A stretch of 64,000 bases of DNA from Runella sp. SP2. GTDB taxonomy: Bacteria > Bacteroidota > Bacteroidia > Cytophagales > Spirosomataceae. The stretch covers positions 2,480,001-2,544,000 of the forward strand of contig NZ_CP031030.1 of the NCBI RefSeq assembly GCF_003711225.1. Reading direction: 5' to 3'. Below, piece after piece: positions 1 through 64,000 of this stretch. A program made the position numbers and the translations under genes. The notes under the pieces were generated by a model that saw nothing but the letters and a program-made list of their open reading frames with translations, did no database searches and was not told the DNA's origin. Within the stretch, counting starts at the first letter, position 1, and every line of letters starts with the position of its first letter.

Positions 1-839
1 AAGATAACCCCATTGGCTCCCCGAGAACCGTAAAGCGCCGCCGCAGCGCCGCCTTTGAGCACCGTCATCGACTCAATATCGTCGGGATTGATGGCGGCAA
101 TCCCATCCCCACGGTCGGTACCTGCTTTTGTTCCCAAGCCATTGACCAACGAGCTTCCACCTGGTACGCTGTTGTCAATCGGCATCCCATTGATAACGTA
201 TAAGGGCTGGCTATTGCCTGTCAATGAACCATTTCCACGAATAACAACGCGGCTAGACCCGCCTGGCCCCGTCGATAAACCTGTGGCATTGACCCCCGCA
301 ATTTTACCCGTCAGGGCGTTGGCAACGTTGTTTTCTCGGGCTTGGGTAAAACCAGTCCCCGCAATCTCGGTAACCGAATACGACACCGCTTTTTTATCCT
401 TTTTAATACCAAGGGCAGTAACAACTACTTCGGCGAGTTCTTGCGCACTTTCTTTTAGTTGCACTGTAACGGATGTTTGCGAAGGACTAAGGGTTAGTTC
501 GTAGGGTTCATAACCAATAAAACTCACCACAATAGTTACGTTTGTGGTATTTAGTGCTTCAGGAAGGGTTAATTTAAAGTTACCCTCTGCATCGGTACTT
601 GTACCAATCCGTTGGTTTCCTTTCACAATAACCGAGGCACCCACCACGGGCGTTGCGTCTTTTGCAGACACTACAGTACCCTTTAGCTCACCGATTACCG
701 CAAATTTTGCAGTATTTTGCAAATTCACCCTTCCAGTCCCATGTGCATCGGAAGGGACAAAAGGGCTAAAAGTCAAGCACCCTGCCAGCGAAAGCCACAG
801 ATAGCGTTGATTTTGCTTCATAAGTCGATTTTTTTTCAT
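1..839 (-). CDS. SusC/RagA-type TonB-linked outer membrane receptor, N-terminal part (cut by window edge)
   Basis: The minus strand is open from an ATG at 839 (a second in-frame ATG lies at 821) to the window edge, about 279 residues. It has a basic start and hydrophobic signal segment, then a carboxypeptidase-regulatory-like beta domain (about residues 50-125, containing VVSFIGYEPYEL), then the start of the TonB plug. The plug carries the SusC signature ALYGSRGANGVI at the window edge. Such proteins import oligosaccharides or other large ligands across the outer membrane with a SusD partner, which would lie outside the window. It is divergent from the DeoR regulator, which may control it. 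The substrate cannot be told. The plus-strand open frames over this region are shadows. Confidence 0.93.
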   Translation of the reverse strand, partial: MKKNRLMKQNQRYLWLSLAGCLTFSPFVPSDAHGTGRVNLQNTAKFAVIGELKGTVVSAKDATPVVGASVIVKGNQRIGTSTDAEGNFKLTLPEALNTTNVTIVVSFIGYEPYELTLSPSQTSVTVQLKESAQELAEVVVTALGIKKDKKAVSYSVTEIAGTGFTQARENNVANALTGKIAGVNATGLSTGPGGSSRVVIRGNGSLTGNSQPLYVINGMPIDNSVPGGSSLVNGLGTKAGTDRGDGIAAINPDDIESMTVLKGGAAAALYGSRGANGVI

Positions 840-893
840 ATAGAGTTAAAAGATTTGATAAGAACAAGGCAGTAGAAATAGCAATCTTAATTA

Positions 894-1093
894 TTTGCAA
901 TATTTGCACAATGTTAAAAAGATTATTATTTATTTACCGCAAAATTTGCAATTAAATTTTACCAAACCCCGAATAATGCGTATTTTTACTTAATATTTCT
1001 GCTGTTTTTGCAATATTCTAGTTAAAGCTTTAGTAGCCATTTAGAATTTTGCTTATCTTTGTATCGTACAATCGTTTGTTAATTTTTTGCAAT
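894..1093. promoter_or_regulatory. Cluster of TTTGCAAT sites between divergent susC-like and deoR genes
   Basis: The octamer TTTGCAAT occurs at 894-901, 945-952, 1007-1014 and 1086-1093, with a near copy TTTGCACA at 903-910. The region is very AT-rich but four exact copies in 200 bases of divergent intergenic DNA suggest operator sites, plausibly for the adjacent DeoR-family repressor. The last site sits just upstream of the deoR start codon, as expected for autoregulation. Confidence 0.45.
1054..1061 (+). promoter_or_regulatory. Bacteroidota-type -7 box for the DeoR regulator
   Basis: TATCTTTG fits the TAnnTTTG consensus of the Bacteroidota major sigma factor. It would start transcription near 1068, leaving a leader of about 30 bases before the ATG at 1097. 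A clear -33 TTG is not visible. Confidence 0.5.
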
Positions 1094-1096
1094 AAA

Positions 1097-1855
1097 ATGC
1101 CTGTCAATCTGCTTAAAAAAGAGCGGAAGGATCTGATTTTGAAAGAAATCAACGTCCATACGCGTATTTCGTTAAATGAATTAGTGGATAAACTCAATGT
1201 CTCGGAGGATACAGTTAGAAGAGACATCAATGAGCTTTCGGAAGAAGGAGAAATTATTAAGATTCGGGGAGGTGCCATGTCAAAGGCGTACCACCATACC
1301 TCCAATCTCAAAGAGACCTACGCACATTCTCAGAAAGAAATTATTGGCCGCAAAACGCTCAATTTACTGAAGGAAGGAATGCTGGTCATCATCGGTGGTG
1401 GAACCACCATTCGCGAATTTGTAAAGCTTATCCCTGACGATTTTTCGGCAACGTTCATGACGGTTAACCCGCTAACTGCTGTGGAGTTACTGGATAAACC
1501 TAACCTTGAAATTATCCTGATTGGGGGTCAATTGTCGCGCTACAGCCAGATGTCGGTGGGAGGTGAAGTACACCATCGACTATCAGAGATGAAAGCCGAC
1601 CTTTGTATTATTGGTACCAACGCCATTGACGTACAAACAGGTTTAACGGATTCTGACTGGGAAACCGTACAGGTGAAGAAAGCCATGATGAAAGCCTCGG
1701 ATAAGGTGGCGATTTTGGCAATATCAGAGAAACTAAATTCGGTAATGAAGATGAAAATCGCCGATTTGGACGAAATTGACTACCTCATTACCGAACTTCC
1801 CGCCGATGCGGCTATGATGGCGGCGTACCAAAATAGCAAATTGAAGGTGTTATAG
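1097..1855 (+). CDS. DeoR/GlpR-family transcriptional regulator
   Basis: A 252-residue protein with an N-terminal DeoR winged helix (residues 1-60, including the RISLNELVDKLNVSEDTVRRDI recognition region) and a C-terminal sugar-phosphate-sensing DeoRC domain (about 75-235, with VIIGGGTTIREF, MTVNPLTAVELL and LCIIGTNAID). The family senses phosphorylated sugars and usually represses sugar-use genes. The start at 1097 is preferred to an in-frame ATG at 1049, because the -7 box at 1054-1061 would lie downstream of that start and because family members begin close to the winged helix. It is divergent from the susC-like gene and is its likely regulator. Confidence 0.9.
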   Translation: MPVNLLKKERKDLILKEINVHTRISLNELVDKLNVSEDTVRRDINELSEEGEIIKIRGGAMSKAYHHTSNLKETYAHSQKEIIGRKTLNLLKEGMLVIIGGGTTIREFVKLIPDDFSATFMTVNPLTAVELLDKPNLEIILIGGQLSRYSQMSVGGEVHHRLSEMKADLCIIGTNAIDVQTGLTDSDWETVQVKKAMMKASDKVAILAISEKLNSVMKMKIADLDEIDYLITELPADAAMMAAYQNSKLKVL

Positions 1856-1903
1856 GCGGGGGAGTTTTAGAATATATTTTAGTTAAACAAGAATGATATT
1901 CAA

Positions 1904-3154
1904 TCATTCCTTATCAATTTTATACATTCTCCCCCCGTCAGTAATGGCATAAAGTGCGCCGTCTGCCCCTTGAACAACGTCTCTAAACCGCTGTCTCTCA
2001 GCAACAAGCAATCTTTCTTCTCCCACAACTTTGTTGTCAGTAATTACTAGTCTGGCAATGTGTTGGCCGCTCAACGCCCCAACAAAAAGGTTATTTTGCC
2101 ATTCGGGAATGCGATTGCCTTGGTAAAAAGTCATTCCGCTGGGCGATATAACAGGATCCCAATAATAAGCTGGCTGTTCCATTCCATTTTGTTGTTGAAT
2201 GCCCGAACCAATGGTTTGTCCACCGTATTCAATACCGTACGTAATGGTAGGCCAACCGTAATTTGCTCCTGGCAGCACCCGATTGATTTCATCCCCGCCA
2301 CGAGGGCCGTGTTCGCTTTGCCACAACTCTCCCGTTGTTGGATGCAATGCAATGCCTTGCGGATTGCGGTGGCCAATGCTAAATAACTCAGGCAGCGCAC
2401 CCGCTCCGTTGAAAGTGGGATTGCCCGAAGCAGGGCCGCCGTCAGTTGTGATGCGAACAATTTTTCCTAAAGCCCCCGAAACCGATTGCGACAGCGGACG
2501 AGTAGATATATTAGAGCGTTCGCCCGTACTAACCAGTAAATGTCCCGTTTTATCAAACAAAATGCGGCCACCATAATGCAAGGTACTATTTGCCGCAGGA
2601 TTTGCTCGGTAAATGACGGTTGCATTTTCAATAGCCGCTTCACCCGTCGCCAATTTCCCTTTGGCTACCGCCGTCACTGTTCCCCCCGTTACATTTTCCG
2701 AAAATACCCAATAAACCATTCGGTCGGTGGCAAACGACGGCGAAACGCATACCCCAAGTAAGCCCCCTTGCCCACCTGCGTTGACGGTTGGAATACCCGT
2801 GATAGGCGCGCTGACCGTTCCCGAAGCCGTAACGATTCGCATCCTTCCCGATTTTTCGGTGACCAACAATCGCCCATCGGGCAGCGGAGTAATGCCCCAA
2901 GGCGCACTAAGCGAAGAGGTCAAAAGGGTAGCTTTATAAGGCGTTGTGGTTTTCACTCCTCCAGCCCGAGTTTGTCCCGAAAAGGCGGGTTTATAGCTCG
3001 TATTGGCAGGATTGGTTTCAACAGGTTGCAAAGCGACGGGAAGTTCGGGCTCAGGCACGTTCGCCGTGGTTCCGTCATCGTTTTGTTTTTCCGTACAAGC
3101 ACTTAATAAACCGAGAGCTACAACAATGATAGCGAGTGGTGTGGTGGTTTTCAT
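1904..3154 (-). CDS. PQQ-dependent sugar dehydrogenase (glucose/sorbosone dehydrogenase family) lipoprotein
   Basis: A 416-residue protein starting MKTTTPLAII, with a lipobox ending LLSAC, so a lipid-anchored envelope protein. The mature part is a six-bladed beta-propeller of the soluble aldose sugar dehydrogenase (YliI/Asd) type: APWGITPLPDGRLLVTEKSG near 95-115, GLLGVCVSPSF, SIGHRNPQGIALHPTTGELW with the conserved His-Arg-Asn-Pro-Gln-Gly, then EHGPRGGDEIN and GANYGWP. The family oxidises aldoses using PQQ, but a PQQ source is not visible here. An upstream in-frame ATG at 3187 would only add residues ahead of the signal peptide. It is convergent with the deoR gene; a weak hairpin at 1891-1909 lies between the two. 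Confidence 0.9.
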   Translation of the reverse strand: MKTTTPLAIIVVALGLLSACTEKQNDDGTTANVPEPELPVALQPVETNPANTSYKPAFSGQTRAGGVKTTTPYKATLLTSSLSAPWGITPLPDGRLLVTEKSGRMRIVTASGTVSAPITGIPTVNAGGQGGLLGVCVSPSFATDRMVYWVFSENVTGGTVTAVAKGKLATGEAAIENATVIYRANPAANSTLHYGGRILFDKTGHLLVSTGERSNISTRPLSQSVSGALGKIVRITTDGGPASGNPTFNGAGALPELFSIGHRNPQGIALHPTTGELWQSEHGPRGGDEINRVLPGANYGWPTITYGIEYGGQTIGSGIQQQNGMEQPAYYWDPVISPSGMTFYQGNRIPEWQNNLFVGALSGQHIARLVITDNKVVGEERLLVAERQRFRDVVQGADGALYAITDGGRMYKIDKE

Positions 3155-3311
3155 GTTCGTTAATTTTAAGAGTAAAACCAGAATCATGTTTTGGTATATT
3201 AACGAAAGTAACGACGAGCTTGTTTGATTTAGTGATTGTGAAGGAGGAAAATTATGAAATCAACAATTGCTGTTTTTTGTTTTTTTGACAATATTTTTGT
3301 TGTTAGATATT

Positions 3312-3363
3312 TTTAGCTATAAATTTGTTGTCAAAATTATTTAACAATAAATTTATAGCTAAA
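3312..3363. repeat. 19-bp inverted repeat abutting the ATPase-module start codon
   Basis: The left arm TTTAGCTATAAATTTGTTG (3312-3330) pairs with the right arm at 3345-3363 with one mismatch and a 14-base loop. The right arm runs into the A of the ATG at 3363. It could be a dimer operator (arm centres about 33 bp, three helical turns, apart) or an RNA hairpin hiding the translation start. Confidence 0.75.
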
Positions 3364-4580
3364 TGACAAGCTGGGTAAATCCAAAAATTATCGTGGGGCC
3401 TACCGCCACAGGTGATTACTATTTTAACCGCCCTTCGATTGTAGCTCAAATTTGGGAGGAAATCTCAAAAGGAAGCCATATCTTGATTGCAGCCCCTCGA
3501 AGAGTCGGAAAAACTTCAGTTATGGAATACATGGTCAACAACTGCCCAGAAGACACCAAATGCTTTTTCAAAAATATCCAAGGAATCAAAACGGAAGAGG
3601 AGTTTTATAAACAGATATACGAACTTATAATCTTGTGTTTAAACAAACTTGAAAAAAGTAAAAACTTGTTAGCCGACTTTTTAGGCGGTATTTCTATCGA
3701 AGAAATTACGTTGGAGGGGGTAAAATTCGGTGATAGAAAATCACTCAACTACTTGGAAGAAATCAATAAAGTACTTCCTAAACTACAATCAAAAAAGGTA
3801 AAAATAATCCTCTTCATCGATGAATTGCCCGAAGTATTGAACAACCTTCACAAAGCTAAAAAAACAACCGAAGCCAGTAATATCATAGATAATCTTCGTC
3901 AATGGCGACAAATGCCCGTATTGAAAGGCCATTTTTCCATGGTTTTGGCAGGTTCGGTAGGCATTCATCACGTAGTAAAAACCATTGATGGACGTGTATC
4001 TGACCTCAACGATCTACATCAAGTTGATTTTGAGCCACTTACCCCTTTTGAAGCCCAAAAATATGTACAATGGGCTACCGACGGTGCTACCGTGCAATAC
4101 AAAGACGAATTACTTACATACCTGCTTACAAAAATCGCGTATCCGATTCCGTATTTCATTAATTTGATGTTGGATGAAATCAATAAACAAGCATACAAAA
4201 CAGGAACATCAGAAATATCTCCCGCAGAAATTGATAGTGCGTTTGAGCGTGTTGTGAAACACAGCAATCATTTTACAGAATGGAAAAATCGTTTGGTTCA
4301 GTATTTTCCTACTACGGAATCTGACTTTATGAACAAAGTATTGACGTTTATTTCACACAAAGACAAAATCAGCAAACGTCAACTCTACAACTTAGCCCTT
4401 GAGTACACCCGTACCAACGACTATATCGAAATCATGGATGGTTTAGAAAGGGACGGCTACATTACGGAGCAAGGCGATAATTACGTATTTATTTCTCCTT
4501 TTTTGAAAGCATTCTGGAAACGTTCTAACCCTATTTATGATGGAAACAAAGAGCGAAAAAACAGGCAACTGGTTCGTTGA
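3363..4580 (+). CDS. AAA/STAND-like P-loop ATPase, first of an overlapping pair
   Basis: A 405-residue protein resembling archaeal/bacterial STAND-type ATPases. The Walker A is APRRVGKTS at 44-52, the Walker B IILFIDELPE at 148-157, and a sensor-like strand SMVLAGSVGIHHVV follows near 210. The C-terminal third (about 310-390) looks like a winged helix, including KISKRQLYNLAL and MDGLERDGYITEQGDNYVFISP. No membrane segment or signal is visible. It overlaps the next ATPase by 44 bases, so the two are translationally coupled and probably form one machine. Function is unknown; proteins of this shape include defence and signalling NTPases, but nothing here fixes the role. A long inverted repeat touches its start codon. 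Confidence 0.75.
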   Translation: MTSWVNPKIIVGPTATGDYYFNRPSIVAQIWEEISKGSHILIAAPRRVGKTSVMEYMVNNCPEDTKCFFKNIQGIKTEEEFYKQIYELIILCLNKLEKSKNLLADFLGGISIEEITLEGVKFGDRKSLNYLEEINKVLPKLQSKKVKIILFIDELPEVLNNLHKAKKTTEASNIIDNLRQWRQMPVLKGHFSMVLAGSVGIHHVVKTIDGRVSDLNDLHQVDFEPLTPFEAQKYVQWATDGATVQYKDELLTYLLTKIAYPIPYFINLMLDEINKQAYKTGTSEISPAEIDSAFERVVKHSNHFTEWKNRLVQYFPTTESDFMNKVLTFISHKDKISKRQLYNLALEYTRTNDYIEIMDGLERDGYITEQGDNYVFISPFLKAFWKRSNPIYDGNKERKNRQLVR

Positions 4581-6672
4581 CCAACTGAGTCTTTACCAAA
4601 ATGCGAATAACGACAGCGCTTCGGTTAGGCGTAACTTCATAGTCAGAACCACCGAATTTGATTTAATAATGAGCGACTTACGTCGCAAAAAAATCAAAGA
4701 CCCACTCCAACATGAGCTTCTTTTAGGACGACGTGGAAGCGGGAAATCCACTTTATTACGACGTATTCAAATCGAGATAATGGAAGACCCTGCCCTTAAT
4801 GAGCATTATATTGCTATTAATTTGGCGGAGGAACAGGCAGGCATTTATCGGCTTTCCGACTTATGGTATGAGGTATTGCAGGAAATCATGCTACAAACCA
4901 AACAACAGCTTGATTTGCGGGCTTTTTCTAGCTTCCAAAGTAACCAAGAATATACCCGTTATTTGTACGATGAGATTCATAAAATACTAAGAGCGCACCA
5001 AAAAAGAGCAGTGTTACTATTGGATAACCTCGACCGTATCGTAGAAAACTTTGACGATGACGGTCACCTTATGCGGGAAACGCTGCTCAACTATAATGAC
5101 CTACAGTTGGTGGGAGGGAGTACTCGGATGGACGAGCATTTTTGGAAATACGACCAACCTTTCTATGAGTTTTTTAGAAGACACCGCCTAGAGGGACTTA
5201 CATTTGAGGAAATTCATCAGCTGCTCAATCAGTGGAGTGAGGCATTATCTCTGCCCCAACTAAAAGACTACGCCCTCAAAAACCGAGGAAAAATAGAAGC
5301 CCTCCGTATTCTGACCGATGGTTTACCCCGTACGTTGCAGTTTTTTATCAAGATTTTTCTACAAAACTCAACCCTGACGGGCTTCGACCATATCCGACAA
5401 ACAATGGACTTGGCCTCGCCACTCTACCAAGAACGGCTTAATAACCTCACCGCACCACAACGCAAAATAGTGCTCGAAATGGCATTCATTTGGGAGGCGT
5501 GTTCTATCAAACAATTGGTAGATACTTGCCGCATGGAAAGCAAATTGATTTCATCTTACATGAAGCAGCTCAATAGCTACGGCATCGTTGAAATTATCCC
5601 CACCTCTACCAAAAACCATTTGTACAGACTATCAGAACGTTTTTTTAACATGTGGTTAATTGTGACACAAGGCAACCCCGACCAAAAACGCAAAGCTCGC
5701 TACCTTACAATTTTTTTGGAAACATGGTACGATGCCCACGAAATACAAGCGCTAGCACGCGCCCACGCTCAAAGCCTAAAAGAGCAAAACATGGGGTATG
5801 ACCAAGCCGTTGTGTTAACAAAAGCCTTTAGCCAATCCAAATACATTGGAGTAGAAGAGAGAGACTCTCTCTTAGATTTAACTTATCAATTATCTGATTA
5901 CCGCCCAGAAAAAGGTGACTTACCTAAGAAATTTGAAGAGATATTAACTAGAATCAATATGCTAAGAGAAAACGGCAATTTTACCAAAGCATTAGAAGTT
6001 ATAGATGAAATTGAGAATGAAGAAGATGGACGCAAGTTTGCAATAAAAGGTTATTTACACACAGAATTGGGAAACTTAGAAGAGGCAGAAAAAAACTATC
6101 TTCTAGCAGTAGAAAAAGGAAATACCACTGCTTCATTTAATTTAGCTCTTCTGTATCAATATCAAGGCAAAGAAAAAAAAGCAGAAGCTCTTTACCTTTG
6201 GGGAATCAAAAGAGGCGAAACTAATTCTCTACATAATGTAGCCTTGATGTATTTTATGTCAAACAGAAAAAAGCAAGAATCATTAGAGTATATTTCAGAA
6301 TGTAACAAATTTAATCCTGACTTTAAATCAAAATTTTTACAAATAGTTATCGAAGTATGGAATAGCATATTTGATAATTTGATAGCAAGAATAAAAGAAA
6401 TCATTAAAAACAATCAAGAGCAATACATAGAAGTTTACTTGTACGATTTACTCTACTTGGAACAAACCCACTTAGTTTTATCTCTTTTTGAGGATGCGGA
6501 ATTGGGTCAGAGTTTACGAGATAAATATCAATTGCTCTACTACGCTACCCTTATACTAAACAATAAAACGGAAGATAATCTACTGTTACGCATTCCACCT
6601 GATGTTATGCCCACAGTTGAGGAAATAATAGAAAGAGTAAAAAGTAAGCAGGTTTTTTATGCAGAGGAATAA
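4537..6672 (+). CDS. P-loop ATPase with winged helix and C-terminal TPR/Sel1-like repeats, second of the pair
   Basis: A 711-residue protein. The N-terminal ATPase has Walker A GRRGSGKS (64-71) and Walker B VLLLDNLDRI (about 159-168). A winged-helix region follows (about 305-385, with APQRKIVLEMAFIWEACSIK), then a helical stretch and TPR/Sel1-like repeats around 480-610, for example LGNLEEAEKNYLLAVEKGN and YQYQGKEKKAEALYLWGIKRG. The repeats suggest a protein-binding or sensing arm. It begins with ATGATG inside the end of the first ATPase. The last 1 kb is more AT-rich than its neighbours, which may mark a recent origin. A two-ATPase module of this layout is a candidate for an undescribed sensor or defence system. 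Confidence 0.75.
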   Translation: MMETKSEKTGNWFVDQLSLYQNANNDSASVRRNFIVRTTEFDLIMSDLRRKKIKDPLQHELLLGRRGSGKSTLLRRIQIEIMEDPALNEHYIAINLAEEQAGIYRLSDLWYEVLQEIMLQTKQQLDLRAFSSFQSNQEYTRYLYDEIHKILRAHQKRAVLLLDNLDRIVENFDDDGHLMRETLLNYNDLQLVGGSTRMDEHFWKYDQPFYEFFRRHRLEGLTFEEIHQLLNQWSEALSLPQLKDYALKNRGKIEALRILTDGLPRTLQFFIKIFLQNSTLTGFDHIRQTMDLASPLYQERLNNLTAPQRKIVLEMAFIWEACSIKQLVDTCRMESKLISSYMKQLNSYGIVEIIPTSTKNHLYRLSERFFNMWLIVTQGNPDQKRKARYLTIFLETWYDAHEIQALARAHAQSLKEQNMGYDQAVVLTKAFSQSKYIGVEERDSLLDLTYQLSDYRPEKGDLPKKFEEILTRINMLRENGNFTKALEVIDEIENEEDGRKFAIKGYLHTELGNLEEAEKNYLLAVEKGNTTASFNLALLYQYQGKEKKAEALYLWGIKRGETNSLHNVALMYFMSNRKKQESLEYISECNKFNPDFKSKFLQIVIEVWNSIFDNLIARIKEIIKNNQEQYIEVYLYDLLYLEQTHLVLSLFEDAELGQSLRDKYQLLYYATLILNNKTEDNLLLRIPPDVMPTVEEIIERVKSKQVFYAEE

Positions 6673-6673
6673 G

Positions 6674-6707
6674 TTTTGAAGTGAAGGGTCACTCCTTCAC
6701 CTCAAAA
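6674..6707. terminator. Bidirectional terminator hairpin between convergent genes
   Basis: TTTTGAAGTGAAGG (6674-6687) pairs with 6694-6707 over 14 bp with one mismatch and a 6-base loop, flanked by T and A runs in the stem ends. It starts right after the ATPase stop codon and overlaps the 3' end of the convergent lipoprotein gene. Confidence 0.7.
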
Positions 6708-7162
6708 CTCACCGTCACCTCCCCCGTCCCAAGAGCCGCTTGGAGTCCTGTTACATCGTCAATTTTACCCATTTTGGTGTAACTGTATGAAGTGCTAAAT
6801 CCTTTGTAAAACAACACTAACGTACGAGAACCATACAGCATCAAATCTCCCACCTGAATACTCGGCGGGACAGAGGCGTTGGTTGGTAATGCCTTTGGTA
6901 AATCGGCGTATTTTTCGTTATTATTCAACTCTATCATACTGATATTCAGCGGCAATTGAGCAACAAAAGCTTTGGACGTGGCATTATCGACAAGAGTTGC
7001 CGTGAAGGTTTTATTACCGATTTTTATCTGTATTTTAGGGGTTGATACAACGGAGGTAGGTGGTTCAATCATCGTAGATTCGGGTTCACTTTGGATGCTT
7101 TCTGATTTACAAGCCGTTGAAACAAAAAGTGTACTAAAAAGGATGTAAGTTAGTATTTTCAT
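6689..7162 (-). CDS. Cyclophilin-like-fold lipoprotein
   Basis: A 157-residue protein with a signal peptide and lipobox FVSTAC at 14-19, then a short acidic Ser/Glu/Pro linker. The mature domain (about 45-155) matches the small bacterial cyclophilin-like fold: IQIKIGNKTFTATLVDN, AFVAQLPLNISMIELN, a YADLPKALP segment, VGDLMLYGSRTLVLFYKGFS and a closing beta strand. Activity of these proteins is mostly untested. It lies 12 bases downstream of an acetyltransferase gene and may end that operon. Confidence 0.75.
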   Translation of the reverse strand: MKILTYILFSTLFVSTACKSESIQSEPESTMIEPPTSVVSTPKIQIKIGNKTFTATLVDNATSKAFVAQLPLNISMIELNNNEKYADLPKALPTNASVPPSIQVGDLMLYGSRTLVLFYKGFSTSYSYTKMGKIDDVTGLQAALGTGEVTVSFEVKE

Positions 7163-7174
7163 TTTTGTGTTAGT

Positions 7175-7738
7175 TTAAATGTTCTTGAGTTCTTTGGCAG
7201 GTACTCCTCCCACTATGGTGTTTGGAGCTACGTCTTTTGTCACAACTGCCCCCGCGGCCACAATCGAATTTTCTCCAATTGTGACCCCAGGTAAAATCGT
7301 TGCATTGGCTCCAATCCAAACATTTCGTTTAATAGTTACCGATTTTAGGTCGAGCGATTTACGTTTGGTAGGGTCAATTGGGTGGTTTTCGGTAACAATA
7401 CAGACTTGAGGGCCAATCAGCACATCGTCTTCAATCATAATTCCGCCGAGGTCGAGAAAGGTACATCCATGATTGATAAATACATTTTTTCCCAACTGAA
7501 TATGTTGTCCAAAATTGGTATGAAAAGGTACAAAAACGGTGGTACTGGAATCAATCTGTTTCCCAATGATTTCGCTCAATCGCTCCCTTATTTGCGCTGT
7601 ATCGGTAGAGTTATTAAGAGCAGGATTCAGTTTCAAGGTTCGATTTACCTTCTCCCACATATCGGGCAATTGGGGATCGTCAGCGGGAATGACTCCCCCT
7701 GACAGCATTCGTTCAAATAGGCTTTTCTGCGAATTCAT
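7175..7738 (-). CDS. Maltose/galactoside O-acetyltransferase-like hexapeptide acyltransferase
   Basis: A 187-residue left-handed beta-helix acetyltransferase of the LacA/Maa/NodL type. It has the N-terminal helical region (1-60), then hexapeptide repeats with [37 protein letters not shown] carrying the catalytic His, and [20 protein letters not shown]. The product should transfer acetyl from acetyl-CoA to a sugar or related acceptor in the cytoplasm. Its ATG overlaps the stop of the molybdenum hydroxylase gene by four bases (ATGA), so the genes are translationally coupled, although a functional link is not obvious. Confidence 0.88.
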
Positions 7739-9909
7739 TCACCTAAGTTGTCTAAATTAAAAGGCATTTTTTTCAATCGAATGCCCGTTGCTGCAAATAT
7801 GGCATTGGCCAATGCAGGAGCCACGGGAGGAAGACCTGGTTCACCCACGCCTTTAATGGTTGCCCCCCCTTCTGCCAAAATATGGACTTCAACTTTGGGC
7901 GCCTCGTTGATCCTCAGCACAGGGTTGTCATGAAAATTGCTTTGTACAGTACGCCCGTTGGCAAACGTGATGCCGTTTTTGGTAGCGGCTGTAATACCCA
8001 TAATTACCGCGCCTTCCATCTGAGCCTTTACGGTATCAGGATTCACGACTGTACCCAAATCAATAACCACATAAACTTTATCAATTTTCACTGAATTGTC
8101 CGACAATTTCGTCACCTCAATCACCTGCCCTGCCAATCCCGCAAAGAAGCTCCATTGCGCCACACCGCGACCTTTGCCCTTAGGTAGCGGTCTATCCCAG
8201 TTCGACACTTCTTTCAGTTTTTGCAAAACACGCTTGGTATCAGACTCTTTTGTGAGCATTTCTAAACGGAATGTCATCGGGTCTTTGCCTGCTTTATGCG
8301 CCAGTTCATCAATAAAACATTCGTGTGAAAAGGCCAAAGTAGAACTCGTTACCGAGCGCCACCACAACAAAGGCACATGAATATCGGCATATACAAATGT
8401 ATTTTTCATGTTTGGGATTTCGTAGGCTTGGTGGCTGATACCTTCCACCATTGTTTCGTCCACTTTGGTTTTGTCGAATGCTGGATTAAGAAATGACAAG
8501 ATGGTTGGTGCAATAACCTTGTGCTGAAAAGCCGCCAATTTACCATCGGTGGTCAAAGCCCCTTTCAATGCTGAGAAAGTAGGCGGGCGAAATGGCCCTA
8601 ACTGCGTATCGTCTTCGCGGGTCCAAATAAGTTTCACAGGCTTTTTGATGGCTTTTGCCAAGTTTACGGCCTCGATGATAAAATCAATGGCGAGTCTTCG
8701 GCCAAAACCGCCGCCATTAAAACAAGTGTGGAGCGTGATATTTTCTTCTTTTAAGCCAAAACGACTCATCATATCACGAACCGTATCAGAAGAAACTTGG
8801 GTTGAAGTCCAGATTTCAAGATTACCATTTTCGTACCAATGAGCGGTGCAATTCATGGCCTCCATCGTAGAATGTGAGACAAAAGGTGTTTCGTAGAAAG
8901 CTTCCACCTTTTGCACGGATTCGGCAAAAATCTTATCAAAATCACCTTCGCTTTTGTCTATTAACCCTTCATTTTTAGCCAAATCTCTCAAATATTGGGT
9001 ATAATCAGCCGTGTTAAAATTTTCTTTGCCTTGGTAATCCCAATTGACTTTCAGTGCTTTTCGACCTTTAAGGGCAGCCCAGTAGTTTTTGGCAACGACG
9101 GCTACTCCCGTGGTTTTATAAACGCCAAAAACTCGTTCTACCTCTACAACTTGCTCTACACCAGTCACTTTAAGTGTAGCTGTTTTATCAAAGTCTTTGA
9201 GTTTAGACCCAAAAACAGGGCAACGTTCCACCGACGCATAGACCATATTTGGCAGTTCGGCGTCTATTCCAAATACGGCCCTACCCGATACTTTCAAAGG
9301 AATATCTTGGCGTTTTGCAGGTTTTCCAAGGATTTTGAAATCTTTCGGATCTTTTAGGGTAGGATTTTTAGGTACTTCCAGCTTTGCGGCAGTTTCTACT
9401 AATTCTCCGTAAGTCAACGTTTTGCCCGTGGGTTGGTGGGTTACTTTGGCATTTTCGGCCGTACATTCCACCTCTGAAACATTCCATTGTTTGGCAGCAG
9501 CCGTAATCAACATCTCGCGGGCAGCAGCACCAACTTTGCGGAGTTCATTATAATTCAACCTAACCGACATGCTACCACCCGACATTTGCATAGGGCCAAA
9601 TTTTGACTCCCCACCTGTTTGTTTTATTTCATATTGGTCGGACGAAATTCCCAATTCCTCCGCGATTAGGGCAGGAATTGATTGAAATGTACCTTGGCCG
9701 ATTTCGGGTTTGGTATTAAAAATGGTGATTTTACCCGTTTTTTCGATGATGATATACGGGGTGAGTAGAGACAGGGCCTGCCCTGTCTCTACAACGGCGG
9801 TGGCGGTGACAACAGCTGCATTGGCATTGGAAATTCCTAACACCAACCCAGCCCCCGACAAACCCGTATATTTCAAAAAATTACGACGATTAATTGAATT
9901 ATTTTCCAT
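7735..9909 (-). CDS. Molybdopterin-binding large subunit of an xanthine dehydrogenase-family oxidoreductase (IorB-like)
   Basis: A 724-residue protein with a twin-arginine signal ([10 protein letters not shown]), so exported folded with its cofactor. Core motifs are [38 protein letters not shown] and the C-terminal [23 protein letters not shown] with the catalytic Glu of the family. This duplicated-domain layout matches isoquinoline 1-oxidoreductase beta and membrane-linked aldehyde dehydrogenases, which hydroxylate N-heteroaromatics or oxidise aldehydes. It pairs with the 2Fe-2S subunit encoded 27 bases upstream. The linker just after the signal peptide is partly encoded by a perfect 28-nt palindrome (9765-9792), which adds residues [12 protein letters not shown]. 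The substrate is unknown. Confidence 0.92.
9765..9792. repeat. Perfect 13-bp-arm palindrome inside a coding region
   Basis: GTAGAGACAGGGC (9765-9777) and its exact reverse complement (9780-9792) are separated by CT. The palindrome lies in the linker between Tat signal and mature domain of the molybdopterin subunit and is read through. It has the look of a dispersed REP-type palindrome rather than native coding sequence. Confidence 0.85.
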
Positions 9910-9936
9910 GATATATTCTTGGGTCTCAACGGCTGA

Positions 9937-10407
9937 TTATTTCTTTTTCATTTCGTTTGCTGCCACATGAATGGCTTTACGGATACGCTCATACGTACCA
10001 CATCGACAGATATTGCCTGCCATGTAAGTATCAATGTCTTCATCAGTAGGCGTTGGATTTGATTTTAATAATGCCACTGCCGACATAATTTGCCCCGACT
10101 GACAATAGCCACATTGAGGCACTTGTTCCTGAATCCATGCTTTCTGTACCACGTGGTCGATATTGGCTGAAATACCCTCGATGGTCGTAATTTTAGCCGT
10201 TGCTTTGACAGACGAAATAGGCGTTTGACACGAGCGAATGGCTTGACCATTTAGATGAACCGTACAGGCACCACAAAGCCCCATGCCACAGCCGAATTTT
10301 GTACCTTTTAGCCCTATGGTATCTCTGATTACCCATAAAATTGGGGTGTCAGCATCCGCTTCGACTTGCGCTTTTTTACCGTTTATGATTAAGTTATATT
10401 TCGCCAT
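9937..10407 (-). CDS. 2Fe-2S subunit of the xanthine dehydrogenase-family oxidoreductase (IorA/CoxS-like)
   Basis: A 156-residue protein with both iron-sulfur domains: a plant-ferredoxin-like N-terminal domain with [16 protein letters not shown] and a further Cys at RSCQTPIS, and a C-terminal four-helix domain with [11 protein letters not shown] and [11 protein letters not shown]. It passes electrons from the molybdenum centre of the following gene product. There is no signal peptide, which fits piggy-back export with the Tat-signal large subunit. The genes are 27 bases apart and co-transcribed. Confidence 0.95.
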
Positions 10408-10423
10408 TGGAGGTTTATTTTAT

Positions 10424-11203
10424 CTAAAGGTTGGTCGTTTTATTCAAAAATCGTTTGAAATTATAATTCAGTGTTACGTTCCACATAAAATCCTGATTTC
10501 CTGGCAAATTTGACGTAAACGTCTGGTTAATAGTAGATTGAAGACTGAACGAGGATTTTTTATGCCCCACCGCCACGGTAGCCGTTAGGTAACTTCCTTG
10601 GTAGCCATCGGTGTTGAGGAAGAAAACACTTGGGAATACATTCAAATAGAGGTTTTTATTCAAACCGATGTTGGTAAAAGCTGTATTCAGAAATAAAACG
10701 CGGGTTTGTTGAGGCCCCGTTTTTTGCAGCGCATTTCCTTGTAAATACACGGCACTTACCCCAAAATGGTCATTGAACTGATAGCTTGGCACGGCCTCAA
10801 AGGCAATGAATCGGAGCATTTCGGTGATTTCGGTGGTTTTGCCGTTTTCGGTGTCTTGGCGTTTTATGAGCGTAAAAGCAGGGTGCGTACCTACCCTAAA
10901 ACCAAACTTTTTTTTGTCAATCAATTTATAGCGAAACCACCAGAGAAAACCGCCATTTTTGGCATCCAAGGCCACTCGAATGTCAGGGTCGAAACTAAAT
11001 CTTTTTTTGCGAAACGATAACGTACTTACAATCGCTGGGCTATTCAGAGAAAACGAGGGAATGATAGAAAATCCATTGTTGGTTAAACCCACCGATCCCG
11101 AAAAAGTAGCGGTATTGTTAGTGCTATCGGGCGTTTGTCCGATGCTAAATAAAGAGGTTAAAATAAATAGAAACAGAAAAAGAAAATTCGTTAAACAATT
11201 CAT
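10424..11203 (-). CDS. Putative outer-membrane beta-barrel protein, uncharacterised
   Basis: A 259-residue protein with a strong signal peptide (FLFLFLFILTSLFSIGQ) followed by alternating hydrophobic/polar strands rich in aromatic residues, ending in VTLNYNFKRFLNKTTNL. This resembles small outer-membrane beta-barrels, but no family is recognised. It sits first in a minus-strand unit ahead of the molybdenum hydroxylase subunits (16 bases to the 2Fe-2S gene) and divergent from an AraC regulator, which suggests a role in uptake or export linked to that oxidoreductase. Confidence 0.65.
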   Translation of the reverse strand: MNCLTNFLFLFLFILTSLFSIGQTPDSTNNTATFSGSVGLTNNGFSIIPSFSLNSPAIVSTLSFRKKRFSFDPDIRVALDAKNGGFLWWFRYKLIDKKKFGFRVGTHPAFTLIKRQDTENGKTTEITEMLRFIAFEAVPSYQFNDHFGVSAVYLQGNALQKTGPQQTRVLFLNTAFTNIGLNKNLYLNVFPSVFFLNTDGYQGSYLTATVAVGHKKSSFSLQSTINQTFTSNLPGNQDFMWNVTLNYNFKRFLNKTTNL

Positions 11204-11228
11204 TGACAGGTATTTATTTATTTTTTTG

Positions 11229-11236
11229 CAAAGTTA
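11229..11236 (-). promoter_or_regulatory. -7 box for the beta-barrel/molybdenum hydroxylase unit
   Basis: The minus strand reads TAACTTTG, an exact TAnnTTTG match, 25 bases upstream of the ATG at 11203. The -33 box is unclear. Confidence 0.5.
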
Positions 11237-11323
11237 GCGTGAGCATTTAGGATAACTTTTATACATTTCACTGTTTTACCTACCAATTTTACCGATGGTA
11301 TTCCAATTCAACATTTAAGGATG

Positions 11324-11346
11324 TAGATTTGGTAAAAAAATACCAA
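11324..11346 (+). promoter_or_regulatory. -7 box and TTGGTA/TACCAA palindrome ahead of the AraC regulator
   Basis: TAGATTTG at 11324-11331 fits TAnnTTTG. Overlapping it, TTGGTA (11329-11334) and TACCAA (11341-11346) form a palindrome with a six-A spacer, five bases before the ATG. A bound protein here would block the promoter, so this may be an autoregulatory operator. Confidence 0.45.
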
Positions 11347-11350
11347 GCCG

Positions 11351-12241
11351 ATGATTATTTATGATAGCATAAAAACCTATAATGAAACCTTCAATCACCC
11401 TACCTTACACCCGCTCATCAGTGTGCTGGATTTGAGCAAAGGCAACCCTTTGAAGCGAGACAAATTCCGAATGGATTTCTATGCCATCATCATCAAAGAC
11501 AGCAAATGTGGCGACTTACGATATGGCTTGAGGTACTATGATTATGACGAAGGAAGCATTATTTTTTTTGCTCCAGGGCAAATTACCACCTCCGAACCCG
11601 AAGGCGAATGGCATCAACCCTATGGCCTTGCCCTTATTTTTCATCCCGATTTAATCAAAGGAACGAGCTTAGGCAAGCAAATTCACGAATACACCTTTTT
11701 TAACTACGATTCTTACGAAGCACTGCACGTTTCGGAGAAAGAAAGAAACTTGGTGGATATTTGTTTTGCAAATATTGAATTGGAAATCAAGCAAAATATG
11801 GATGCCCACAGCAAAAAACTCATCGTGGCCAACATTGAATTGTTATTGAAATATTGTAGCCGTTTCTACGACCGCCAATTCATCACGCGGGAACACGTAA
11901 ATCACGGAATTATCGAACAATTTGAGCAAAAACTAAATGAATATTTTCAAGGTGAAGAACTAAAATTCAACGGCTTACCTTCGGTGGCATACTTTGCCAA
12001 TGAATTACATCTCTCTGCCAATTATTTTGGTGATTTGGTAAAAAAACAAACAGGTAAAACAGCTTTAGAATACATACAGCTTCGCTTGATAGATTTAGCC
12101 AAAGAACGCATCTTCGACAACAGCAAATCGGTGAGCGAAATAGCCTACGAATTGGGTTTCAAATATCCGCAGCATTTTACCCGATTTTTTAAGCAAAAAG
12201 TGGGGGTAAGTCCTGTGGAGTATCGTATTGGAATAAATTAA
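11351..12241 (+). CDS. AraC-family transcriptional regulator
   Basis: A 296-residue protein with an N-terminal cupin-like sensing domain (about 20-170) and a C-terminal double helix-turn-helix (about 195-293). The HTH region has SVAYFANELHLSANYFGDLVKKQTGKTA and the typical closing VSEIAYELGFKYPQHFTRFFKQKVGVSPVEYR pattern (shown here in part). It is divergent from the beta-barrel/molybdenum hydroxylase operon and is its likely activator. The inducer is unknown. Confidence 0.9.
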   Translation: MIIYDSIKTYNETFNHPTLHPLISVLDLSKGNPLKRDKFRMDFYAIIIKDSKCGDLRYGLRYYDYDEGSIIFFAPGQITTSEPEGEWHQPYGLALIFHPDLIKGTSLGKQIHEYTFFNYDSYEALHVSEKERNLVDICFANIELEIKQNMDAHSKKLIVANIELLLKYCSRFYDRQFITREHVNHGIIEQFEQKLNEYFQGEELKFNGLPSVAYFANELHLSANYFGDLVKKQTGKTALEYIQLRLIDLAKERIFDNSKSVSEIAYELGFKYPQHFTRFFKQKVGVSPVEYRIGIN

Positions 12242-12244
12242 GAG

Positions 12245-12294
12245 AAAGGCGCAAAGTCACAGCAGTAAACACCCCTCTGCGGCTTTGCGCCTTT
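12245..12294. terminator. Convergent-gene terminator hairpin
   Basis: AAAGGCGCAAAG (12245-12256) pairs perfectly with CTTTGCGCCTTT (12283-12294) across a 26-base loop. It fills the 71-base gap between the AraC gene and the convergent CoA-transferase gene. The long loop leaves open that it is a dispersed repeat with terminator function. Confidence 0.6.
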
Positions 12295-12312
12295 GCGTGC
12301 ATAAAAATCTCC

Positions 12313-14112
12313 TTATACCTCAATCACAGGCACTTCGCCTTCCACAATTAGCTTGCCTTCCGTGACTGATTGAATGTATTCGACCGTAATGCCAGGGGCT
12401 ATTTCGAGCAGTTTGAAGCCTCCCTCGGGCACTACTTCAAAAACCCCGAGTTCGGTCACAATTTTTTTAACGCAGCCAATACCCGTCAGCGGCAACGTAC
12501 AGCTTTTCAACAACTTAGACTCTCCCGCTTTATTGACGTGCTGCATGGCTACAATGATATTTTTAGCCGAGGCTACCAAATCCATTGCACCACCCATGCC
12601 TTTCACCATCTTGCCAGGGATTTTCCAGTTGGCGATGTCCCCGTTTTCGGACACTTCCATCGCACCCAAAATCGTCAAGTCCACGTGCTCACCGCGAATC
12701 ATGGCAAAACTCTCCGCCGAACTGAACAACGACGAACCTGCTTGTATGGTCACAGTTTGTTTGCCTGCGTTGATGAGGTCTGCATCCACATTTTCCTCCG
12801 TTGGGAATGGACCAATGCCGAGCAAACCATTTTCGGATTGAAGTACTACGTTAATGCCTTCGGGGATATAATTGGCGACTAACGTGGGGATTCCAATGCC
12901 TAAATTGACGTAATAGCCATCGCGGAGTTCTTTGGCAATGCGTTTGGCGATGCCGAATTTGTCCAGCCCCCCTGCCCCCAATGGGGGAGTTACTTTAATC
13001 GCAGTTTTCTTTTTTAATATGGTTTCGATATTATTTAATACTTCGCTACGATTCAGGAGAACATCATCATTGGAAAAGCGAACAACTTGAAATCCTTCTT
13101 TTTCCAACCAATCGGTTTGTTCTTTATCAGATACAACGTTATCAGGCATTTGATGAATTAGTCCATCAATTTCGATAATCAAGCCCTCTTTTAAACAAAC
13201 AAAATCTGCAATGTATTGACCAATAATGTGTTGTCTTCGGAATTTATAACTTTCCAATTTTTTCCCGCTTAATGCCTCCCAAAGTACTTCCTCAGCCTTT
13301 GTCGGATTATTTCTCATTCTCTCCGAAAACTCTTTCAATAGTCCATATGTAAAAGGGTCTGCCTTCTGCCAATAAGATGAATCTCTCAACGGCTTTGTTC
13401 CCCCATTGGGGGTTAGGGGGCTGGCGATTGTCCGTTGCTCTATCCGTTTTTCGTAATTTTTTCCTTCAAAAATCCGCTGCACATAAATTCCTGGAACGTG
13501 AATTTCGTTGGGATCAAGTTCGCCCGCAAGAAGGAGTTCTTCCACTTCGGCAATGCAGACTTTTCCCGCTGCCGCCATCATGGGATTGAAGTTGCGAGCG
13601 GTGCCTCTAAAGACCAAATTCCCAGAAGTATCTCCTTTCCAAGCCTTTACAATCGAAAAATCGGCGCGTAGCCACGATTCCAGCAAGTATTTTTTTCCGT
13701 TAAATTCGCGTACTTCTTTGCCCTCAGCAACTTCGGTGCCAACACCTGCGGGGGTAAAAAATGCGGGAATACCCGCTCCTCCCGCCCGTACTCGCTCGGC
13801 CAACGTCCCTTGGGGAATCAGTTCGACTTCCAGCTCACCCGAAAGCAGTTGCCGTTCAAACTCCTTATTTTCACCGACATAGGACGAAATCATCTTTTTG
13901 ACTTGTCGCTGTTGGAGCATCAAGCCAATCCCAAAGGTATCGACTCCCGCGTTGTTGGAAATACAAGTCAATTCTTTCACTCCTTTTTCTACCAAAGCTG
14001 AAATGCAGTTTTCGGGAATACCGCATAGGCCAAATCCTCCGAGCATTAGTATGGCTCCGTCTTTTATATCTGCCACGGCCTCAGCCGCGCCACTTACTAC
14101 TTTATTTATCAT
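12313..14112 (-). CDS. 3-oxoacid CoA-transferase: subunit A - DUF559 nuclease-like domain - subunit B in one frame
   Basis: A 599-residue open frame. Residues 1-230 are a complete ScoA-type subunit A (GGFGLCGIPENCISAL; end YEKRIEQRT). Residues 384-599 are a complete ScoB-type subunit B, with the catalytic Glu in SENGLLGIG near 427. Between them lies residue 231-383: peptide SPLTPNGG from a palindromic element, a DUF559 domain (about 255-368, conserved YIADFVC, IIEIDG and His320, a PD-(D/E)xK-type pattern), and TPPLGAGG from the second element copy. The two subunits are normally separate or directly fused, so the insert is foreign. The enzyme would move CoA from succinyl-CoA to a 3-oxoacid such as 3-oxoadipate. 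It ends a catabolic operon with monooxygenase and acyl-CoA dehydrogenase genes. Whether the long chain folds as a working enzyme is unknown. Confidence 0.93.
   Translation of the reverse strand: MINKVVSGAAEAVADIKDGAILMLGGFGLCGIPENCISALVEKGVKELTCISNNAGVDTFGIGLMLQQRQVKKMISSYVGENKEFERQLLSGELEVELIPQGTLAERVRAGGAGIPAFFTPAGVGTEVAEGKEVREFNGKKYLLESWLRADFSIVKAWKGDTSGNLVFRGTARNFNPMMAAAGKVCIAEVEELLLAGELDPNEIHVPGIYVQRIFEGKNYEKRIEQRTIASPLTPNGGTKPLRDSSYWQKADPFTYGLLKEFSERMRNNPTKAEEVLWEALSGKKLESYKFRRQHIIGQYIADFVCLKEGLIIEIDGLIHQMPDNVVSDKEQTDWLEKEGFQVVRFSNDDVLLNRSEVLNNIETILKKKTAIKVTPPLGAGGLDKFGIAKRIAKELRDGYYVNLGIGIPTLVANYIPEGINVVLQSENGLLGIGPFPTEENVDADLINAGKQTVTIQAGSSLFSSAESFAMIRGEHVDLTILGAMEVSENGDIANWKIPGKMVKGMGGAMDLVASAKNIIVAMQHVNKAGESKLLKSCTLPLTGIGCVKKIVTELGVFEVVPEGGFKLLEIAPGITVEYIQSVTEGKLIVEGEVPVIEV
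12965..13422 (-). mobile_element. 458-bp composite element: DUF559 domain between inverted palindromic repeats
   Basis: The left end (12965-12988) reads AG-C6-TG-C5-AAT-G5-A and the right end (13399-13422) is the inverted form, T-C5-ATT-G5-TTA-G5-CT; 22 of 24 positions agree as terminal inverted repeats. Between them 410 bases code only for the DUF559 domain plus short linkers, in frame with the host gene on both sides. The same 24-nt unit occurs alone at many other places in the window, as expected for end fragments or non-autonomous relatives. No target duplication is obvious. Confidence 0.8.
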
Positions 14113-14146
14113 GTTTTTTCGGTTAATCTGTTTATGAATACATTCG

Positions 14147-14200
14147 GGTCTGACTATCGTCTGACCCTGTTTTAGCTCACGGTCAGACGGTAGTCAGACC
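14147..14200. repeat. Inverted pair of a GTCTGAC repeat
   Basis: GGTCTGACTATCGTCTGACC (14147-14166) and its near-exact inverse at 14181-14200 (one mismatch, 14-base loop) lie between the DUF3237 and CoA-transferase genes. The same 20-mer occurs alone at 63559-63578, so this is a dispersed repeat; as RNA it would form a strong hairpin within the operon. Confidence 0.8.
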
Positions 14201-14239
14201 GATACAATTAATTGCGTATAAAACGAACCACGAATGGCG

Positions 14240-14689
14240 TTAGTTTATTTTATAGACCTGAATCATCACTTTGTCAGGCTTACGAATCCCCGTTGCCACA
14301 AACACCGATTGAGACAGCCATACGTACTTTGGGTCGGCGGTTTCAAATACAGGAATAGACCGAAAGTAATATTCTGACGGATCCACTTCTTTTCCTTCCG
14401 ACAAACGTTTCATCACCTCCGCAGGCCCTCGCCGAAGTCCTTGGTTAACAATCGTAATCAAGGCACCATCATCGGTTTGAAGTACATAACGGGCATCCAA
14501 CTCCGCTACCCCATCCGTACGAATTACCTGCCAATCGTATCCTCCTGCTTGAATCTTTCCTTTGATGGCTGGCCCTTCAAACGTCCCTCCCGTAATGGGA
14601 ATCATACGACGATTGCCACGGTGGGTATCGCCCATAAATTGTATATCGGCAACCTCTACCCTCAATTCAAAAGCAAATTCAAATTCCAT
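14240..14689 (-). CDS. DUF3237-family protein
   Basis: A 149-residue single-domain protein matching DUF3237 throughout: an N-terminal FAFELRVEVADIQFMGDTHRGNRRMI (shown in part by key words), then GGTFEGPAIKGKI, DGVAELDARYVLQTDDGALI, and a C-terminal YFRSIPVFETADPKYVWL. These small beta-barrel proteins often sit in aromatic or lactone degradation operons but their reaction is not established. There is no signal peptide. It lies between an FAD monooxygenase and a 3-oxoacid CoA-transferase, so a hydrolase or isomerase role on a ring-cleavage intermediate is possible (inference). Confidence 0.85.
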   Translation of the reverse strand: MEFEFAFELRVEVADIQFMGDTHRGNRRMIPITGGTFEGPAIKGKIQAGGYDWQVIRTDGVAELDARYVLQTDDGALITIVNQGLRRGPAEVMKRLSEGKEVDPSEYYFRSIPVFETADPKYVWLSQSVFVATGIRKPDKVMIQVYKIN

Positions 14690-14778
14690 CTTTATTTTTT
14701 GTTCAAAGTCCTATTCGCCCCTGTATTCATTCACTTTTTCAGTTTTAAATTTCTCGGTTTTACAGTTTTGCGATTCCA

Positions 14779-16014
14779 TTATCCTTTCAAATTCAGGGTT
14801 TGCACATCAAAGCCCGCTACTTTTTTGTAGTGTTCCATGACTTGTTCCAACTCATCATGCGGAATTTCTTCGGAAGAAAACCCTTGAGGAAAACGTTCTT
14901 CCATCAAGTCCATGATTTGGTCGGGGCCTTTGGCGCGGTTTTGAAGCACCACCTTGGCTGCGGCTGGCACTCGCTCTTGGTCGTAAGCCTCCAACGCCGC
15001 CAAAGGATTTTTAAATTTGAGCAAACATTCCATCAAATAATCGGCATCCAAAATAGCCTGTGACGCTCCATTTGAACCAATTGGGTACATCGGATGCGCC
15101 GCATCACCCAAAAGCGTCACTCGTCCAAACGTCCAGCGGTCGAGCGGGTTACGGTCGCTCATCGGAAACTCATACACCGCTTTGGCTCCGTCAATCATCG
15201 CAGGCACATCCAGCCAGTCAAACGTCCAATCTTTGTAAATTTCTACCAATCGCGCCTTATCAGCTTCGCGGTTCCAGTCGCGTGCAGTAAGTTTCGATTT
15301 CCCTTCTTTCAAATTACCCACCCAGTTGATAAGAAAATTTCCATTCTCGTCGGGCGTAGGGTCAATGGGATACACCACCATTTTTTGCTGCATACTTCCA
15401 ATCATTGCCATCGACGTACCGTTCAAAAATGGTTTCATACGAGTTGTTCCTCGATAAAGTACGTTTTCGGAATACACAGGTGGCCCTTCGTTTGGATACA
15501 ACTGTTGACGAACTACTGAGTTGATTCCGTCAGCACCAATTAATAAATCTCCTGTTTCCTGCCGAATACTTTCACCCGTTTCCCGATTGATAAAAATCGC
15601 TTTGACCTCCGTTTCATTTTGCTCAAAATGCGACAAATGATGGTTAGGAATGAGCTTTTCCTCGCCAAGTACTTGTTTGGCTTCCTCCCACAGAAGCATC
15701 TGCAACGTACCTCGGTGAATGGAGAATTGAGGCCATTTATATCCTGCAAAACGTCCGCGAGGCTCCGTCCAAAACTGCTGCCCAAACTTATTGAAATACA
15801 CCAAATCAGTGGTTTCAATGGCATTTTTTGCCATTGTTTCTTGCAGACCAAGGTGGGTAAGTACTCGTACCGAATGAGGCAGCGTATTGATTCCGACGCC
15901 GAGGGGTTTTACTTCTTTTACGGATTCATACACGACCACATCAAACCCTGCTTTGTGAAGGCAAAGCGCGGTAGTTAGTCCTCCAATTCCTCCGCCAATT
16001 ACAATAATTTTCAT
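14779..16014 (-). CDS. FAD-dependent aromatic-ring monooxygenase (class A flavoprotein)
   Basis: A 411-residue flavoprotein of the PHBH/salicylate-hydroxylase group. The FAD-binding GGGIGG fingerprint is at 7-12, the DG motif is LLIGADGINSVVRQQL near 155-170, and the second FAD motif is LLGDAAHPMYPIGSNGASQAI near 300. Such enzymes hydroxylate phenolic acids with NAD(P)H and O2. The substrate is not predictable from sequence alone. It is 25 bases downstream of the acyl-CoA dehydrogenase gene in the same operon and upstream of DUF3237 and the CoA-transferase, so ring hydroxylation followed by CoA-ester chemistry is likely. Confidence 0.9.
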   Translation of the reverse strand: MKIIVIGGGIGGLTTALCLHKAGFDVVVYESVKEVKPLGVGINTLPHSVRVLTHLGLQETMAKNAIETTDLVYFNKFGQQFWTEPRGRFAGYKWPQFSIHRGTLQMLLWEEAKQVLGEEKLIPNHHLSHFEQNETEVKAIFINRETGESIRQETGDLLIGADGINSVVRQQLYPNEGPPVYSENVLYRGTTRMKPFLNGTSMAMIGSMQQKMVVYPIDPTPDENGNFLINWVGNLKEGKSKLTARDWNREADKARLVEIYKDWTFDWLDVPAMIDGAKAVYEFPMSDRNPLDRWTFGRVTLLGDAAHPMYPIGSNGASQAILDADYLMECLLKFKNPLAALEAYDQERVPAAAKVVLQNRAKGPDQIMDLMEERFPQGFSSEEIPHDELEQVMEHYKKVAGFDVQTLNLKG

Positions 16015-16039
16015 AGGTTAACTCCTGTGAGTTTATTTA

Positions 16040-17824
16040 TTAAAAAAGGATTTCGGTTTCTGCAACGGTCGTTAGCCGTTCTTTATTTACGACCACTTTT
16101 GCTAGATAGTCAATTTTGGAAAGTTCGTAGGTAAAATAAAATTTCATCGCATGAATCTTAGAGTCGTAAAAGCCTGATTTTTCGGACATTGTCGAAAGAT
16201 TTTGTTGGGAAACCACCCCGATTCTCAGCCACTGCCAAGCAACGTTGAGTATGCCAAAAAACTCCATGTAGAGCGTAGCGTCGGCCAAAAAAGCCTCGTT
16301 GTCACCTGCGGCGGCAATAGAAAGTAACTCGCGAGTGACTTGGTCAAACTTCCCTAAAGCCTCTTTCAGTTTCTCACCATAAGCACTCAATTCAGGAGTA
16401 AGGAAAGCTTTTGTTACATCTTTTTCAACTTCTTCTTTCCAAATCTGCAACGCAAACCCTTTGTTTTTAACTATTTGTCTTCCTAAAAGTGCCTGCGACT
16501 GTATCCCCGTTGTTCCTTCATAAATACTCATAATTCGCACGTCGCGCGCCATTTGTTCCAACGTAAAATCCTCACTATACCCATATCCTCCAAGCACTTG
16601 CAAGCCTTGATTAACAGATACATTTCCCATTTCGGCACCGTAGGTTTTGGCCACAGGAGTAAGTAATTCGAGCAAAGCATCGTATTTCATTCGTTCCTCT
16701 TCCGTTTGGCAAACTTTGAGCAAATCCATGTAGTAGTAGCACTGCATGATAAACGCCAATGTCCCTTCGGTAATGACTTTTTGGGTCAACAACATTCTAC
16801 GAACATCGGGATGCTGCTTGATAGCCACCGACCCTTTTTCGGCTAATTTGGCCGACAATCCTTTGCCTTGCACGCGCTCTTGCGCGTACTGTAATGAGGT
16901 ATGATAAGCCGCAGAAGCAATAGCAATACCTGTCAACCCAACGCCCAAACGCGCACCATTCATCATTTGAAACATTTGAGACAAACCCTGATTCGGTTCT
17001 CCCAGCAAGTATCCTGTACAATTATTTTCTTGCCCAAACCCCAAATGCAACGCAGGAGTCGCTTTTTGACCCATTTTGTGAATCACTCCAATAGATTTAA
17101 CATCATTAGCCCCCATTGGCGGTTTGGGGGCTGGAACCATAAAAAGGGAGATTCCTTTTGTTCCGCGTGGAGCACCTTCGATTCTGGCTAAAACAAGATG
17201 AATGATATTATCAGTTACATCATGGTCGCCTGCCGAAATAAATATTTTTTGACCTCTGATTTTGTACGTTCCATCGGCTTGTGGTACAGCCATTGTTGTG
17301 ATTTCTGACAACGCACTTCCCGCTTGTGGTTCGGTCAAACACATCGTACCTCCCCATTGTCCCGACAGCAATTGGGGTAAAAACTGTTGTTTTTGAGCCT
17401 CATCACCATAGGTCAAAATCAGATTGGCACAACCCACCATCAAGTCAGTAAACATGATAAAACTGTTGTGACCACACATACAAATAAATTCTACGGCAGC
17501 ATTCACAGTTTTGGGCAATTGTTGCCCGCCCCATTCAAAAGGAAAAGTGGCCGATAAAAGCCCCGAGTCTGCATACGCTTTGACAAAAGTATGTATGCCC
17601 GCATGTACCGAGACGCTCCCATTTTCTAGCACAGGGGGATGACGGTCGGATGACACATAATTGGCCTGCATGATGCGCTGACTAATCTTCGTTGCATTAT
17701 CCAATGTCATGGCAAAAGTTTCGGAACTGTGTGCGTTAAAGTAGTTCCAATGAAGCAACTGCTCCACTTCAATTACTTCATTAAGCAGAAAATCAATGGT
17801 CTCCCGCGAAAATAATTTCGTCAT
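16040..17824 (-). CDS. Acyl-CoA dehydrogenase (long, about 600-residue type)
   Basis: A 594-residue protein with the acyl-CoA dehydrogenase core (MCLTEPQAGSALSEI flavin/substrate motif near 170; C-terminal QGLQVLGGYGYSEDFTLEQMARDVRI with IYEGTTGIQ) and the extra C-terminal helical domain of the long subfamily. It should oxidise an acyl- or aryl-acyl-CoA, passing electrons to ETF. The start at 17824 (MTKLFSRETI) is chosen over an ATG at 17857 because the shorter form begins like family members; it overlaps the MFS gene end by 32 bases. Around residues 231-239 a palindromic element copy encodes APKPPMGA in a surface loop where relatives carry a longer Gly/Asp-rich loop. Confidence 0.92.
   Translation of the reverse strand: MTKLFSRETIDFLLNEVIEVEQLLHWNYFNAHSSETFAMTLDNATKISQRIMQANYVSSDRHPPVLENGSVSVHAGIHTFVKAYADSGLLSATFPFEWGGQQLPKTVNAAVEFICMCGHNSFIMFTDLMVGCANLILTYGDEAQKQQFLPQLLSGQWGGTMCLTEPQAGSALSEITTMAVPQADGTYKIRGQKIFISAGDHDVTDNIIHLVLARIEGAPRGTKGISLFMVPAPKPPMGANDVKSIGVIHKMGQKATPALHLGFGQENNCTGYLLGEPNQGLSQMFQMMNGARLGVGLTGIAIASAAYHTSLQYAQERVQGKGLSAKLAEKGSVAIKQHPDVRRMLLTQKVITEGTLAFIMQCYYYMDLLKVCQTEEERMKYDALLELLTPVAKTYGAEMGNVSVNQGLQVLGGYGYSEDFTLEQMARDVRIMSIYEGTTGIQSQALLGRQIVKNKGFALQIWKEEVEKDVTKAFLTPELSAYGEKLKEALGKFDQVTRELLSIAAAGDNEAFLADATLYMEFFGILNVAWQWLRIGVVSQQNLSTMSEKSGFYDSKIHAMKFYFTYELSKIDYLAKVVVNKERLTTVAETEILF
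17109..17132 (-). repeat. Palindromic element copy (24 nt) inside the acyl-CoA dehydrogenase gene
   Basis: G-C5-ATTGGCGGTTT-G5-CT; one G of the second run is C, so a degenerate copy. Read in frame on the minus strand as APKPPMGA. Confidence 0.75.
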
Positions 17825-19019
17825 TTTTATCTGATTTCTGAGTATGATTTGTACCAAACCACAATCCTAACAACCCAACAAATGCCACTCCAGCCATGAC
17901 ACTCACCATAGGCATGGCCGTACCGTCATCAAAATAGCTACAAATGGCTGAGGCAACCGCTCCTGCCCCCATTTGAAAACTTCCAAGTAATGCTGTAGCC
18001 GAACCTACATTTTTGGAAAAAGGTCTAATCGCCAAAGCCATCGCATTGGCACCAATCATACCTAAACAAAAGGTATAAACGGCTATCAGGCTCATTAAAG
18101 AGCCTAACGAGAGATACGAAAATGCCACGACAACCACCAATGCAACGCCCATTAGCGCTTGTACCAGCAACCCTCTTTTAGCAATGGTTTCGCTGGAATG
18201 ATATTTCAATAACCAACGATTTAATTGGCTTCCGACCACAAAAAAGGCAGCATTTAGACCAAATACCCAGCCAAAAGTCTGTTCGTTGAGCCCAAGGAGT
18301 TTCATATAAACAAAGGGCGCATTGGCTATAAAAGCAAAAATTCCCGCCGTGTTCATGGCAGCCACTAGGGTGAAACCTAAAAACGCGCGGTTTTGCAAAA
18401 TGGAATAGAAGTCAGTTAGAACAGCTTTTGGTTTTAGAGATACGCTTCGGTCTTTTCCGCGAGATTCAGGTAAAAAGAAATAGACCAAACCTAGTACAAG
18501 ACTTGCAAATGCCGCTAATACCCAGAAGATAGCTCTCCAACCCATACCAACCACGACAAATCCACCCACTGAAGGTGCAATGATGGGGGCAATGCCCATC
18601 ACCAATGTCATGGTTGAAAAAACTTGCGCCAAACGGTTGGCAGGAAAAACATCTCTAACAATGGCGCGATTGGCCACCATTCCCATGCTTCCGCCAATGG
18701 CCTGAAAAAAGCGGAGCACAATTAAGCCTTCAACGGAATTGACCATCGAACAGCCAATACTTGCTAGAATGTATAACCCAAGCATTATAAGAAGAGGATT
18801 TTTACGTCCAAAACGGTCAATAAGAGGGCCATTAAGAAGTTGTCCCAAGCAAATCCCGACGAAATAGCTACTCATCGAATAAGCGACTTCGGCGATGGTT
18901 ACGTTCAATTCTTGGGCAATGGTAGGAAAAGCCGCCAAGTACATATCGGTCGAAAAAGGACCAATTCCTTGCAAGGCTCCTAATAATAAAATGATGTTTT
19001 GTTCTTGTTTTTTTGTCAT
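17793..19019 (-). CDS. MFS transporter, Bcr/CflA drug-resistance family
   Basis: A 408-residue twelve-helix transporter. The Bcr/CflA features are the start ILLLGALQGIGPFSTDMYLAAFP, the loop LLNGPLIDRFGRKNPLL between helices 2 and 3, and RFFQAIGGSMGMVANRAIVRD in helix 4-5. Such proteins export small toxic molecules by proton antiport in the inner membrane. As first gene of the minus-strand catabolic unit, overlapping the acyl-CoA dehydrogenase gene, it may export an aromatic substrate or intermediate. Confidence 0.92.
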   Translation of the reverse strand: MTKKQEQNIILLLGALQGIGPFSTDMYLAAFPTIAQELNVTIAEVAYSMSSYFVGICLGQLLNGPLIDRFGRKNPLLIMLGLYILASIGCSMVNSVEGLIVLRFFQAIGGSMGMVANRAIVRDVFPANRLAQVFSTMTLVMGIAPIIAPSVGGFVVVGMGWRAIFWVLAAFASLVLGLVYFFLPESRGKDRSVSLKPKAVLTDFYSILQNRAFLGFTLVAAMNTAGIFAFIANAPFVYMKLLGLNEQTFGWVFGLNAAFFVVGSQLNRWLLKYHSSETIAKRGLLVQALMGVALVVVVAFSYLSLGSLMSLIAVYTFCLGMIGANAMALAIRPFSKNVGSATALLGSFQMGAGAVASAICSYFDDGTAMPMVSVMAGVAFVGLLGLWFGTNHTQKSDKNDEIIFAGDH

Positions 19020-19033
19020 GAAGAAGAAATTTC

Positions 19034-19081
19034 AAACCTATGAGGTTTCTAAATCGAGCGAGTACAAAACCTCATAGGTTT
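19034..19081. repeat. 15-bp inverted repeat AAACCTATGAGGTTT
   Basis: AAACCTATGAGGTTT (19034-19048) and its exact inverse (19067-19081) are separated by 18 bases, upstream of the MFS gene. The arms are themselves near-palindromic (AAACCT..AGGTTT). A dispersed intergenic repeat is likely, possibly with an RNA-hairpin role. Confidence 0.75.
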
Positions 19082-19090
19082 AATTAAACC

Positions 19091-19137
19091 AAAAATGACT
19101 AATTATTGGAATAGTGCAAATTTCCAACAATTAGTCA
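19091..19137 (-). terminator. Rho-independent terminator after the toxin gene
   Basis: On the minus strand a 16-bp stem (19122-19137 with 19096-19111, one mismatch) is followed by five T (complement of 19091-19095). It closes the toxin-antitoxin operon and separates it from the MFS operon. Confidence 0.75.
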
Positions 19138-19188
19138 AAAAATGGTTAGGCGAAATGCGTTTTATTTTATGCAGAATCAATCTACAAG

Positions 19189-19527
19189 TTACTCAAAAGC
19201 TTCCTTTACGATTTCAAGTAGGGCTTTTTTAGTGAGAGTACTTTCCTCAGATTTATCATATATTGCGACCAGATAGATGACACACCCCTCCTCCGTTTCT
19301 TCAAAAAGGTATGAAATCACCCTAAATCCGCCACTTTTTCCCTTCCCTTTACTCTTTACTGACAACCGAATCTTATAAAGCCCAGCCCCAAGTGCCTCAC
19401 CTATTTTTGGATTTTCAAGAAGTGCATTAACCAGCTGCTCTACATCTTCATCAAGAGAATTGAACTTTTTAGAAAGCCTTTTATAGCGATTGTCAAAATA
19501 AGGCGTTGTGTAAACCTCATTTTTCAT
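19189..19527 (-). CDS. RelE/ParE-superfamily toxin
   Basis: A 112-residue basic protein with the RelE/HigB-like fold pattern: YTTPYFDNRYKRLSKKF at the N-terminus, GEALGAGLYKIRLSVKSKGKGKSGG in the centre and FRVISYLFEE plus VIYLVAIYDKSEESTLTKK at the end. The family cleaves mRNA or poisons gyrase; the sequence does not settle which. It follows its antitoxin with an 11-base overlap and is closed by a terminator, a normal type II module. Confidence 0.85.
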   Translation of the reverse strand: MKNEVYTTPYFDNRYKRLSKKFNSLDEDVEQLVNALLENPKIGEALGAGLYKIRLSVKSKGKGKSGGFRVISYLFEETEEGCVIYLVAIYDKSEESTLTKKALLEIVKEAFE

Positions 19528-19729
19528 TCGCTATTTCCCTTTTTAAATCTGCAAATGTTCGGCGAGGTAATTTCCCTTCTTGAATTAGCTTTACTTCTTT
19601 TAACCCTTTTTCAACCCCTTCTACAAACACTTCAACCTTTTCATTTTCGTCTATGAGCTGTTTGAAGCGTCTTTTTTCTTTTGCTGGCAAGTGGCTATAA
19701 AGCTCGTATAGTGCGTGTGCTTGTGACAT
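19517..19729 (-). CDS. Antitoxin of the RelE-type module
   Basis: A 70-residue protein, mostly helical and charged, ending LIQEGKLPRRTFADLKREI, a C-terminal pattern seen in antitoxins that wrap RelE toxins. It has no clear ribbon-helix-helix by eye. It precedes the toxin and overlaps it by 11 bases, the standard order. It may also repress the promoter at 19749-19779. Confidence 0.75.
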   Translation of the reverse strand: MSQAHALYELYSHLPAKEKRRFKQLIDENEKVEVFVEGVEKGLKEVKLIQEGKLPRRTFADLKREIANEK

Positions 19730-19748
19730 AATTCTTGATGTTGGTTCT

Positions 19749-19779
19749 CAAAGTTAGCAAACAAAATTCAACAATTCAA
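19749..19779 (-). promoter_or_regulatory. Promoter of the toxin-antitoxin operon
   Basis: The minus strand has TAACTTTG (19749-19756) with TTG (19777-19779) 20 bases upstream, the Bacteroidota -7/-33 arrangement. The -7 box lies 20 bases from the antitoxin ATG. Confidence 0.55.
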
Positions 19780-19798
19780 AGCTCACACATTCTCCCTA

Positions 19799-21007
19799 CT
19801 ACACCCGCTCAAGCACCACGGCATAACCCATACCGACGCCTACACACATGGAAGCCAAGGCATAACGTTGATTAGTACGAACAAGCTGATTTACTGCCGC
19901 TTGCACAATACGCGTCCCCGACATACCAAGCGGATGCCCAAGGGCAATGGCTCCTCCGTTGGGATTGATACGGGCGTCGTCATCGGCCAAGCCAAGATTG
20001 CGCGACACCGCCAAACATTGAGCCGAAAACGCTTCATTAAACTCAATTACCGCCATGTCATCGAGCGTCAATCCTGCTTTTTGAAGGGCTTTTTGGGTTG
20101 CTCCCACGGGCCCAATCCCCATAATCCGAGGCTCTACGCCCACTACCGCCGAGCTAATAATACGCGCTTTAGGAGTGAGATTATAGCTTTTCACCGCCTC
20201 TTCCGACGCAATAAACATGGCCGCTGCCCCGTCGTTTAAGCCCGAAGCATTGCCCGCCGTGACCGTCCCACCTTCTTTTTTGAAGGCAGGTTTTAGCTTG
20301 GCTAATCCTTCCAAAGTGGTACCTGGCTTGATAAATTCGTCTTTGTCAAAAACCGTTACATTGCCTTTGCGGTCGGTCATTTCAACGGGAACAATCTCTT
20401 CAGCCAAAATCCCATTTTGCTGAGCCGCTGCTGCTTTTTGTTGAGAACGTAAGGCAAACAAATCTTGGTCTTCGCGACTGATATTGTACATTTCGGCCAA
20501 ATTTTCCGCTGTCACCCCCATGGCGTCGGTGCCGTACATTTTTTGCATTTTGGGGTTAACAAAACGCCAGCCAAAGCTCGAATCAAACATTTGGGCGTCG
20601 TTGCCAAAGGGTTTTGAGGTTTTTGAAATCACCCAAGGGCCACGCGTCATGTGTTCCACCCCTCCAGCGATAAATACTTCCCCATCACCTGCTTTGATGG
20701 CGCGATTGGCGTGAACCACGGCTGACATCCCAGAAGAACACAATCGGTTGACGGTTTCCCCAGGAACTGTGTAAGGAAGTCCTGCCAACAGTAACGCCAT
20801 CCGCGCTACATTACGATTGTCCTCCCCTGCTTGGTTGTGACAACCCAAAATCACATCTTCAATCGCTTCCGCTGGAATCGAAGGGTTCCTTTTTATCAAT
20901 TCAATGATGGGTAAGGCCGCTAAATCATCAGCTCTTACGGGTGACAAACTGCCACCAAAGCTACCAATCGGAGTCCGAATGGCATCTATGATAAATGCTT
21001 CTTTCAT
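19799..21007 (-). CDS. pcaF: 3-oxoadipyl-CoA thiolase
   Basis: A 402-residue thiolase with catalytic Cys90 in NRLCSSGMSA, the His of GGAIALGHPLGMSGTRI, and the second Cys in SMCVGVGMGYAVVLE. The segment GDGEVFIAGGVEHMTRGPWVISK (residues about 106-128) and the following Phe/Gly loop are typical of the PcaF/PaaJ subgroup rather than of acetoacetyl-CoA thiolases. It cleaves 3-oxoadipyl-CoA to succinyl-CoA and acetyl-CoA, the last step of the protocatechuate route encoded at 26.6-31.8 kb, but is separately placed. Acetyl-CoA acetyltransferase activity cannot be excluded. Confidence 0.9.
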   Translation of the reverse strand: MKEAFIIDAIRTPIGSFGGSLSPVRADDLAALPIIELIKRNPSIPAEAIEDVILGCHNQAGEDNRNVARMALLLAGLPYTVPGETVNRLCSSGMSAVVHANRAIKAGDGEVFIAGGVEHMTRGPWVISKTSKPFGNDAQMFDSSFGWRFVNPKMQKMYGTDAMGVTAENLAEMYNISREDQDLFALRSQQKAAAAQQNGILAEEIVPVEMTDRKGNVTVFDKDEFIKPGTTLEGLAKLKPAFKKEGGTVTAGNASGLNDGAAAMFIASEEAVKSYNLTPKARIISSAVVGVEPRIMGIGPVGATQKALQKAGLTLDDMAVIEFNEAFSAQCLAVSRNLGLADDDARINPNGGAIALGHPLGMSGTRIVQAAVNQLVRTNQRYALASMCVGVGMGYAVVLERV

Positions 21008-21063
21008 GGTAAGTGCTAAAACACAGTTATTTGTTAATTGTTATCCGTTAACCGTTTTAGAGT

Positions 21064-21198
21064 GCCGATAACGGTTTACGGCTTGGCGATGTGGCGGATT
21101 TTTAACACAAAAGTTTAATAGAATTACTGCTGTTGAACTTTGCACAAATGTTTGATATAAGTACTTCAGCCGCCATATTGCCAAACCGATGTTATGGC
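21064..21198 (-). repeat. 135-bp imperfect palindrome, attC-like recombination site
   Basis: An outer arm at 21064-21097 (GCCGATAACGGTTT...GGCGATGTGGCGG) pairs with bulges to 21170-21198. On the minus strand it begins GCCATAAC and ends GTTATCGGC, ten bases after the stop of the membrane-protein gene. The layout (paired core ends, bulged arms, variable middle) is that of an integron attC site. Confidence 0.6.
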
Positions 21199-21950
21199 TC
21201 GTTTTTCTTATCTGCATTGTTTCATTATTTCGTATTTCAAACTGTCTGTCCGTTTGTTGTATTGAAAGTCATAATACTTTTCTAAGCTGTCTTTGGAAGA
21301 AACTATCATTTCCAAGTATTTGTACTCAGATAGTTTGTCAGGCGGAATCTGTGTCGCCATTCCCATACCTTCAAACCAAATACCAACTTCTGAACTGCTT
21401 GTTTTCGTTTTGGCATCATCCCAAAACATATAGTTTGCTCTTTCAGGAATTTTTTTTCTGTCTCCTGCATTTGTCACATAAAAGTATTGGTGATTTATGT
21501 AGCCACTTTCTATTTTACCTTTATACAGTAAAATTCCGTTTTCAGGAAAGTTTAGTTGTTCTCGCCCGTCCTTTTTTATAATTTCTTGTCCGCCGTCGAT
21601 TTGTTGAACTACAATTGCTTTTCCCTTAAAATTGTCTGGAAAATTGAAGTCAAGTTTTTGAGCGGTCGCTGTTCCAATAATTCCTGACAAATAAAAAAAC
21701 AAATGCATCGAAGGATACCAAAATAATAATGGTAAAACTGTCCAAAGTGTCTTCGCTAAAATCTTTGTCTTACTAAACCATAAAATTCCAACTCCGATAA
21801 TAAAAGCAGGAACAGTAAAAATTAGCAAATATGGGTTAAGTGAAACCAAAAAGGTCAGAATAATTATTGTCAGTCCGAATATGTATTTTTTATCTTTCAA
21901 TATAGTGTCGATTTGTCGTTTCGTGTCGGTCTTTTAAAATGAGCCATAAC
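21072..21950 (-). mobile_element. Candidate integron-like single-gene cassette
   Basis: On the minus strand the unit begins GTTATGGCTC (21941-21950), immediately at the madM stop codon, contains one gene, and ends in the attC-like palindrome. The start TTATGGCTC is exactly complementary to GAGCCATAA at the near end of the palindrome (21191-21200), the pairing rule of integron cassettes. No integrase is in the window. Boundaries are inferred from the repeats. Confidence 0.5.
21208..21900 (-). CDS. Uncharacterised membrane-anchored protein (cassette gene)
   Basis: A 230-residue protein with three or so N-terminal membrane helices (residues 7-75: IFGLTIIILTFLVSLNPYLL, IFTVPAFIIGVGILWF, LWTVLPLLFWYPSMHLFFYL) and a soluble C-terminal domain of about 150 residues with KGKAIVVQQIDGG and LYKGKIESGYINHQYFYV. 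I do not recognise the family with confidence (possibly a DUF6843-like domain). Its codon use is more AT-rich than the madM and pcaF genes either side, fitting transfer as a gene cassette. Confidence 0.75.
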   Translation of the reverse strand: MKDKKYIFGLTIIILTFLVSLNPYLLIFTVPAFIIGVGILWFSKTKILAKTLWTVLPLLFWYPSMHLFFYLSGIIGTATAQKLDFNFPDNFKGKAIVVQQIDGGQEIIKKDGREQLNFPENGILLYKGKIESGYINHQYFYVTNAGDRKKIPERANYMFWDDAKTKTSSSEVGIWFEGMGMATQIPPDKLSEYKYLEMIVSSKDSLEKYYDFQYNKRTDSLKYEIMKQCR

Positions 21951-22708
21951 TATACGATTGTTCTTATAATGAGGTAAAAAACGGTAGGGCACAAAAGGCA
22001 TCCAAGTCCCGTATAAAAAGTAGCAGTAAGTGCGCCATAAGGCACCAATTTCGGGTCAGTAGCGGCTAATCCAGCCATTACGCCTGCGTTTGTTCCCATA
22101 ATTCCCCCAAAAACCATGGCAGTATGAGGATTATCTAGTCCAATTCGTTTGGCCACCAAAGGGGTGGCAATAGCTACTACCGTCGCTTTGACGACGCCCG
22201 TGGCAATGCTCAAAGCAATCACTTCCGAACTCGCTCCAATCGCAGCACCCGTCACGGGGCCAACGATGTACGTACAGGCACCCGCCCCAATGGTGGTGAG
22301 GCTGACGGCATCACGAATCCCTAATCCAAAAGCGACGAAAACGCCTAAACAAAAAGAGAGAATAGTACCAATCAGCAATGAAATTGCCCCTACTACGCCC
22401 GATTTTTTCATCAGCAAAATACTTGCCCCAAACGCTGTGGACACAATCGCAAAATCGCGAAACATGGAACCTCCCAATTGACCCATTCCCGAAAAGAGTT
22501 TCACATCGGCAATGCCCTTTTCTCCTCCTGAAATTGTACCTCCTACATAAGCCAATAGTAATCCAAAAACGATGGCCACCGCTGGAGTTGGCACTTTTTT
22601 ATTGAGCAATCGCTTGGATACGTTATCAGCCACCAAAATCATCAACCCAACCACCAAAAACGCAACGACTAATCCATTTTTTTCCAAAAACTTGAGAAGA
22701 ATTTCCAT
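21950..22708 (-). CDS. madM: Malonate transporter, MadM subunit
   Basis: A 252-residue protein of about nine membrane helices matching MadM: start LLKFLEKNGLVVAFLVVGLMI, LNKKVPTPAVAIVFGLLLAYVGG, and glycine-rich helices GAGACTYIVGPVTGAAIGASSEVIALS. With MadL it forms a malonate:cation symporter in the inner membrane. The genes are one base apart. The malonyl-CoA synthetase-like gene just upstream would activate the imported malonate. The gene's stop codon abuts a possible gene cassette. Confidence 0.9.
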   Translation of the reverse strand: MEILLKFLEKNGLVVAFLVVGLMILVADNVSKRLLNKKVPTPAVAIVFGLLLAYVGGTISGGEKGIADVKLFSGMGQLGGSMFRDFAIVSTAFGASILLMKKSGVVGAISLLIGTILSFCLGVFVAFGLGIRDAVSLTTIGAGACTYIVGPVTGAAIGASSEVIALSIATGVVKATVVAIATPLVAKRIGLDNPHTAMVFGGIMGTNAGVMAGLAATDPKLVPYGALTATFYTGLGCLLCPTVFYLIIRTIV

Positions 22709-22709
22709 G

Positions 22710-23078
22710 TTATTGTTCCGTTGAAGGTTTAAAGGCTTTGGTCAAATAAGGGATAGTAAAGTAACAAACGGCAACGGGTAACGCCCCTGCCAACAAGGCC
22801 ACTGCTCCGCCCGAAACGGCGAGTTTGACATTTTGGGTAGAAGCCATTGCCACAATAATAGGAATGTACATTTGGTTCCAAAACTGGATTCCTGATTGCG
22901 TCAGAGTATCCAACTTTCCCTGTTTTTCTAACCAACTGTTGATAACAATCAGCAAAAGCATGGCAAAACCTACCCCGCCGACGTTGGCATCTACGCCTAG
23001 CCAAGTTCCGAGGTATTCGCCGACTACTTGTCCGACGAGGTAACAAAATGCTAAAAGGGCGACACCGTAAATGACCAT
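22710..23078 (-). CDS. madL: Malonate transporter, MadL subunit
   Basis: A 122-residue small membrane protein with four helices: VIYGVALLAFCYLVGQVVGEYLG, GVGFAMLLLIVINSWLEKQG, QSGIQFWNQMYIPIIVAMAS and GGAVALLAGALPVAVCYF. The GVDANVGGVGFAM stretch and overall size match MadL. It is the partner of MadM, one base upstream of it. Confidence 0.9.
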   Translation of the reverse strand: MVIYGVALLAFCYLVGQVVGEYLGTWLGVDANVGGVGFAMLLLIVINSWLEKQGKLDTLTQSGIQFWNQMYIPIIVAMASTQNVKLAVSGGAVALLAGALPVAVCYFTIPYLTKAFKPSTEQ

Positions 23079-23133
23079 GGGTGTTAGTTGTTCTGTTAAC
23101 CGTTATCTGTTAAATGTTAATCGTTCAGGTATG

Positions 23134-24621
23134 TCACAAAAACAACGGCTTCAAGTCATTTTTGGTCACTTTCCCCATCGCATTTCGGGGAAAATCGGCG
23201 ACTATTTTGTACTGACGCGGGGTTTTGTACGCAGGCATTTTTCCCCGAATCCACGTATTCAACTTCTTCAAATCAACTTCTGCCCCGTCGGTGATAATAG
23301 CTGCTACGACCAATTCTCCCCATTCTTCGTTGGGAATGCCAATCACGCTACAGTCTTTGATGGCAGGGTGCGTTCGGAGCACTTCTTCGATTTCAAGCGC
23401 AGAGATTTTATATCCTCCCGACTTAATAATATCAATCGAATCACGCCCTAGAATACGATAATAACCTTTTTCCTTGACGGCTACGTCTCCCGTTTTAAAC
23501 CAACCATCTTCGGTAAACGCTTTTTGAGTAGCTTCGGGACGACGCCAATATTCCAGAAAAACGTTATTGCCTTTTATTTGAATTTCGCCCGCTGTACGGC
23601 CTTTTACTTCATTGCCTTCATCGTCCACCAACCGCACTTTCACCCCCGCTAATGGCTTGCCAATATATCCTGCTTTGCGTTCGCCGTCGTACGGGTTGCT
23701 AATACCCATACCGATTTCGGTCATACCGTAACGTTCCAAGAGCGTGTGCGTACTTATCGTTTTCCATTTTTCCATCACCGTTACTGGCAACGCTGCCGAC
23801 CCCGATACCATCAGACGAAACTTCGATAATGCTTCAGTGATTTCTTGTTGACGTTCAGCGGGCAGCCCTTCCCAATAAGCAATGAGTTTAAAATAAATCG
23901 TCGGGACAGCCATAAACAAGTTGACTTTCCCCGCTAAAAACAGCTCAAACAACGCTTCGGCGGAAAATGACGGCAAAAATTGCACCGTTGCCCCCGACCA
24001 TAACGCACACGAAACGACATTGATAATCCCGTGGACGTGGTGCAACGGCAACACACATACGATGTGGTCGTTTTCGCCCCATTTCCAAGATTTTATCAAG
24101 GTTGAAATTTGGGCTTCGAGGTTTGCGTGGGTGGTCACCACGCCTTTGGGAAGGCTGGTTGTTCCACTCGTATATAAAATCATCGCCCGACGGCTCTTTT
24201 CCAATGTTGGAAGTCCAGTTGCTGAATCATTTGCTTCTTTTTCTTCACCCAATACAATGAAACGCAAGCCTTTTTCCAAAACCCAATCTTTTAACAAAGC
24301 GGCATATTCAGGGCCGACAACGACTATTTCCGCTTGGGTATCTTCAATGACGTACTGCAACGATGGCAGCGGATAGGTAATGCACAGTGGCGCCGCGACG
24401 CCTCCCGCCAACCAAATACCCCACTGTACATGCACGTAATCGAAGCCTGGCGATACCATAAAAGCGACGCGGGTTTCCTTCAAGTCATCGGAAGTCTCAA
24501 GAAGTTGGTGTGCAAAAGCCCTCGATGCGCCGATTAACGCTTGGTAGTTATAACTTTTATCTCCTGTAATAATGGCCTCTTTTGCAGGGTTTTCAAGTGC
24601 ATTTGTCGTAATTTTCAACAT
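23134..24621 (-). CDS. matB: Acyl-CoA synthetase, likely malonyl-CoA synthetase (MatB/ACSF3-like)
   Basis: A 495-residue AMP-forming ligase. The P-loop-like motif is MILYTSGTTSLPKGVV, the A5/A8 motifs are LERYGMTEIGMG and GDVAVKEKGYYRILGRDSIDIIKSGGYKIS (key parts), and the catalytic Lys lies in NAMGKVTKNDLK near the end. The family joins carboxylic acids to CoA. Malonate is inferred from the adjacent madLM genes; methylmalonate or an aromatic acid are alternatives. The start at 24621 (MLKITTNALENP) is chosen over 24666, whose extra 15 residues are not typical. Confidence 0.8.
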   Translation of the reverse strand: MLKITTNALENPAKEAIITGDKSYNYQALIGASRAFAHQLLETSDDLKETRVAFMVSPGFDYVHVQWGIWLAGGVAAPLCITYPLPSLQYVIEDTQAEIVVVGPEYAALLKDWVLEKGLRFIVLGEEKEANDSATGLPTLEKSRRAMILYTSGTTSLPKGVVTTHANLEAQISTLIKSWKWGENDHIVCVLPLHHVHGIINVVSCALWSGATVQFLPSFSAEALFELFLAGKVNLFMAVPTIYFKLIAYWEGLPAERQQEITEALSKFRLMVSGSAALPVTVMEKWKTISTHTLLERYGMTEIGMGISNPYDGERKAGYIGKPLAGVKVRLVDDEGNEVKGRTAGEIQIKGNNVFLEYWRRPEATQKAFTEDGWFKTGDVAVKEKGYYRILGRDSIDIIKSGGYKISALEIEEVLRTHPAIKDCSVIGIPNEEWGELVVAAIITDGAEVDLKKLNTWIRGKMPAYKTPRQYKIVADFPRNAMGKVTKNDLKPLFL

Positions 24622-24694
24622 TTGTAATAAAAATGTTTGGGTGACGTCGGTTACAATAACCGACATTGAAGTTTCTCAAAACCTCAGTTAAAAT

Positions 24695-26038
24695 TTATAA
24701 TGCTACCTCAAAGTTAGCACTTGTTTTCGCAATTACTTCTTTGAGGGTGACGTTTGGCATTAAGCCCGTTAACGTAAGTTTTCCGCTTGGAAATTCAAAT
24801 ACTGCCAATTCTGTAATCACCATGTCCACCACACCCGACGCCGTGAGGGGTAAAGTGCATTGGGGTACGATTTTAGATGAGCCATCGGGATTGGTGTGGG
24901 TCATCGTGATGATGAGTTTTTTGGCTCCTTTCGCCAAATCCATCGCGCCGCCTACACCCAGCAACGGCTTTCCTGGCACCGCCCAATTGGCCAAATTAGC
25001 AGCTTCATCCACTTCCAAACCTCCCATAATCGCCACGTCGATATGCCCGCCACGAATCATGGCAAACGAATCAGCACTGTCAAAATAGCTACTTCCTTTT
25101 AGGGCTGTGACAGGAATCTTTCCCGCATTGACGGGGTAATCCATCGCTCCGCCACCATCGACAGGAACGGGACCAACGCCCAACATCCCGTTTTCGGTGT
25201 GCAAAATGATACTGTGTTCTTCGGTGATTAAATCGGCCACCAATGTTGGTATTCCAATACCCAAATTGACAACGTTTCCTTTCTGGAGTTCAGCCAATGC
25301 GCGTTTGGCCATGTTCATACGGCTTTCATCCACTTTTTTAGACGACGAAACCGACGCAGACGTCCCCAAGTCTTCCAAAGTAAGTTTTGCGACCACGAGG
25401 TAATCGACAAAACAACCTGGCGTATGTACATTTTCGGGCGCAATTTCGCCCACAGGTACTACTTCTTCCACTTCCACAATCACCAAATCGGCAGCGGTAG
25501 CCATCGCTTTGTTGAAGTTGTTTTCGGTCATGCGGTATTGCAAATTACCTGCGGTATCGGCCCGCCACGCCCGAATAAACGCGACATTTCCCCGTAAAGC
25601 TTTGATAAATACTTGTTCTTCGCCATCGATGACCTTCGTTTCACGTCCTTGGGCGATAAGTGTCCCCGCCGAAGTAGGGGTATAAAATCCACCAATGCCC
25701 GCCCCACCCGCTCGAAGCGCTTCGGCCAATGTTCCTTGTGGAAGTAACTCATACTCCACCGCCCCCGACTGTGCAGCCTTAACGGCATCGGGATTGGACG
25801 TAAAAAACGAGCCTATCATTTTTTTGAGCTGTCCATTCCGAAGCAAACGCCCTCCGCCCAATCCAGGTTCTCCCGTATTGTTGCCAATAAATGTCAGATT
25901 TTTAGTCCCAATTTCGGCCAAAGCGTGCATCAAATGAACAGGATTGCCCGTCATACCAAAGCCGCCTTGCAGCAAAATATCTCCTTCTTTTACCATACTT
26001 GCGGCAGTTTGAAGGTCTATAATGGGTACTTGTTTCAT
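24695..26038 (-). CDS. CoA-transferase, fused subunits A and B
   Basis: A 447-residue protein: subunit A (1-225, [18 protein letters not shown] and [13 protein letters not shown]) directly joined by a short Ser/Lys linker (about 230-240) to subunit B (245-447) with catalytic Glu in TENGMLGVG. It is related to 3-oxoacid CoA-transferase but divergent from the gene at 12.3-14.1 kb, and here the two subunits are joined without any insert. Being followed by malonyl-CoA synthetase and malonate transporter genes, it could transfer CoA to malonate or to 3-oxoadipate. The start at 26038 (MKQVPIIDL) is chosen over 26125, which adds an atypical hydrophobic leader. Confidence 0.88.
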
Positions 26039-26081
26039 ATTGTTATGCGAGAAATTTGTATATTCGTAAAAAAAACAGACT

Positions 26082-26321
26082 ATGGTTACGCTTCGCCCAA
26101 TTGATGAAGTTATTGACTTTATCACTTCATTCCCAGAGCCACAGCAAATCCTTGACTATAAAGCTTCCCCTGCTTTGCAAGAGCGTGTTGAAAACTTGGT
26201 TTATAAAAAGAAAACATCTGAGCTTAGTTCGGAAGAGGTACTCGAATTAGAGCGGTATCTTCTCCTTCAACATATCATGATTATGGCAAAAAAAAGAGCG
26301 AAAAAACAACTGAGTTTATGA
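26082..26321 (+). CDS. Small helical protein coupled to an HNH nuclease gene
   Basis: A 79-residue charged helical protein (start [14 protein letters not shown]; end [12 protein letters not shown]). Its stop overlaps the ATG of the HNH nuclease frame by four bases (ATGA), so the two were made as a pair. It could be an antitoxin or accessory protein of the nuclease, but no family is recognised. It lies divergent to the CoA-transferase and convergent, via the nuclease, with pobA. Confidence 0.65.
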
Positions 26322-26706
26322 GTCGTTATATTGCTGATTCGCTAAAAAAACAAGTAATTGACCGAGCTAACTACCGTTGTGAATACTGTTGCAACCCGAT
26401 TTATTTGCTTACATTTCTCACCAAATTGACCACATTATTAGTATAAAACACGGCGGCGAAAATAATTTAGACAACTTGGCTTATGCTTGCTTTCAGTGCA
26501 ATGTCAATAAAGGAAGTGATATTGGAACTGTCCTCTTACCAGACCGAACTTTAATAAGGCTCTACAATCCTCGAATTGATTATTGGCACGACCATTTTGA
26601 AATCGAAAATGGGGTTATATACCCGAAAACCACTATTGGCCAAGCAACCATTAAAATACTTGATTTTAATGACGTTGATAGAATTCTTGAACGTCAAGGG
26701 GACTAA
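26318..26706 (+). pseudogene. HNH endonuclease, frameshifted
   Basis: The frame from ATG 26318 gives [18 protein letters not shown] then YRCEYC and is lost at about 26387-26390. The next frame continues the same domain: QPDLFAYISHQIDHIIS, IKHGGENNLDNLAYACFQ, CNVNKGSDIG. Restoring one T in TACTGTTGCAACC joins them into a normal 130-residue HNH protein (zinc-like CxxC pairs, His-rich centre, Asn). So a one-base deletion splits the gene, unless it is a sequencing error in a T run. Its 3' end overlaps the end of pobA by 41 bases. Confidence 0.8.
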
Positions 26707-27922
26707 ACGCCTCAAAAGGCAGTCCAACGTAATTCTCGGCAATGGTGGTCGCGTAGGCTTTTGAGATACTGATGTAATCAAACTTCGCCTTTTGTAAGTG
26801 GTACTGAAACGACCCGTGTGCATCTTGTTTGTGAAAAAGCGTGGTCATAAAGTTGGAGAAATCTTGCGCTCTCCAAATTCTTCTCAACGCAATGTCCGAA
26901 TAAGCATCCAATAGTTTCATGGAGTTGTTTTTGTAAAAATCCACAAAGCCATCTACCAAATGTTTTACGTCGGCTACGGCCAAGTTAAGTCCTTTTCCGC
27001 CCGTTGGAGGCACAATGTGTGCTGCATCACCCGCTAAAAACAATCTTCCCGCTTGCATATTATCGGTAAAGAAACTGCGCATTGGCGTAATGCTTTTCTC
27101 AAAAATAGATCCTGATTTCAGCGTCCAGCCCTCCGTTCCCAAACGCAGCGAAAGCTCTTCCCAAATGCGGTCGTCCGACCAGTTATCTACGTGGTCATTG
27201 TTGTCAACCTGAATATACAAACGGCTTACTTTCTCCGAACGAAGGCTGTGTAAGGCAAACCCATTTTGGTGGTAAGCGTAAATCAATTCTTCCGAAGAAG
27301 GAGCCACGTTTGCCAAAATCCCTAACCAACTGAATGGATACGTAATAGAAAACTCATTAAAGGTATTTTTTGGCAACGTTTTGCGACCTACTCCGTGAAA
27401 ACCATCACAAGCCGCCACAAAGTCACATTCAATCACACCCGCTTCTTCTTCGTGCACAAAGTGGATTTTGGGCGACGAAGTGTCGAAGCCTTCAATTTGA
27501 GTGGCAGCGGCTTCAAAATACAATTCTCCTCCGCCCGCCAACCACGCATCGGTCAGGTCTTTTACCACTTCTTGTTGACCATAAATCGTAATGTTTCGTC
27601 CATTGGTATGTTCTCCAAATGGCACCCGAATACGGTTTCCATCAAAACTCAAATACACCCCATGATGCTCTTGTCCTTCCCGAACGAGTCGATCGGCCAA
27701 GCCCAACTGTTTGTAAATATCAACGGTATTTTGTTCCAACAATCCCGCACGAACGCGCGCTTGGACGTACTCACGACTTCGGTTTTCGATAATCACCGAT
27801 TCAATACCGTGTTTACGAAGCCAATGAGCAAGCGTCAAACCCGCAGGCCCAGCGCCAATAATACCGACTTGGGTTTTTGCCCCCCGTCCCCCAATGGGGG
27901 CTTTTTTTGAATGTTTATCCAT
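26666..27922 (-). CDS. pobA: 4-hydroxybenzoate 3-monooxygenase
   Basis: A 418-residue flavoprotein hydroxylase. The Rossmann motif GAGPAG is at 23-28, followed by the family's RAGLLEQNTVDIYKQLGLADRL, the DG motif CDGFHGVGRKTLP and the FAD motif LAGDAAHIVPPTGGKGLNLAVADV. It turns 4-hydroxybenzoate into protocatechuate with NADPH and O2. Relatives start M-KTQVxIIGAGP; here 15 extra residues sit between Met and KTQV, and most (KAPIGGRGA) come from a palindromic element copy. It is the last gene of the pcaH-G-B-L-pobA unit. Confidence 0.96.
   Translation of the reverse strand: MDKHSKKAPIGGRGAKTQVGIIGAGPAGLTLAHWLRKHGIESVIIENRSREYVQARVRAGLLEQNTVDIYKQLGLADRLVREGQEHHGVYLSFDGNRIRVPFGEHTNGRNITIYGQQEVVKDLTDAWLAGGGELYFEAAATQIEGFDTSSPKIHFVHEEEAGVIECDFVAACDGFHGVGRKTLPKNTFNEFSITYPFSWLGILANVAPSSEELIYAYHQNGFALHSLRSEKVSRLYIQVDNNDHVDNWSDDRIWEELSLRLGTEGWTLKSGSIFEKSITPMRSFFTDNMQAGRLFLAGDAAHIVPPTGGKGLNLAVADVKHLVDGFVDFYKNNSMKLLDAYSDIALRRIWRAQDFSNFMTTLFHKQDAHGSFQYHLQKAKFDYISISKAYATTIAENYVGLPFEAFSPLDVQEFYQRH
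27879..27902 (-). repeat. Palindromic element copy at the start of pobA (24 nt)
   Basis: G-C6-GT-C5-AAT-G5-CT, read in frame as APIGGRGA at residues 8-15 of PobA. The TAG triplet that this reading frame would meet in the consensus is absent. Confidence 0.85.
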
Positions 27923-27955
27923 CTTTGGTATATATCAATTTCCTCATTAAAATGC

Positions 27956-29104
27956 TTATGTTCCCCCATTGGGACGGTACGCCGCGCGGGTTAGGGGGCT
28001 ATTGATAACCTCCTCTGCCGTATGAAAAGCTTCATTGGCAGCGGGTAAACCACAGTACAACGCAGCGTGCATAATGACTTCTTTGATTTCAGTCACCGTA
28101 ACGCCGTTGTTGAGCGCCGCTTTTACGTGCATTTTAAACTCCGCTTTTCGGTTGAGGGCTATCAACATCGCCATCGTAATCAGGCTCCGATTATGCTTCG
28201 ACAAGTCGGGGCGAGTCCAAATCTCTCCCCACGCATATCGCGTAATAAAATCCTGAAAATCAGCATTAAAGTCATTGATTTTGGCATTGGCTTTATCGAC
28301 GTGTTCGTTGCCAAGAACGATTCTACGAACAAACATACCACGAGCTCCCCCATCGGGGGCGGGGGGGGCTATAAAAAAATCAATCAATACCTCAGCATAT
28401 TCTTTGGGTAATTCGGTACTTGCTAAGTGGCGCGCATGGAGTACGTGAAGGGTAGCGTTGGGAATATGATTGACCAAAAACTGGGCTTGTTCTACGTTTG
28501 TGACAGGGTCTTCGTCGCCCGTAATGACCAACGTTTCTACCAACAATTGATGAAGTTGTCCCCGAAAATCAGCATCCCGAATGGCTTCGCAGCACTTGGA
28601 ATAACTTTTAATATCACTTCGCAAAAACATCGCTTTGGTTTCGGCAACTCGGGTTGGATTAGCTTCTCTAAAAGCCTCCGTAAACCACCGTTCCATGGTA
28701 TCGTCAACGATGGCCTGCATTCCGTTTTTGGAAATAGTCTCAATTCGTCCATTCCAGCGCTCGTCGTTCCCGATTTTGGCGCCTGTGTTGCTCAAAACTA
28801 TTTTATGAAAACGTTGCGGATGATGAATCCCCAGCCATTGCCCAATCAAACCACCCATCGAAAGCCCGCAATAGTAGGCGCTTTCAATGCCCAATTCATC
28901 CATCAACTGAATGACTTGCTCGCCTAAATCGCCAATTTTTAAGCCCCCATTGGGGGTTTGGGGGCTGTTATATCTTAACACCCGAAAATAGGGCAACAAA
29001 TATGGAACTACTTCGTCCCACATCATCATTTCTGACCCTAGCGAGTTTGAAAATATCAAAACAGGGCTATTGGGCGTGCCTTGCAATTGGTAGTTAGTGT
29101 TCAT
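27956..29104 (-). CDS. pcaL: Fused 3-oxoadipate enol-lactonase / 4-carboxymuconolactone decarboxylase
   Basis: A 382-residue bifunctional protein. Residues 1-244 are the PcaD-type alpha/beta hydrolase, with nucleophile Ser82 in CGLSMGG, an acid in TGDEDPVTN and a His in HARHLAST. Residues 255-365 are PcaC (RRIVLGNEHVDKANAKINDF, TRYAWGEIWTRPDLSKHNRS). The joint (about 245-253, APPAPDGG) is a palindromic element copy; two more copies give residues 47-54 and the last 13 or so residues. The copy at residue 47 stands where PcaD relatives have a D-x-RGHG loop, which is missing here, so the lactonase half may be impaired. The start at 29104 (MNTNYQLQG) is preferred over 29173. Confidence 0.93.
   Translation of the reverse strand: MNTNYQLQGTPNSPVLIFSNSLGSEMMMWDEVVPYLLPYFRVLRYNSPQTPNGGLKIGDLGEQVIQLMDELGIESAYYCGLSMGGLIGQWLGIHHPQRFHKIVLSNTGAKIGNDERWNGRIETISKNGMQAIVDDTMERWFTEAFREANPTRVAETKAMFLRSDIKSYSKCCEAIRDADFRGQLHQLLVETLVITGDEDPVTNVEQAQFLVNHIPNATLHVLHARHLASTELPKEYAEVLIDFFIAPPAPDGGARGMFVRRIVLGNEHVDKANAKINDFNADFQDFITRYAWGEIWTRPDLSKHNRSLITMAMLIALNRKAEFKMHVKAALNNGVTVTEIKEVIMHAALYCGLPAANEAFHTAEEVINSPLTRAAYRPNGGT
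27962..28000 (-). repeat. 39-nt palindromic element (long subtype) at the 3' end of pcaL
   Basis: T-C5-ATT-G3, then ACGGTACGCCGCGC, then G3-TTA-G5-CT. Read as SPLTRAAYRPNGG before the stop codon. The extra 15 nt matches that of the copy at 61043-61081. Confidence 0.85.
28346..28370 (-). repeat. Palindromic element copy at the PcaD/PcaC fusion joint (25 nt)
   Basis: T-C5-ATC-G5-C-G8-CT. It encodes APPAPDGG exactly between the two enzyme domains. The extra base versus 24 nt changes the frame across the joint. Confidence 0.85.
28943..28966 (-). repeat. Palindromic element copy inside the PcaD domain (24 nt)
   Basis: G-C5-ATT-G5-TTT-G5-CT, read as SPQTPNGG at residues 47-54, replacing a normally conserved loop. 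Confidence 0.85.
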
Positions 29105-29150
29105 TTTCTTGATTGGGTTGTTTTTCTCACGGATGCTTTGGGTGAAACAA

Positions 29151-30446
29151 TTACACTTGCCGTAGCACTTCATCTATTAATTCTAAACTCAATCCAATGG
29201 AATTTTCTGGCTTAAAAAGTTCCTCTAAATCAGGCAAATCCAATTGAAAATCAATCAGTACCTCTTTTAAATGTTTCTGCTGATGAATGGCCATTTTACA
29301 CGCCTTTTCTACTAATTCGTGGGCCTGCATTTTGCCCATCTTAGGAGCCAACGCCAAGGACACATTTTCGGCATAAATCAGTCCTTTGGTCACTTCTAAG
29401 TTGGCTAACATTCGTTTTTCATCTACTTCCAAACCGCCCACCAGTTCAATCGCTCGTTCGACCGAACCCGCCGTTAAGGTCATCAATTCTACCAAAACCT
29501 CCCATTCTGAATGCCACAGCCCCGCAGAGCGCTCGTGTTCTTGGGGCATCGCCGAAAGAACCGTCGCTACCAAATGAGGTGTTCGAGTAGCGTTTGCCAA
29601 CAATGCCGCGCAGGTCACGGGGTTTCTTTTATGGGGCATGGTGCTTGAGCCTCCTTTTCCTTCCCCCGCTCCTTCCAAAACTTCCCCGACTTCGGTTTGC
29701 ATGAGGAGGGAAACGTCTTTGGCAATTTTCCCCAAACTTCCTACCAAAATCCCGAGTACACTTGCCCATTCGGACAGCCCCCCAACCCCCGATGGGGGAG
29801 CAATTTCTAACAATTCAGCCATCGTTAGCTGCACCTTCCTATTGATTGAATCATTCCCACTTCCAACTGCTCCTCCAAGTGTCAGGCATAGCACTCGTTT
29901 TTTTGTCTCTGAAATCAATTCTTGACATTGTTTAACCCTTTGAAGCCACCCTGCCGTTTTTAGTCCAAATGTAATCGGACGGGCTTGCTGAAGTAAAGTC
30001 CGTCCAATCATCAAGGTCGAACGGTGTTTTTGAGTTAAAGCTACCAACAGCAGACGTAATTGGCTGAGTTTTGGCTCCAACCACGCCAAAAACGCCTTGA
30101 TTTGGAGCACCATTGCGGTATCAACTACATCCTGACTGGTAGCGCCCAAATGCACCATTTTCGAGGCTTCTACATCGTTGTTTTTGACGATGCGGGTCAG
30201 TTGTTTCACCAATGGTATGGCCGCATTTCCCCCCAACTTTATTTCTGATTTAAGCTTTTCTATGTCAATCAAATACGCGTCGCAACAATCGACAATAATG
30301 GCGGCGGAAGTTTCCGAAACAATCCCATTTTTAGCCTGGGCTTGGGCCAAAGCAGCCTCAAAACGCAGCATCTCAGCGATGGTGTTTCTGTCTGAAAACA
30401 GCCCATTAATTTCGGTCGAGTAGAATATTTCGGAATATAAAGACAT
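29151..30446 (-). CDS. pcaB: 3-carboxy-cis,cis-muconate cycloisomerase
   Basis: A 431-residue member of the fumarase/aspartase superfamily with the signature GSSTMPHKRNP (about 265-275), the GRTLLQQARPITFG region near 150 and an N-terminal region beginning SLYSEIFYSTEI. It converts 3-carboxymuconate to 4-carboxymuconolactone. A palindromic element copy encodes APPSGVGG at about residues 217-224, in the stretch where relatives have a PWHTxRDR-like segment. The start at 30446 is preferred over 30500, which adds an atypical leader. The gene follows pcaG by 59 bases in the same unit. Confidence 0.94.
   Translation of the reverse strand: MSLYSEIFYSTEINGLFSDRNTIAEMLRFEAALAQAQAKNGIVSETSAAIIVDCCDAYLIDIEKLKSEIKLGGNAAIPLVKQLTRIVKNNDVEASKMVHLGATSQDVVDTAMVLQIKAFLAWLEPKLSQLRLLLVALTQKHRSTLMIGRTLLQQARPITFGLKTAGWLQRVKQCQELISETKKRVLCLTLGGAVGSGNDSINRKVQLTMAELLEIAPPSGVGGLSEWASVLGILVGSLGKIAKDVSLLMQTEVGEVLEGAGEGKGGSSTMPHKRNPVTCAALLANATRTPHLVATVLSAMPQEHERSAGLWHSEWEVLVELMTLTAGSVERAIELVGGLEVDEKRMLANLEVTKGLIYAENVSLALAPKMGKMQAHELVEKACKMAIHQQKHLKEVLIDFQLDLPDLEELFKPENSIGLSLELIDEVLRQV
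29776..29799 (-). repeat. Palindromic element copy inside pcaB (24 nt)
   Basis: AG-C6-AA-C5-GAT-G5-A, read in frame as PPSGVGG. Confidence 0.85.
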
Positions 30447-30505
30447 AGTTTGAATGACGAGATACGAATCGGGAATGAATAGATTCCTACGGAATGACAA
30501 AGGGG

Positions 30506-31087
30506 CTAAATATCAAAAAATACGGTTTCTTTTTCGCCTTGCATCCAAATGTCAAATTCGTAGCCTGACGGTGTTTTTTGGGCAATGAGGGTAGCGCGAC
30601 GTTCTTCGGGGACTACGTTGAGCACCTCATCGGTTGCATTTAGTTCAGCTTCATCAGAAAAGTACAGGCGGGTGTACGAGTGAATCAGCTGCCCACGCAT
30701 AAACACGATGATACTTAAATGAGGTGCTTGCCCATTGACCGATGCTGGCTTTTTGGTATAGAAAACAAAACGATTTTGTGAGTCCGTTCCTGTACCAAAG
30801 CGGCCAAACAATTGCGTTTGTCCATCGTTTTGCCAAACTTCAATCATCGCATCGGGGATAACCACCCCTTCACCATCAAACACTTTGCCTGTGATGGCAA
30901 TGGCGTTGGGTTCATCGATTGGGTTCACCAACTGATTGCCTACCAGTTGTTTAAAATCGTATAAATATTGCTCGGGCGAAAGGCCGTAGGCAAAATAAGG
31001 GCCAACCGTTTGAGAGGGAGTCTGAAAGGCAGCCCCCCTACCCCCAATGGGGGAGTTATATTGTTGCAAAAATGTATTTAGTTCCAT
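30506..31087 (-). CDS. pcaG: Protocatechuate 3,4-dioxygenase, alpha subunit
   Basis: A 193-residue intradiol dioxygenase alpha chain: TPSQTVGPYFAYGL near the start, GEGVVIPDAMIEVWQNDG, and HLSIIVFMRGQLIHSYTRLYF. The alpha subunit lacks the iron ligands and pairs with PcaH. Relatives start only a few residues before TPSQT; here the N-terminal extension includes SPIGGRGA (12-19) from a palindromic element. The start at 31087 is chosen because an upstream ATG (31123) lies in another element copy. Confidence 0.94.
   Translation of the reverse strand: MELNTFLQQYNSPIGGRGAAFQTPSQTVGPYFAYGLSPEQYLYDFKQLVGNQLVNPIDEPNAIAITGKVFDGEGVVIPDAMIEVWQNDGQTQLFGRFGTGTDSQNRFVFYTKKPASVNGQAPHLSIIVFMRGQLIHSYTRLYFSDEAELNATDEVLNVVPEERRATLIAQKTPSGYEFDIWMQGEKETVFFDI
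31031..31054 (-). repeat. Palindromic element copy at the start of pcaG (24 nt)
   Basis: AG-C6-TA-C5-AAT-G5-A, read as SPIGGRGA. The TA is shifted one base compared with the consensus, so the TAG triplet falls out of frame. Confidence 0.85.
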
Positions 31088-31115
31088 GGTGGTTACTTTT
31101 AAAAATAAGGAAAAA

Positions 31116-31137
31116 TCCCCCATTGGGGTTAGGGGTT
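31116..31137 (-). repeat. Degenerate palindromic element between pcaH and pcaG (22 nt)
   Basis: T-C5-ATT-G4-TTA-G4-TT. It fills most of the gap between the two genes and its outer end overlaps the pcaH stop codon (31136-31138). Confidence 0.75.
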
Positions 31138-31840
31138 AAAGGGCTTGGACGTTTTGATTGTGGCCTCTTAACACAAAATCAAAACGATAACCCAAGGCAA
31201 AATTTGGTTCCGTAATGCTCAAATCAAACTGAGAAATGAGCAAATCTCTGCCCTTGGGTGGTACGCCCAAAAAGATGGGGTCGTACTGAAGCAACGGGTC
31301 GCCTGGGAAATACATTTGCGTCACCAAACGATTGGTAATATTAGCGCCAAACAATGAAAAATGGATGTGGTTGGGCCGCCATGCGTTGTAGTGATTTCCC
31401 CAAGGATACGCGCCTGGCTTAATGGTATAAAATTTATAATTTCCATCTTTGTCGGTCATGCAACGACCCGCGCCTAAGAAATTGGGGTCGAGCGGGGCAT
31501 CGTGTTGATCCACTTTATGTACGTAACGCCCCGCAGCGTTGGCTTGCCAAATTTCGATGAGTGTATTCGGAATCGGCTGACCGTTTTCGTTTATAACCCG
31601 ACCGTGTACCACAATTCGTTCTCCCAAAGGTTGCCCATTGACTACCGAATTTTTGGTTAAATCATGGTCGAGGGGGCCTAAATTAAAATCGCCAAAAAGT
31701 GGGCCTGTCAACTCACTGAGCGACTGCTTCACTACAACCAAAGGCTTGGTAGGCGCCCGAAGAACGGTAGATTTGTAGTCGGGAGATAAACGTGGCGGGT
31801 GTACCTCTTCGTCAAAACGGTTATAAATGATTGTGCTCAT
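31136..31840 (-). CDS. pcaH: Protocatechuate 3,4-dioxygenase, beta subunit
   Basis: A 234-residue catalytic subunit. The iron-ligand region is GAYPWGNHYNAWRPNHIHFSLFG (Tyr, His, His) near 155-175 with another Tyr in the preceding AAGRYVHKV region. It opens the ring of protocatechuate between its hydroxyls to give 3-carboxymuconate. The N-terminus YNRFDEEVHPPRLSPDYKST matches the PcaH family, so the ATG at 31840 is chosen over 31969. It is the promoter-proximal gene of the pca/pob unit. Confidence 0.96.
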   Translation of the reverse strand: MSTIIYNRFDEEVHPPRLSPDYKSTVLRAPTKPLVVVKQSLSELTGPLFGDFNLGPLDHDLTKNSVVNGQPLGERIVVHGRVINENGQPIPNTLIEIWQANAAGRYVHKVDQHDAPLDPNFLGAGRCMTDKDGNYKFYTIKPGAYPWGNHYNAWRPNHIHFSLFGANITNRLVTQMYFPGDPLLQYDPIFLGVPPKGRDLLISQFDLSITEPNFALGYRFDFVLRGHNQNVQAL

Positions 31841-31881
31841 GTCGTGCAACGATTGGGAAAATATCTGCTTAAAGAACACAA

Positions 31882-31889
31882 CAAAAGTA
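31882..31889 (-). promoter_or_regulatory. -7 box of the pcaH-G-B-L-pobA unit
   Basis: The minus strand reads TACTTTTG (TAnnTTTG) 41 bases upstream of the pcaH ATG. A -33 match is not clear, so an activator such as the nearby PobR-like protein may be needed. Confidence 0.5.
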
Positions 31890-31933
31890 GCGGGAAGGTG
31901 AAAGATTATCTTGGATAAATGAAAATATAACTT

Positions 31934-31964
31934 GTATAAAACAAACATTTTTTGGTTAAATTTG
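31934..31964 (+). promoter_or_regulatory. Promoter for the TonB-domain protein divergent from pcaH
   Basis: TAAATTTG (31957-31964) fits TAnnTTTG with a TTG ending at 31934 some 22 bases upstream. The ATG follows at 31987. Confidence 0.5.
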
Positions 31965-31986
31965 TACAATACAATCCATTCTAACC

Positions 31987-32790
31987 ATGCGTCTGCATTA
32001 CCTTTTCTTTTTACTCACACCTCTCTGGACATTAGCAACAGGACAAGCTCCCGACCGCCTGATTTGGGAAGGGGATACTTTACCCTTGTACACGCATCCG
32101 TTAAGGTCTCATCCAATTTATAAACAACTCCCTAAAACCCTGTTTGGAACGCAACAAGCCCCTTTTAACACGGGCTGCTGGCGGGGACATATCGCCGAGT
32201 GGGAAATTCAACATGATACGCTATTTCTTGTTAACATCTATACCTGTGATTACCCTAGCAATAAAACCAAGGCTGATTTAAACGCCCTATTTCCTAATCA
32301 ACTCATTCGTGAAAAGCTTCCAGCAAGCTGGCTATCAGCACCTTTGCTAGTACCTCAAGGTAAATTACTGTATTACACCCAATCCTACGTGGCCATCTAT
32401 GAGAAAGAAATAGAATTAACGTTAAAAAATGGAATAGTTACTCATTCTCAGGAATTTGACAACTTTAAAACTCAACTTTCGGTGTATGCAGAAAAGGATG
32501 ACAGCCTACTGAATTATGTTTACAGCCATATCAATTGGCAGCTATTGCCCGATATATCAAAACCCGTCAAGGTTTTTGCTGAAATAGTCAGCGGCGCTCA
32601 CCCTTTTCCTGACACTATTCGCTTATTAAAAAAATCGAATCAGGCTGTTTTTGACGATGAAGCACTGCGCGTTTTAAAGTCGATTCCGTCATGGAGTTGT
32701 TATTATAAACGGGGCGTTCCCTACCCGATTGGCTACTATTTTGTAGTTGTTTTTGACGAAAATCGTCGAAAAAAATACGCAAAACCTTAA
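31987..32790 (+). CDS. Secreted protein with TonB C-terminal-like domain
   Basis: A 267-residue protein with a signal peptide (LHYLFFLLTPLWTLATGQ). The last 80 residues resemble the C-terminal domain of TonB-type energy transducers: KVFAEIVSGAHPFPDTIRLL, DDEALRVLKSIPSW, YPIGYYFVVVFDEN. There is no N-terminal inner-membrane helix or proline-rich span as in true TonB, so it is probably a periplasmic or outer-membrane-linked protein. The middle (30-180) is not recognised. It is divergent from pcaH. Confidence 0.7.
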   Translation: MRLHYLFFLLTPLWTLATGQAPDRLIWEGDTLPLYTHPLRSHPIYKQLPKTLFGTQQAPFNTGCWRGHIAEWEIQHDTLFLVNIYTCDYPSNKTKADLNALFPNQLIREKLPASWLSAPLLVPQGKLLYYTQSYVAIYEKEIELTLKNGIVTHSQEFDNFKTQLSVYAEKDDSLLNYVYSHINWQLLPDISKPVKVFAEIVSGAHPFPDTIRLLKKSNQAVFDDEALRVLKSIPSWSCYYKRGVPYPIGYYFVVVFDENRRKKYAKP

Positions 32791-32822
32791 CTTTTTTAGC
32801 TTGTAATTTTCAAACATTGATT

Positions 32823-33695
32823 ATGCAAAAGGCATTAATCCATTTTAAAGGGCTTTACGGCGACAACCCTCATTCTCTTTTACCCAACTTTATCCATTTT
32901 GAAGCCCTCGAAACTCGGAGTAAAATATACGATTGGGAAATTAAAGAACACGTGCACACGGATTTGTATCAGGTGTTTTTGATTAAAAGTGGGGAAGGGT
33001 TGCTAGTCTCCGAACAAAAAGAATGGACGCTCACAGGGCCTTGCATTGCGACCATCCCCGCACACAGCCTTCATGGTTTTGTGTTTCAACCCAATATCAA
33101 CGGGGAAGTACTGACGTTTTCTGATTCTTTTTTGGAAGGATTATTAAAAAATTCGCCCAAAACATTGCTCGAAATCAATCATTTACGGGTGCTTTCTTTT
33201 GATGAAGATTTTGAAACTTTTGAACGATTGATGGGATTTAAAAGCCTCATTGTAAAAGAATTATACGAAGATTTCGCCGAAAAACAGGTGGTTTTACAGT
33301 CCTTATTTCAACTTTTTTTTACGCACTTATATCGTTTCACTCTTCGACTTTCTACTTCCTCTACAACCTCTGATAATCGAACATTACGCTATTTTCAGCT
33401 TTTTCAAAAAAGCATTCGGAAGTCGTTGCAAGAATCAAAACCCATTCATGAATATGCCAAAGAGTTAAATATCACAGCGGTTCATTTGAACCGAATTTGT
33501 CAGGCGATTGTCCAAAAATCGGCTTTACAGATTGTGCATGAACATCTGATTAATGAAGCAAAAAAATACCTCCTCAATACGAATTACTCAATTTCGGAGG
33601 TTTCTTATTTTCTAAATTTCAAAGACCCCGCCTATTTTACACGGCTTTTTAAAAAAGTAACGGGGGTTTCGCCTAGTGAATTTAGGAAGAACTAG
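32823..33695 (+). CDS. AraC-family regulator, PobR-like
   Basis: A 290-residue regulator: N-terminal cupin (about 20-150, with EIKEHVHTDLYQVFLIKSGEG) and C-terminal AraC helix-turn-helix (190-290, ending SYFLNFKDPAYFTRLFKKVTG and SPSEFRKN). Full-length similarity and the gene neighbourhood fit AraC-type PobR, the activator of pobA responding to 4-hydroxybenzoate. The start at 32823 (ATG, MQKALIHF) is preferred over a TTG at 32817. Confidence 0.85.
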   Translation: MQKALIHFKGLYGDNPHSLLPNFIHFEALETRSKIYDWEIKEHVHTDLYQVFLIKSGEGLLVSEQKEWTLTGPCIATIPAHSLHGFVFQPNINGEVLTFSDSFLEGLLKNSPKTLLEINHLRVLSFDEDFETFERLMGFKSLIVKELYEDFAEKQVVLQSLFQLFFTHLYRFTLRLSTSSTTSDNRTLRYFQLFQKSIRKSLQESKPIHEYAKELNITAVHLNRICQAIVQKSALQIVHEHLINEAKKYLLNTNYSISEVSYFLNFKDPAYFTRLFKKVTGVSPSEFRKN

Positions 33696-33762
33696 CGTGC
33701 TTTATTTTTTGAGCCATATAAGACATATAAGGGCATGTTAGAACTCCACAACAGATGCCGAG

Positions 33763-35061
33763 TTAACTGATTCGTTTTGACGAAATATAGATGGTAATTA
33801 TTCCCGCGATGATGGTGGGAATGGAAAAAATCAAGAAATTGACCGTCATTGAAAGTCCCATTCCGATGAGGACACCGCCCAATAATGGCCCAATGATACC
33901 GCCCAAGCGCCCCGAGCCAATGGCCCAACCTACGCCAGTTGTCCGAAATTCGGTGGGGTACATCCGCGCTGCTACGGCATAAAGCCCCACAAAACCACCC
34001 TGGATACCAAAGCCAATCAATCCAAAAATAACCAATAACCACGAAGAACCTTTGAACCACCCAAAGGCGGCCATCAGGACACCCGTCAAAATCAGAAAAG
34101 TGCCAATCGTGCGTTTTAGGCCATATTTGCTTGAAAAATAGCCCTGTATAACTATTCCTACAAAGGCACCAAGATTAAATACCGTGCCCGCATAAATCGC
34201 CAATTCCATCGAAAGCCCAGCGTTGGTAGCGAGTTTTGGAATCCAGTTAGTCAAAAAATAAAGGGTAGCAAAGGCCATAAAAAGCGCCCCCCACAGTTGG
34301 AACGTAGGAATTTTAAATTCTTCCGTCAACATCGACTTGAACGACACCGCTGCTTGTTCAGCAGGTTTTGTTGGAAGTTGAGACAGGCTCGTTACGCCCA
34401 TTTTACCCAAAATCTCGTTGGCTTTACCAAGGGCATTGGCTGGTTGTGCTTTAAAGTAAAAATCAAGCGACTCTGACAACAGAAAGTGAATCAATGGGAC
34501 GGCAAGGGTTGTGAAAAAACCTGCCACTTGAAACATCGTACCCCAACCCAACTGAGGAATCACTTTCGCAGCCACCAAGCCCGATAACACCGCCCCGATG
34601 GGATAGCCTGAAATCACAAAACTTACCCAAAAGTCTTTGGTTTTGTTCGGTGTATATTCCGCCGTCAGCGTAGCGGTACTTGCCAACATCGCCCCAATCC
34701 CTATCCCACTAATGAGTCGAATAACTACCAAGAACTCAATGGATTGGGCAAATGATGTACTAAAAATGCTAATCCCCATCAGTACCGCACTTAACAAAAT
34801 CATGTTTTTACGGCCAATTACATCTGCTTTAGGGGCCAAAAACATCGCCCCAAGGGTCATCCCGACTAGCCCTGAACTAAAGACAATGCCGAGGGCTTCG
34901 GGTGTAATGCCCCATGCTTTTACAATGGCAGGGGCAGTGTACGAAATCACCATTACGTCCATGCCGTCGAGCATGTTCATCAACAAACAAATAAACACGG
35001 TCGCGTACTGCAACCGTGTCATTTTGTGGGTATCAATGTGTTCTTTTATATCAAAAGTCAT
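33763..35061 (-). CDS. pcaK: MFS transporter, aromatic acid:H+ symporter family (PcaK-like)
   Basis: A 432-residue twelve-helix transporter. AAHS features are LLMNMLDGMDVMVISYTAPAI in helix 1, the loop GMTLGAMFLAPKADVIGRKNMI, and GIGIGAMLASTATLTAEYTPNK. Such carriers bring in 4-hydroxybenzoate or protocatechuate by proton symport. The place next to pobR/pca genes supports this, although other aromatic acids are possible. The ATG at 35061 is chosen; an upstream one at 35193 adds a basic leader with no family support. Confidence 0.85.
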   Translation of the reverse strand: MTFDIKEHIDTHKMTRLQYATVFICLLMNMLDGMDVMVISYTAPAIVKAWGITPEALGIVFSSGLVGMTLGAMFLAPKADVIGRKNMILLSAVLMGISIFSTSFAQSIEFLVVIRLISGIGIGAMLASTATLTAEYTPNKTKDFWVSFVISGYPIGAVLSGLVAAKVIPQLGWGTMFQVAGFFTTLAVPLIHFLLSESLDFYFKAQPANALGKANEILGKMGVTSLSQLPTKPAEQAAVSFKSMLTEEFKIPTFQLWGALFMAFATLYFLTNWIPKLATNAGLSMELAIYAGTVFNLGAFVGIVIQGYFSSKYGLKRTIGTFLILTGVLMAAFGWFKGSSWLLVIFGLIGFGIQGGFVGLYAVAARMYPTEFRTTGVGWAIGSGRLGGIIGPLLGGVLIGMGLSMTVNFLIFSIPTIIAGIITIYISSKRIS

Positions 35062-35199
35062 GCGAGATTGGTAGGCTAAGGGCTTAAATAGATGTATTCC
35101 GCGAAAAAATTGAACATAACTTCGCAAAAATAGAGGTTTTTTCAAAGACCCATCACGCAAAATCAATTTCCTTTTGTGCAATATCAATCGCATTTGGGA

Positions 35200-36534
35200 T
35201 TATTGCCCAATCAACTGCCTTACCTCTGATACTGACAAAATATAGGCCAATTGAGCCGCATATACATCGGCTTCCGCTTTGGCAATGAGCGCTTTGGTTG
35301 TCAGCAAATCCGTTTTGAGGTTCATCCCTACCGATTGCTTGTCTTCTTGAAGTTTCAATTCTTCACGACGGTAATTCAACGCTTTCTCGGCCACCCCAAT
35401 CAACGATTTACTTTGAATCGTCTTTCGGTATGCTTTTTCCAAGTCGTACGTCAATTGCTGCTGGGTATTTAGAATGTTTTCTTGGGCTTGTTTTAATTGA
35501 AACGAACGTTGTTTTGCTACCTGTTTATTAGTATATAAATCCTGCAAATTCCATTTCAGGTTCAGCCCAACAAAGGGGTTGTTCATGGGGCTAATCGGAT
35601 TCCCACTTTGGAAAACATACCCAGCCACCAAACCTACGTCGGGACGGTCGCTTAGTTTAGCCGCTTTGATGCCCAATTCAGCTTTGCTTTTGGTCAACTG
35701 AGCCATTTGAAGGTCAGGATTTGACGAAATATCCCCCGTCAACGCCCCCAAGGATGGCAATTCAGGTAACACTGGCACTTGGCTTTCAACTTCAAAATTG
35801 TCATCATTGATACCCGTAAACTTGGCCAAATCTGATTTATAATTCTGAATTTGGTACGTAAGTTTAAGAATGTTTTGCTCTTCGTCGGCAATGCTTGCCA
35901 GCAATCCCGCACGGTTCACCCCAATGGTTTTTCCAGCTTCGAGGGCGTTAGTGACGTCTTCCAATTTTGCTTTAGCCAACTCCAATTTTGTTTGTGCCTC
36001 CGTCAATTGTTTTTGGTTGATAAGTATTCCAAAATACAACTGTTCGATGCCATGTTTGATTTGGAGCGTTATTTTCTGTTTTTCTTTTTCGGTCAAATTC
36101 ACCTCCAACTTACTAGCTTCTACTCCTGTTTTGATTTTGGCTTGTTGCGAAAGGGGCTGGTAAGCCGTGACCCCTGCGTTGTACATGTTGTTTTTACCAA
36201 CAGTAAACGTTTTATCGACATTTGGCAAAGGCACTTGGTTAGTAGCACTCAACGGAATCACCCCGATGGTTCCTGCGGGAATGGTGATTTCGGCCAAATT
36301 AAAATTATACTGGTACGAACCATTGACGCTGACCACGGGCAAACGCTTGATTTCGTCTTCTTTGATTTTGGCTTGTCGTTCTTCGATTTGAAGTTGTTTG
36401 ATGGCCAAAATATGGTTGTTTTTAAGTGCAATGTCTGTAAGCTGACCCAACGAATAAGTCGTCGATTGGGCTAGGGCTGTTCCCCAAAAAAATACAAAAA
36501 GCACTACGGGGATGGTTTTATTGAACGTTTTCAT
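35200..36534 (-). CDS. TolC-family outer membrane efflux protein
   Basis: A 444-residue protein with signal peptide (IPVVLFVFFWGTALAQ) and the two OEP repeats forming a periplasmic coiled-coil tunnel, for example ALKNNHILAIKQLQIEERQAKIKEDE and AEKALNYRREELKLQEDKQS. It is the outer-membrane channel of the RND pump encoded directly upstream (12-18 bases). An in-frame ATG two codons earlier (36540) is also possible. Confidence 0.93.
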   Translation of the reverse strand: MKTFNKTIPVVLFVFFWGTALAQSTTYSLGQLTDIALKNNHILAIKQLQIEERQAKIKEDEIKRLPVVSVNGSYQYNFNLAEITIPAGTIGVIPLSATNQVPLPNVDKTFTVGKNNMYNAGVTAYQPLSQQAKIKTGVEASKLEVNLTEKEKQKITLQIKHGIEQLYFGILINQKQLTEAQTKLELAKAKLEDVTNALEAGKTIGVNRAGLLASIADEEQNILKLTYQIQNYKSDLAKFTGINDDNFEVESQVPVLPELPSLGALTGDISSNPDLQMAQLTKSKAELGIKAAKLSDRPDVGLVAGYVFQSGNPISPMNNPFVGLNLKWNLQDLYTNKQVAKQRSFQLKQAQENILNTQQQLTYDLEKAYRKTIQSKSLIGVAEKALNYRREELKLQEDKQSVGMNLKTDLLTTKALIAKAEADVYAAQLAYILSVSEVRQLIGQ

Positions 36535-36552
36535 GCGCATTTCATTTCGATG

Positions 36553-39500
36553 TTAATTCTTCTCTTTGATCCAACCAATGTACAAAATAGGGACTGTCAG
36601 GAGCGCCATAATCATGCTCCAAACCACGCCAAAGGCCAATACACTTGCCAACGGCGCCCACATTGGAGATTTGGAAATAATCATGGGCAACACCCCAATC
36701 GCTGCCGCCATGGCGGTTAGGAAAATAGGGCGCAAACGTCGCTTGCCACTTTCGATGGCCGCCGTTCGGATGTCCATGCCATGTTTGCGAAGTTCATTGG
36801 TATAATCCACCAAAATAATGGCGTTTCGTACCACAATTCCCGAAAGGGCAATCAACCCGACAAAGGCCGTAAAGCTGAAGTTGTTCCCAGTTACGTAAAG
36901 GCCCAAAATCGCTCCAAACAAGCTCAATGGAATCGTCAACATTACAATCGTGGTTTCCTTGAGGTTTTTAAATTGGAACAACAAAATGAAAAATATAGCC
37001 ACCAAACTTACTGCCAGCGCCGTCACCATTTGACTCAAGGTTTCTACTTTGTTGCCTTGCTCGCCCCCGTACTCAAGATGATAGCCATTAGGTAACGCTA
37101 TTTTTGCGATTTCGGGCTGTACTTGTTTCAGCAATTCGGCGGGCAATACATTTTCTACTACTTCCGACTGAATTGTAAGGGTACGTACGCCATTTCGGTG
37201 CATAATTTTGCCCGTTTGCCACTGTGGGACAATGTCGGCGATTTGACGAAGCGGCACGTTTACGCCCGTAATCGGCGATTTTAAATAGACTTTTTGGAGG
37301 TCGTCGGTGTTTTGCCGTTTGATGTCATCCAATCGAAACACAATGCTTACGGCGTTATTGCCTTCGTACATCGTCGAAATGGCCGCCCCACTAAAACCCG
37401 TATAAACCGTTTGGGAAACGCTGGTGGTGGTAAACCCTAGCCGACTTGCTTCGGGCTTGAGGTTAATACCAATTCCGTAATAATCTTCCGCAAAATCTTT
37501 TCGTACGTACTTACTTCCGTTGGCTTGTTTGAGAATGGCCTCGACCTGCCCCCCAATTTCCTTCAATCGACTCATGTCATCCCCCACGATTCGCACCTCC
37601 ACGGGCGCTTTCAACGGTGAGCCTTGCTGCATCAATTTAACGAAAGTCGTTCCTTCGGGAATCGTTGTATCAACTTTTTGGCGCAACTCTTCCGTCAATT
37701 CTTCCGCCGTTTTATCGGTGGTTGTGTTGACTAAAATTTGGGCATAATTGGTCGTCGGAAACTCAGGAGAGAAATTATAGTAAAACCGTGGCGCCGCTGT
37801 ACCCGTGAACGTAGCGTAGGAGGTAACACGCTTATCGTTTTTAATCAGTGCTTCGGCATTCAAAATCGCTTGATTGGTTTTATCTAGTTTAGTGCCCGTC
37901 GGCATCCAAAGTTCAATGACAAATTGATTCCGTTCCGCGGCAGGGAAAAACAATTGGCGAATCCCTTTGGCAAACAAAACTCCCGCCAGCACAATTGAAA
38001 AGAAACTCACCGCAATCGTTGTTTTGGGGAATTTTACGCACACATCCAACAAGCGATTGTAGCCATCCTGCATGTAATCCAACAACGATTTGCGTTTGGC
38101 AGGCGCATGTTCTTCGTGCTGGTGCAAGCCTTTTTTGATAAAGACATAACACAACAAAGGCGTCAGTAACATAGCTACCACAAACGACGAAAGTAAGGCG
38201 ATGGCAACCGTAATGGGCAAAGCAAAGATGAACTCACCGATGCTTCCATTGAGTAAAATCATGGGCATAAAGGAGGCGATAATTGTCACGGTAGCCACCA
38301 AAACAGGCACTACTAAATCGTTAGCACTTCGCCACGCTGCGGTCCAGCGGTCGATGCCCTCGTCAAGCAATTCAACGTAGTTATCGGCAATAACAATCGC
38401 ATCATCAACCACCATTCCAAGCACCAAAATCAACGCTGCAAGCGATACTTGATGAAGATCAATGCCAAGGGCGTGCATGAGCGCAAACGTCACCGCGACA
38501 GTCACAGGAATAGCCGTAGCAGCCACCGCTGCAATGCGAAATGGCAGCAATAAAATCACCACGATAATCACCGAAATAATAGCCAAGAAAAACTCTTTGA
38601 TGAAGTGCGAGATGTTTTCCTGCACCAAATGCGGCTGGTTAACAATGGTCGTTACGGTAACATTTGAAGGGATAACTTGCTTGGCAAGTTCGATTTTTTG
38701 GTCAATGGCTTCGCCAAACTTCACGATGTTGTTTCCCTCTTGCATCTGAACGGTCAACAAGATCGCTTGTTTGCCATTGACGGTAATGAGGCTTTGCGGT
38801 TCGGCATAGTCGCGTTTAAGCGTTGCCACATCCCCCAATTTTACTACCGAACCCGATTGCGACGTTCCCACAATTTGATTGGCGAGGTCGTTTTCAGTGG
38901 TAAAATATCCGTTGGTATATAAAGGTGTTTTGCTGTTGTCCGTTTTGATGTCACCCGTTGGGTTAATGGCATTTTGCGATTGTAGTACCTTCACCACTTG
39001 CTGCAAACTCACGCCGTACTGCGACATTTTTTCCGAGCTTGACGATACCACAATTTCTTCTTTCTGTTCGCCAATGCGCTTTACTTTTGAAGTAGCAGGA
39101 ATCGCGCGGAGATAATCTTCCAGTTTCTGAGCGTATTCTTTTAATTCCGTTGGGCTTGCGGTTGGACTTTCCAAGGCAATCACCATGGCTTCGGTATCGC
39201 CAAAGTCGGAGTTGACCAACGGGCCTCGAACACCTTCGGGAAGGTCGAGCTGCTTGGCAACCAATAACTGATTGCGCAATTTGCTCCAAAAAATATCTGG
39301 TTGTTTTACCCTTTCTGTCAATTCCACGTTGATAACAACCACACCGTCTTTGGTGGTAGAGTACGTTTTGGCCTTGTTAACTTCTTCGTATTGAAACAAA
39401 TACTGTTCGAGTTTCTTGGTCACTTGGTCTTCTACTTGGGCAGAATTGGCCCCTGGGAAATAGGCAACGACCAAACCCGAACGAATGGTGATTTTTGGGT

Positions 39501-39609
39501 CTTCGCGGCGGGGCATATTCAACAATGACTGTATCCCGACGGCAAACAACATCAGCAAAACCGACAATGTTATTTGCTTGTATTTCAATGATGCTTGAGT
39601 GATATTCAT
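36553..39609 (-). CDS. RND-family efflux pump permease
   Basis: A 1018-residue AcrB/MexB-superfamily transporter. It has the N-terminal helix, two large periplasmic loops, and helix 4 with the proton-relay Asp pair (GMVVDDAIVIADNYVELLDEG, near 400). Helices at the end include LIALSGIVVRNAIILVDYTNEL. The short first segment (MPRREDPKI) and the loop pattern place it in the group of Bacteroidota drug/solvent exporters rather than CzcA-type metal pumps. It is the central gene of the adaptor-permease-channel operon. Confidence 0.94.
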   Translation of the reverse strand: MNITQASLKYKQITLSVLLMLFAVGIQSLLNMPRREDPKITIRSGLVVAYFPGANSAQVEDQVTKKLEQYLFQYEEVNKAKTYSTTKDGVVVINVELTERVKQPDIFWSKLRNQLLVAKQLDLPEGVRGPLVNSDFGDTEAMVIALESPTASPTELKEYAQKLEDYLRAIPATSKVKRIGEQKEEIVVSSSSEKMSQYGVSLQQVVKVLQSQNAINPTGDIKTDNSKTPLYTNGYFTTENDLANQIVGTSQSGSVVKLGDVATLKRDYAEPQSLITVNGKQAILLTVQMQEGNNIVKFGEAIDQKIELAKQVIPSNVTVTTIVNQPHLVQENISHFIKEFFLAIISVIIVVILLLPFRIAAVAATAIPVTVAVTFALMHALGIDLHQVSLAALILVLGMVVDDAIVIADNYVELLDEGIDRWTAAWRSANDLVVPVLVATVTIIASFMPMILLNGSIGEFIFALPITVAIALLSSFVVAMLLTPLLCYVFIKKGLHQHEEHAPAKRKSLLDYMQDGYNRLLDVCVKFPKTTIAVSFFSIVLAGVLFAKGIRQLFFPAAERNQFVIELWMPTGTKLDKTNQAILNAEALIKNDKRVTSYATFTGTAAPRFYYNFSPEFPTTNYAQILVNTTTDKTAEELTEELRQKVDTTIPEGTTFVKLMQQGSPLKAPVEVRIVGDDMSRLKEIGGQVEAILKQANGSKYVRKDFAEDYYGIGINLKPEASRLGFTTTSVSQTVYTGFSGAAISTMYEGNNAVSIVFRLDDIKRQNTDDLQKVYLKSPITGVNVPLRQIADIVPQWQTGKIMHRNGVRTLTIQSEVVENVLPAELLKQVQPEIAKIALPNGYHLEYGGEQGNKVETLSQMVTALAVSLVAIFFILLFQFKNLKETTIVMLTIPLSLFGAILGLYVTGNNFSFTAFVGLIALSGIVVRNAIILVDYTNELRKHGMDIRTAAIESGKRRLRPIFLTAMAAAIGVLPMIISKSPMWAPLASVLAFGVVWSMIMALLTVPILYIGWIKEKN

Positions 39610-39615
39610 GGCTGT

Positions 39616-40656
39616 CTATTGGTTAATTGAAACCACTGTTCCGTCCGTAATTTTTGCTTGTCCTGCTACCACCACACGCTCTCCTGCTTGTACCCCTTTG
39701 GTGATTTCAATTTTATTTTCTATCATTTTACCAATGCCTACCTCGCGCTTAAACGCCTTGTTTTGAGCTTTATCCACGACATAGACGTACGTCTGGTTGT
39801 TCAAATCATGGATGATACATTCGGCGGGAAGCAATATGGCTTGCGATATAGCATCGACCTTGATTTTTGCCTCGGCAATCATCCCTGGTCGGATTTGAGA
39901 GGCGGGATTGGCCACTTCAATCTTGATGGTAAAAGCGCGGGTTGTGGCATCCGCAGCCGAACCCACCTCAATGACGCGTCCTACAAAGGTTTTTTCTAAC
40001 GCCGAAACGGTAATTTCGGCGCGTTGACCAATTTTGATGTAATGAAGTTCACCCTCAGGGATATACGCTAACACCTTTACTTTACTAATGTCCGATACGA
40101 CAAAGGCTGGAATACCGACACCCACAATTTCGCCCGTCTCGGTAAGTTTTTTCAACATCACTCCCCCAATCGGCGAATATAGCTTGGTATCACTTTCGTT
40201 TTTGGCGTGAAGTTGCTGCTGAAGTTTGGCTTGTTGCAAAGAGAAATTCACCTTTGAAAAATCACTGTCTGTGACACTTCCTTTGTCGTGTAAGGATTTC
40301 AGACGCGAAAATTCGTCCGAAACGGCATTGACCTGAACATCCGACAATTCTTTGGCGATGTGGTAGTTGGTAGGCTCCAAACTTGCTACCAACTGACCTT
40401 TTCTGACCATTTGGCCTTCTTTGGCCGAAATAAAATTTACTTTACCCGCCACCAAAAAGGCTAGCTTCACGGTGGTATTTCCTTCGATATTACCACTGAC
40501 CGACACATCGTTTTTCACGGTCGTGGTCTGCACTTCTTCTATGCTAACTGGAATGGCGGCTTCGGCCGTTTTCTCGGCCGTTTTTTCAGGTTTTGAGTTA
40601 CAACCTACCAGCAATGCAACCAAGGCTGGTGCGGCAAAAATGACTGTCTTTTTCAT
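39616..40656 (-). CDS. RND efflux periplasmic adaptor (membrane fusion) lipoprotein
   Basis: A 346-residue protein with lipobox VALLVGC (13-19). The lipoyl/barrel-sandwich part (KLAFLVAGKVNFISAKEGQMVRKGQLVASL), a helical hairpin (about 95-150), a beta-barrel (KVLAYIPEGELHYIKIGQRAEI) and a C-terminal MP domain are present. It links the RND permease to the TolC-type channel. First gene of the operon. Confidence 0.94.
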   Translation of the reverse strand: MKKTVIFAAPALVALLVGCNSKPEKTAEKTAEAAIPVSIEEVQTTTVKNDVSVSGNIEGNTTVKLAFLVAGKVNFISAKEGQMVRKGQLVASLEPTNYHIAKELSDVQVNAVSDEFSRLKSLHDKGSVTDSDFSKVNFSLQQAKLQQQLHAKNESDTKLYSPIGGVMLKKLTETGEIVGVGIPAFVVSDISKVKVLAYIPEGELHYIKIGQRAEITVSALEKTFVGRVIEVGSAADATTRAFTIKIEVANPASQIRPGMIAEAKIKVDAISQAILLPAECIIHDLNNQTYVYVVDKAQNKAFKREVGIGKMIENKIEITKGVQAGERVVVAGQAKITDGTVVSINQ

Positions 40657-40722
40657 GGGGATTGCGTACCTTTTGTTTTGATGCTACAAAGGTCGCGGGT
40701 ATTTTTCCCCCAATTTTTAAGA

Positions 40723-40760
40723 TAGATTAAAAAATGAACTGATTTTCATTTTTTAATCTA
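40723..40760. repeat. Perfect 15-bp inverted repeat between crp-like gene and RND operon
   Basis: TAGATTAAAAAATGA (40723-40737) and its exact inverse (40746-40760), 8-base loop. It may be the terminator of the Crp/Fnr gene or an operator for the RND operon that starts 67 bases further on; no T-run follows on the minus strand. Confidence 0.65.
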
Positions 40761-40770
40761 CCACCCCATT

Positions 40771-41334
40771 TTAAGCAATTTGTCCACGAATTACGCTGAG
40801 GGTTTGTTGGGTAATGCCCAAATACGACGCCACGTGCCCAAGCGGCGCCCGAAGAAGAATGTTGGGATACTCGGCAATCATGCGCTCGTAGCGTTCTTTG
40901 GCCGTGTGAAATTTCAAAAAGTAATTGGTATCGGCTAGTTTTTTGATCACGCCGTACAAAATGAGTTTTTCTAAATGACTCACCTCAGGTAGCTTGTTAC
41001 TCAGCTCCGTAAAGTCACGAAAATTGAATGAAGTAACCGTGGTTGGCTCTAAGGCATCGCAACCGTAGGGAGAGTGTTGTTGGTAAAAAATGCTCTCGAC
41101 CGACATCAATACGGAATCTTCGGCAAAAAAACCGTGGGTGATTTCTTTGCCATCTTTTTCGTAAAACATCCGCAAAAGTCCTGATTCGATGAAATAGACG
41201 CGTTGGGGAGAATCACCTTCGGCAAATAACACCTGGCCTTTGGGGTAGGTCTTGGTTTTGGAATGATTTTGTACCCAATCGACGAGCGAATCTGAGTAAA
41301 TACCGTGCTGTTTGAGATACGACAATATGTCCAT
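40771..41334 (-). CDS. Crp/Fnr-family transcriptional regulator
   Basis: A 187-residue protein with an N-terminal cyclic-nucleotide-binding-like beta-roll (KGQVLFAEGDSPQRVYFIESGLLRMFYEKDGKE, key parts, 30-75) and a C-terminal helix-turn-helix with LGHVASYLGITQQTLSVIRGQI. It lacks the Cys ligands of Fnr. The ATG at 41334 is chosen over a preceding TTG. It lies directly upstream of the RND efflux operon and may control it. Confidence 0.9.
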   Translation of the reverse strand: MDILSYLKQHGIYSDSLVDWVQNHSKTKTYPKGQVLFAEGDSPQRVYFIESGLLRMFYEKDGKEITHGFFAEDSVLMSVESIFYQQHSPYGCDALEPTTVTSFNFRDFTELSNKLPEVSHLEKLILYGVIKKLADTNYFLKFHTAKERYERMIAEYPNILLRAPLGHVASYLGITQQTLSVIRGQIA

Positions 41335-41383
41335 CAAGAATGCCTGCTTGTAGTTGGGGAGTAAAGTAACAAAAAACAGTACA

Positions 41384-42307
41384 TTAATTCATCATCCGAT
41401 ACTCGCTCGGTTTCATCCCCGTTTGCGATTTAAAGAAACGAGCAAAATCACTTATCTCGTTTTTCCCAATTTTGTAGGCGATTTCGGTAACGGTAAGGTT
41501 GGTTTGTTTCAACAATAATTTTGCTTCCAGCAACAGCATTTCATTCAGTAATTCATGGGCCGATTTTCCTAAAGTTGTTTTTACACATTTATTCAAATGA
41601 TTGGGCGATATGGCCATCAATTCTGCATACTCGGTAGTTTTTTGCTTCTCATAAATGTATTGTGACAAGTACTTTTTATACTGTTCAGTAATCAAAAAAG
41701 CAGAATTTGAAATATTTGGTTTAGATGAACCGATAAATATTTTTAATTCAGTGAAGACCGTCATCAAGTACATTCTTAAAATATCGAATCTACAATTTTC
41801 CCCCGCATTGTATTCTTGAATGAGCCTTTCGAGTAAAGGAATAATACGCATTTTGGCTTGTTCATCAATCTTAACAATTGGATTGGCGTGAAACTCCAAA
41901 AATGTAAATTCATTGATAAGATCTTTTGTTTTATAGTCAACATTCAACAATTCCATATCAAAATGGCAGTAATATCCTTCGCTACCAAAGCATATTTCTT
42001 GGTGCGTTGTAATCTGATAAGCAGGGAGAAAAAAAAACGTGTTTTCTCCGAAATCGTAGCTATCTAAGCCTTTACTTCTGATACTTCGCCCTTTGGTTAA
42101 AAAAAAGAAACTATAAACCGAGATTCGACGAGGCACAATATCGGATTGAGTTGGAAAGTTCACTATTTTCATGTAGTCCTCGATGCGATTGATATGAAAA
42201 TTAGAGTGAACTTTCGTAGTGAAAGCAACATGCGTTTTCAATTCTCTATGCAAATTAGACATAAGCTGATTTGCATCAATTATTGGAACAGAACTGCTTT
42301 CTTTCAT
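41384..42307 (-). CDS. AraC-family transcriptional regulator
   Basis: A 307-residue regulator with N-terminal cupin-like domain (about 40-180) and a C-terminal AraC DNA-binding domain (205-305; AELMAISPNHLNKCVKTTLGK, then VTEIAYKIGKNEISDFARFFKSQTGMKPSEYR in part). It is the last gene of the long minus-strand glycoside cluster, 12 bases after the GMC oxidoreductase gene, so it likely regulates that cluster. Confidence 0.9.
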   Translation of the reverse strand: MKESSSVPIIDANQLMSNLHRELKTHVAFTTKVHSNFHINRIEDYMKIVNFPTQSDIVPRRISVYSFFFLTKGRSIRSKGLDSYDFGENTFFFLPAYQITTHQEICFGSEGYYCHFDMELLNVDYKTKDLINEFTFLEFHANPIVKIDEQAKMRIIPLLERLIQEYNAGENCRFDILRMYLMTVFTELKIFIGSSKPNISNSAFLITEQYKKYLSQYIYEKQKTTEYAELMAISPNHLNKCVKTTLGKSAHELLNEMLLLEAKLLLKQTNLTVTEIAYKIGKNEISDFARFFKSQTGMKPSEYRMMN

Positions 42308-42319
42308 GGTTGTATTATA

Positions 42320-43861
42320 TTATTTGAGTTGTTGTATTACTTTTTCAGCGGAACGCACCGCCAATGCCACACTGGTGAGGGTAGGATTTGATGCCGTAGC
42401 AACAGGAATGACACCGTTACCTCCTACAAATAAATTATCGAATCCCCATACTTTAGAATATGTATCACAAACAGATTCTCCATCGTTTTCTATACCCATT
42501 CTGGTAGAGCCTTCGTAGTGCAAGGCAGTACCCGGAGGCATGAGGGTTTGGCCGCCATCTTTTATTTCTTTACCAAACGAATGTACTACTTTTTGCTGAA
42601 ATGCTTTAGCGGCTTCGATGGCTTCCAAGTCTTTTTCGGTGAATTTGAATTTGAAATTCATTTTTGGCATCCCAAAATAATCAAATTCGGTGTCGGAGAA
42701 GACGATGCAATCCTCAAAATTGGCTTCTTTCAAAGGGCCCCAACCTAAGCCTACAATATGTTTTGAGTCGTCGGTGACGGTCGTTTTCATAGGAGATAAA
42801 TCCATGTGCATAATTTGTCCATGAAAAGGATGGTTCGGTGCATCGAAAGGTGTCCAAAATACGCCTACCGTTGGATCGGGAGATTTGCGATTATGGATTT
42901 TCGCTGTTGGATTAGGGGAATGATTCTTTACCAAATCTTTGTCTAATTCAACAAAAGTAAAAATAAATGGGTGCTCGTTGAGGTAATGCCCCAAAGCTTT
43001 GGGTCTGATACCCGATGCCCACAATAGTTGCGGCGTGCGTAAGGCATCGGCGGCTACAATGACTACCTCGGCTTCGACGATTGTTTTTTCTTGTGTCGGT
43101 AAGTGTTCTATTTCAGCCCCCGTGATTCGACCGTCTTGATAGTGTAGCTTTCTACAGATTGTTTCAGAACGAAGCTCAAAATTAGGATGATTGAGGGTAT
43201 CTCCTAAAATCAAATCTGAGGCTGTCCAATATCGGTTGTACTCGCTATCTACCTTACAAGCCAATGGCATCGGTTGAGCCTGACGTTTAGGTGAATGTTT
43301 ATCGCCAAGGGTTTGATTGAGGATATGCAAAATGGTTTCTCCTTCTGCCGAAATCGGGAATGCTTCTTGGGTAACGTGCAGGATTTTTTCTGCTTCGGTG
43401 AAAGCTTTATCCATTTCTTCTTCGGCAATAAAAGGAATCTGTTCACCTTTGCCTGGTCTTGGACAGGCACAGGTCCAGTGAATGCCCATGCCTCCGATAT
43501 TGGTGGACATCGAGATTGACGGCATTTCGTTGGTTTTGATATCCTCGGGCTGGTCCAATACTAAATGTGTTCCTGCACGAGCCAACACATCGGCTGTTAG
43601 TTCACCACGCTGAACAGCCAATGCTCGTTCTGCTACCGAAATCATGGGATATGGCGTTTTTTTGGGTCCTTGTGAAAGGATTTGAGCCATTTCCATTTTT
43701 TTAGGGTCGCTGATATTTTTTACATGTTGTCCAATGCTGTCAGAAACTTTTGGTCCTACTTCAACCATCAAGATTTTGGCTTGTGGTCTTTGTTCGGCAA
43801 TAATTCGTGCATAAGTAGCCCCTACTGGGCCTGAACCTATTATGAGAATGTTGGTTTTCAT
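42320..43861 (-). CDS. GMC-family FAD oxidoreductase, likely sugar (glycoside) 3-oxidase
   Basis: A 513-residue FAD protein: Rossmann motif ILIIGSGPVGATYARII at the start, substrate-domain motifs, the GMC active-site pair near the end (ALHYEGSTRMG with His, and ATASNPTLTSVALAVRSAEKVI with Asn). It resembles pyranose-2/3-oxidase-type enzymes. There is no signal peptide, so it acts in the cytoplasm. In C-glycoside degradation an FAD oxidase first makes the 3-keto sugar that deglycosidase then cleaves (known from carminic acid CarA with CarB/CarC). The neighbours here fit that role (inference). Confidence 0.82.
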   Translation of the reverse strand: MKTNILIIGSGPVGATYARIIAEQRPQAKILMVEVGPKVSDSIGQHVKNISDPKKMEMAQILSQGPKKTPYPMISVAERALAVQRGELTADVLARAGTHLVLDQPEDIKTNEMPSISMSTNIGGMGIHWTCACPRPGKGEQIPFIAEEEMDKAFTEAEKILHVTQEAFPISAEGETILHILNQTLGDKHSPKRQAQPMPLACKVDSEYNRYWTASDLILGDTLNHPNFELRSETICRKLHYQDGRITGAEIEHLPTQEKTIVEAEVVIVAADALRTPQLLWASGIRPKALGHYLNEHPFIFTFVELDKDLVKNHSPNPTAKIHNRKSPDPTVGVFWTPFDAPNHPFHGQIMHMDLSPMKTTVTDDSKHIVGLGWGPLKEANFEDCIVFSDTEFDYFGMPKMNFKFKFTEKDLEAIEAAKAFQQKVVHSFGKEIKDGGQTLMPPGTALHYEGSTRMGIENDGESVCDTYSKVWGFDNLFVGGNGVIPVATASNPTLTSVALAVRSAEKVIQQLK

Positions 43862-43910
43862 GTTAAAGTAGAATTAAACTTGTTGATTTTGTTAAGCGCT
43901 CAAACAGCGT

Positions 43911-45449
43911 TCAATACTTCAATAGCGAATAAAGGACATCCAACGCCCCAGCATCTGGTAAGCTAACCGCCGAAGGCTTTTCATTGAACATCATAATCAT
44001 TTTCTTTTCGCTATCATAAGGTTGCCATTGGGGTAAAGATGCACCATTCGGATTACCATTTTTGACAAAATTGACCCAATACGACGACATTGCCTTCGCC
44101 ATTTGGTGGTCTTGTTGTTCCCAATTCCGATTAAAAAACTTCAAATTATCAAAGGCAAAAGGAACTTCTGCCGTGTGAAAAGCTCCGTAGAGGGCATCGC
44201 CTTTGGGTTTGATGTCTTGGGCAAAACGATACATATATACCTTACTCCCATTTTTTGAATGGAGATTTGCCCATGTATAATTTTGCAAACCAAAGATTAA
44301 GTCACTTTCCAATTTGCCTTTTTTTACGGCTACGTCTTGGTCGTTGATTGGTGCATAAGCAGACAATACTTTGCTACTATTTTCTTTGAATTGTTTTTCA
44401 ACCGATGCTTGAAAATCGTTCAAAGTTGTTGGGGGTACTTTTTTGCCTCCCTCATATTCATTCCAGCCTGTAAGCAAAATAATAGGATTGTCTTTTTTCT
44501 GGGCAACAATGGCAGGAATAGCCTCTGGCAATACATAGCCATCAATCACAGGAGCAAAAAAACGTTTGACATTTTGTACGATTACCTCGGCAGGCAACGC
44601 CCTTAGTTCTTTGATTGATGAAACATTGCATTTTTTCAAGAAATTAGCCCCTTCTTGTTCTTCTTGTTGCATAGAAGGCGTTTTTATAAGCGGATTCCCA
44701 CTGGTAAAACAAGCACCACTTTCGGCAATAGCTTTTTGAAAAAGTCCAGCGGCAAGCGGCGAACTCACCAAGCAATTGACGCTCATCGAGCCAGCCGACT
44801 GCCCTGCAATGGTAATATTGTTGGGGTCGCCACCAAAGTTTTGAATATTTTCTTTTACCCAACGTAAGGCTGCAATCTGGTCTAACAAGCCATAATTACC
44901 AGAGCTTTTGGTGGGCGATTCGGCAGAAAGCTCCGAATGAGCTAAAAAACCAAATACATTTACTCGGTAATTGATGCTTACGACTACAATGCCTTTTTTA
45001 GCCAAAGCTTCACCATCATAAATCGGTACAGCACTGCCCCCTCCCATAAAAGCTCCGCCATGAATCCAAACCAACACACCTTTTTTGGCTGTTTTGCTGG
45101 CTGAGTTGGTCCAAATATTTAAGTAGAGGCAGTCTTCGCTAATGGGTGCTACGGGCGGAAGAAACTCCACTGTATATCCTCTGAAAGGGGCAGGTTTCTC
45201 CTGCATGGCATTGGGGCCATATATTCGACAAACTTTTTTGCCTTTCCACGAAACCAGCGGCATAGGAGCTTTCCAGCGGTTTTCGCCCACGGGTGGGGCT
45301 GCATAAGGAACACCCTTGAAAACATGTATCTTGCTTGGTGTAATATAGCCTTCTACTAAACCATAATTGGTCTTTACAACGCTACTTTGTTGTGCTATGG
45401 CAACCCTACAAGAAAGCAAGAATAAGATAACAAAACCCCAATTTTTCAT
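43911..45449 (-). CDS. Type-B carboxylesterase, secreted
   Basis: A 512-residue esterase with signal peptide (FVILFLLSCRVAIAQ). The oxyanion region is LVWIHGGAFMGGGSAV, the nucleophile Ser lies in ITIAGQSAGSMSVN near 200, an acidic residue near 320 and the His in GAFHTAEVPFAF near 415 complete the triad. Family members cut esters of short acids, including feruloyl, acetyl or malonyl esters of sugars. In a cluster for plant phenolic glycosides it may remove acyl groups from the glycoside (inference). Confidence 0.9.
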   Translation of the reverse strand: MKNWGFVILFLLSCRVAIAQQSSVVKTNYGLVEGYITPSKIHVFKGVPYAAPPVGENRWKAPMPLVSWKGKKVCRIYGPNAMQEKPAPFRGYTVEFLPPVAPISEDCLYLNIWTNSASKTAKKGVLVWIHGGAFMGGGSAVPIYDGEALAKKGIVVVSINYRVNVFGFLAHSELSAESPTKSSGNYGLLDQIAALRWVKENIQNFGGDPNNITIAGQSAGSMSVNCLVSSPLAAGLFQKAIAESGACFTSGNPLIKTPSMQQEEQEGANFLKKCNVSSIKELRALPAEVIVQNVKRFFAPVIDGYVLPEAIPAIVAQKKDNPIILLTGWNEYEGGKKVPPTTLNDFQASVEKQFKENSSKVLSAYAPINDQDVAVKKGKLESDLIFGLQNYTWANLHSKNGSKVYMYRFAQDIKPKGDALYGAFHTAEVPFAFDNLKFFNRNWEQQDHQMAKAMSSYWVNFVKNGNPNGASLPQWQPYDSEKKMIMMFNEKPSAVSLPDAGALDVLYSLLKY

Positions 45450-45463
45450 AGTTAATTGTTGAT

Positions 45464-46330
45464 TTACAATGAATTATCAAGATATTTGTACATATCCAGT
45501 AGTTTTTGCTCGCCCTCTATTCCTGCCACCGAATTGTAATGTTCCATGCCAAAAATGAAGTTTTTGCCTGTTGCTAATGATTTTTGATAAATGTGCTTGA
45601 ATACTATCTCGTGGTTGATTTCGCCTGTACCGGGTTCAAAACGTTGGGGTACATCGCCAATCTGGAAATAGCCGATTTCGTCCCAAACCAAATCTATGTT
45701 GCGTTGCAAATGCCCTTCGTTTTGTTGTAAATGAAACAAATCGAACAGAATTTTGCAGGCAGGGCTATTCACGGCTTTTGCCAATAAATAGCATTGTGCC
45801 GAAGTTTTAAGATAGACTTGTGGCGGAAAACTGAGCGGTTCGAGTAGCATTACCATGCCATGAGGCTCGAAAATTTCGGCGGCTCTTTTGAGGCTTTCCA
45901 GTACATTCGCCGTTTGGATTTCGTAAGGCAAGGTAGGGTCTGCGGCATCTGGCACAACGGTGACGTATTTGCCGTTGAGGCGTTTGCCTACTTCTACGGC
46001 TTGACGACATTTGTCTAAAAAGATATTTCTAAATTCCTCTTTACCCGACGTAAACGCTGCATTGGGTGGCCAATTGACGGGCCCCATCACAAACGTTCCC
46101 ATTTCCATATTTAAGTCGGAAAGCGTTTTGCCAATTTTATCTAAGTACTCAGGCGTTTGTCCGAGCATCCCTATGCCCATCAAATTGGGCATGGGTACGC
46201 CCGAAAAGGCATTGTCTTCAAAAGCGGTAAAGCCTAAGTCGGCCGAGTATTTAATTTGGTCGATAAGGTCGCTTCCTGCCGAAGCGAATGTCCCAAAATG
46301 GGGGGCGTATTTGAGTTTGAAAGTATTCAT
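45464..46330 (-). CDS. Hydroxypyruvate isomerase-like TIM-barrel protein (copy 1)
   Basis: A 288-residue xylose-isomerase-like TIM barrel. The pattern ILFDLFHLQQNEG, then YFQIGDVPQRFEPGTGEIN and GMEHYN at the end, is typical of the Hyi/OtnI group with a Glu-Asp-Gln-Glu metal site. No signal peptide is seen. It is a paralogue of the next gene (start MNTFKLKYAPHFGTF versus MFKLKYAPHIGSF). It probably isomerises or cleaves a sugar-derived product of the cluster. Confidence 0.85.
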   Translation of the reverse strand: MNTFKLKYAPHFGTFASAGSDLIDQIKYSADLGFTAFEDNAFSGVPMPNLMGIGMLGQTPEYLDKIGKTLSDLNMEMGTFVMGPVNWPPNAAFTSGKEEFRNIFLDKCRQAVEVGKRLNGKYVTVVPDAADPTLPYEIQTANVLESLKRAAEIFEPHGMVMLLEPLSFPPQVYLKTSAQCYLLAKAVNSPACKILFDLFHLQQNEGHLQRNIDLVWDEIGYFQIGDVPQRFEPGTGEINHEIVFKHIYQKSLATGKNFIFGMEHYNSVAGIEGEQKLLDMYKYLDNSL

Positions 46331-46332
46331 TT

Positions 46333-47202
46333 TTAAAAATTATCAGCTTGTTTATAGGCTTCTAATAAAGCTTGTTCGCCTTCAATGCCATCAATTGAGT
46401 TGAAATGTTCCATGCCCAAAATGAAGTCTTTCTGACTGGCTTTCGACTTTTGGTAAATGTGTTTGAAGATATTTTTGTAATTGATTTCACCTGTTCCTGG
46501 CTCGCATCGCCCTGGTTCATCGCCAACTTGGAAATAACCGATTTCATCCCAAACCATGTCGATGTGGTATATCAATCTGCCTTCATTTTTCTGCAAATGA
46601 TACATATCGAACAAAATTTTACAGGCATCTCTGTTCACGGCTTTGCACAACATATACGCCTGTGCCGAGGTTCTGAGAAAAAGCTCGTGGTGGTCGGCAA
46701 GGGTTTCTATCGCCATTGTTACGCCGATAGGCTCAAAAATATCACTGGCTTTTTTGAGGGCATCAATGGCATGAGCCGTTTGCATTTCGATAGGCAAAGA
46801 GCGGTCGAAGCAATCGAGCGTAATGGTTACAAATTTGGCATTGATACGCTTGGCAACTTCTACACCGCTTTTGCATTTAGTAAGAAATTCCTCTAAATAT
46901 TCAGGTTTGCCCGAAGTGACCAATTCGATAGGCGGCCATTTGGTGGGGGTCAATACAAACGTGCCCATTTCCATGCCTCTTTTTGCCAAGGTTTCGCCAA
47001 TTTTATTGAGCATCTCAGGCGTTTGGCTGCACATCCCAATACCCATGCGGGTAGAATTAAACTGCACCAAGGGCGACACGAAGCCGCTATCTTCGAGGGC
47101 TTTGAAGCCCAAATCAGCCATATAATTGATTTGGTCGATTGGGTCTTTTCCTGCCGAATGCGTAAACGAACCAATATGCGGAGCGTATTTTAGTTTAAAC
47201 AT
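46333..47202 (-). CDS. Hydroxypyruvate isomerase-like TIM-barrel protein (copy 2)
   Basis: A 289-residue paralogue of the following gene product, two bases from it. It keeps ILFDMYHLQKNEG, YFQVGDEPGRCEPGTGEINY and GMEHFN. The retained metal-site residues imply an active isomerase or epimerase. The tandem pair arose by duplication; a specialised division of labour is possible. Confidence 0.85.
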   Translation of the reverse strand: MFKLKYAPHIGSFTHSAGKDPIDQINYMADLGFKALEDSGFVSPLVQFNSTRMGIGMCSQTPEMLNKIGETLAKRGMEMGTFVLTPTKWPPIELVTSGKPEYLEEFLTKCKSGVEVAKRINAKFVTITLDCFDRSLPIEMQTAHAIDALKKASDIFEPIGVTMAIETLADHHELFLRTSAQAYMLCKAVNRDACKILFDMYHLQKNEGRLIYHIDMVWDEIGYFQVGDEPGRCEPGTGEINYKNIFKHIYQKSKASQKDFILGMEHFNSIDGIEGEQALLEAYKQADNF

Positions 47203-47214
47203 TTTGTACCACGA

Positions 47215-48726
47215 TTAAAAATTTTGTAAAATTCGTTTCCACAATTGGTGCTGCTTTTCTACCATGTCAAAAGCATCAAACTCGTCGGTAAATGCCGAGC
47301 CTTCGTATTCTGATGAAATATAGCCTTTGTAACCTCCTTCGTGGAAAACCTTGAAAATGGCAGGGTAATCTATCGAAGGCTCATCGCCGTTTTCGTCGAA
47401 ACCATAGAATTTACCATGCACGTGTACAACATAAGGCATGATTTCTTTCCAATTTTCTACGGGCTGACGGCCATTCATGCTAAATGCCATATTCAGACGG
47501 CCAATTTGTGGCGGCGTAGCCCCCATTGGAACTAATCTTTGGGCCAATTCGCCAAATTTGGCTGGCGTTGGAATGTCTTTATGCCAAATTTCTTTGGTAA
47601 TGGCAATCATCTCGTCGGTGACACCTGCCGTTTTAAAGCTGGTCAATAACGCCTCCGGAATGGCACGCATACAAGTCCCCATATCTGGCACAAAGCCTAA
47701 CACGTGGGTCTGCATTTGTCCAAACATTTCAGCCATTTTAATTACAGAAGGGTGGTCAACGCTGTAAGGCGTATGTAGCTCTATTCCCATCACGACGTTG
47801 GCTTTTTCGGCAAAAGGCACGAGTTTTTGATAGACTTCGGCAGGTGCGGTAGTTTGGCAACGCAGGATAGGAAAGCCGAGTTTTTGAGCCGCCAAAATCT
47901 GAGGTTTGATGTATTCTACGGTTTCATCAATACTCATTTTGGCGTGGCGTTTGATAGCCACATCAATGTTGGCATCTAAAGCCACTGGCTCAAACTCGTA
48001 CTTGTCAAGGAGGTTTTTTACTTCTTTTTCGGTTTGGTCAGAGATGTATGGAAATCCTCTAAGGCTTTGAAAGCCAATTATTTCTAAACCGGTACCTAAG
48101 TCACGTTTACGAGTTTCGGCAATTACGTCTTCCAACGAAAATTGTCCATAGTTCCATTCGTAAGCGTAGGAAAAAAGGGAGGTGGCGAGTTTTATAGCCC
48201 CCCCCGCCCCCGATGGGGGAGTTTTTGCCCCCACCCCCCCGATGGGGGCTTTATTTGCACTATTTTCAGTTTTGGGTTTAAGAGATATATTGCTTTTTTG
48301 TACTGAGTTTTCAATGGACGTATTTATTCCCCCATTGGGGGTTAGGGGGCACTTTACCACCGAACTCGCCAATAAAGGCGTAGCTTGGGGACCAACCAAA
48401 ATGTAAGGAATATGCAAATCGAACTTAAACTCTACTTCATATTCACTTCCTTTTTCCAATGGTTGAGCAACTTCCAAAATACCTCTATCAAGGATAAAGA
48501 GCCATTCTTTGTCTAATTCTGGAAGTTGGTCGTAGGAGTATTCATTGCCATTGGCCTTTATTTTGAATAGGCTTTTTTCGATTTCTTGCCCGTTGAGTTT
48601 TAGGCTAAAATCCATGCAAGAAAGCGGTAATGCACGATACCAATGCGATTGAAATTTGAGTTGAAAGCCGTTGTCGGTGGCTTCTAAGGCATCTTCTCTT
48701 AAAATATATTTGTCTAAAGGACCCAT
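47215..48726 (-). CDS. Fused C-glycoside deglycosidase: beta-type domain plus TIM-barrel alpha-type domain
   Basis: A 503-residue protein. Residues 1-125 are a beta-sandwich resembling DUF6379/CarC-DgpC-type C-glycoside deglycosidase beta subunits (FQLKFQSHWYRALPLSCMDF; VEFKFDLHIPYILVG). Residues about 180-503 are the xylose-isomerase-like alpha subunit (IELHTPYS, GFVPDMGTC, VVHVHGKFYGF, YISSEYEGSAF supply Glu, Asp, His and Glu ligands). The linker (126-178) holds three palindromic element copies. Known C-C-cleaving enzymes are separate alpha and beta chains, so the fusion is unusual. The start at 48726 (MGPLDKY) is preferred to 48807. Function from domain pairing, not proof. Confidence 0.82.
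   Translation of the reverse strand: MGPLDKYILREDALEATDNGFQLKFQSHWYRALPLSCMDFSLKLNGQEIEKSLFKIKANGNEYSYDQLPELDKEWLFILDRGILEVAQPLEKGSEYEVEFKFDLHIPYILVGPQATPLLASSVVKCPLTPNGGINTSIENSVQKSNISLKPKTENSANKAPIGGVGAKTPPSGAGGAIKLATSLFSYAYEWNYGQFSLEDVIAETRKRDLGTGLEIIGFQSLRGFPYISDQTEKEVKNLLDKYEFEPVALDANIDVAIKRHAKMSIDETVEYIKPQILAAQKLGFPILRCQTTAPAEVYQKLVPFAEKANVVMGIELHTPYSVDHPSVIKMAEMFGQMQTHVLGFVPDMGTCMRAIPEALLTSFKTAGVTDEMIAITKEIWHKDIPTPAKFGELAQRLVPMGATPPQIGRLNMAFSMNGRQPVENWKEIMPYVVHVHGKFYGFDENGDEPSIDYPAIFKVFHEGGYKGYISSEYEGSAFTDEFDAFDMVEKQHQLWKRILQNF
48196..48220 (-). repeat. Palindromic element copy 3 of 3 in the deglycosidase linker (25 nt)
   Basis: AG-C8-G-C5-GAT-G5-A, same length variant as the copy at 28346. 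Read as PPSGAGGA just before the TIM barrel. Confidence 0.85.
48227..48250 (-). repeat. Palindromic element copy 2 of 3 in the deglycosidase linker (24 nt)
   Basis: G-C5-A-C7-GAT-G5-CT, read as APIGGVGA, six bases from copy 3 in tandem. Confidence 0.85.
48328..48351 (-). repeat. Palindromic element copy 1 of 3 in the deglycosidase linker (24 nt)
   Basis: T-C5-ATT-G5-TTA-G5-CA, inverted relative to the other two. Read as CPLTPNGG at residues 126-133, right after the beta domain. Confidence 0.85.
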
Positions 48727-48775
48727 TTTTTTGCGTATTTGAAAATTTGGAAATTTGAAGATTATGTACACATTC

Positions 48776-49675
48776 TCAACTATATATACTATCAAGCTCA
48801 TTATCAATATAATACCTCGAAAGTGCCATCGAAGCCAGCAAGTCGGGTGTGCCGTCGGTTTCTACAGTTACCCAACCTTTGAATTGATGCTTTTTGAGTA
48901 ATTGATACAAACCTTTGAAATCGAGTACGCCTTCGCCAGGTTCCCAAAACCAACGTGTGCCATCGTCCACAATTTCGATGTCTCGACTGTAGCGTATGTC
49001 ATCGGGTAAAGCGGGCGTAGCGGTATCTTTCAAGTGGAACGTACAGATACGGTCGTGATAGGTATCATAAAATTCCAATATATCTTCGCCCAGTAAAGCT
49101 ACTTGTGCCGTGTCGAGGCAATAATGCACATAGCGTGGGTCGGTGAGTTCGAGGTATTCACGGTGGTTGTCTTTGTTGATTGCCAAGAAAAACTCGTTAT
49201 GAATCCCAATTTGTACGCCCTTGTCAGTGGCATATTTGCCCACTTCGGTAATGATTTCGGCCGATGCTTTGATTTGGTCACGACTCAAAGGCCCTACCCC
49301 ATAATAATTGTTTATCGGGGCAGAATTTAGCTGAGTACCACCAAATTCAACCAACAAATCCACGGCTTTTTTACTTTCTTCAAGCGTTTGTTTATGGTGC
49401 GTTCGGTCGTAGGGTTTGTCAATCAAATGAAACATTCCACTTACTTCAACGCCACGCTCGGCTGCAAAATCTTTGAAGGCTTGGGGAGAACCAAAAAGAG
49501 GTAACATTTCTGGAAAATCCCACGGAGCAAGCTCTATTCCATTGAATCCCAAGGCTTTTTGGTAACGAAGGATTCTGTCCCAGTCGGTGTAATATGCCGA
49601 ATTGGTTTTGTCTTCGTAATAAAACTCACGGAAGTTGTCAATCCTTTGGTAAGGAATGTTTTTCCAGTGGTTCAT
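48776..49675 (-). CDS. Sugar phosphate isomerase/epimerase-like TIM barrel (copy 3)
   Basis: A 299-residue xylose-isomerase-like TIM barrel with metal-site residues in GIHNEFF, YCLDTAQV, TFHLKDT and VTVETDGTPD. It resembles inosose dehydratase/IolE-type enzymes, so a dehydratase or epimerase acting on a keto-sugar is plausible. The ATG at 49675 (MNHWKNIPYQ) is chosen; the in-frame extension to 49768 looks like translated intergenic repeat (Asn-Pro-Lys-Ser). Confidence 0.82.
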   Translation of the reverse strand: MNHWKNIPYQRIDNFREFYYEDKTNSAYYTDWDRILRYQKALGFNGIELAPWDFPEMLPLFGSPQAFKDFAAERGVEVSGMFHLIDKPYDRTHHKQTLEESKKAVDLLVEFGGTQLNSAPINNYYGVGPLSRDQIKASAEIITEVGKYATDKGVQIGIHNEFFLAINKDNHREYLELTDPRYVHYCLDTAQVALLGEDILEFYDTYHDRICTFHLKDTATPALPDDIRYSRDIEIVDDGTRWFWEPGEGVLDFKGLYQLLKKHQFKGWVTVETDGTPDLLASMALSRYYIDNELDSIYS

Positions 49676-49779
49676 GTGAGAATATTTGATATTTGGGATT
49701 GCTGATTTCGGATTTCGGATTTTTTTGAAATCGCTATCTATTTGTTGATTTTGTAAGTCCATATTCACGATTTTTTCAA

Positions 49780-50763
49780 TTATTTTTTGATTCCAAAATC
49801 CCCAAGTTGAAGACTCCCCCCCGCCAATTCAGAAATCGTTTTTCTGCTTCTCAGCAAAGCACGCATGGGTTCACGGGTTTGGCGATTACTCACGATTGCC
49901 CAGCCATCATAATTGATTTCTTTGAGCGTTTGACAGAATCCGCTCAAATCAACCTTTCCTAAACCTATATCTTTAAAAACCTGCGTAGCACGGTGTTGTG
50001 GATATTCGGGCAAAGGCGTTTTCCATGTTTCATTATCATCCATAAATGCTGTGTCGGTTAGATAAATTGAACCAATTTTACTGGCATTATTTTTCAATAA
50101 TTCAGTTGAATTTTGACCTGCAATACTCAAATTTGCCGAATCAATATTAAAATGAATTGAATCATTTAATTGCGACAGAAACGTTTGATAATCTTGGCTA
50201 CGAAGCACACTCCAATACTCATTTCTAAGCGAAATTTTGATGCCTTTTTCTTGGGCAATTGTTGCAAAACCATTGATTAACTGAATGGTACGATTCATAA
50301 AATCGCCCTCCCAATTTGGATATTTGCCATGATAATGCTGTACCAAACCATAAGGCGGCGTGGGAGTAATGGCTATGTAGTCGCAACCCAATTCGGCGGC
50401 ATAACGGATGGATTCCCCTCCGAAGTAGCCAGAAGCCCCAAAGTAAAAATCAAGGTTTTCGTTACGCATAAAAATGGTAGGATTGAAATGAATCCCAGCC
50501 ACTTTTTCGATGCCGTTTGCTTGCAAATGAGCCACAAATTTGGCAACTGTTTCAAATTTTACTTCGATACAATACTTGGTAAAAGGCACACCCGAGCCAC
50601 CTCTGAAAATCCAAAAGGGGTCAAACGGAATCTCAACAGCCCTAAAACCTGCTGTGGCTATCATGGGGTATAGCTCATCCCAATAATACTTGCTTTCGTA
50701 GCGATTACGGTTGGGTTCTTGGTGATGCACATTCACCATATCGAGGCTTATTCCTATTTTCAT
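49780..50763 (-). CDS. Sugar phosphate isomerase/epimerase-like TIM barrel (copy 4)
   Basis: A 327-residue TIM barrel, more divergent. Candidate ligand strands are ISLRNEYW, HFNIDSANLS, SIYLTDTAF and WAIVSNRQTR, in which the last Glu is not conserved; so it may be a non-canonical or altered enzyme. It belongs to the same co-directional run of sugar-isomerase-like genes. Confidence 0.75.
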   Translation of the reverse strand: MKIGISLDMVNVHHQEPNRNRYESKYYWDELYPMIATAGFRAVEIPFDPFWIFRGGSGVPFTKYCIEVKFETVAKFVAHLQANGIEKVAGIHFNPTIFMRNENLDFYFGASGYFGGESIRYAAELGCDYIAITPTPPYGLVQHYHGKYPNWEGDFMNRTIQLINGFATIAQEKGIKISLRNEYWSVLRSQDYQTFLSQLNDSIHFNIDSANLSIAGQNSTELLKNNASKIGSIYLTDTAFMDDNETWKTPLPEYPQHRATQVFKDIGLGKVDLSGFCQTLKEINYDGWAIVSNRQTREPMRALLRSRKTISELAGGSLQLGDFGIKK

Positions 50764-50837
50764 TTATTTTCTATTTACTGAGGATTTGAGAAGGTGAAGT
50801 GGTGAAATTCAAATTTTCAAATCTTCAAATCATCGCA

Positions 50838-51209
50838 TCAAAAATTTACTTTCTTCTCGAAAACTCTGATACTCGGAAAAGGCATATAGCCGATTCGGAG
50901 GTTGATTTTCAGCCCAATGGTGTGTTCACCTGCGGACAAATCACCTGCTTTAGCCACCGAAAGGGTCGCTACTTCGCCCATTTCCCAGCGGTCATCCGTT
51001 TCATTTTCTCGTTGTTCAAGGTTATAGGTATTGCCATGAACCGTGATAGCTACATCACTTTGGGGCAAAGTTTCGCCATCTAAAGAAACTTCTATTTCTT
51101 CGACCATCGAAAGCGAAACGCCTCTGTAATAAGGCAATCTTGCTCCTATTTCAAAGCCTTTTTCGGTCTTTTTTGCCCTTTCTGGCACAATCATATATTT
51201 TTCGTACAT
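50838..51209 (-). CDS. C-glycoside deglycosidase beta-type (DUF6379-like) protein
   Basis: A 123-residue beta-rich protein that matches the N-terminal domain of the fused gene at 47.2-48.7 kb and the CarC/DgpC-type small subunit: FEIGARLPYYRGVSLSMVEEIEVSLDGE near the start, then HTIGLKINLRIGYMPFPSIRV at the end. Small subunits of this type stabilise the active site of the TIM-barrel partner, here the gene just upstream. The family call is from pattern, not a database search. Confidence 0.75.
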   Translation of the reverse strand: MYEKYMIVPERAKKTEKGFEIGARLPYYRGVSLSMVEEIEVSLDGETLPQSDVAITVHGNTYNLEQRENETDDRWEMGEVATLSVAKAGDLSAGEHTIGLKINLRIGYMPFPSIRVFEKKVNF

Positions 51210-51216
51210 GGTAATT

Positions 51217-51241
51217 AGACCCCTAACCCCCGATGGGGGGA
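51217..51241 (-). repeat. Palindromic element copy between deglycosidase genes, beta-proximal (25 nt)
   Basis: AGA-C4-TAA-C5-GAT-G6-A. Intergenic, keeps the TAA. It faces the copy at 51292 across 50 bases. Confidence 0.8.
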
Positions 51242-51291
51242 TTATTTTGAGGCGGTTTTAAGGTTTTACTATTTATTTTATCGCATTAAAG

Positions 51292-51317
51292 TCCCCCATC
51301 GGGGGATTTAGGGGGCT
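51292..51317 (-). repeat. Palindromic element copy at the 3' end of the deglycosidase alpha gene (26 nt)
   Basis: T-C5-ATC-G5-ATTTA-G5-CT. Its TAA is used as the stop codon of the alpha gene, so the last residues (IAP) come from the element. Confidence 0.8.
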
Positions 51318-52321
51318 ATAAGTCTTTTTAACATTTCCTGATGTCTGCGTACTTGTTCTACGCTATCGACCTCATAAATATCTTGGATATGGCGATTGCC
51401 TTCGTATTCGGTAGCGATGTAGCCATTGTAGCCATGTTTTTGTAATACGGCAACTACTTCATTGTAGGGAATACTGTACTCTGTGTAATCTTCCAACATC
51501 TCTAAACATTTGCCATGAATATGTATAATTCTGTCGATATGCGGCACTAAACTGAGCGGATTGACAAAAGGTGTATGGCGTGAAAGCTCTGCTACGGCCA
51601 TATCTATACGTCTATTGCTCATCTTAGATACTTCATAAACCGTATATTCTGCCATTACGCCTTTTTCGTGTTGTTCGCAAACGTATTTGGCTATTTCGGG
51701 GTCAGCACCGTTGCGAATCATTCGCTCTACTTGCACACGAGGCAGGCGTTGGGTAAAACCACCCATATCAGGAATAAAGCCAAAGTGTTTTGTACCTGTG
51801 CGTTCCATCACTTCCCAGTGGCGTAACATCCATGCACTATTGATATTCCAAGGTGCGTGTACCTCTATGCCCAATTTGATGTCGTGGTCTTCGGCAAAAG
51901 GTAATACTTTTTCAATAATCTGCGGCGTAGTATTCACAATCACACGAATGATTTTGAACCCCAAGGCTTTGGCAAAGAGTATGTCTTTTTTGAAAGAGGC
52001 TACCGCTTCTTCGTCTGACCAGTAATGCCCTTTTTTCTTGTTATAATCTAAAAACATATCGTGGGCAACAGGCGTAACCTTGTACTTATCCATCCACCCA
52101 AACCATTGCTCAATGAATGCTTCTGATGGAATTTTCGGACAGCCCGGCACACTTTGTTCGCCTACAATTTCAATTCCCGTTGCACCCGTAGCCGCAGCCG
52201 CAGCGATGCAATCTTCAAGGCTCATTTTTTTTAGGAAATATTCTTCCTGATAGCTGTAGAGGCTTACAGCACGTTGAATAAGCCCCCTAACCCCCAAAGG
52301 GGGAATTACATTTGATTCCAT
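51308..52321 (-). CDS. C-glycoside deglycosidase alpha-type TIM-barrel protein
   Basis: A 337-residue xylose-isomerase-like protein that is a clear homologue of the C-terminal half of the fused deglycosidase. Ligand motifs: IEVHAPWN, GFIPDMGGF, IIHIHGKCLEM, YIATEYEGN. The start of the barrel (RAVSLYSYQEEY) corresponds to the ATSLFSYAYEW of the fused protein. It begins with MESNV and then an in-frame palindromic element (PPLGVRG), so its N-terminus is element-derived. Together with the beta-type gene it would form a C-glycoside or keto-glycoside lyase (inference). Confidence 0.82.
   Translation of the reverse strand: MESNVIPPLGVRGLIQRAVSLYSYQEEYFLKKMSLEDCIAAAAATGATGIEIVGEQSVPGCPKIPSEAFIEQWFGWMDKYKVTPVAHDMFLDYNKKKGHYWSDEEAVASFKKDILFAKALGFKIIRVIVNTTPQIIEKVLPFAEDHDIKLGIEVHAPWNINSAWMLRHWEVMERTGTKHFGFIPDMGGFTQRLPRVQVERMIRNGADPEIAKYVCEQHEKGVMAEYTVYEVSKMSNRRIDMAVAELSRHTPFVNPLSLVPHIDRIIHIHGKCLEMLEDYTEYSIPYNEVVAVLQKHGYNGYIATEYEGNRHIQDIYEVDSVEQVRRHQEMLKRLIAP
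52281..52304 (-). repeat. Palindromic element copy at the start of the deglycosidase alpha gene (24 nt)
   Basis: AG-C5-TAA-C5-AAA-G5-A, read as PPLGVRG at residues 7-13. Confidence 0.85.
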
Positions 52322-52355
52322 ATTTTTTAAATTATTTTACTCAGACAAGAGAAGA

Positions 52356-53525
52356 TTATTCTTTGTCGAAAATGAAATTTAGTACTACCAATACCAAGCA
52401 AATGATTCCAAAAACCACAAATGCTTTTAGAATATCGCCCGTCAGGCTCCTCACAAAGCCAACGATAAACGGAGAGGTTGAAAGCCCCAAGAAAAACCCA
52501 CTACTCCATATTCCCATGCCACGCCCTCGGTATTCGACAGGCACCGAACGTAAACCGTAGGCAATCAGTACAGGAATAGCCATTCCGCAACCAATTTGTT
52601 GAATAATAGCGCTCATTTTAGCCATTTGGAGGGTAGTAGAAAGCCCTACGCCAATTAAACCAATACCAATGAGGGTAAACATGAGTCCAAATTGAATTCT
52701 ATTGCTTTTCGTACCCAATAGCTTAAACATGACCGCACCAAGCGGTAACATCAAACTCGCTACGGCCGTAATACTTCCCACTTCTTTTGGATCGCTGATG
52801 CCAATTTTATCCAGAGCCAACGAAAAATGCAAGGTGTAAACGTAGTACAAAACCGAGGCGATAAAAGTTGTAAGGAATACTTTTATCAACGATTTTTTTG
52901 AAAACTGAAAAGAACTATTTTGAACATTGGCAAGCGACGGGGCTTTGGTTTGTGGCTCGAAAATAAAGAAAAAGGCACCAATCGGAATGATGAGGGTAAT
53001 GGCATACAACAAAAACGGATATTGCCAACCCATCGTAGCAAGCTGCCCGCTGCCATTGATGACAAAGAAACCAAATACTGGCCCAATAATACTCTGAATC
53101 ATTAACCAAGTGTTGCGGCGGCTTTGGTCAAAGTAGTCGCCTAAGAGCACATTTGCGATAGTCAAAATAAAGGCTTCTCCGATTCCGAGAATGAGCCTTC
53201 CCGCAATTAAGGCGCTAAAGCTTTCCACAAAAAATGGCAAAATGCCGCCGATACCGTAAAGAATAGAGAAAATAATCAGTAATTTTCTTCGACCAATTTT
53301 ATCCGTCAAAAAACCTGCATAGGGCGAAAACAATGCTACACACAAACCTGGGGCGGAAATCACAAACGGTGCCAGTGTTTCGATGTACGGAACACCTTTG
53401 AAATGATTACGGAGCGTTGGCACAACTGGCATAAGCGTAATGACGGCCATCATAGGTAAAATACTAACCAAGGCAATGATGATTCCTTGGGGTACTCCTG
53501 CGGCTCGGGTTTGGGTGTTTGGCAT
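52356..53525 (-). CDS. MFS transporter of the glycoside cluster
   Basis: A 389-residue twelve-helix carrier. The loop AGFLTDKIGRRKLLI is the MFS signature between helices 2 and 3, and GRLILGIGEAFILTIANVLLGDYF fits helix 4-5. As second gene after the TonB receptor it likely moves the imported glycoside or its products across the inner membrane. Substrate unknown. Confidence 0.9.
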   Translation of the reverse strand: MPNTQTRAAGVPQGIIIALVSILPMMAVITLMPVVPTLRNHFKGVPYIETLAPFVISAPGLCVALFSPYAGFLTDKIGRRKLLIIFSILYGIGGILPFFVESFSALIAGRLILGIGEAFILTIANVLLGDYFDQSRRNTWLMIQSIIGPVFGFFVINGSGQLATMGWQYPFLLYAITLIIPIGAFFFIFEPQTKAPSLANVQNSSFQFSKKSLIKVFLTTFIASVLYYVYTLHFSLALDKIGISDPKEVGSITAVASLMLPLGAVMFKLLGTKSNRIQFGLMFTLIGIGLIGVGLSTTLQMAKMSAIIQQIGCGMAIPVLIAYGLRSVPVEYRGRGMGIWSSGFFLGLSTSPFIVGFVRSLTGDILKAFVVFGIICLVLVVLNFIFDKE

Positions 53526-53592
53526 TGTTTTTTATTAATTAAGGTTAAGAGATTGGTTGGGGAGAAATGTATTTTTCTCCCCTAATGACGGT

Positions 53593-56046
53593 CTATAATC
53601 TAACATTCAATTGAGCACCGATTAACCTTGGCGAACCAAATATCCAGTTATACGTATTGATGTTCCCACCGTTAAAGCCTGAAAATGTTATAATTCTGTT
53701 GTCTTCGAGGTTTTGGGCAAACACACCAATATCAAACTTACCTCCTTGGGTCGTATAAGTTAAGTTTATGTCGGTTTTTGTATATGCTTTTTGACGGTCC
53801 ATTGCATAATTAAATGCCGTAGTGTAATACGCTGATTTGAATAAAGTTTGAATACCTGCGTTTAAAATGCCCTTACCCACTTTAAAATCATGGCTATACC
53901 CTGCCGTAAGTGTCACTTTAGGAGCCATAGGTGCTACATTTCCCGCAAGATTTCTTTCGGTTACCGCAGCACCAACTCTATTGGCTACTGTTTTTAGGTC
54001 TTTGTATTTGGCATCCAAAAGATTCACAGAAAACCTGAATCTATCGGCTTTGCTTGCAGCGTATTCTCCATCTATTTCTAAACCTTTTACGGTACTAACT
54101 CCCGCATTTTGGATAGCTCCACCGATGGCGGTCGAAATAAAAATAGTCACTTGTTGATCTTTGTAATCATAATAGAAAGCTGAGGCATTCAAACGTAATT
54201 TGTTATTGGCAAACTTATTTTTAGAACCAATTTCGTATGCCGTCAAACTTTCTGGATTATACTGCCCTAAGTTATCGAACCCTCCCGCTTTATAGCCTGT
54301 ACTTATTTTGGCAAACAACATCTTATTGGCATCTACTTCGTATTCTAATCCAGCCAACCAAGTAGTTCGGTTCCAACTTCCTTCAGTCGGGATTCCCTCA
54401 AACGGCTTCATACCTGCTTGAGTACCAGAAGTTGGCACATTCGGGTAGAAAAATCTGATAATTGTAGGTGGCCCAAAAGGTGCAGAGGCTAAGTTGCCAC
54501 CGCCCAAAACTTTTTTGTCAGAAGTATTTCTGATACCCAATGTTAAGCCCAATTTCTCATTGACTTTGTAAGTGGCTTGTCCAAAAACGGCCGATGTTTT
54601 TGAGTTTACATCTCTAATGAAGAAGTTTAAGAAAGGAACTTGCCCGCCAAATGCCCCTGCTGCCGAAACGACTAACAATCCCCGAGCAGTATTTTGGTCT
54701 TCATCTCCATAAAAACCACCCACCTGCCAACTCAATTTGGCTGTTTCACCATTTAATCTAAGTTCATGGCTTTGGGTAGCAGTTTTAATGTCGTTGTGAA
54801 AACTATTGGTTTCTGGCAAATAGCCATTAAGTGGCTGATAGCCAGTCATCGTTACTTTTCTATACCCTGCGGTGTAGCTTAAAATAGCTTTGCCAAAATC
54901 ATAAGCGATTTTTCCTCTGATTGCTGATTGGTCAATTTTCATGAATCCAGCCGTTGCAACTGGAAAATCTTTTGGTAAGGTGGTTGTCCAAGAAATGGGT
55001 TCTTTGTCTTTTAATTCAGTAAGACTACCCATCGGAACACCATACTGAGAAGGGGCTTGTTGGTCAACTTTACTGATTTCACCAGCTACATACATGGACA
55101 ATGCTTTTGTTGGATTTACACTTAAACCCAAACGAGAAGCCCACATATTTCCGTTGTCAAATCTGCCATTAAATGCTCCTGTTCCGCTACTTTCACGGTA
55201 GCCATCGTGCTTATTTAAAATACCAGCGACACGCACTGCAGCAATTTTTCCTAAAGGTAGATTGACCATTCCGTTTAATTTCAAAGCATTATAGTTTCCA
55301 TAACTCAATCCCAAATCAGCTTCACGTGTTTGAGTAGGCTTTTTCGCAATGATGTTTACTGCTCCAGCGGTAGCGTTTCGTCCGTATAATGTTCCTTGTG
55401 GGCCTTTCAAAACTTCAACACGGTCGAGGTCAAACAAAGCTGCGTTTAGGGCAACAGGTCTGTTAATATATTCGCCATCAATTCCAACCGTAACGGCTTG
55501 GTCTGATAGCTCGGCTGCCCCTTGGTTACTACCCACACCACGCACATTGATTTGATTGAAAATGGTATTAGTGATAATGTTTAAACTTGGAGCAATTGCT
55601 TGCAATTGTACTAAATCTGTAATACCCTGTTTTTGTATCGTTTTACCCGTAACCAAGTCGAGGGTAATAGGTACTCTTTGTGCCGAAACCGAACGGTTTT
55701 CTGCCGTTACGACTACCTCTTCGAGGCTTTCTGAGGCTTCTTTGAGGTTAATATCTAATGACGTTTTATCACCAACAGTCACTTCTTGAAGTTCATACCC
55801 GAGGAATGATAAAATAAGCATTTGGTTTTTACGTGCATCGATGCTGAAAGTACCGTTTTTGTCAGTCGTTGTTCCTTTGGTTGTTCCTTTTACAACAATA
55901 TTCACCCCTGGAAGCACCTCTCCGTTGGTTGATGTGACTTTCCCATTGATTGTTTGAGCAAGAATACTCATTGTTGGGCAACCCAAAATTAAAAGTAATA
56001 GGAAGATTTGATGCCAGTTGAATTGGCTAAGAATAGGTTTTTTCAT
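53593..56046 (-). CDS. TonB-dependent outer membrane receptor
   Basis: An 817-residue receptor with signal peptide (LLLLILGCPTMSILAQ), a carboxypeptidase-regulatory-like domain (about 32-120), a TonB plug (SLEEVVVTAENRSVSAQRVPITLDLVTG) and a 22-strand barrel ending in an aromatic-terminated strand. The plug has GPQGTLYGRNATAGAVNII, typical of siderophore/small-molecule receptors rather than SusC. It is the promoter-proximal gene of the glycoside cluster and probably brings in its substrate. The ATG at 56046 is chosen over 56106. Confidence 0.93.
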   Translation of the reverse strand: MKKPILSQFNWHQIFLLLLILGCPTMSILAQTINGKVTSTNGEVLPGVNIVVKGTTKGTTTDKNGTFSIDARKNQMLILSFLGYELQEVTVGDKTSLDINLKEASESLEEVVVTAENRSVSAQRVPITLDLVTGKTIQKQGITDLVQLQAIAPSLNIITNTIFNQINVRGVGSNQGAAELSDQAVTVGIDGEYINRPVALNAALFDLDRVEVLKGPQGTLYGRNATAGAVNIIAKKPTQTREADLGLSYGNYNALKLNGMVNLPLGKIAAVRVAGILNKHDGYRESSGTGAFNGRFDNGNMWASRLGLSVNPTKALSMYVAGEISKVDQQAPSQYGVPMGSLTELKDKEPISWTTTLPKDFPVATAGFMKIDQSAIRGKIAYDFGKAILSYTAGYRKVTMTGYQPLNGYLPETNSFHNDIKTATQSHELRLNGETAKLSWQVGGFYGDEDQNTARGLLVVSAAGAFGGQVPFLNFFIRDVNSKTSAVFGQATYKVNEKLGLTLGIRNTSDKKVLGGGNLASAPFGPPTIIRFFYPNVPTSGTQAGMKPFEGIPTEGSWNRTTWLAGLEYEVDANKMLFAKISTGYKAGGFDNLGQYNPESLTAYEIGSKNKFANNKLRLNASAFYYDYKDQQVTIFISTAIGGAIQNAGVSTVKGLEIDGEYAASKADRFRFSVNLLDAKYKDLKTVANRVGAAVTERNLAGNVAPMAPKVTLTAGYSHDFKVGKGILNAGIQTLFKSAYYTTAFNYAMDRQKAYTKTDINLTYTTQGGKFDIGVFAQNLEDNRIITFSGFNGGNINTYNWIFGSPRLIGAQLNVRL

Positions 56047-56181
56047 ACTTTTGACAGGTTTAAATTTAGACAGACTTTCTACCAAACTGGTCAGGAAGTG
56101 AACCAAAGCCGTCTCTATTCGCAGTAGAGGCGGTTTTTTTTATATAGGCACTAGGTTGACTTATTCAGTGAATTTCTTGGA

Positions 56182-56189
56182 CAAAAGTA
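56182..56189 (-). promoter_or_regulatory. -7 box of the long glycoside cluster
   Basis: The minus strand reads TACTTTTG (TAnnTTTG) some 135 bases upstream of the receptor ATG. The long leader includes a hairpin (about 56109-56134, arms CCGTCTCTA and TAGAGGCGG) that may regulate the transcript. Confidence 0.45.
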
Positions 56190-56266
56190 GTTTGCTTTTG
56201 AGTGCAATTAATTATCAAAATGATGCAAAAGACTAACAAAATCAATCCATACTTTCAAAATTGATC

Positions 56267-56300
56267 AAAAAAAAGCCCTGCCCTAATAAAAGGCAGAGCT
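56267..56300 (-). terminator. Rho-independent terminator of the upstream TonB-receptor gene
   Basis: On the minus strand the stem AGCTCTGCC/GGCAGGGCT (56292-56300 with 56274-56282) is followed by eight T (complement of 56267-56274), 24 bases after the receptor stop codon. Confidence 0.85.
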
Positions 56301-56323
56301 CCGAATGTGGTGAATATTATTTT

Positions 56324-58786
56324 TTAAAACTCCCGCTCCCCAAATTCGCTCGATGGCAACTTGGCTTTGCGGTCCGTTTTGTTGAAGCTATACGATAGGT
56401 TCAGTAAAAAGATATTGGTTTCTTGGATGTAGTTGGTAGTGGTATAAAAATTGGTACCCCAAGTCGAGATTCGTTGTTCATTGACTTTCATTTTTCCAAA
56501 GGACGTATTTTGCCAAAGCAGCGAAACGCTCATCTTGTTATTCATCAATGATTTCTTTATCGAAAAATTGGGTTGGTAAAAACGCGAATCTTCTCCCTGC
56601 GCCGTATTTCTAGCTGATAAATACGAGAGGTTAAACTGCGTGCTTAAAGTTGGCGTAAATTGGTAATTGAGGTTAGAATTGATGGAATATACCCAACCTT
56701 GACTATTGACTACCACTGAGTTATCAAACAATGCACCCTTAATTCTCAGATTATAAACGTTCCCACCCACAAAGATTTTCAACTTCTTAACGGGCGAAAT
56801 TGTTACCCCAATTTCTGAACCCATCAAGCGGGCCTTACCCGCATTGGTGTAAATTCGATCCAAAATCGTGTCATTATATACACTATTGACGCGATTGACA
56901 ATATTGGTGATTTGCTGACGATAGACGTTCCAGTACAACGATACTTTTTTAAAATCTTTGGTGAGCCCAAACTCAAAAATTCCTACAAACTCAGGACGAA
57001 TGTTGGGGTCGCCCTGTTCGAGAGTTTCGCTGTGTTCGCGTTCAGGATAAGGATTCAGCTCGTTGTTGGTCGAACGTTGCACGCGGCGACTGTAAGCGGC
57101 TTTGAGGCGAAGGTCTTTTCCCATATCGTACAGCAAATTGGCCGAAGGGAACAAGTTTGACAATTTCAATTCATTCGGTTTTCCTCCACGGTCGTCCGTA
57201 AATTCACGCAAAGCGTTCTCATACCGCAGTCCCGACGAAAATTCTAGCTTTTTGTATTTGCCTGCGTACTGCGTATAAAGACCATGTATTCGGTTATAAA
57301 TAGCAATGTTAGCCGTAAAAGCAGGGTTAACCACCAACGGCTGATTGTTTCCATTTTTTTCAGAATACACAAACACGCCCTCTTGGTTTTGTTGACGATA
57401 TTGGTAGCCTATTGAGAGTTTCCCAATGCCTACTTGCTTTTCGTAATCAGCTCTGAGGCGGAGGGCACGGAGCGGATTCGAGCCCGTATTGAGGGTGTAT
57501 TGAAGCGTATCTCTGAGGTTATTGATGTTGATATTACTGTTTTTGGTAAAACCATCAATCATCGCATCTTCGTACAAACCCGAAACGCTCAAAGCGGAGG
57601 AGTTTTTGAATTTGTGGGTATAATCAAGGTTTACGACCTTAAACGCACCCGATTTTAATACCAAATTGGGGTTATAATACTGGGCTCTCCCAATTACTTG
57701 GCTGGTAAGAAGATTGGTTTTGGTATTGTTTCGGTAGTAAATATCTGCCGTTCGGTACTGGTCGCGGCCACCTACATATACGCCCGCCGAAAGTTCATCC
57801 GATTTTGAAATGGTATAAATAGCAGAAGCTCGCAGGCCGTAGTTTTCCCGTTTTAGGCTTCGCTCTCCGTCGCTCGGGAATTGGGTCAGTACATTATTAA
57901 TGATGGTATAAACATCTCCGACGCGTTGTCCTGCAATGTCGTTTTTGAGGTAATTGCCCGAAACCGTCACATCCCACTTTCCTTTGCGGTAATTGAGCGT
58001 AGCATCGGCCCCATAGCGGCGGGGTTCGGTGGCGTTCTCGTAGGCTTTTAGGCGTGGCAGGCCGTACTGAATATTAGTCGTTAGTGACAAACCATCGTTG
58101 GTACCCGTTTTGGTAATGATATTGATGATTCCTGCTTTGCCGTCGGCGTCATATTTAGCTGAAGGTGCAGTAATCATTTCTATTTTTTCAATGGTATTGG
58201 CGGGAATTTGCGACAAAATCGTGGCGGCATCAATTTGCGAAGGTTTGCCATTGACCAAAATCAAAAAGCCTTTTGCCCCTCTAACCATAATTTCCCCTTC
58301 GGCATTGACCATCACCGACGGGATATTTTTTAGCACATCGGTAGCCGTCCCGCCCCGTGCTACTTCAAACTGTTCGGCCTTAAATACTTGTTTTTCGAGG
58401 GTTGCTACTACGTTGGGTTTGATTCCTGTCACCGTTACTACATCCAGTTGTTGACTCGAAGGACTAAGGGCAATCGACCCCAGATCTAGGCGTTGGCTGG
58501 CTTTGTCATAACTCACTTCGATGTACTTGGTTTTGTAGCCAACGTACTCGACTTTAATGACGTACTTATCGTCTTTTAGACCCACAAACTGAAACGAACC
58601 TTTATCGTCGGCCACCTCACCTTTTACCATACTACCCTGCGCTTTGGACTCCAGCCGAATGGTAGCGAACGACAATGGCTCGGTTGTGAGCGAATCAACG
58701 AGTTTGCCTTTGATAAAACTACCTGATTGTGAATAGCTCGCCAAAGCAAGTAGAACTAACAATGGAATAAAAATCAACTTTTTCAT
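56324..58786 (-). CDS. TonB-dependent receptor-like outer membrane barrel protein
   Basis: An 820-residue protein with signal peptide (IFIPLLVLLALASYSQ), a carboxypeptidase-regulatory-like domain (22-110), a plug domain (ATDVLKNIPSVMVNAEGEIMVRGAKG) and an outer-membrane barrel of the OMP_b-brl_3 type that replaces the usual TonB barrel (end NIFLLNLSYSFNKTDRKAK). This group is common in Bacteroidota and its substrates are mostly unknown. It precedes the glycoside cluster and follows the rhamnosidase-like gene by 81 bases, with its own terminator. Confidence 0.9.
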   Translation of the reverse strand: MKKLIFIPLLVLLALASYSQSGSFIKGKLVDSLTTEPLSFATIRLESKAQGSMVKGEVADDKGSFQFVGLKDDKYVIKVEYVGYKTKYIEVSYDKASQRLDLGSIALSPSSQQLDVVTVTGIKPNVVATLEKQVFKAEQFEVARGGTATDVLKNIPSVMVNAEGEIMVRGAKGFLILVNGKPSQIDAATILSQIPANTIEKIEMITAPSAKYDADGKAGIINIITKTGTNDGLSLTTNIQYGLPRLKAYENATEPRRYGADATLNYRKGKWDVTVSGNYLKNDIAGQRVGDVYTIINNVLTQFPSDGERSLKRENYGLRASAIYTISKSDELSAGVYVGGRDQYRTADIYYRNNTKTNLLTSQVIGRAQYYNPNLVLKSGAFKVVNLDYTHKFKNSSALSVSGLYEDAMIDGFTKNSNININNLRDTLQYTLNTGSNPLRALRLRADYEKQVGIGKLSIGYQYRQQNQEGVFVYSEKNGNNQPLVVNPAFTANIAIYNRIHGLYTQYAGKYKKLEFSSGLRYENALREFTDDRGGKPNELKLSNLFPSANLLYDMGKDLRLKAAYSRRVQRSTNNELNPYPEREHSETLEQGDPNIRPEFVGIFEFGLTKDFKKVSLYWNVYRQQITNIVNRVNSVYNDTILDRIYTNAGKARLMGSEIGVTISPVKKLKIFVGGNVYNLRIKGALFDNSVVVNSQGWVYSINSNLNYQFTPTLSTQFNLSYLSARNTAQGEDSRFYQPNFSIKKSLMNNKMSVSLLWQNTSFGKMKVNEQRISTWGTNFYTTTNYIQETNIFLLNLSYSFNKTDRKAKLPSSEFGEREF

Positions 58787-58867
58787 AGAATGGGGGCTAA
58801 ATTCAACTTCTGATTACAAAAGTGTAAACATCCCCCAAGCTACTTTAGTTTCCAGTGGGTGAGACGT

Positions 58868-61800
58868 TCACCTCACCTCCAACACCACAGGCCCCAATAA
58901 ACCCGAGGTTTTGGGTTTAGGAGCTCCCCCTAAGCGAATTCCTCCCGAGACTTTGAGGAGTTTTTTGTCGGCGGGGAGTTTAGCGTCGCCTGCTAAACGG
59001 TTGTCCCACTGATTGGTAACTCGGATTTCGAGTTTGTTTTTACCTACCTTGGCCACGCTGGAAAGATTGACGCGGTAAGGCGCTTTCCATAACGTGTCAA
59101 GTACAACGCCATTGAGACGTACTTCGGCGATGTCTTTCACCTCTCCCAAATCCAACCACAACGAGCTATTGGGAGCTAGTTGCGCTTTTTTAATGTCTAT
59201 TTCTTTGGTATAGGTAGCCGTACCACTAAAAAACTGGACACCTTCATCAGGGTGGTTCGTCCACGACGTCAGTTCGGGCAAGGTAACTTGGGCAGGTGCT
59301 CCCCAGTTTTCAGGGAAAGAGAGTGTCCAATTTCCCATAATTCTTTGCGAATCTTTGACTTTTCTTTCCGAAACAGCCATTTCGTTTTGTGAAGCATTTT
59401 TCTCAAATACAATAAAATAAGACTCTTGCGGGTCAAAATGAAGTTTAACAGTGGTTAAGCCATTCTCTATTTTGTACGCAACGGCTTCGGCAACGCCCTT
59501 ATCGGCACGCCACAGTTCGGGGACTTTTCCTGCCACCCGAAACACTACCTCCATGTCTTCGGCTTGGTTGCGCATATTGAGCACGAAATAATAGTCTGCT
59601 TCACTCGTTTTGCGGTGCATCCACGACAGACGTGTATTGGTATGCGGCAGGGTATAATCAACGTCTTTTTTCAAATTGAGTTGTCCCAAAATCCCTTGCA
59701 GCGGCGCATTCCAAAACACCTTACCTTTTCCGTAAGGACTTTGGAAAATAAACTTCCCGTCGGCCATTCCCCAGAGTTCGGTGGCTTTTGTCGCTACTTC
59801 ATTATCAACCGCAGGGTACCCCACCAAACTGGGCGATTTTTCGGGTTTGGGGCCTACAATGATAGCTCCTTTTTTGAGTAACTCTTCGATTTTGGCCAAA
59901 ACCTGTGGTGTCATCGTAGTTCGTTCGGGCAATACCAATAGCTTGTAACGCATACCACTTGGCAGCACCAATTCCCCGTTTTCAACCTCAAAACGTTGCA
60001 AAATCTCGGTATTCACAAAATCGTAATCATACCCAGCGGGGGCTTCATTTCGTAGTTTTTCCCAGTAGGGCACGGCGGCAGGAATATCTTCGCCCAAATA
60101 ATAGGCAATGTCGGCCACAAAACGACCTTCTTGGAGTAGGTACTGAGTACGCGTGAGGTAATCTACAAACGGTTTGGCTTGCTCCGCCCACGTAATGTTG
60201 CGGTTGAAGTGCGTCCCTACCATCGTATTCCCAGGCTTGGTGTCCAACGGTTGGTGGGCTGAGGTATGAAAAATCACTTGGTTGATTCCCTGCGTCAGCC
60301 AATAATCGCCGATAAACTTCAACGCCGCTGGCGCTTCGTAGCCGCCCCCCGTCCAAGCTTCGGCCGCAACTACTTTTTTTCCATAGATATGCCCCGCCGA
60401 TGCCGCTTCGCGTACATCCGACTGGTGGGCATGAAGGCGGTCGCTGGCTCCCGCGTAGGGTTTTTGTAGTTCCAAATCCGCAGGTGACGTCCACTCTTTA
60501 TCGGCTCCACTCCCTAAACCTTGCGTCATGCCAAATTCACCCATTGGTATATCCACCGAAGCTTTATTGCGTAGGGCATCTTCGATGATGGGCATCGAAA
60601 TCCCCGCTACTTCGCCGTAGGTTTTAATGCCCTTTTGATGAGCGTATTCAGTGATGGCAGCATAGTGATTATCAACCAATAATTCGGCAATGGTCAGTCG
60701 AAAATCCCACAAAAAACGGTCGCTCACTTCGGCACTTTCCACTACAAAACCTGCCAACACTGGCAAATACTTGGTGGGATCATAGCCTCGGCGTTTTTTA
60801 AATTCAGGGAGCATGGTTTCCGTCCAGTTTTGGGCATCCGCTTCGTAGCTATCCACCAAAAAATACTTCATGCTTTTACCATACAGCGGCCCCATTGCTT
60901 CGGCAATCGGGTTCGACCATTGATTGAGGTGCGACAACAAATGGGTTTTATTGAACTTGTCCACCTCATAACCAGTGGCTTCTGGCATCGCAGGGCCATT
61001 TTTGGCTCCCGTCAGCGACTGCCCAATGCGTAGAATCGTCCAAGCCCCCTGCCCCGCGCGGCGTTCCGTCCCAATGGGGGAATTGTAGGACGGGGCTGTC
61101 CAATCTAATGTACCATCAGGCTTCATAAAAGAAGTTATATCTATGATTTCATCGCCTTTAATGACTGTATTTTGACCTGTATTGGGTGTTTTAAGGCTTT
61201 CAAAAGCAAACATTGGCGCAAAAGCTGCTTTGTCTTCCCAACGATGCACCCGCGCACCCGAATAAAAAATAGCTTCGGTAATGTCAAACGACTTAGGCGC
61301 GGTGGTTGGTCCCCCAAAGCCTCCCACATCATCGGGGCCACCGACGGTTGTCATCGTTGCTCCTTTAACAAACACTACCCGAAAGTACTTGGCTGTGACC
61401 TCAGGAAACGAAAATGTACGCACTGGCAGCGCCCGAATGTCGTGCTGCGGCCCAGGCAAGGCCAATAGCGTTTTATAGTTTTTTCCATCTTCGCTAAACT
61501 GAACGTACCCTGCGCGCATCGTACGACTGGGAAACCTTGCTGGATCTCCCAATGCCAACGAAAACGAGCGTGCCGTAAAGGGTTTTTCGTATTCAAATTG
61601 TAAATAAACTGGTTCGTCTTGTTTGGGCGTTTCAAGGGTAATTTTTGACGTTAAATCATCATCCAAGAGGGCATCGGGTGTCACGTTTTCCCCTTTATGA
61701 TTGGTGATTTTTGGCGTAGCCACCGTCAGTTCTGCCTCGGGCGTTTTGTAGGCCAATACGATTTGGTCTTGGTAAAAAGGTTCCGATTTGCTGTTGCTAC

Positions 61801-62314
61801 CACCGAAGCTTGCTCCTTTGGGCAAATTCCGAATTGGCCCCGCAACCGTTGGTGGTAAAGGCAACGGACTGCTAAGCTTTTCACCTCCGCGAAGTTGGGT
61901 TCTACTCCATACTATTTTTTTCATGGCTTCCAGCGGCTTTACCCACGTTCCTCCTGTTTCGCTCCAGCCTGCGGCAGTTACCATGGTCATTTCCAAGCCC
62001 AAACGGTCGGCTTCTGCCGCGGTGTGTTTGATGAGTTCCAGCCATTCGGGTGTCATAAACTTGACTTTTTTCTCAACGGTTTGTCCACCACCAATCGACA
62101 CATCAAACGCTTGAAAACCACCAATACCAACGCGCTGCATCCATTCGAGGTCTTTGGTGATGCCTTCTCTGGTCACATTGCTCCCCACCCAATGCCACCA
62201 TACAACAGGTTTGGCCGATTTGGGGGGATTTTGAAAGTTTTTTTGCAAAGTAGTTTGTGCCATACTCCCGAAAGTAGCTACAACCAATACCACGAATAGA
62301 AGTGTTTTTTTCAT
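58868..62314 (-). CDS. GH106-type alpha-L-rhamnosidase-like glycoside hydrolase
   Basis: An 1148-residue secreted enzyme (signal LLFVVLVVATFGSMAQ). The start of the mature protein (FQNPPKSAKPVVWWHWVGSNVTREGITKDLEWMQRVGIGGFQAFDV, key part WWHW..G) and the length match GH106. The last 150 residues form a GH2-like sugar-binding beta domain (LDLGEVKDIAEVRLNGVVLDTLWKAPYRVNLS). GH106 enzymes release L-rhamnose from flavonoid rhamnosides and pectin fragments. An element copy (39-nt subtype) adds 13 residues from position 412 (SPIGTERRAGQGA), inside a DWTAP-x-WTILR loop. Confidence 0.88.
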   Translation of the reverse strand: MKKTLLFVVLVVATFGSMAQTTLQKNFQNPPKSAKPVVWWHWVGSNVTREGITKDLEWMQRVGIGGFQAFDVSIGGGQTVEKKVKFMTPEWLELIKHTAAEADRLGLEMTMVTAAGWSETGGTWVKPLEAMKKIVWSRTQLRGGEKLSSPLPLPPTVAGPIRNLPKGASFGGSNSKSEPFYQDQIVLAYKTPEAELTVATPKITNHKGENVTPDALLDDDLTSKITLETPKQDEPVYLQFEYEKPFTARSFSLALGDPARFPSRTMRAGYVQFSEDGKNYKTLLALPGPQHDIRALPVRTFSFPEVTAKYFRVVFVKGATMTTVGGPDDVGGFGGPTTAPKSFDITEAIFYSGARVHRWEDKAAFAPMFAFESLKTPNTGQNTVIKGDEIIDITSFMKPDGTLDWTAPSYNSPIGTERRAGQGAWTILRIGQSLTGAKNGPAMPEATGYEVDKFNKTHLLSHLNQWSNPIAEAMGPLYGKSMKYFLVDSYEADAQNWTETMLPEFKKRRGYDPTKYLPVLAGFVVESAEVSDRFLWDFRLTIAELLVDNHYAAITEYAHQKGIKTYGEVAGISMPIIEDALRNKASVDIPMGEFGMTQGLGSGADKEWTSPADLELQKPYAGASDRLHAHQSDVREAASAGHIYGKKVVAAEAWTGGGYEAPAALKFIGDYWLTQGINQVIFHTSAHQPLDTKPGNTMVGTHFNRNITWAEQAKPFVDYLTRTQYLLQEGRFVADIAYYLGEDIPAAVPYWEKLRNEAPAGYDYDFVNTEILQRFEVENGELVLPSGMRYKLLVLPERTTMTPQVLAKIEELLKKGAIIVGPKPEKSPSLVGYPAVDNEVATKATELWGMADGKFIFQSPYGKGKVFWNAPLQGILGQLNLKKDVDYTLPHTNTRLSWMHRKTSEADYYFVLNMRNQAEDMEVVFRVAGKVPELWRADKGVAEAVAYKIENGLTTVKLHFDPQESYFIVFEKNASQNEMAVSERKVKDSQRIMGNWTLSFPENWGAPAQVTLPELTSWTNHPDEGVQFFSGTATYTKEIDIKKAQLAPNSSLWLDLGEVKDIAEVRLNGVVLDTLWKAPYRVNLSSVAKVGKNKLEIRVTNQWDNRLAGDAKLPADKKLLKVSGGIRLGGAPKPKTSGLLGPVVLEVR
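61043..61081 (-). repeat. 39-nt palindromic element (long subtype) inside the rhamnosidase gene
   Basis: AG-C5-TG-C4, then GCGCGGCGTTCCGT, then C3-AAT-G5-A; 13 codons. In the copy at 27962 the same frame has TAG where this one has CAG, so the stop is absent where it would matter. Confidence 0.85.
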
Positions 62315-62558
62315 TTTACAGAAATTTTTATGACAACCGATAGTTACTTACCTCAAACGATTTATCTTTTAAATTCAAAAATAAATCCATTAAGTACTAT
62401 CTCTATCCTACACCTACCTGCTATTGTCTCAAATAGAGAAAATAAAAGACTTTTGCCATTTTGCTTGAGGATGTTATTTTTTATTTAAGCGATCGGCGGC
62501 ATATCTACCAAATTTGTTCGGTATTGGAGGTCATTTTCTTTGCTTTTTCAGTATCCTA
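62315..62558. other. AT-rich intergenic stretch upstream of the rhamnosidase gene
   Basis: No gene is visible. A CAAAAATA at 62376-62383 would be a minus-strand -7 box (TATTTTTG) for the rhamnosidase gene, weak support. The right part leads into the direct-repeat operator of the next operon. Confidence 0.4.
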
Positions 62559-62631
62559 CCGCCGTTTAGAAATTAGATGCCGCCGTTCAGAAAGTAGAAT
62601 TGTTTTGAGAGTAGTAAGGCCACTACTTTTG
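62559..62631 (+). promoter_or_regulatory. Promoter with two direct repeats (LytTR-like operator)
   Basis: CCGCCGTTTAGAAATTAGA (62559-62577) and CCGCCGTTCAGAAAGTAGA (62580-62598) are 19-mers in direct orientation with a 21-bp period (two helical turns), the spacing used by LytTR response regulators. Right after them lie TTG (62600-62602) and TACTTTTG (62624-62631), a clean -33/-7 pair. The operon starts at 62670. Confidence 0.6.
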
Positions 62632-62669
62632 GAGTGAAGAAATAAAAAGCACTCTTAAACCTCAAAATT

Positions 62670-63032
62670 ATGTCAAAATCAGCCAAAACCGTCTATTTTT
62701 TCAGTTTTTACCTTTTCTTGGTAGGGCTTGAACTTACCTTTATCCCTAACTTTTTTACCAAAACGGCGCAACTTCCCGAAGCCCACGAACCCTACATTCG
62801 AGTAGTGGGGATTTTGGCCATTATCCTAGGTGTTTATTATTATCAGTCAGCCAAAAACGAGCTTACACCTTTCCTCAAAACCACGATTATCGGTCGGCTG
62901 ATTTACTTTTTAGGAGCTGTTGGGCTGGTCGTTACGCAAATTGCCCCTCCCCTTTTTATCGCCTTCGGTGTGATTGATTTGCTGGGCGCGGTATGGACGT
63001 GGCAAACACTGAAAAGCGAAGACAAAATGTAA
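62670..63032 (+). CDS. Small four-helix membrane protein, uncharacterised
   Basis: A 120-residue protein with about four membrane helices (TVYFFSFYLFLVGLELTFI, YIRVVGILAIILGVYYY, TIIGRLIYFLGAVGLVVTQI, PLFIAFGVIDLLGAVWTW). It resembles short membrane proteins of the DUF4345/DoxX-like kind, but I do not recognise a specific family. First gene after a LytTR-like promoter and 58 bases before a SnoaL-like secreted protein. Confidence 0.7.
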   Translation: MSKSAKTVYFFSFYLFLVGLELTFIPNFFTKTAQLPEAHEPYIRVVGILAIILGVYYYQSAKNELTPFLKTTIIGRLIYFLGAVGLVVTQIAPPLFIAFGVIDLLGAVWTWQTLKSEDKM

Positions 63033-63090
63033 GTGCAACTCATTCTTCTACAAATACCCATTCACTAACTGTGCCTACGCACGTATTCCC

Positions 63091-63516
63091 ATGAAAAAAC
63101 TCCTTTGTTTCTTATTTTTTGCCGTTGCGTTGACAACTTCCGTTTCGGCCCAAACCCCCATTGCGACCTTGTTTGAGAACATGAAAAAAGAGTTTGAAGC
63201 AAACCCCTCTAAAGCCATTCAAGACCAAGCGATTGAAGACTATGTGCTTGTTTCGGGCACGGGCTACATTGCCAACAAACAACAGATAGTCAATTTGTTC
63301 AAAAACGTTAGTAAAGTAGATGCCCGCTTTCAAGACCTCAAACTTCGTCAATTTGGCAACCTTGTTATTGCCACTGGTCGCGAGTTTTCCGTTCGCCACT
63401 ATTCCAACGGCACTCCCGACTTATCCACGGATTATTTGGTCACTTATGTGTATGAAATCAAAGACGGCAAACTCACTTACATAAGCGGACAACATACGGT
63501 ACCTGGGGCAAAATGA
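63091..63516 (+). CDS. Secreted SnoaL/NTF2-like protein (paralogue 1)
   Basis: A 141-residue protein with signal peptide (LLCFLFFAVALTTSVSAQ) and a SnoaL/DUF4440-like alpha+beta barrel: ATLFENMKKEFEANPSKAIQDQ, DYVLVSGTGYIANKQQIVNLF, QFGNLVIATGREFSVRHY and TDYLVTYVYEIKDGKLTYISGQHT. Ligand or reaction unknown. It is followed by a closely similar gene at 63734. Confidence 0.8.
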   Translation: MKKLLCFLFFAVALTTSVSAQTPIATLFENMKKEFEANPSKAIQDQAIEDYVLVSGTGYIANKQQIVNLFKNVSKVDARFQDLKLRQFGNLVIATGREFSVRHYSNGTPDLSTDYLVTYVYEIKDGKLTYISGQHTVPGAK

Positions 63517-63558
63517 TTTATACTTACGCACATTATTCAATCAATATCTAGTGCGATA

Positions 63559-63578
63559 GGTCTGACTATCGTCTGACC
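63559..63578. repeat. Single copy of the GTCTGAC 20-mer repeat
   Basis: GGTCTGACTATCGTCTGACC, identical to the left arm of the pair at 14147-14166, 49 kb away. It lies between the two SnoaL-like genes. Confidence 0.85.
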
Positions 63579-63733
63579 GATGTTATCCAAAAAAAGCATA
63601 TCTCTTCAGCCCCATGTCGTACGGCCTGGGGCTAAAAGAGTAGGTAGATGTCGCATTTTTACAATTTCCGCTCTTTTTGATGGAGTAATTTTGTCAATGA
63701 AAAAAGGTATTTACAAAAACCAAGAAATGACCC

Positions 63734-64000
63734 ATGAAAAATCTTTTATTGCTTTTTCTCATCGCCGTGGCGGGTAGCGTTGTTGCGCAAACCCAAGCCG
63801 AAAAACTCTTCCAGCAAAACATGAGCGATTACCAACAAAATCCTTTGAAAAACGTAACGGATAATCTCAGCGACAACTACTTACTGGTGTCGGGAAGTGG
63901 CTACATTGCCAACAAATCGCAGATTATGGCTTTGTTCAAAAATGTAAAAAGTGTAGAGGCTAATTTTAAAAACCTATCTATCCGCCAATTCGGGAATACC
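63734..64000 (+). CDS. Secreted SnoaL/NTF2-like protein (paralogue 2, cut by window edge)
   Basis: The frame from ATG 63734 gives 89 residues to the window edge: signal MKNLLLLFLIAVAGSVVAQ, then AEKLFQQNMSDYQQNPLKNV, DNYLLVSGSGYIANKSQIM and LSIRQFGNT. It matches the previous gene almost motif for motif (VSGTGYIANK / VSGSGYIANK), so the two are tandem duplicates. Confidence 0.85.
   Translation, partial: MKNLLLLFLIAVAGSVVAQTQAEKLFQQNMSDYQQNPLKNVTDNLSDNYLLVSGSGYIANKSQIMALFKNVKSVEANFKNLSIRQFGNT

Follow-up and report, generated by a model that had tools for sequence, protein, structure and literature searches.

The closest described systems to the locus discussed here are the REPs and the enzymes thought to move them. 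GTAG REPs are thought to be mobilised by RAYTs, intragenic REPs have been described, and CGTC REPs, among them dRS3 (CGTC-1), are present in Bacteroidetes and had no dedicated transposase known to the authors of that source, who list REP families lacking a known mobilising enzyme as an open question (PMC3733652). In-frame palindromic DNA in unrelated genes is known as the Rickettsia palindromic elements (RPEs; PMC10969869), and homing endonucleases of the EDxHD type have been described (PMC3943268). DUF559, the nuclease domain considered below, has been found in repeated recombination hotspots (PMC12308824), a DUF559 gene is named in a section on inteins of Thermosynechococcus (PMC9403480), and a DUF559 protein of Caulobacter, VsrA, is required for the DNA damage response in a methyltransferase mutant and has been proposed as a mismatch-repair enzyme (PMC12907096). 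A search of the open-access literature, with bioRxiv and most subscription papers outside its scope, linked DUF559 neither to palindromic ends nor to in-frame insertion as far as the accessible text goes, in keeping with an earlier note on this DNA that knew of no such element.

Here, we describe a locus in a 64,000-nt stretch of the Runella sp. SP2 genome (the window) in which a DUF559 domain lies in frame within a CoA-transferase gene. The anatomy of the element, the in-frame habit of its subfamily, the association with palindromes and the polymorphism of its sites are established. On balance, we favour reading it as a REP-bracketed mobile element whose nuclease would drive its own spread and that of nuclease-less derivatives, by cleavage and mobility that we infer, and which would persist in genes as an unspliced domain.

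Anatomy of the ScoA-DUF559-ScoB locus and its nuclease

The locus joins ScoA and ScoB in frame via a complete DUF559 domain placed between inverted palindromic arms, and consists of the following features.

12313..14112, minus strand: fused frame ScoA-DUF559-ScoB, a single ORF of 599 aa
13465..14112, minus strand: ScoA, 3-oxoacid CoA-transferase subunit A (aa 1-216; NCBIfam TIGR02429, E 3.7e-80)
12963..13424, minus strand: entire element, made up of a palindromic end, the DUF559 coding part and an inverted palindromic end, its outer limits set by the arms
13399..13424, plus strand: palindromic end, upstream in the host reading direction (C5-ATT-G5 with an outer G-run)
13015..13335, minus strand: DUF559 (PF04480) nuclease domain (aa 260-366; Pfam E 7.7e-32)
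12963..12988, minus strand: palindromic end, downstream in the host reading direction, an inverted copy of the end at 13399..13424
12346..12954, minus strand: ScoB, 3-oxoacid CoA-transferase subunit B (aa 387-589; NCBIfam TIGR02428, E 6.8e-96)

The domain covers profile positions 4-108 of 109 and scores 109.9 bits against a Pfam gathering cut-off of 20.6, and a genome-wide DUF559 search returned the same bases. The profile matches thus bear out the earlier note, which had read a complete DUF559 in one frame with the two subunits; its inverted palindromic ends are also present, as arms of 26 nt each that are 88% complementary and have 410 nt between them, with the correction that the 24-mers of the two arms are equal at 21/24 positions and not at 22/24. 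The element measures 462 nt, a length divisible by three. Both GTAG and CGTC are absent from its arms, a Pfam scan of the ORF at 12313-14112 found no intein/Hint domain and no extra DNA-binding domain, and Rfam gave no match at E up to 1 over 12500-14200. An AF2 model of the fused 599-aa protein (9 sequences) had a mean pLDDT of 36.3 and supports nothing. Directly upstream of the scoA start, at 14147-14200 of the window, stands a 23-nt inverted repeat (GGTCTGAC../..GTCAGACC), with similar sequence in the related genomes G001 and G004.

The domain alone was modelled by AF2 with a pLDDT of 88.5 (17 sequences), and Foldseek matched the model to 3hrl (5.9e-7), to I-Bth0305I (3r3p, 9.2e-5), to 1vsr (0.042) and to 1cw0 (about 0.04). 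DUF559 is thus predicted to fold like the homing endonuclease I-Bth0305I and Vsr, with the catalytic residues of the Vsr/EDxHD fold in place, which upholds the Vsr-like nuclease assignment of the earlier note. The D..C / E-x-D-G / H motif is found in 150/157 domain rows (duplicates included), and six of the seven misses are failures of the strict pattern and not of these residues. The domain is under purifying selection: among 13 measurable pairs, dN/dS lies between 0.05 and 0.18 in 12 and is 0.35 in the last, which has few changes; the MnmE pairs have saturated dS, and G007 MnmE was left out.

Host genes and flanking palindromes of DUF559

The genome of the window has two DUF559 genes, each within a long frame, the second in a gene that we take, by eye and from known motifs, to be MnmE. 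The domain is present in 29 of 59 relatives (own genome counted) and in 222 of 395 genomes of the phylum. In the relatives, 20 of the 41 matches with E below 1e-20 lie in open frames of >350 aa (one partly masked), a count that leaves out locus L030 and five other matches weaker than 1e-20; L030 (genome G006), by eye a long helicase-like protein of another kind, was set aside.

A scan for the close subfamily found 370 DUF559 relatives, and we kept the best 80. All 80 lie in frame within longer ORFs, by the rule that the open frame extends >150 aa on one side, or 120 and 90 aa on the two sides; two of the loci are cut off by the end of a contig, and in L083 only 13 aa of host frame follow the domain. 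This proportion is uninformative on DUF559 at large because the search patterns favour the close subfamily, and free-standing DUF559 is common elsewhere (39/157 domain rows, duplicates included). Apart from the ScoAB of the window, hosts were presumptively named by eye from known motifs. On this reading, 69 of the best 80 occupy one MetH site before the B12 domain, two a second MetH site and one a third, and the others lie in ScoAB (3), MetRS (2, at different places), TDO (1), HutU (1) and MiaB (1). The concentration at one MetH site is compatible with long vertical inheritance too. Some MetH proteins carry two DUF559 domains each (L097, L114, L101/L005). A separate host class is formed by genes that look by eye like restriction-modification genes and hold in-frame DUF559 inserts (L051, L052, L056, L060, L063, L068, L021, L024). 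Free-standing DUF559 genes also occur between palindromes (L003, L025, L216, L275), and in L025 a 74-nt near-perfect inverted repeat surrounds the gene.

The earlier note had expected DUF559 genes in relatives to be flanked by its 24-mer; the exact 24-mer is not general, and it is palindromes of the same plan that are found, far above control. Among the best 80 of the 370, C4-G4 palindromes within 130 nt bracket the domain in 60, flank it on a single side in 18 and are missing from both sides in 2, against 0/400 on both sides and 13/400 on any side for control windows of the same loci. Twenty of the 80 thus have no recognisable palindrome on one or both sides and still keep the domain. In survey loci from other searches (53 of 61 used, 8 being too short; 5 domain sequences common to this survey and the 80 loci), the best inverted-repeat score reached at least 14 in 22/53, compared with 0/152 control windows (Mann-Whitney p 1.1e-14). 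When right flanks were permuted among the 80, the median was 13.5 vs 11.5, with scores of at least 14 in 40/80 vs 85/239; this control is weak because the ends of the 80 resemble one another, and control windows taken from other parts of the same or related loci were used instead.

Beyond Bacteroidota, in a set of 17 loci made up of the 16 of 45 plasmid-collection records with a match and E. coli K-12, inverted repeats scoring at least 14 were moderately above control, at 7/17 vs 4/44 control windows. The seven positives come from S. meliloti, Azospirillum lipoferum, two Deinococcus, Pseudanabaena, Sphingomonas and Novosphingobium, and CCCCTCACCCTAACCCTCTCCCC occurs both in the palindrome of S. 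meliloti and in the one beside ycjD of E. coli. The ycjD gene has no bracketing inverted pair (inverted-repeat score 8.0), and its stretch is present over at least 80% of its length in 3362/5426 E. coli genomes. As a within-species insertion polymorphism it was rejected: it offers no clean empty site because two strains lacking ycjD have other genes at the place. Located 3' of ycjD in K-12 (L191:2705-2745) is a 41-nt dispersed repeat with the same C-run tag and hairpin plan, which occurs in 5377/5426 genomes at a median of 19 places per genome. In a Neisseria DUF559 locus (2124 bases), a dRS3-like site was not found.

Dispersed palindromes and polymorphic sites

The palindromes themselves are dispersed through the genome. 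A 26-mer search allowing at most 3 mismatches found 8 matches in the window vs 0 in 100 shuffles, and a strict core pattern occurs 70 times in the genome, its reversed-pattern control not at all. Chance and assembly artefact were dropped as sources of the palindrome/DUF559 arrangement because the same arrangement is present in many genomes. The sequence of the palindromes varies between elements and their plan is kept, namely an outer C-run tag, two or three bases and a hairpin: AGCCCCC-TAA-CCCCC.. in the ScoAB element, AACCTCACCC-AA-CCCTCTCC.. in the MnmE element of the same genome, whose hairpin core occurs at 7 places, and AACCCCACCCC.. in the UvrA element. More C5/G5 palindromes, some of them close pairs, stand in the window at 27888-28359, 48207-48341 and 51227-51305.

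Many of these copies lie within genes. By a bare count, made without a chance control, 43 of the 70 strict palindromes are in frame, spread over 29 ORFs that each have 150 aa or more, and of the 21 of these ORFs that were scanned 20 match a known family. Their hosts include SelD, KdpA, PurH, ValRS, MiaB, IcmF, GcvP, LeuRS, KdsB, PcaDC and PcaB, and the palindrome of MiaB sits, by eye, in the loop that takes the DUF559 insert in L148. Two solo examples lie in the window.

28943..28968, plus strand: solo in-frame palindrome in PcaDC; G001 and G004 have a different loop of similar size
29774..29799, minus strand: solo in-frame palindrome in PcaB

Where strict palindromes neighbour one another within 150 nt, 12/13 pairs are oriented as the element's two ends are, the arrangement expected of a gene-less derivative. 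At window positions 28347 and 28943 a palindrome stands in place of a stretch of similar size, and the few sites compared showed neither a clean target-site duplication nor a clean virgin site at high identity. Among the 59 relatives, DUF559 is present in 9/11 genomes with at least six strict palindromes vs 20/48 of the others; G008 (16 strict palindromes) and G022 (6) have no DUF559 match, which counts against a nuclease-driven reading.

Individual sites exist in several states within the genus. The earlier note had proposed a search for empty sites in the CoA-transferase genes of close relatives, and in the genus this returned occupied, palindrome-pair and remnant versions, the palindrome-free ones being in two other genera. 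In the ScoAB linker, G000 and G007 have the element, G008 has a palindrome pair that lacks the nuclease, and G001 and G004 have a shorter C/G-rich remnant; the remaining eight genomes of the genus gave no ScoAB match at threshold. In G024 and G026, from other genera, scoA and scoB are fused with neither palindrome nor element, and in L039 they are separate genes. Fixation of the domain-bearing fusion in all relatives, which the earlier note had named as telling against its reading, is thus not seen. The joining of scoA and scoB itself probably predates the element, as the fused genes of G024 and G026 lack it.

In the MnmE loop, the element is present in G000, G005, G007 and G009 and palindromes only in G006 and G012; G001, G004 and G008 carry a scar, so that these 'empty' sites are not virgin sites, and the loop is bare in G003, G010, G011 and the five genomes of other genera that were read. 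The MnmE of G001 and G004 is 98% identical to that of G000 over a 128-aa query, and in G000 a similar palindrome pair stands on each side of the DUF559, the two in direct orientation. For the UvrA loop, read in 13 genomes, the element is found in G001 and G004, a C5/G5 palindrome pair in G005, a plain linker in G002, G003, G006, G007, G009, G010, G011 and G012, and another, AT-rich insert in G000 and G008. Permissive loops therefore accept other repeats as well, and shared location alone proves little. AACCCCA, the outer tag of the UvrA element, is also part of the plain linker in several species, a hint in the sequences at target choice. Occupied and empty versions of one site, as used to recognise homing elements, are thus found for MnmE and UvrA within the genus, and for ScoAB against other genera; with the dispersed and often in-frame short palindromes, they lend the mobile-element reading of the earlier note part of its support. 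The AT-rich in-frame UvrA insert (L246, L247; G000, G008) codes for NN(D/Y)ELRGQN and is similar to NDELRMMND in MetH (L005), and these inserts are perhaps a second family of in-frame short repeats using the same loops.

Evidence on independent movement comes from a quick tree and from divergence between insert and host. The tree holds 101 of the 157 domain rows over 108 columns, with a random 27 of the 76 MetH site-1 rows and without ten rows (seven duplicates, one contig-edge, one weak, one masked), and many of its forks are open. A 49-row clade (SH-aLRT 95*) unites inserts of MetH, ScoAB, MetRS, HutU, TDO, MiaB, IleRS, LeuRS and UvrA, with the ScoAB inserts (94) nested among those of MetH; the MnmE (96*) and HsdR (99*) inserts are separate from it. 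Of the 76 MetH loci, 73 sequences were found and 71 used, giving 16 pairs with a host pS of 0.03-0.55. Compared with host windows of the same size, the insert pS was below every window in 6 pairs, above all in 2 and within their range in 8, so that insert and host are decoupled in some pairs and not in others. These pairs are not independent, as L080 = L104 is counted twice and three of the six low pairs come from the trio L098, L107 and L116. In an earlier set of 9 chosen pairs the insert lay below all host windows in 5 (ScoAB narrowly), and the UvrA insert had a pS of 0.108 against 0.230 for the lowest host window.

Proposed mechanism, rival explanations and known systems

A palindrome-bracketed, in-frame nuclease in unrelated genes is a good candidate for the engine that spreads palindromes through genes, and the nuclease as engine is the best explanation that we can offer. 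In the proposed mechanism, the DUF559 nuclease would recognise the palindrome as a duplex, a cruciform or a single-strand hairpin and cut it. The element or a short palindrome pair would then be installed by repair that uses an element copy, or when the palindromic arms anneal. Copies in genes would survive only in loops or linkers and only with a total length divisible by three, and the nuclease would end as an unspliced extra domain that borrows the expression of its host gene. Deletion between the arms, or between flanking repeats, would leave short palindrome pairs and scars.

Rather unlikely, in our view, is that the palindromes owe their movement to a different enzyme, for instance a RAYT (Y1 tyrosine transposase), and that DUF559 is a passenger between two REPs, in the manner of a composite element. 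Such a division of labour would follow the model of the GTAG REPs, thought to be moved by RAYTs (PMC3733652), and Y1_Tnp domains are present in 50/59 relatives. Set against this, the genome has 70 strict palindromes and, in a search for the Y1 family, three weak matches (E 2.9e-5 to 0.0042), all without C-run palindromes within about 1.5 kb on each side, and it is DUF559, with its conserved active site and purifying selection, that is the gene repeatedly bracketed. Alternatively, DUF559 might be a useful domain that has been fused to its hosts for a Vsr-like role in repair or defence and inherited with them, palindromes accumulating beside it because both tolerate the same loops. The single MetH site shared by 69 of the best 80 of 370 relatives, the 8 of 16 MetH pairs without insert-host decoupling and the proposal of VsrA as a mismatch-repair enzyme (PMC12907096) all speak for this account; we nevertheless hold it unlikely, given presence and absence between species of one genus at MnmE and UvrA (and an occupied site, pair or remnant at ScoAB), one clade in about ten unrelated hosts, and palindromes on both sides in 60/80 (again the best 80 of 370) vs 0/400, an association too close to be put down to chance co-location.

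DUF559 could also be carried from one dispersed palindrome to another by homologous recombination or gene conversion, with no role for the nuclease, and the direct palindrome pairs around the MnmE domain of G000 are of a kind that ordinary recombination can create or collapse. The stretches shared measure some tens of bases, which is short, and conserved catalytic residues with low dN/dS ask for a function, which makes this account improbable. It is highly improbable that the insert is an intein or intron, removed at the protein or RNA level. It resembles one in being bracketed, in frame and equipped with a homing-type nuclease, and a DUF559 gene is named in a section on the inteins of Thermosynechococcus (PMC9403480), but the Pfam and Rfam scans above gave neither an intein/Hint domain nor an RNA match, and the palindrome-only versions are too short to hold splicing domains.

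In the elements described here a nuclease is physically tied to in-frame palindromes, which are known from Rickettsia (PMC10969869), and genus-level polymorphism makes the engine question testable on the bench. If the preferred reading, that of a REP-bracketed element driven by its own nuclease, is true, a class of DUF559 inserts in enzymes such as MetH, UvrA and tRNA synthetases would be selfish DNA, which would matter for annotation and for ideas on domain gain in proteins. A bolder version, to which we tentatively give close to an even chance, is that the element stands for a new class of selfish DNA of the REP type. Its autonomous form would carry a Vsr-fold nuclease and spread through the cutting of palindromes, leaving short in-frame palindromes in genomes of different phyla, and one subfamily would live obligately as an in-frame unspliced domain of housekeeping enzymes. 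Such an element would then supply the missing engine for a third REP superfamily and a model for the origin of Rickettsia-type in-gene palindromes.

Set beside known systems, the element shares with REPs/REPINs and their RAYTs a nuclease gene between short inverted palindromes, dispersed inverted pairs and some intragenic copies (PMC3733652). Of the features of a REPtron, inverted REPs around a nuclease gene and nuclease-less dimers are present, whereas a Y1 tyrosine transposase and GTAG in the REP are not: the nuclease is a Vsr-fold DUF559 in place of a Y1 HUH transposase, GTAG gives way to C-run tags at the ends, and one subfamily lies in frame within longer ORFs at all of the best 80 of 370 loci. 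CGTC REPs are likewise dispersed inverted palindromes, some intragenic, in Bacteroidetes (PMC3733652), but the arms here are without CGTC and the Neisseria DUF559 locus has no dRS3-like site. MITEs resemble the short inverted-repeat derivatives without a gene, and differ in that no classical transposase parent was found here (Y1 was searched) and no target duplication was seen at the sites compared. RPEs share the palindromic insert in frame in protein genes (PMC10969869), seen here for 43/70 copies in 29 ORFs. They differ in their length of about 150 bp and are not known to have a nuclease, a nuclease-bearing form existing here. With I-Bth0305I and Vsr the element has in common the nuclease fold and the polymorphic occupation of fixed sites, while differing in its palindromic ends, its many host sites and the lack of any intron, intein or extra DNA-binding domain found. 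The DUF559 element thus falls outside introns, inteins and RAYT systems, resembles homing elements in fold and site polymorphism, and in its working comes closest to a REP-RAYT element with a different nuclease.
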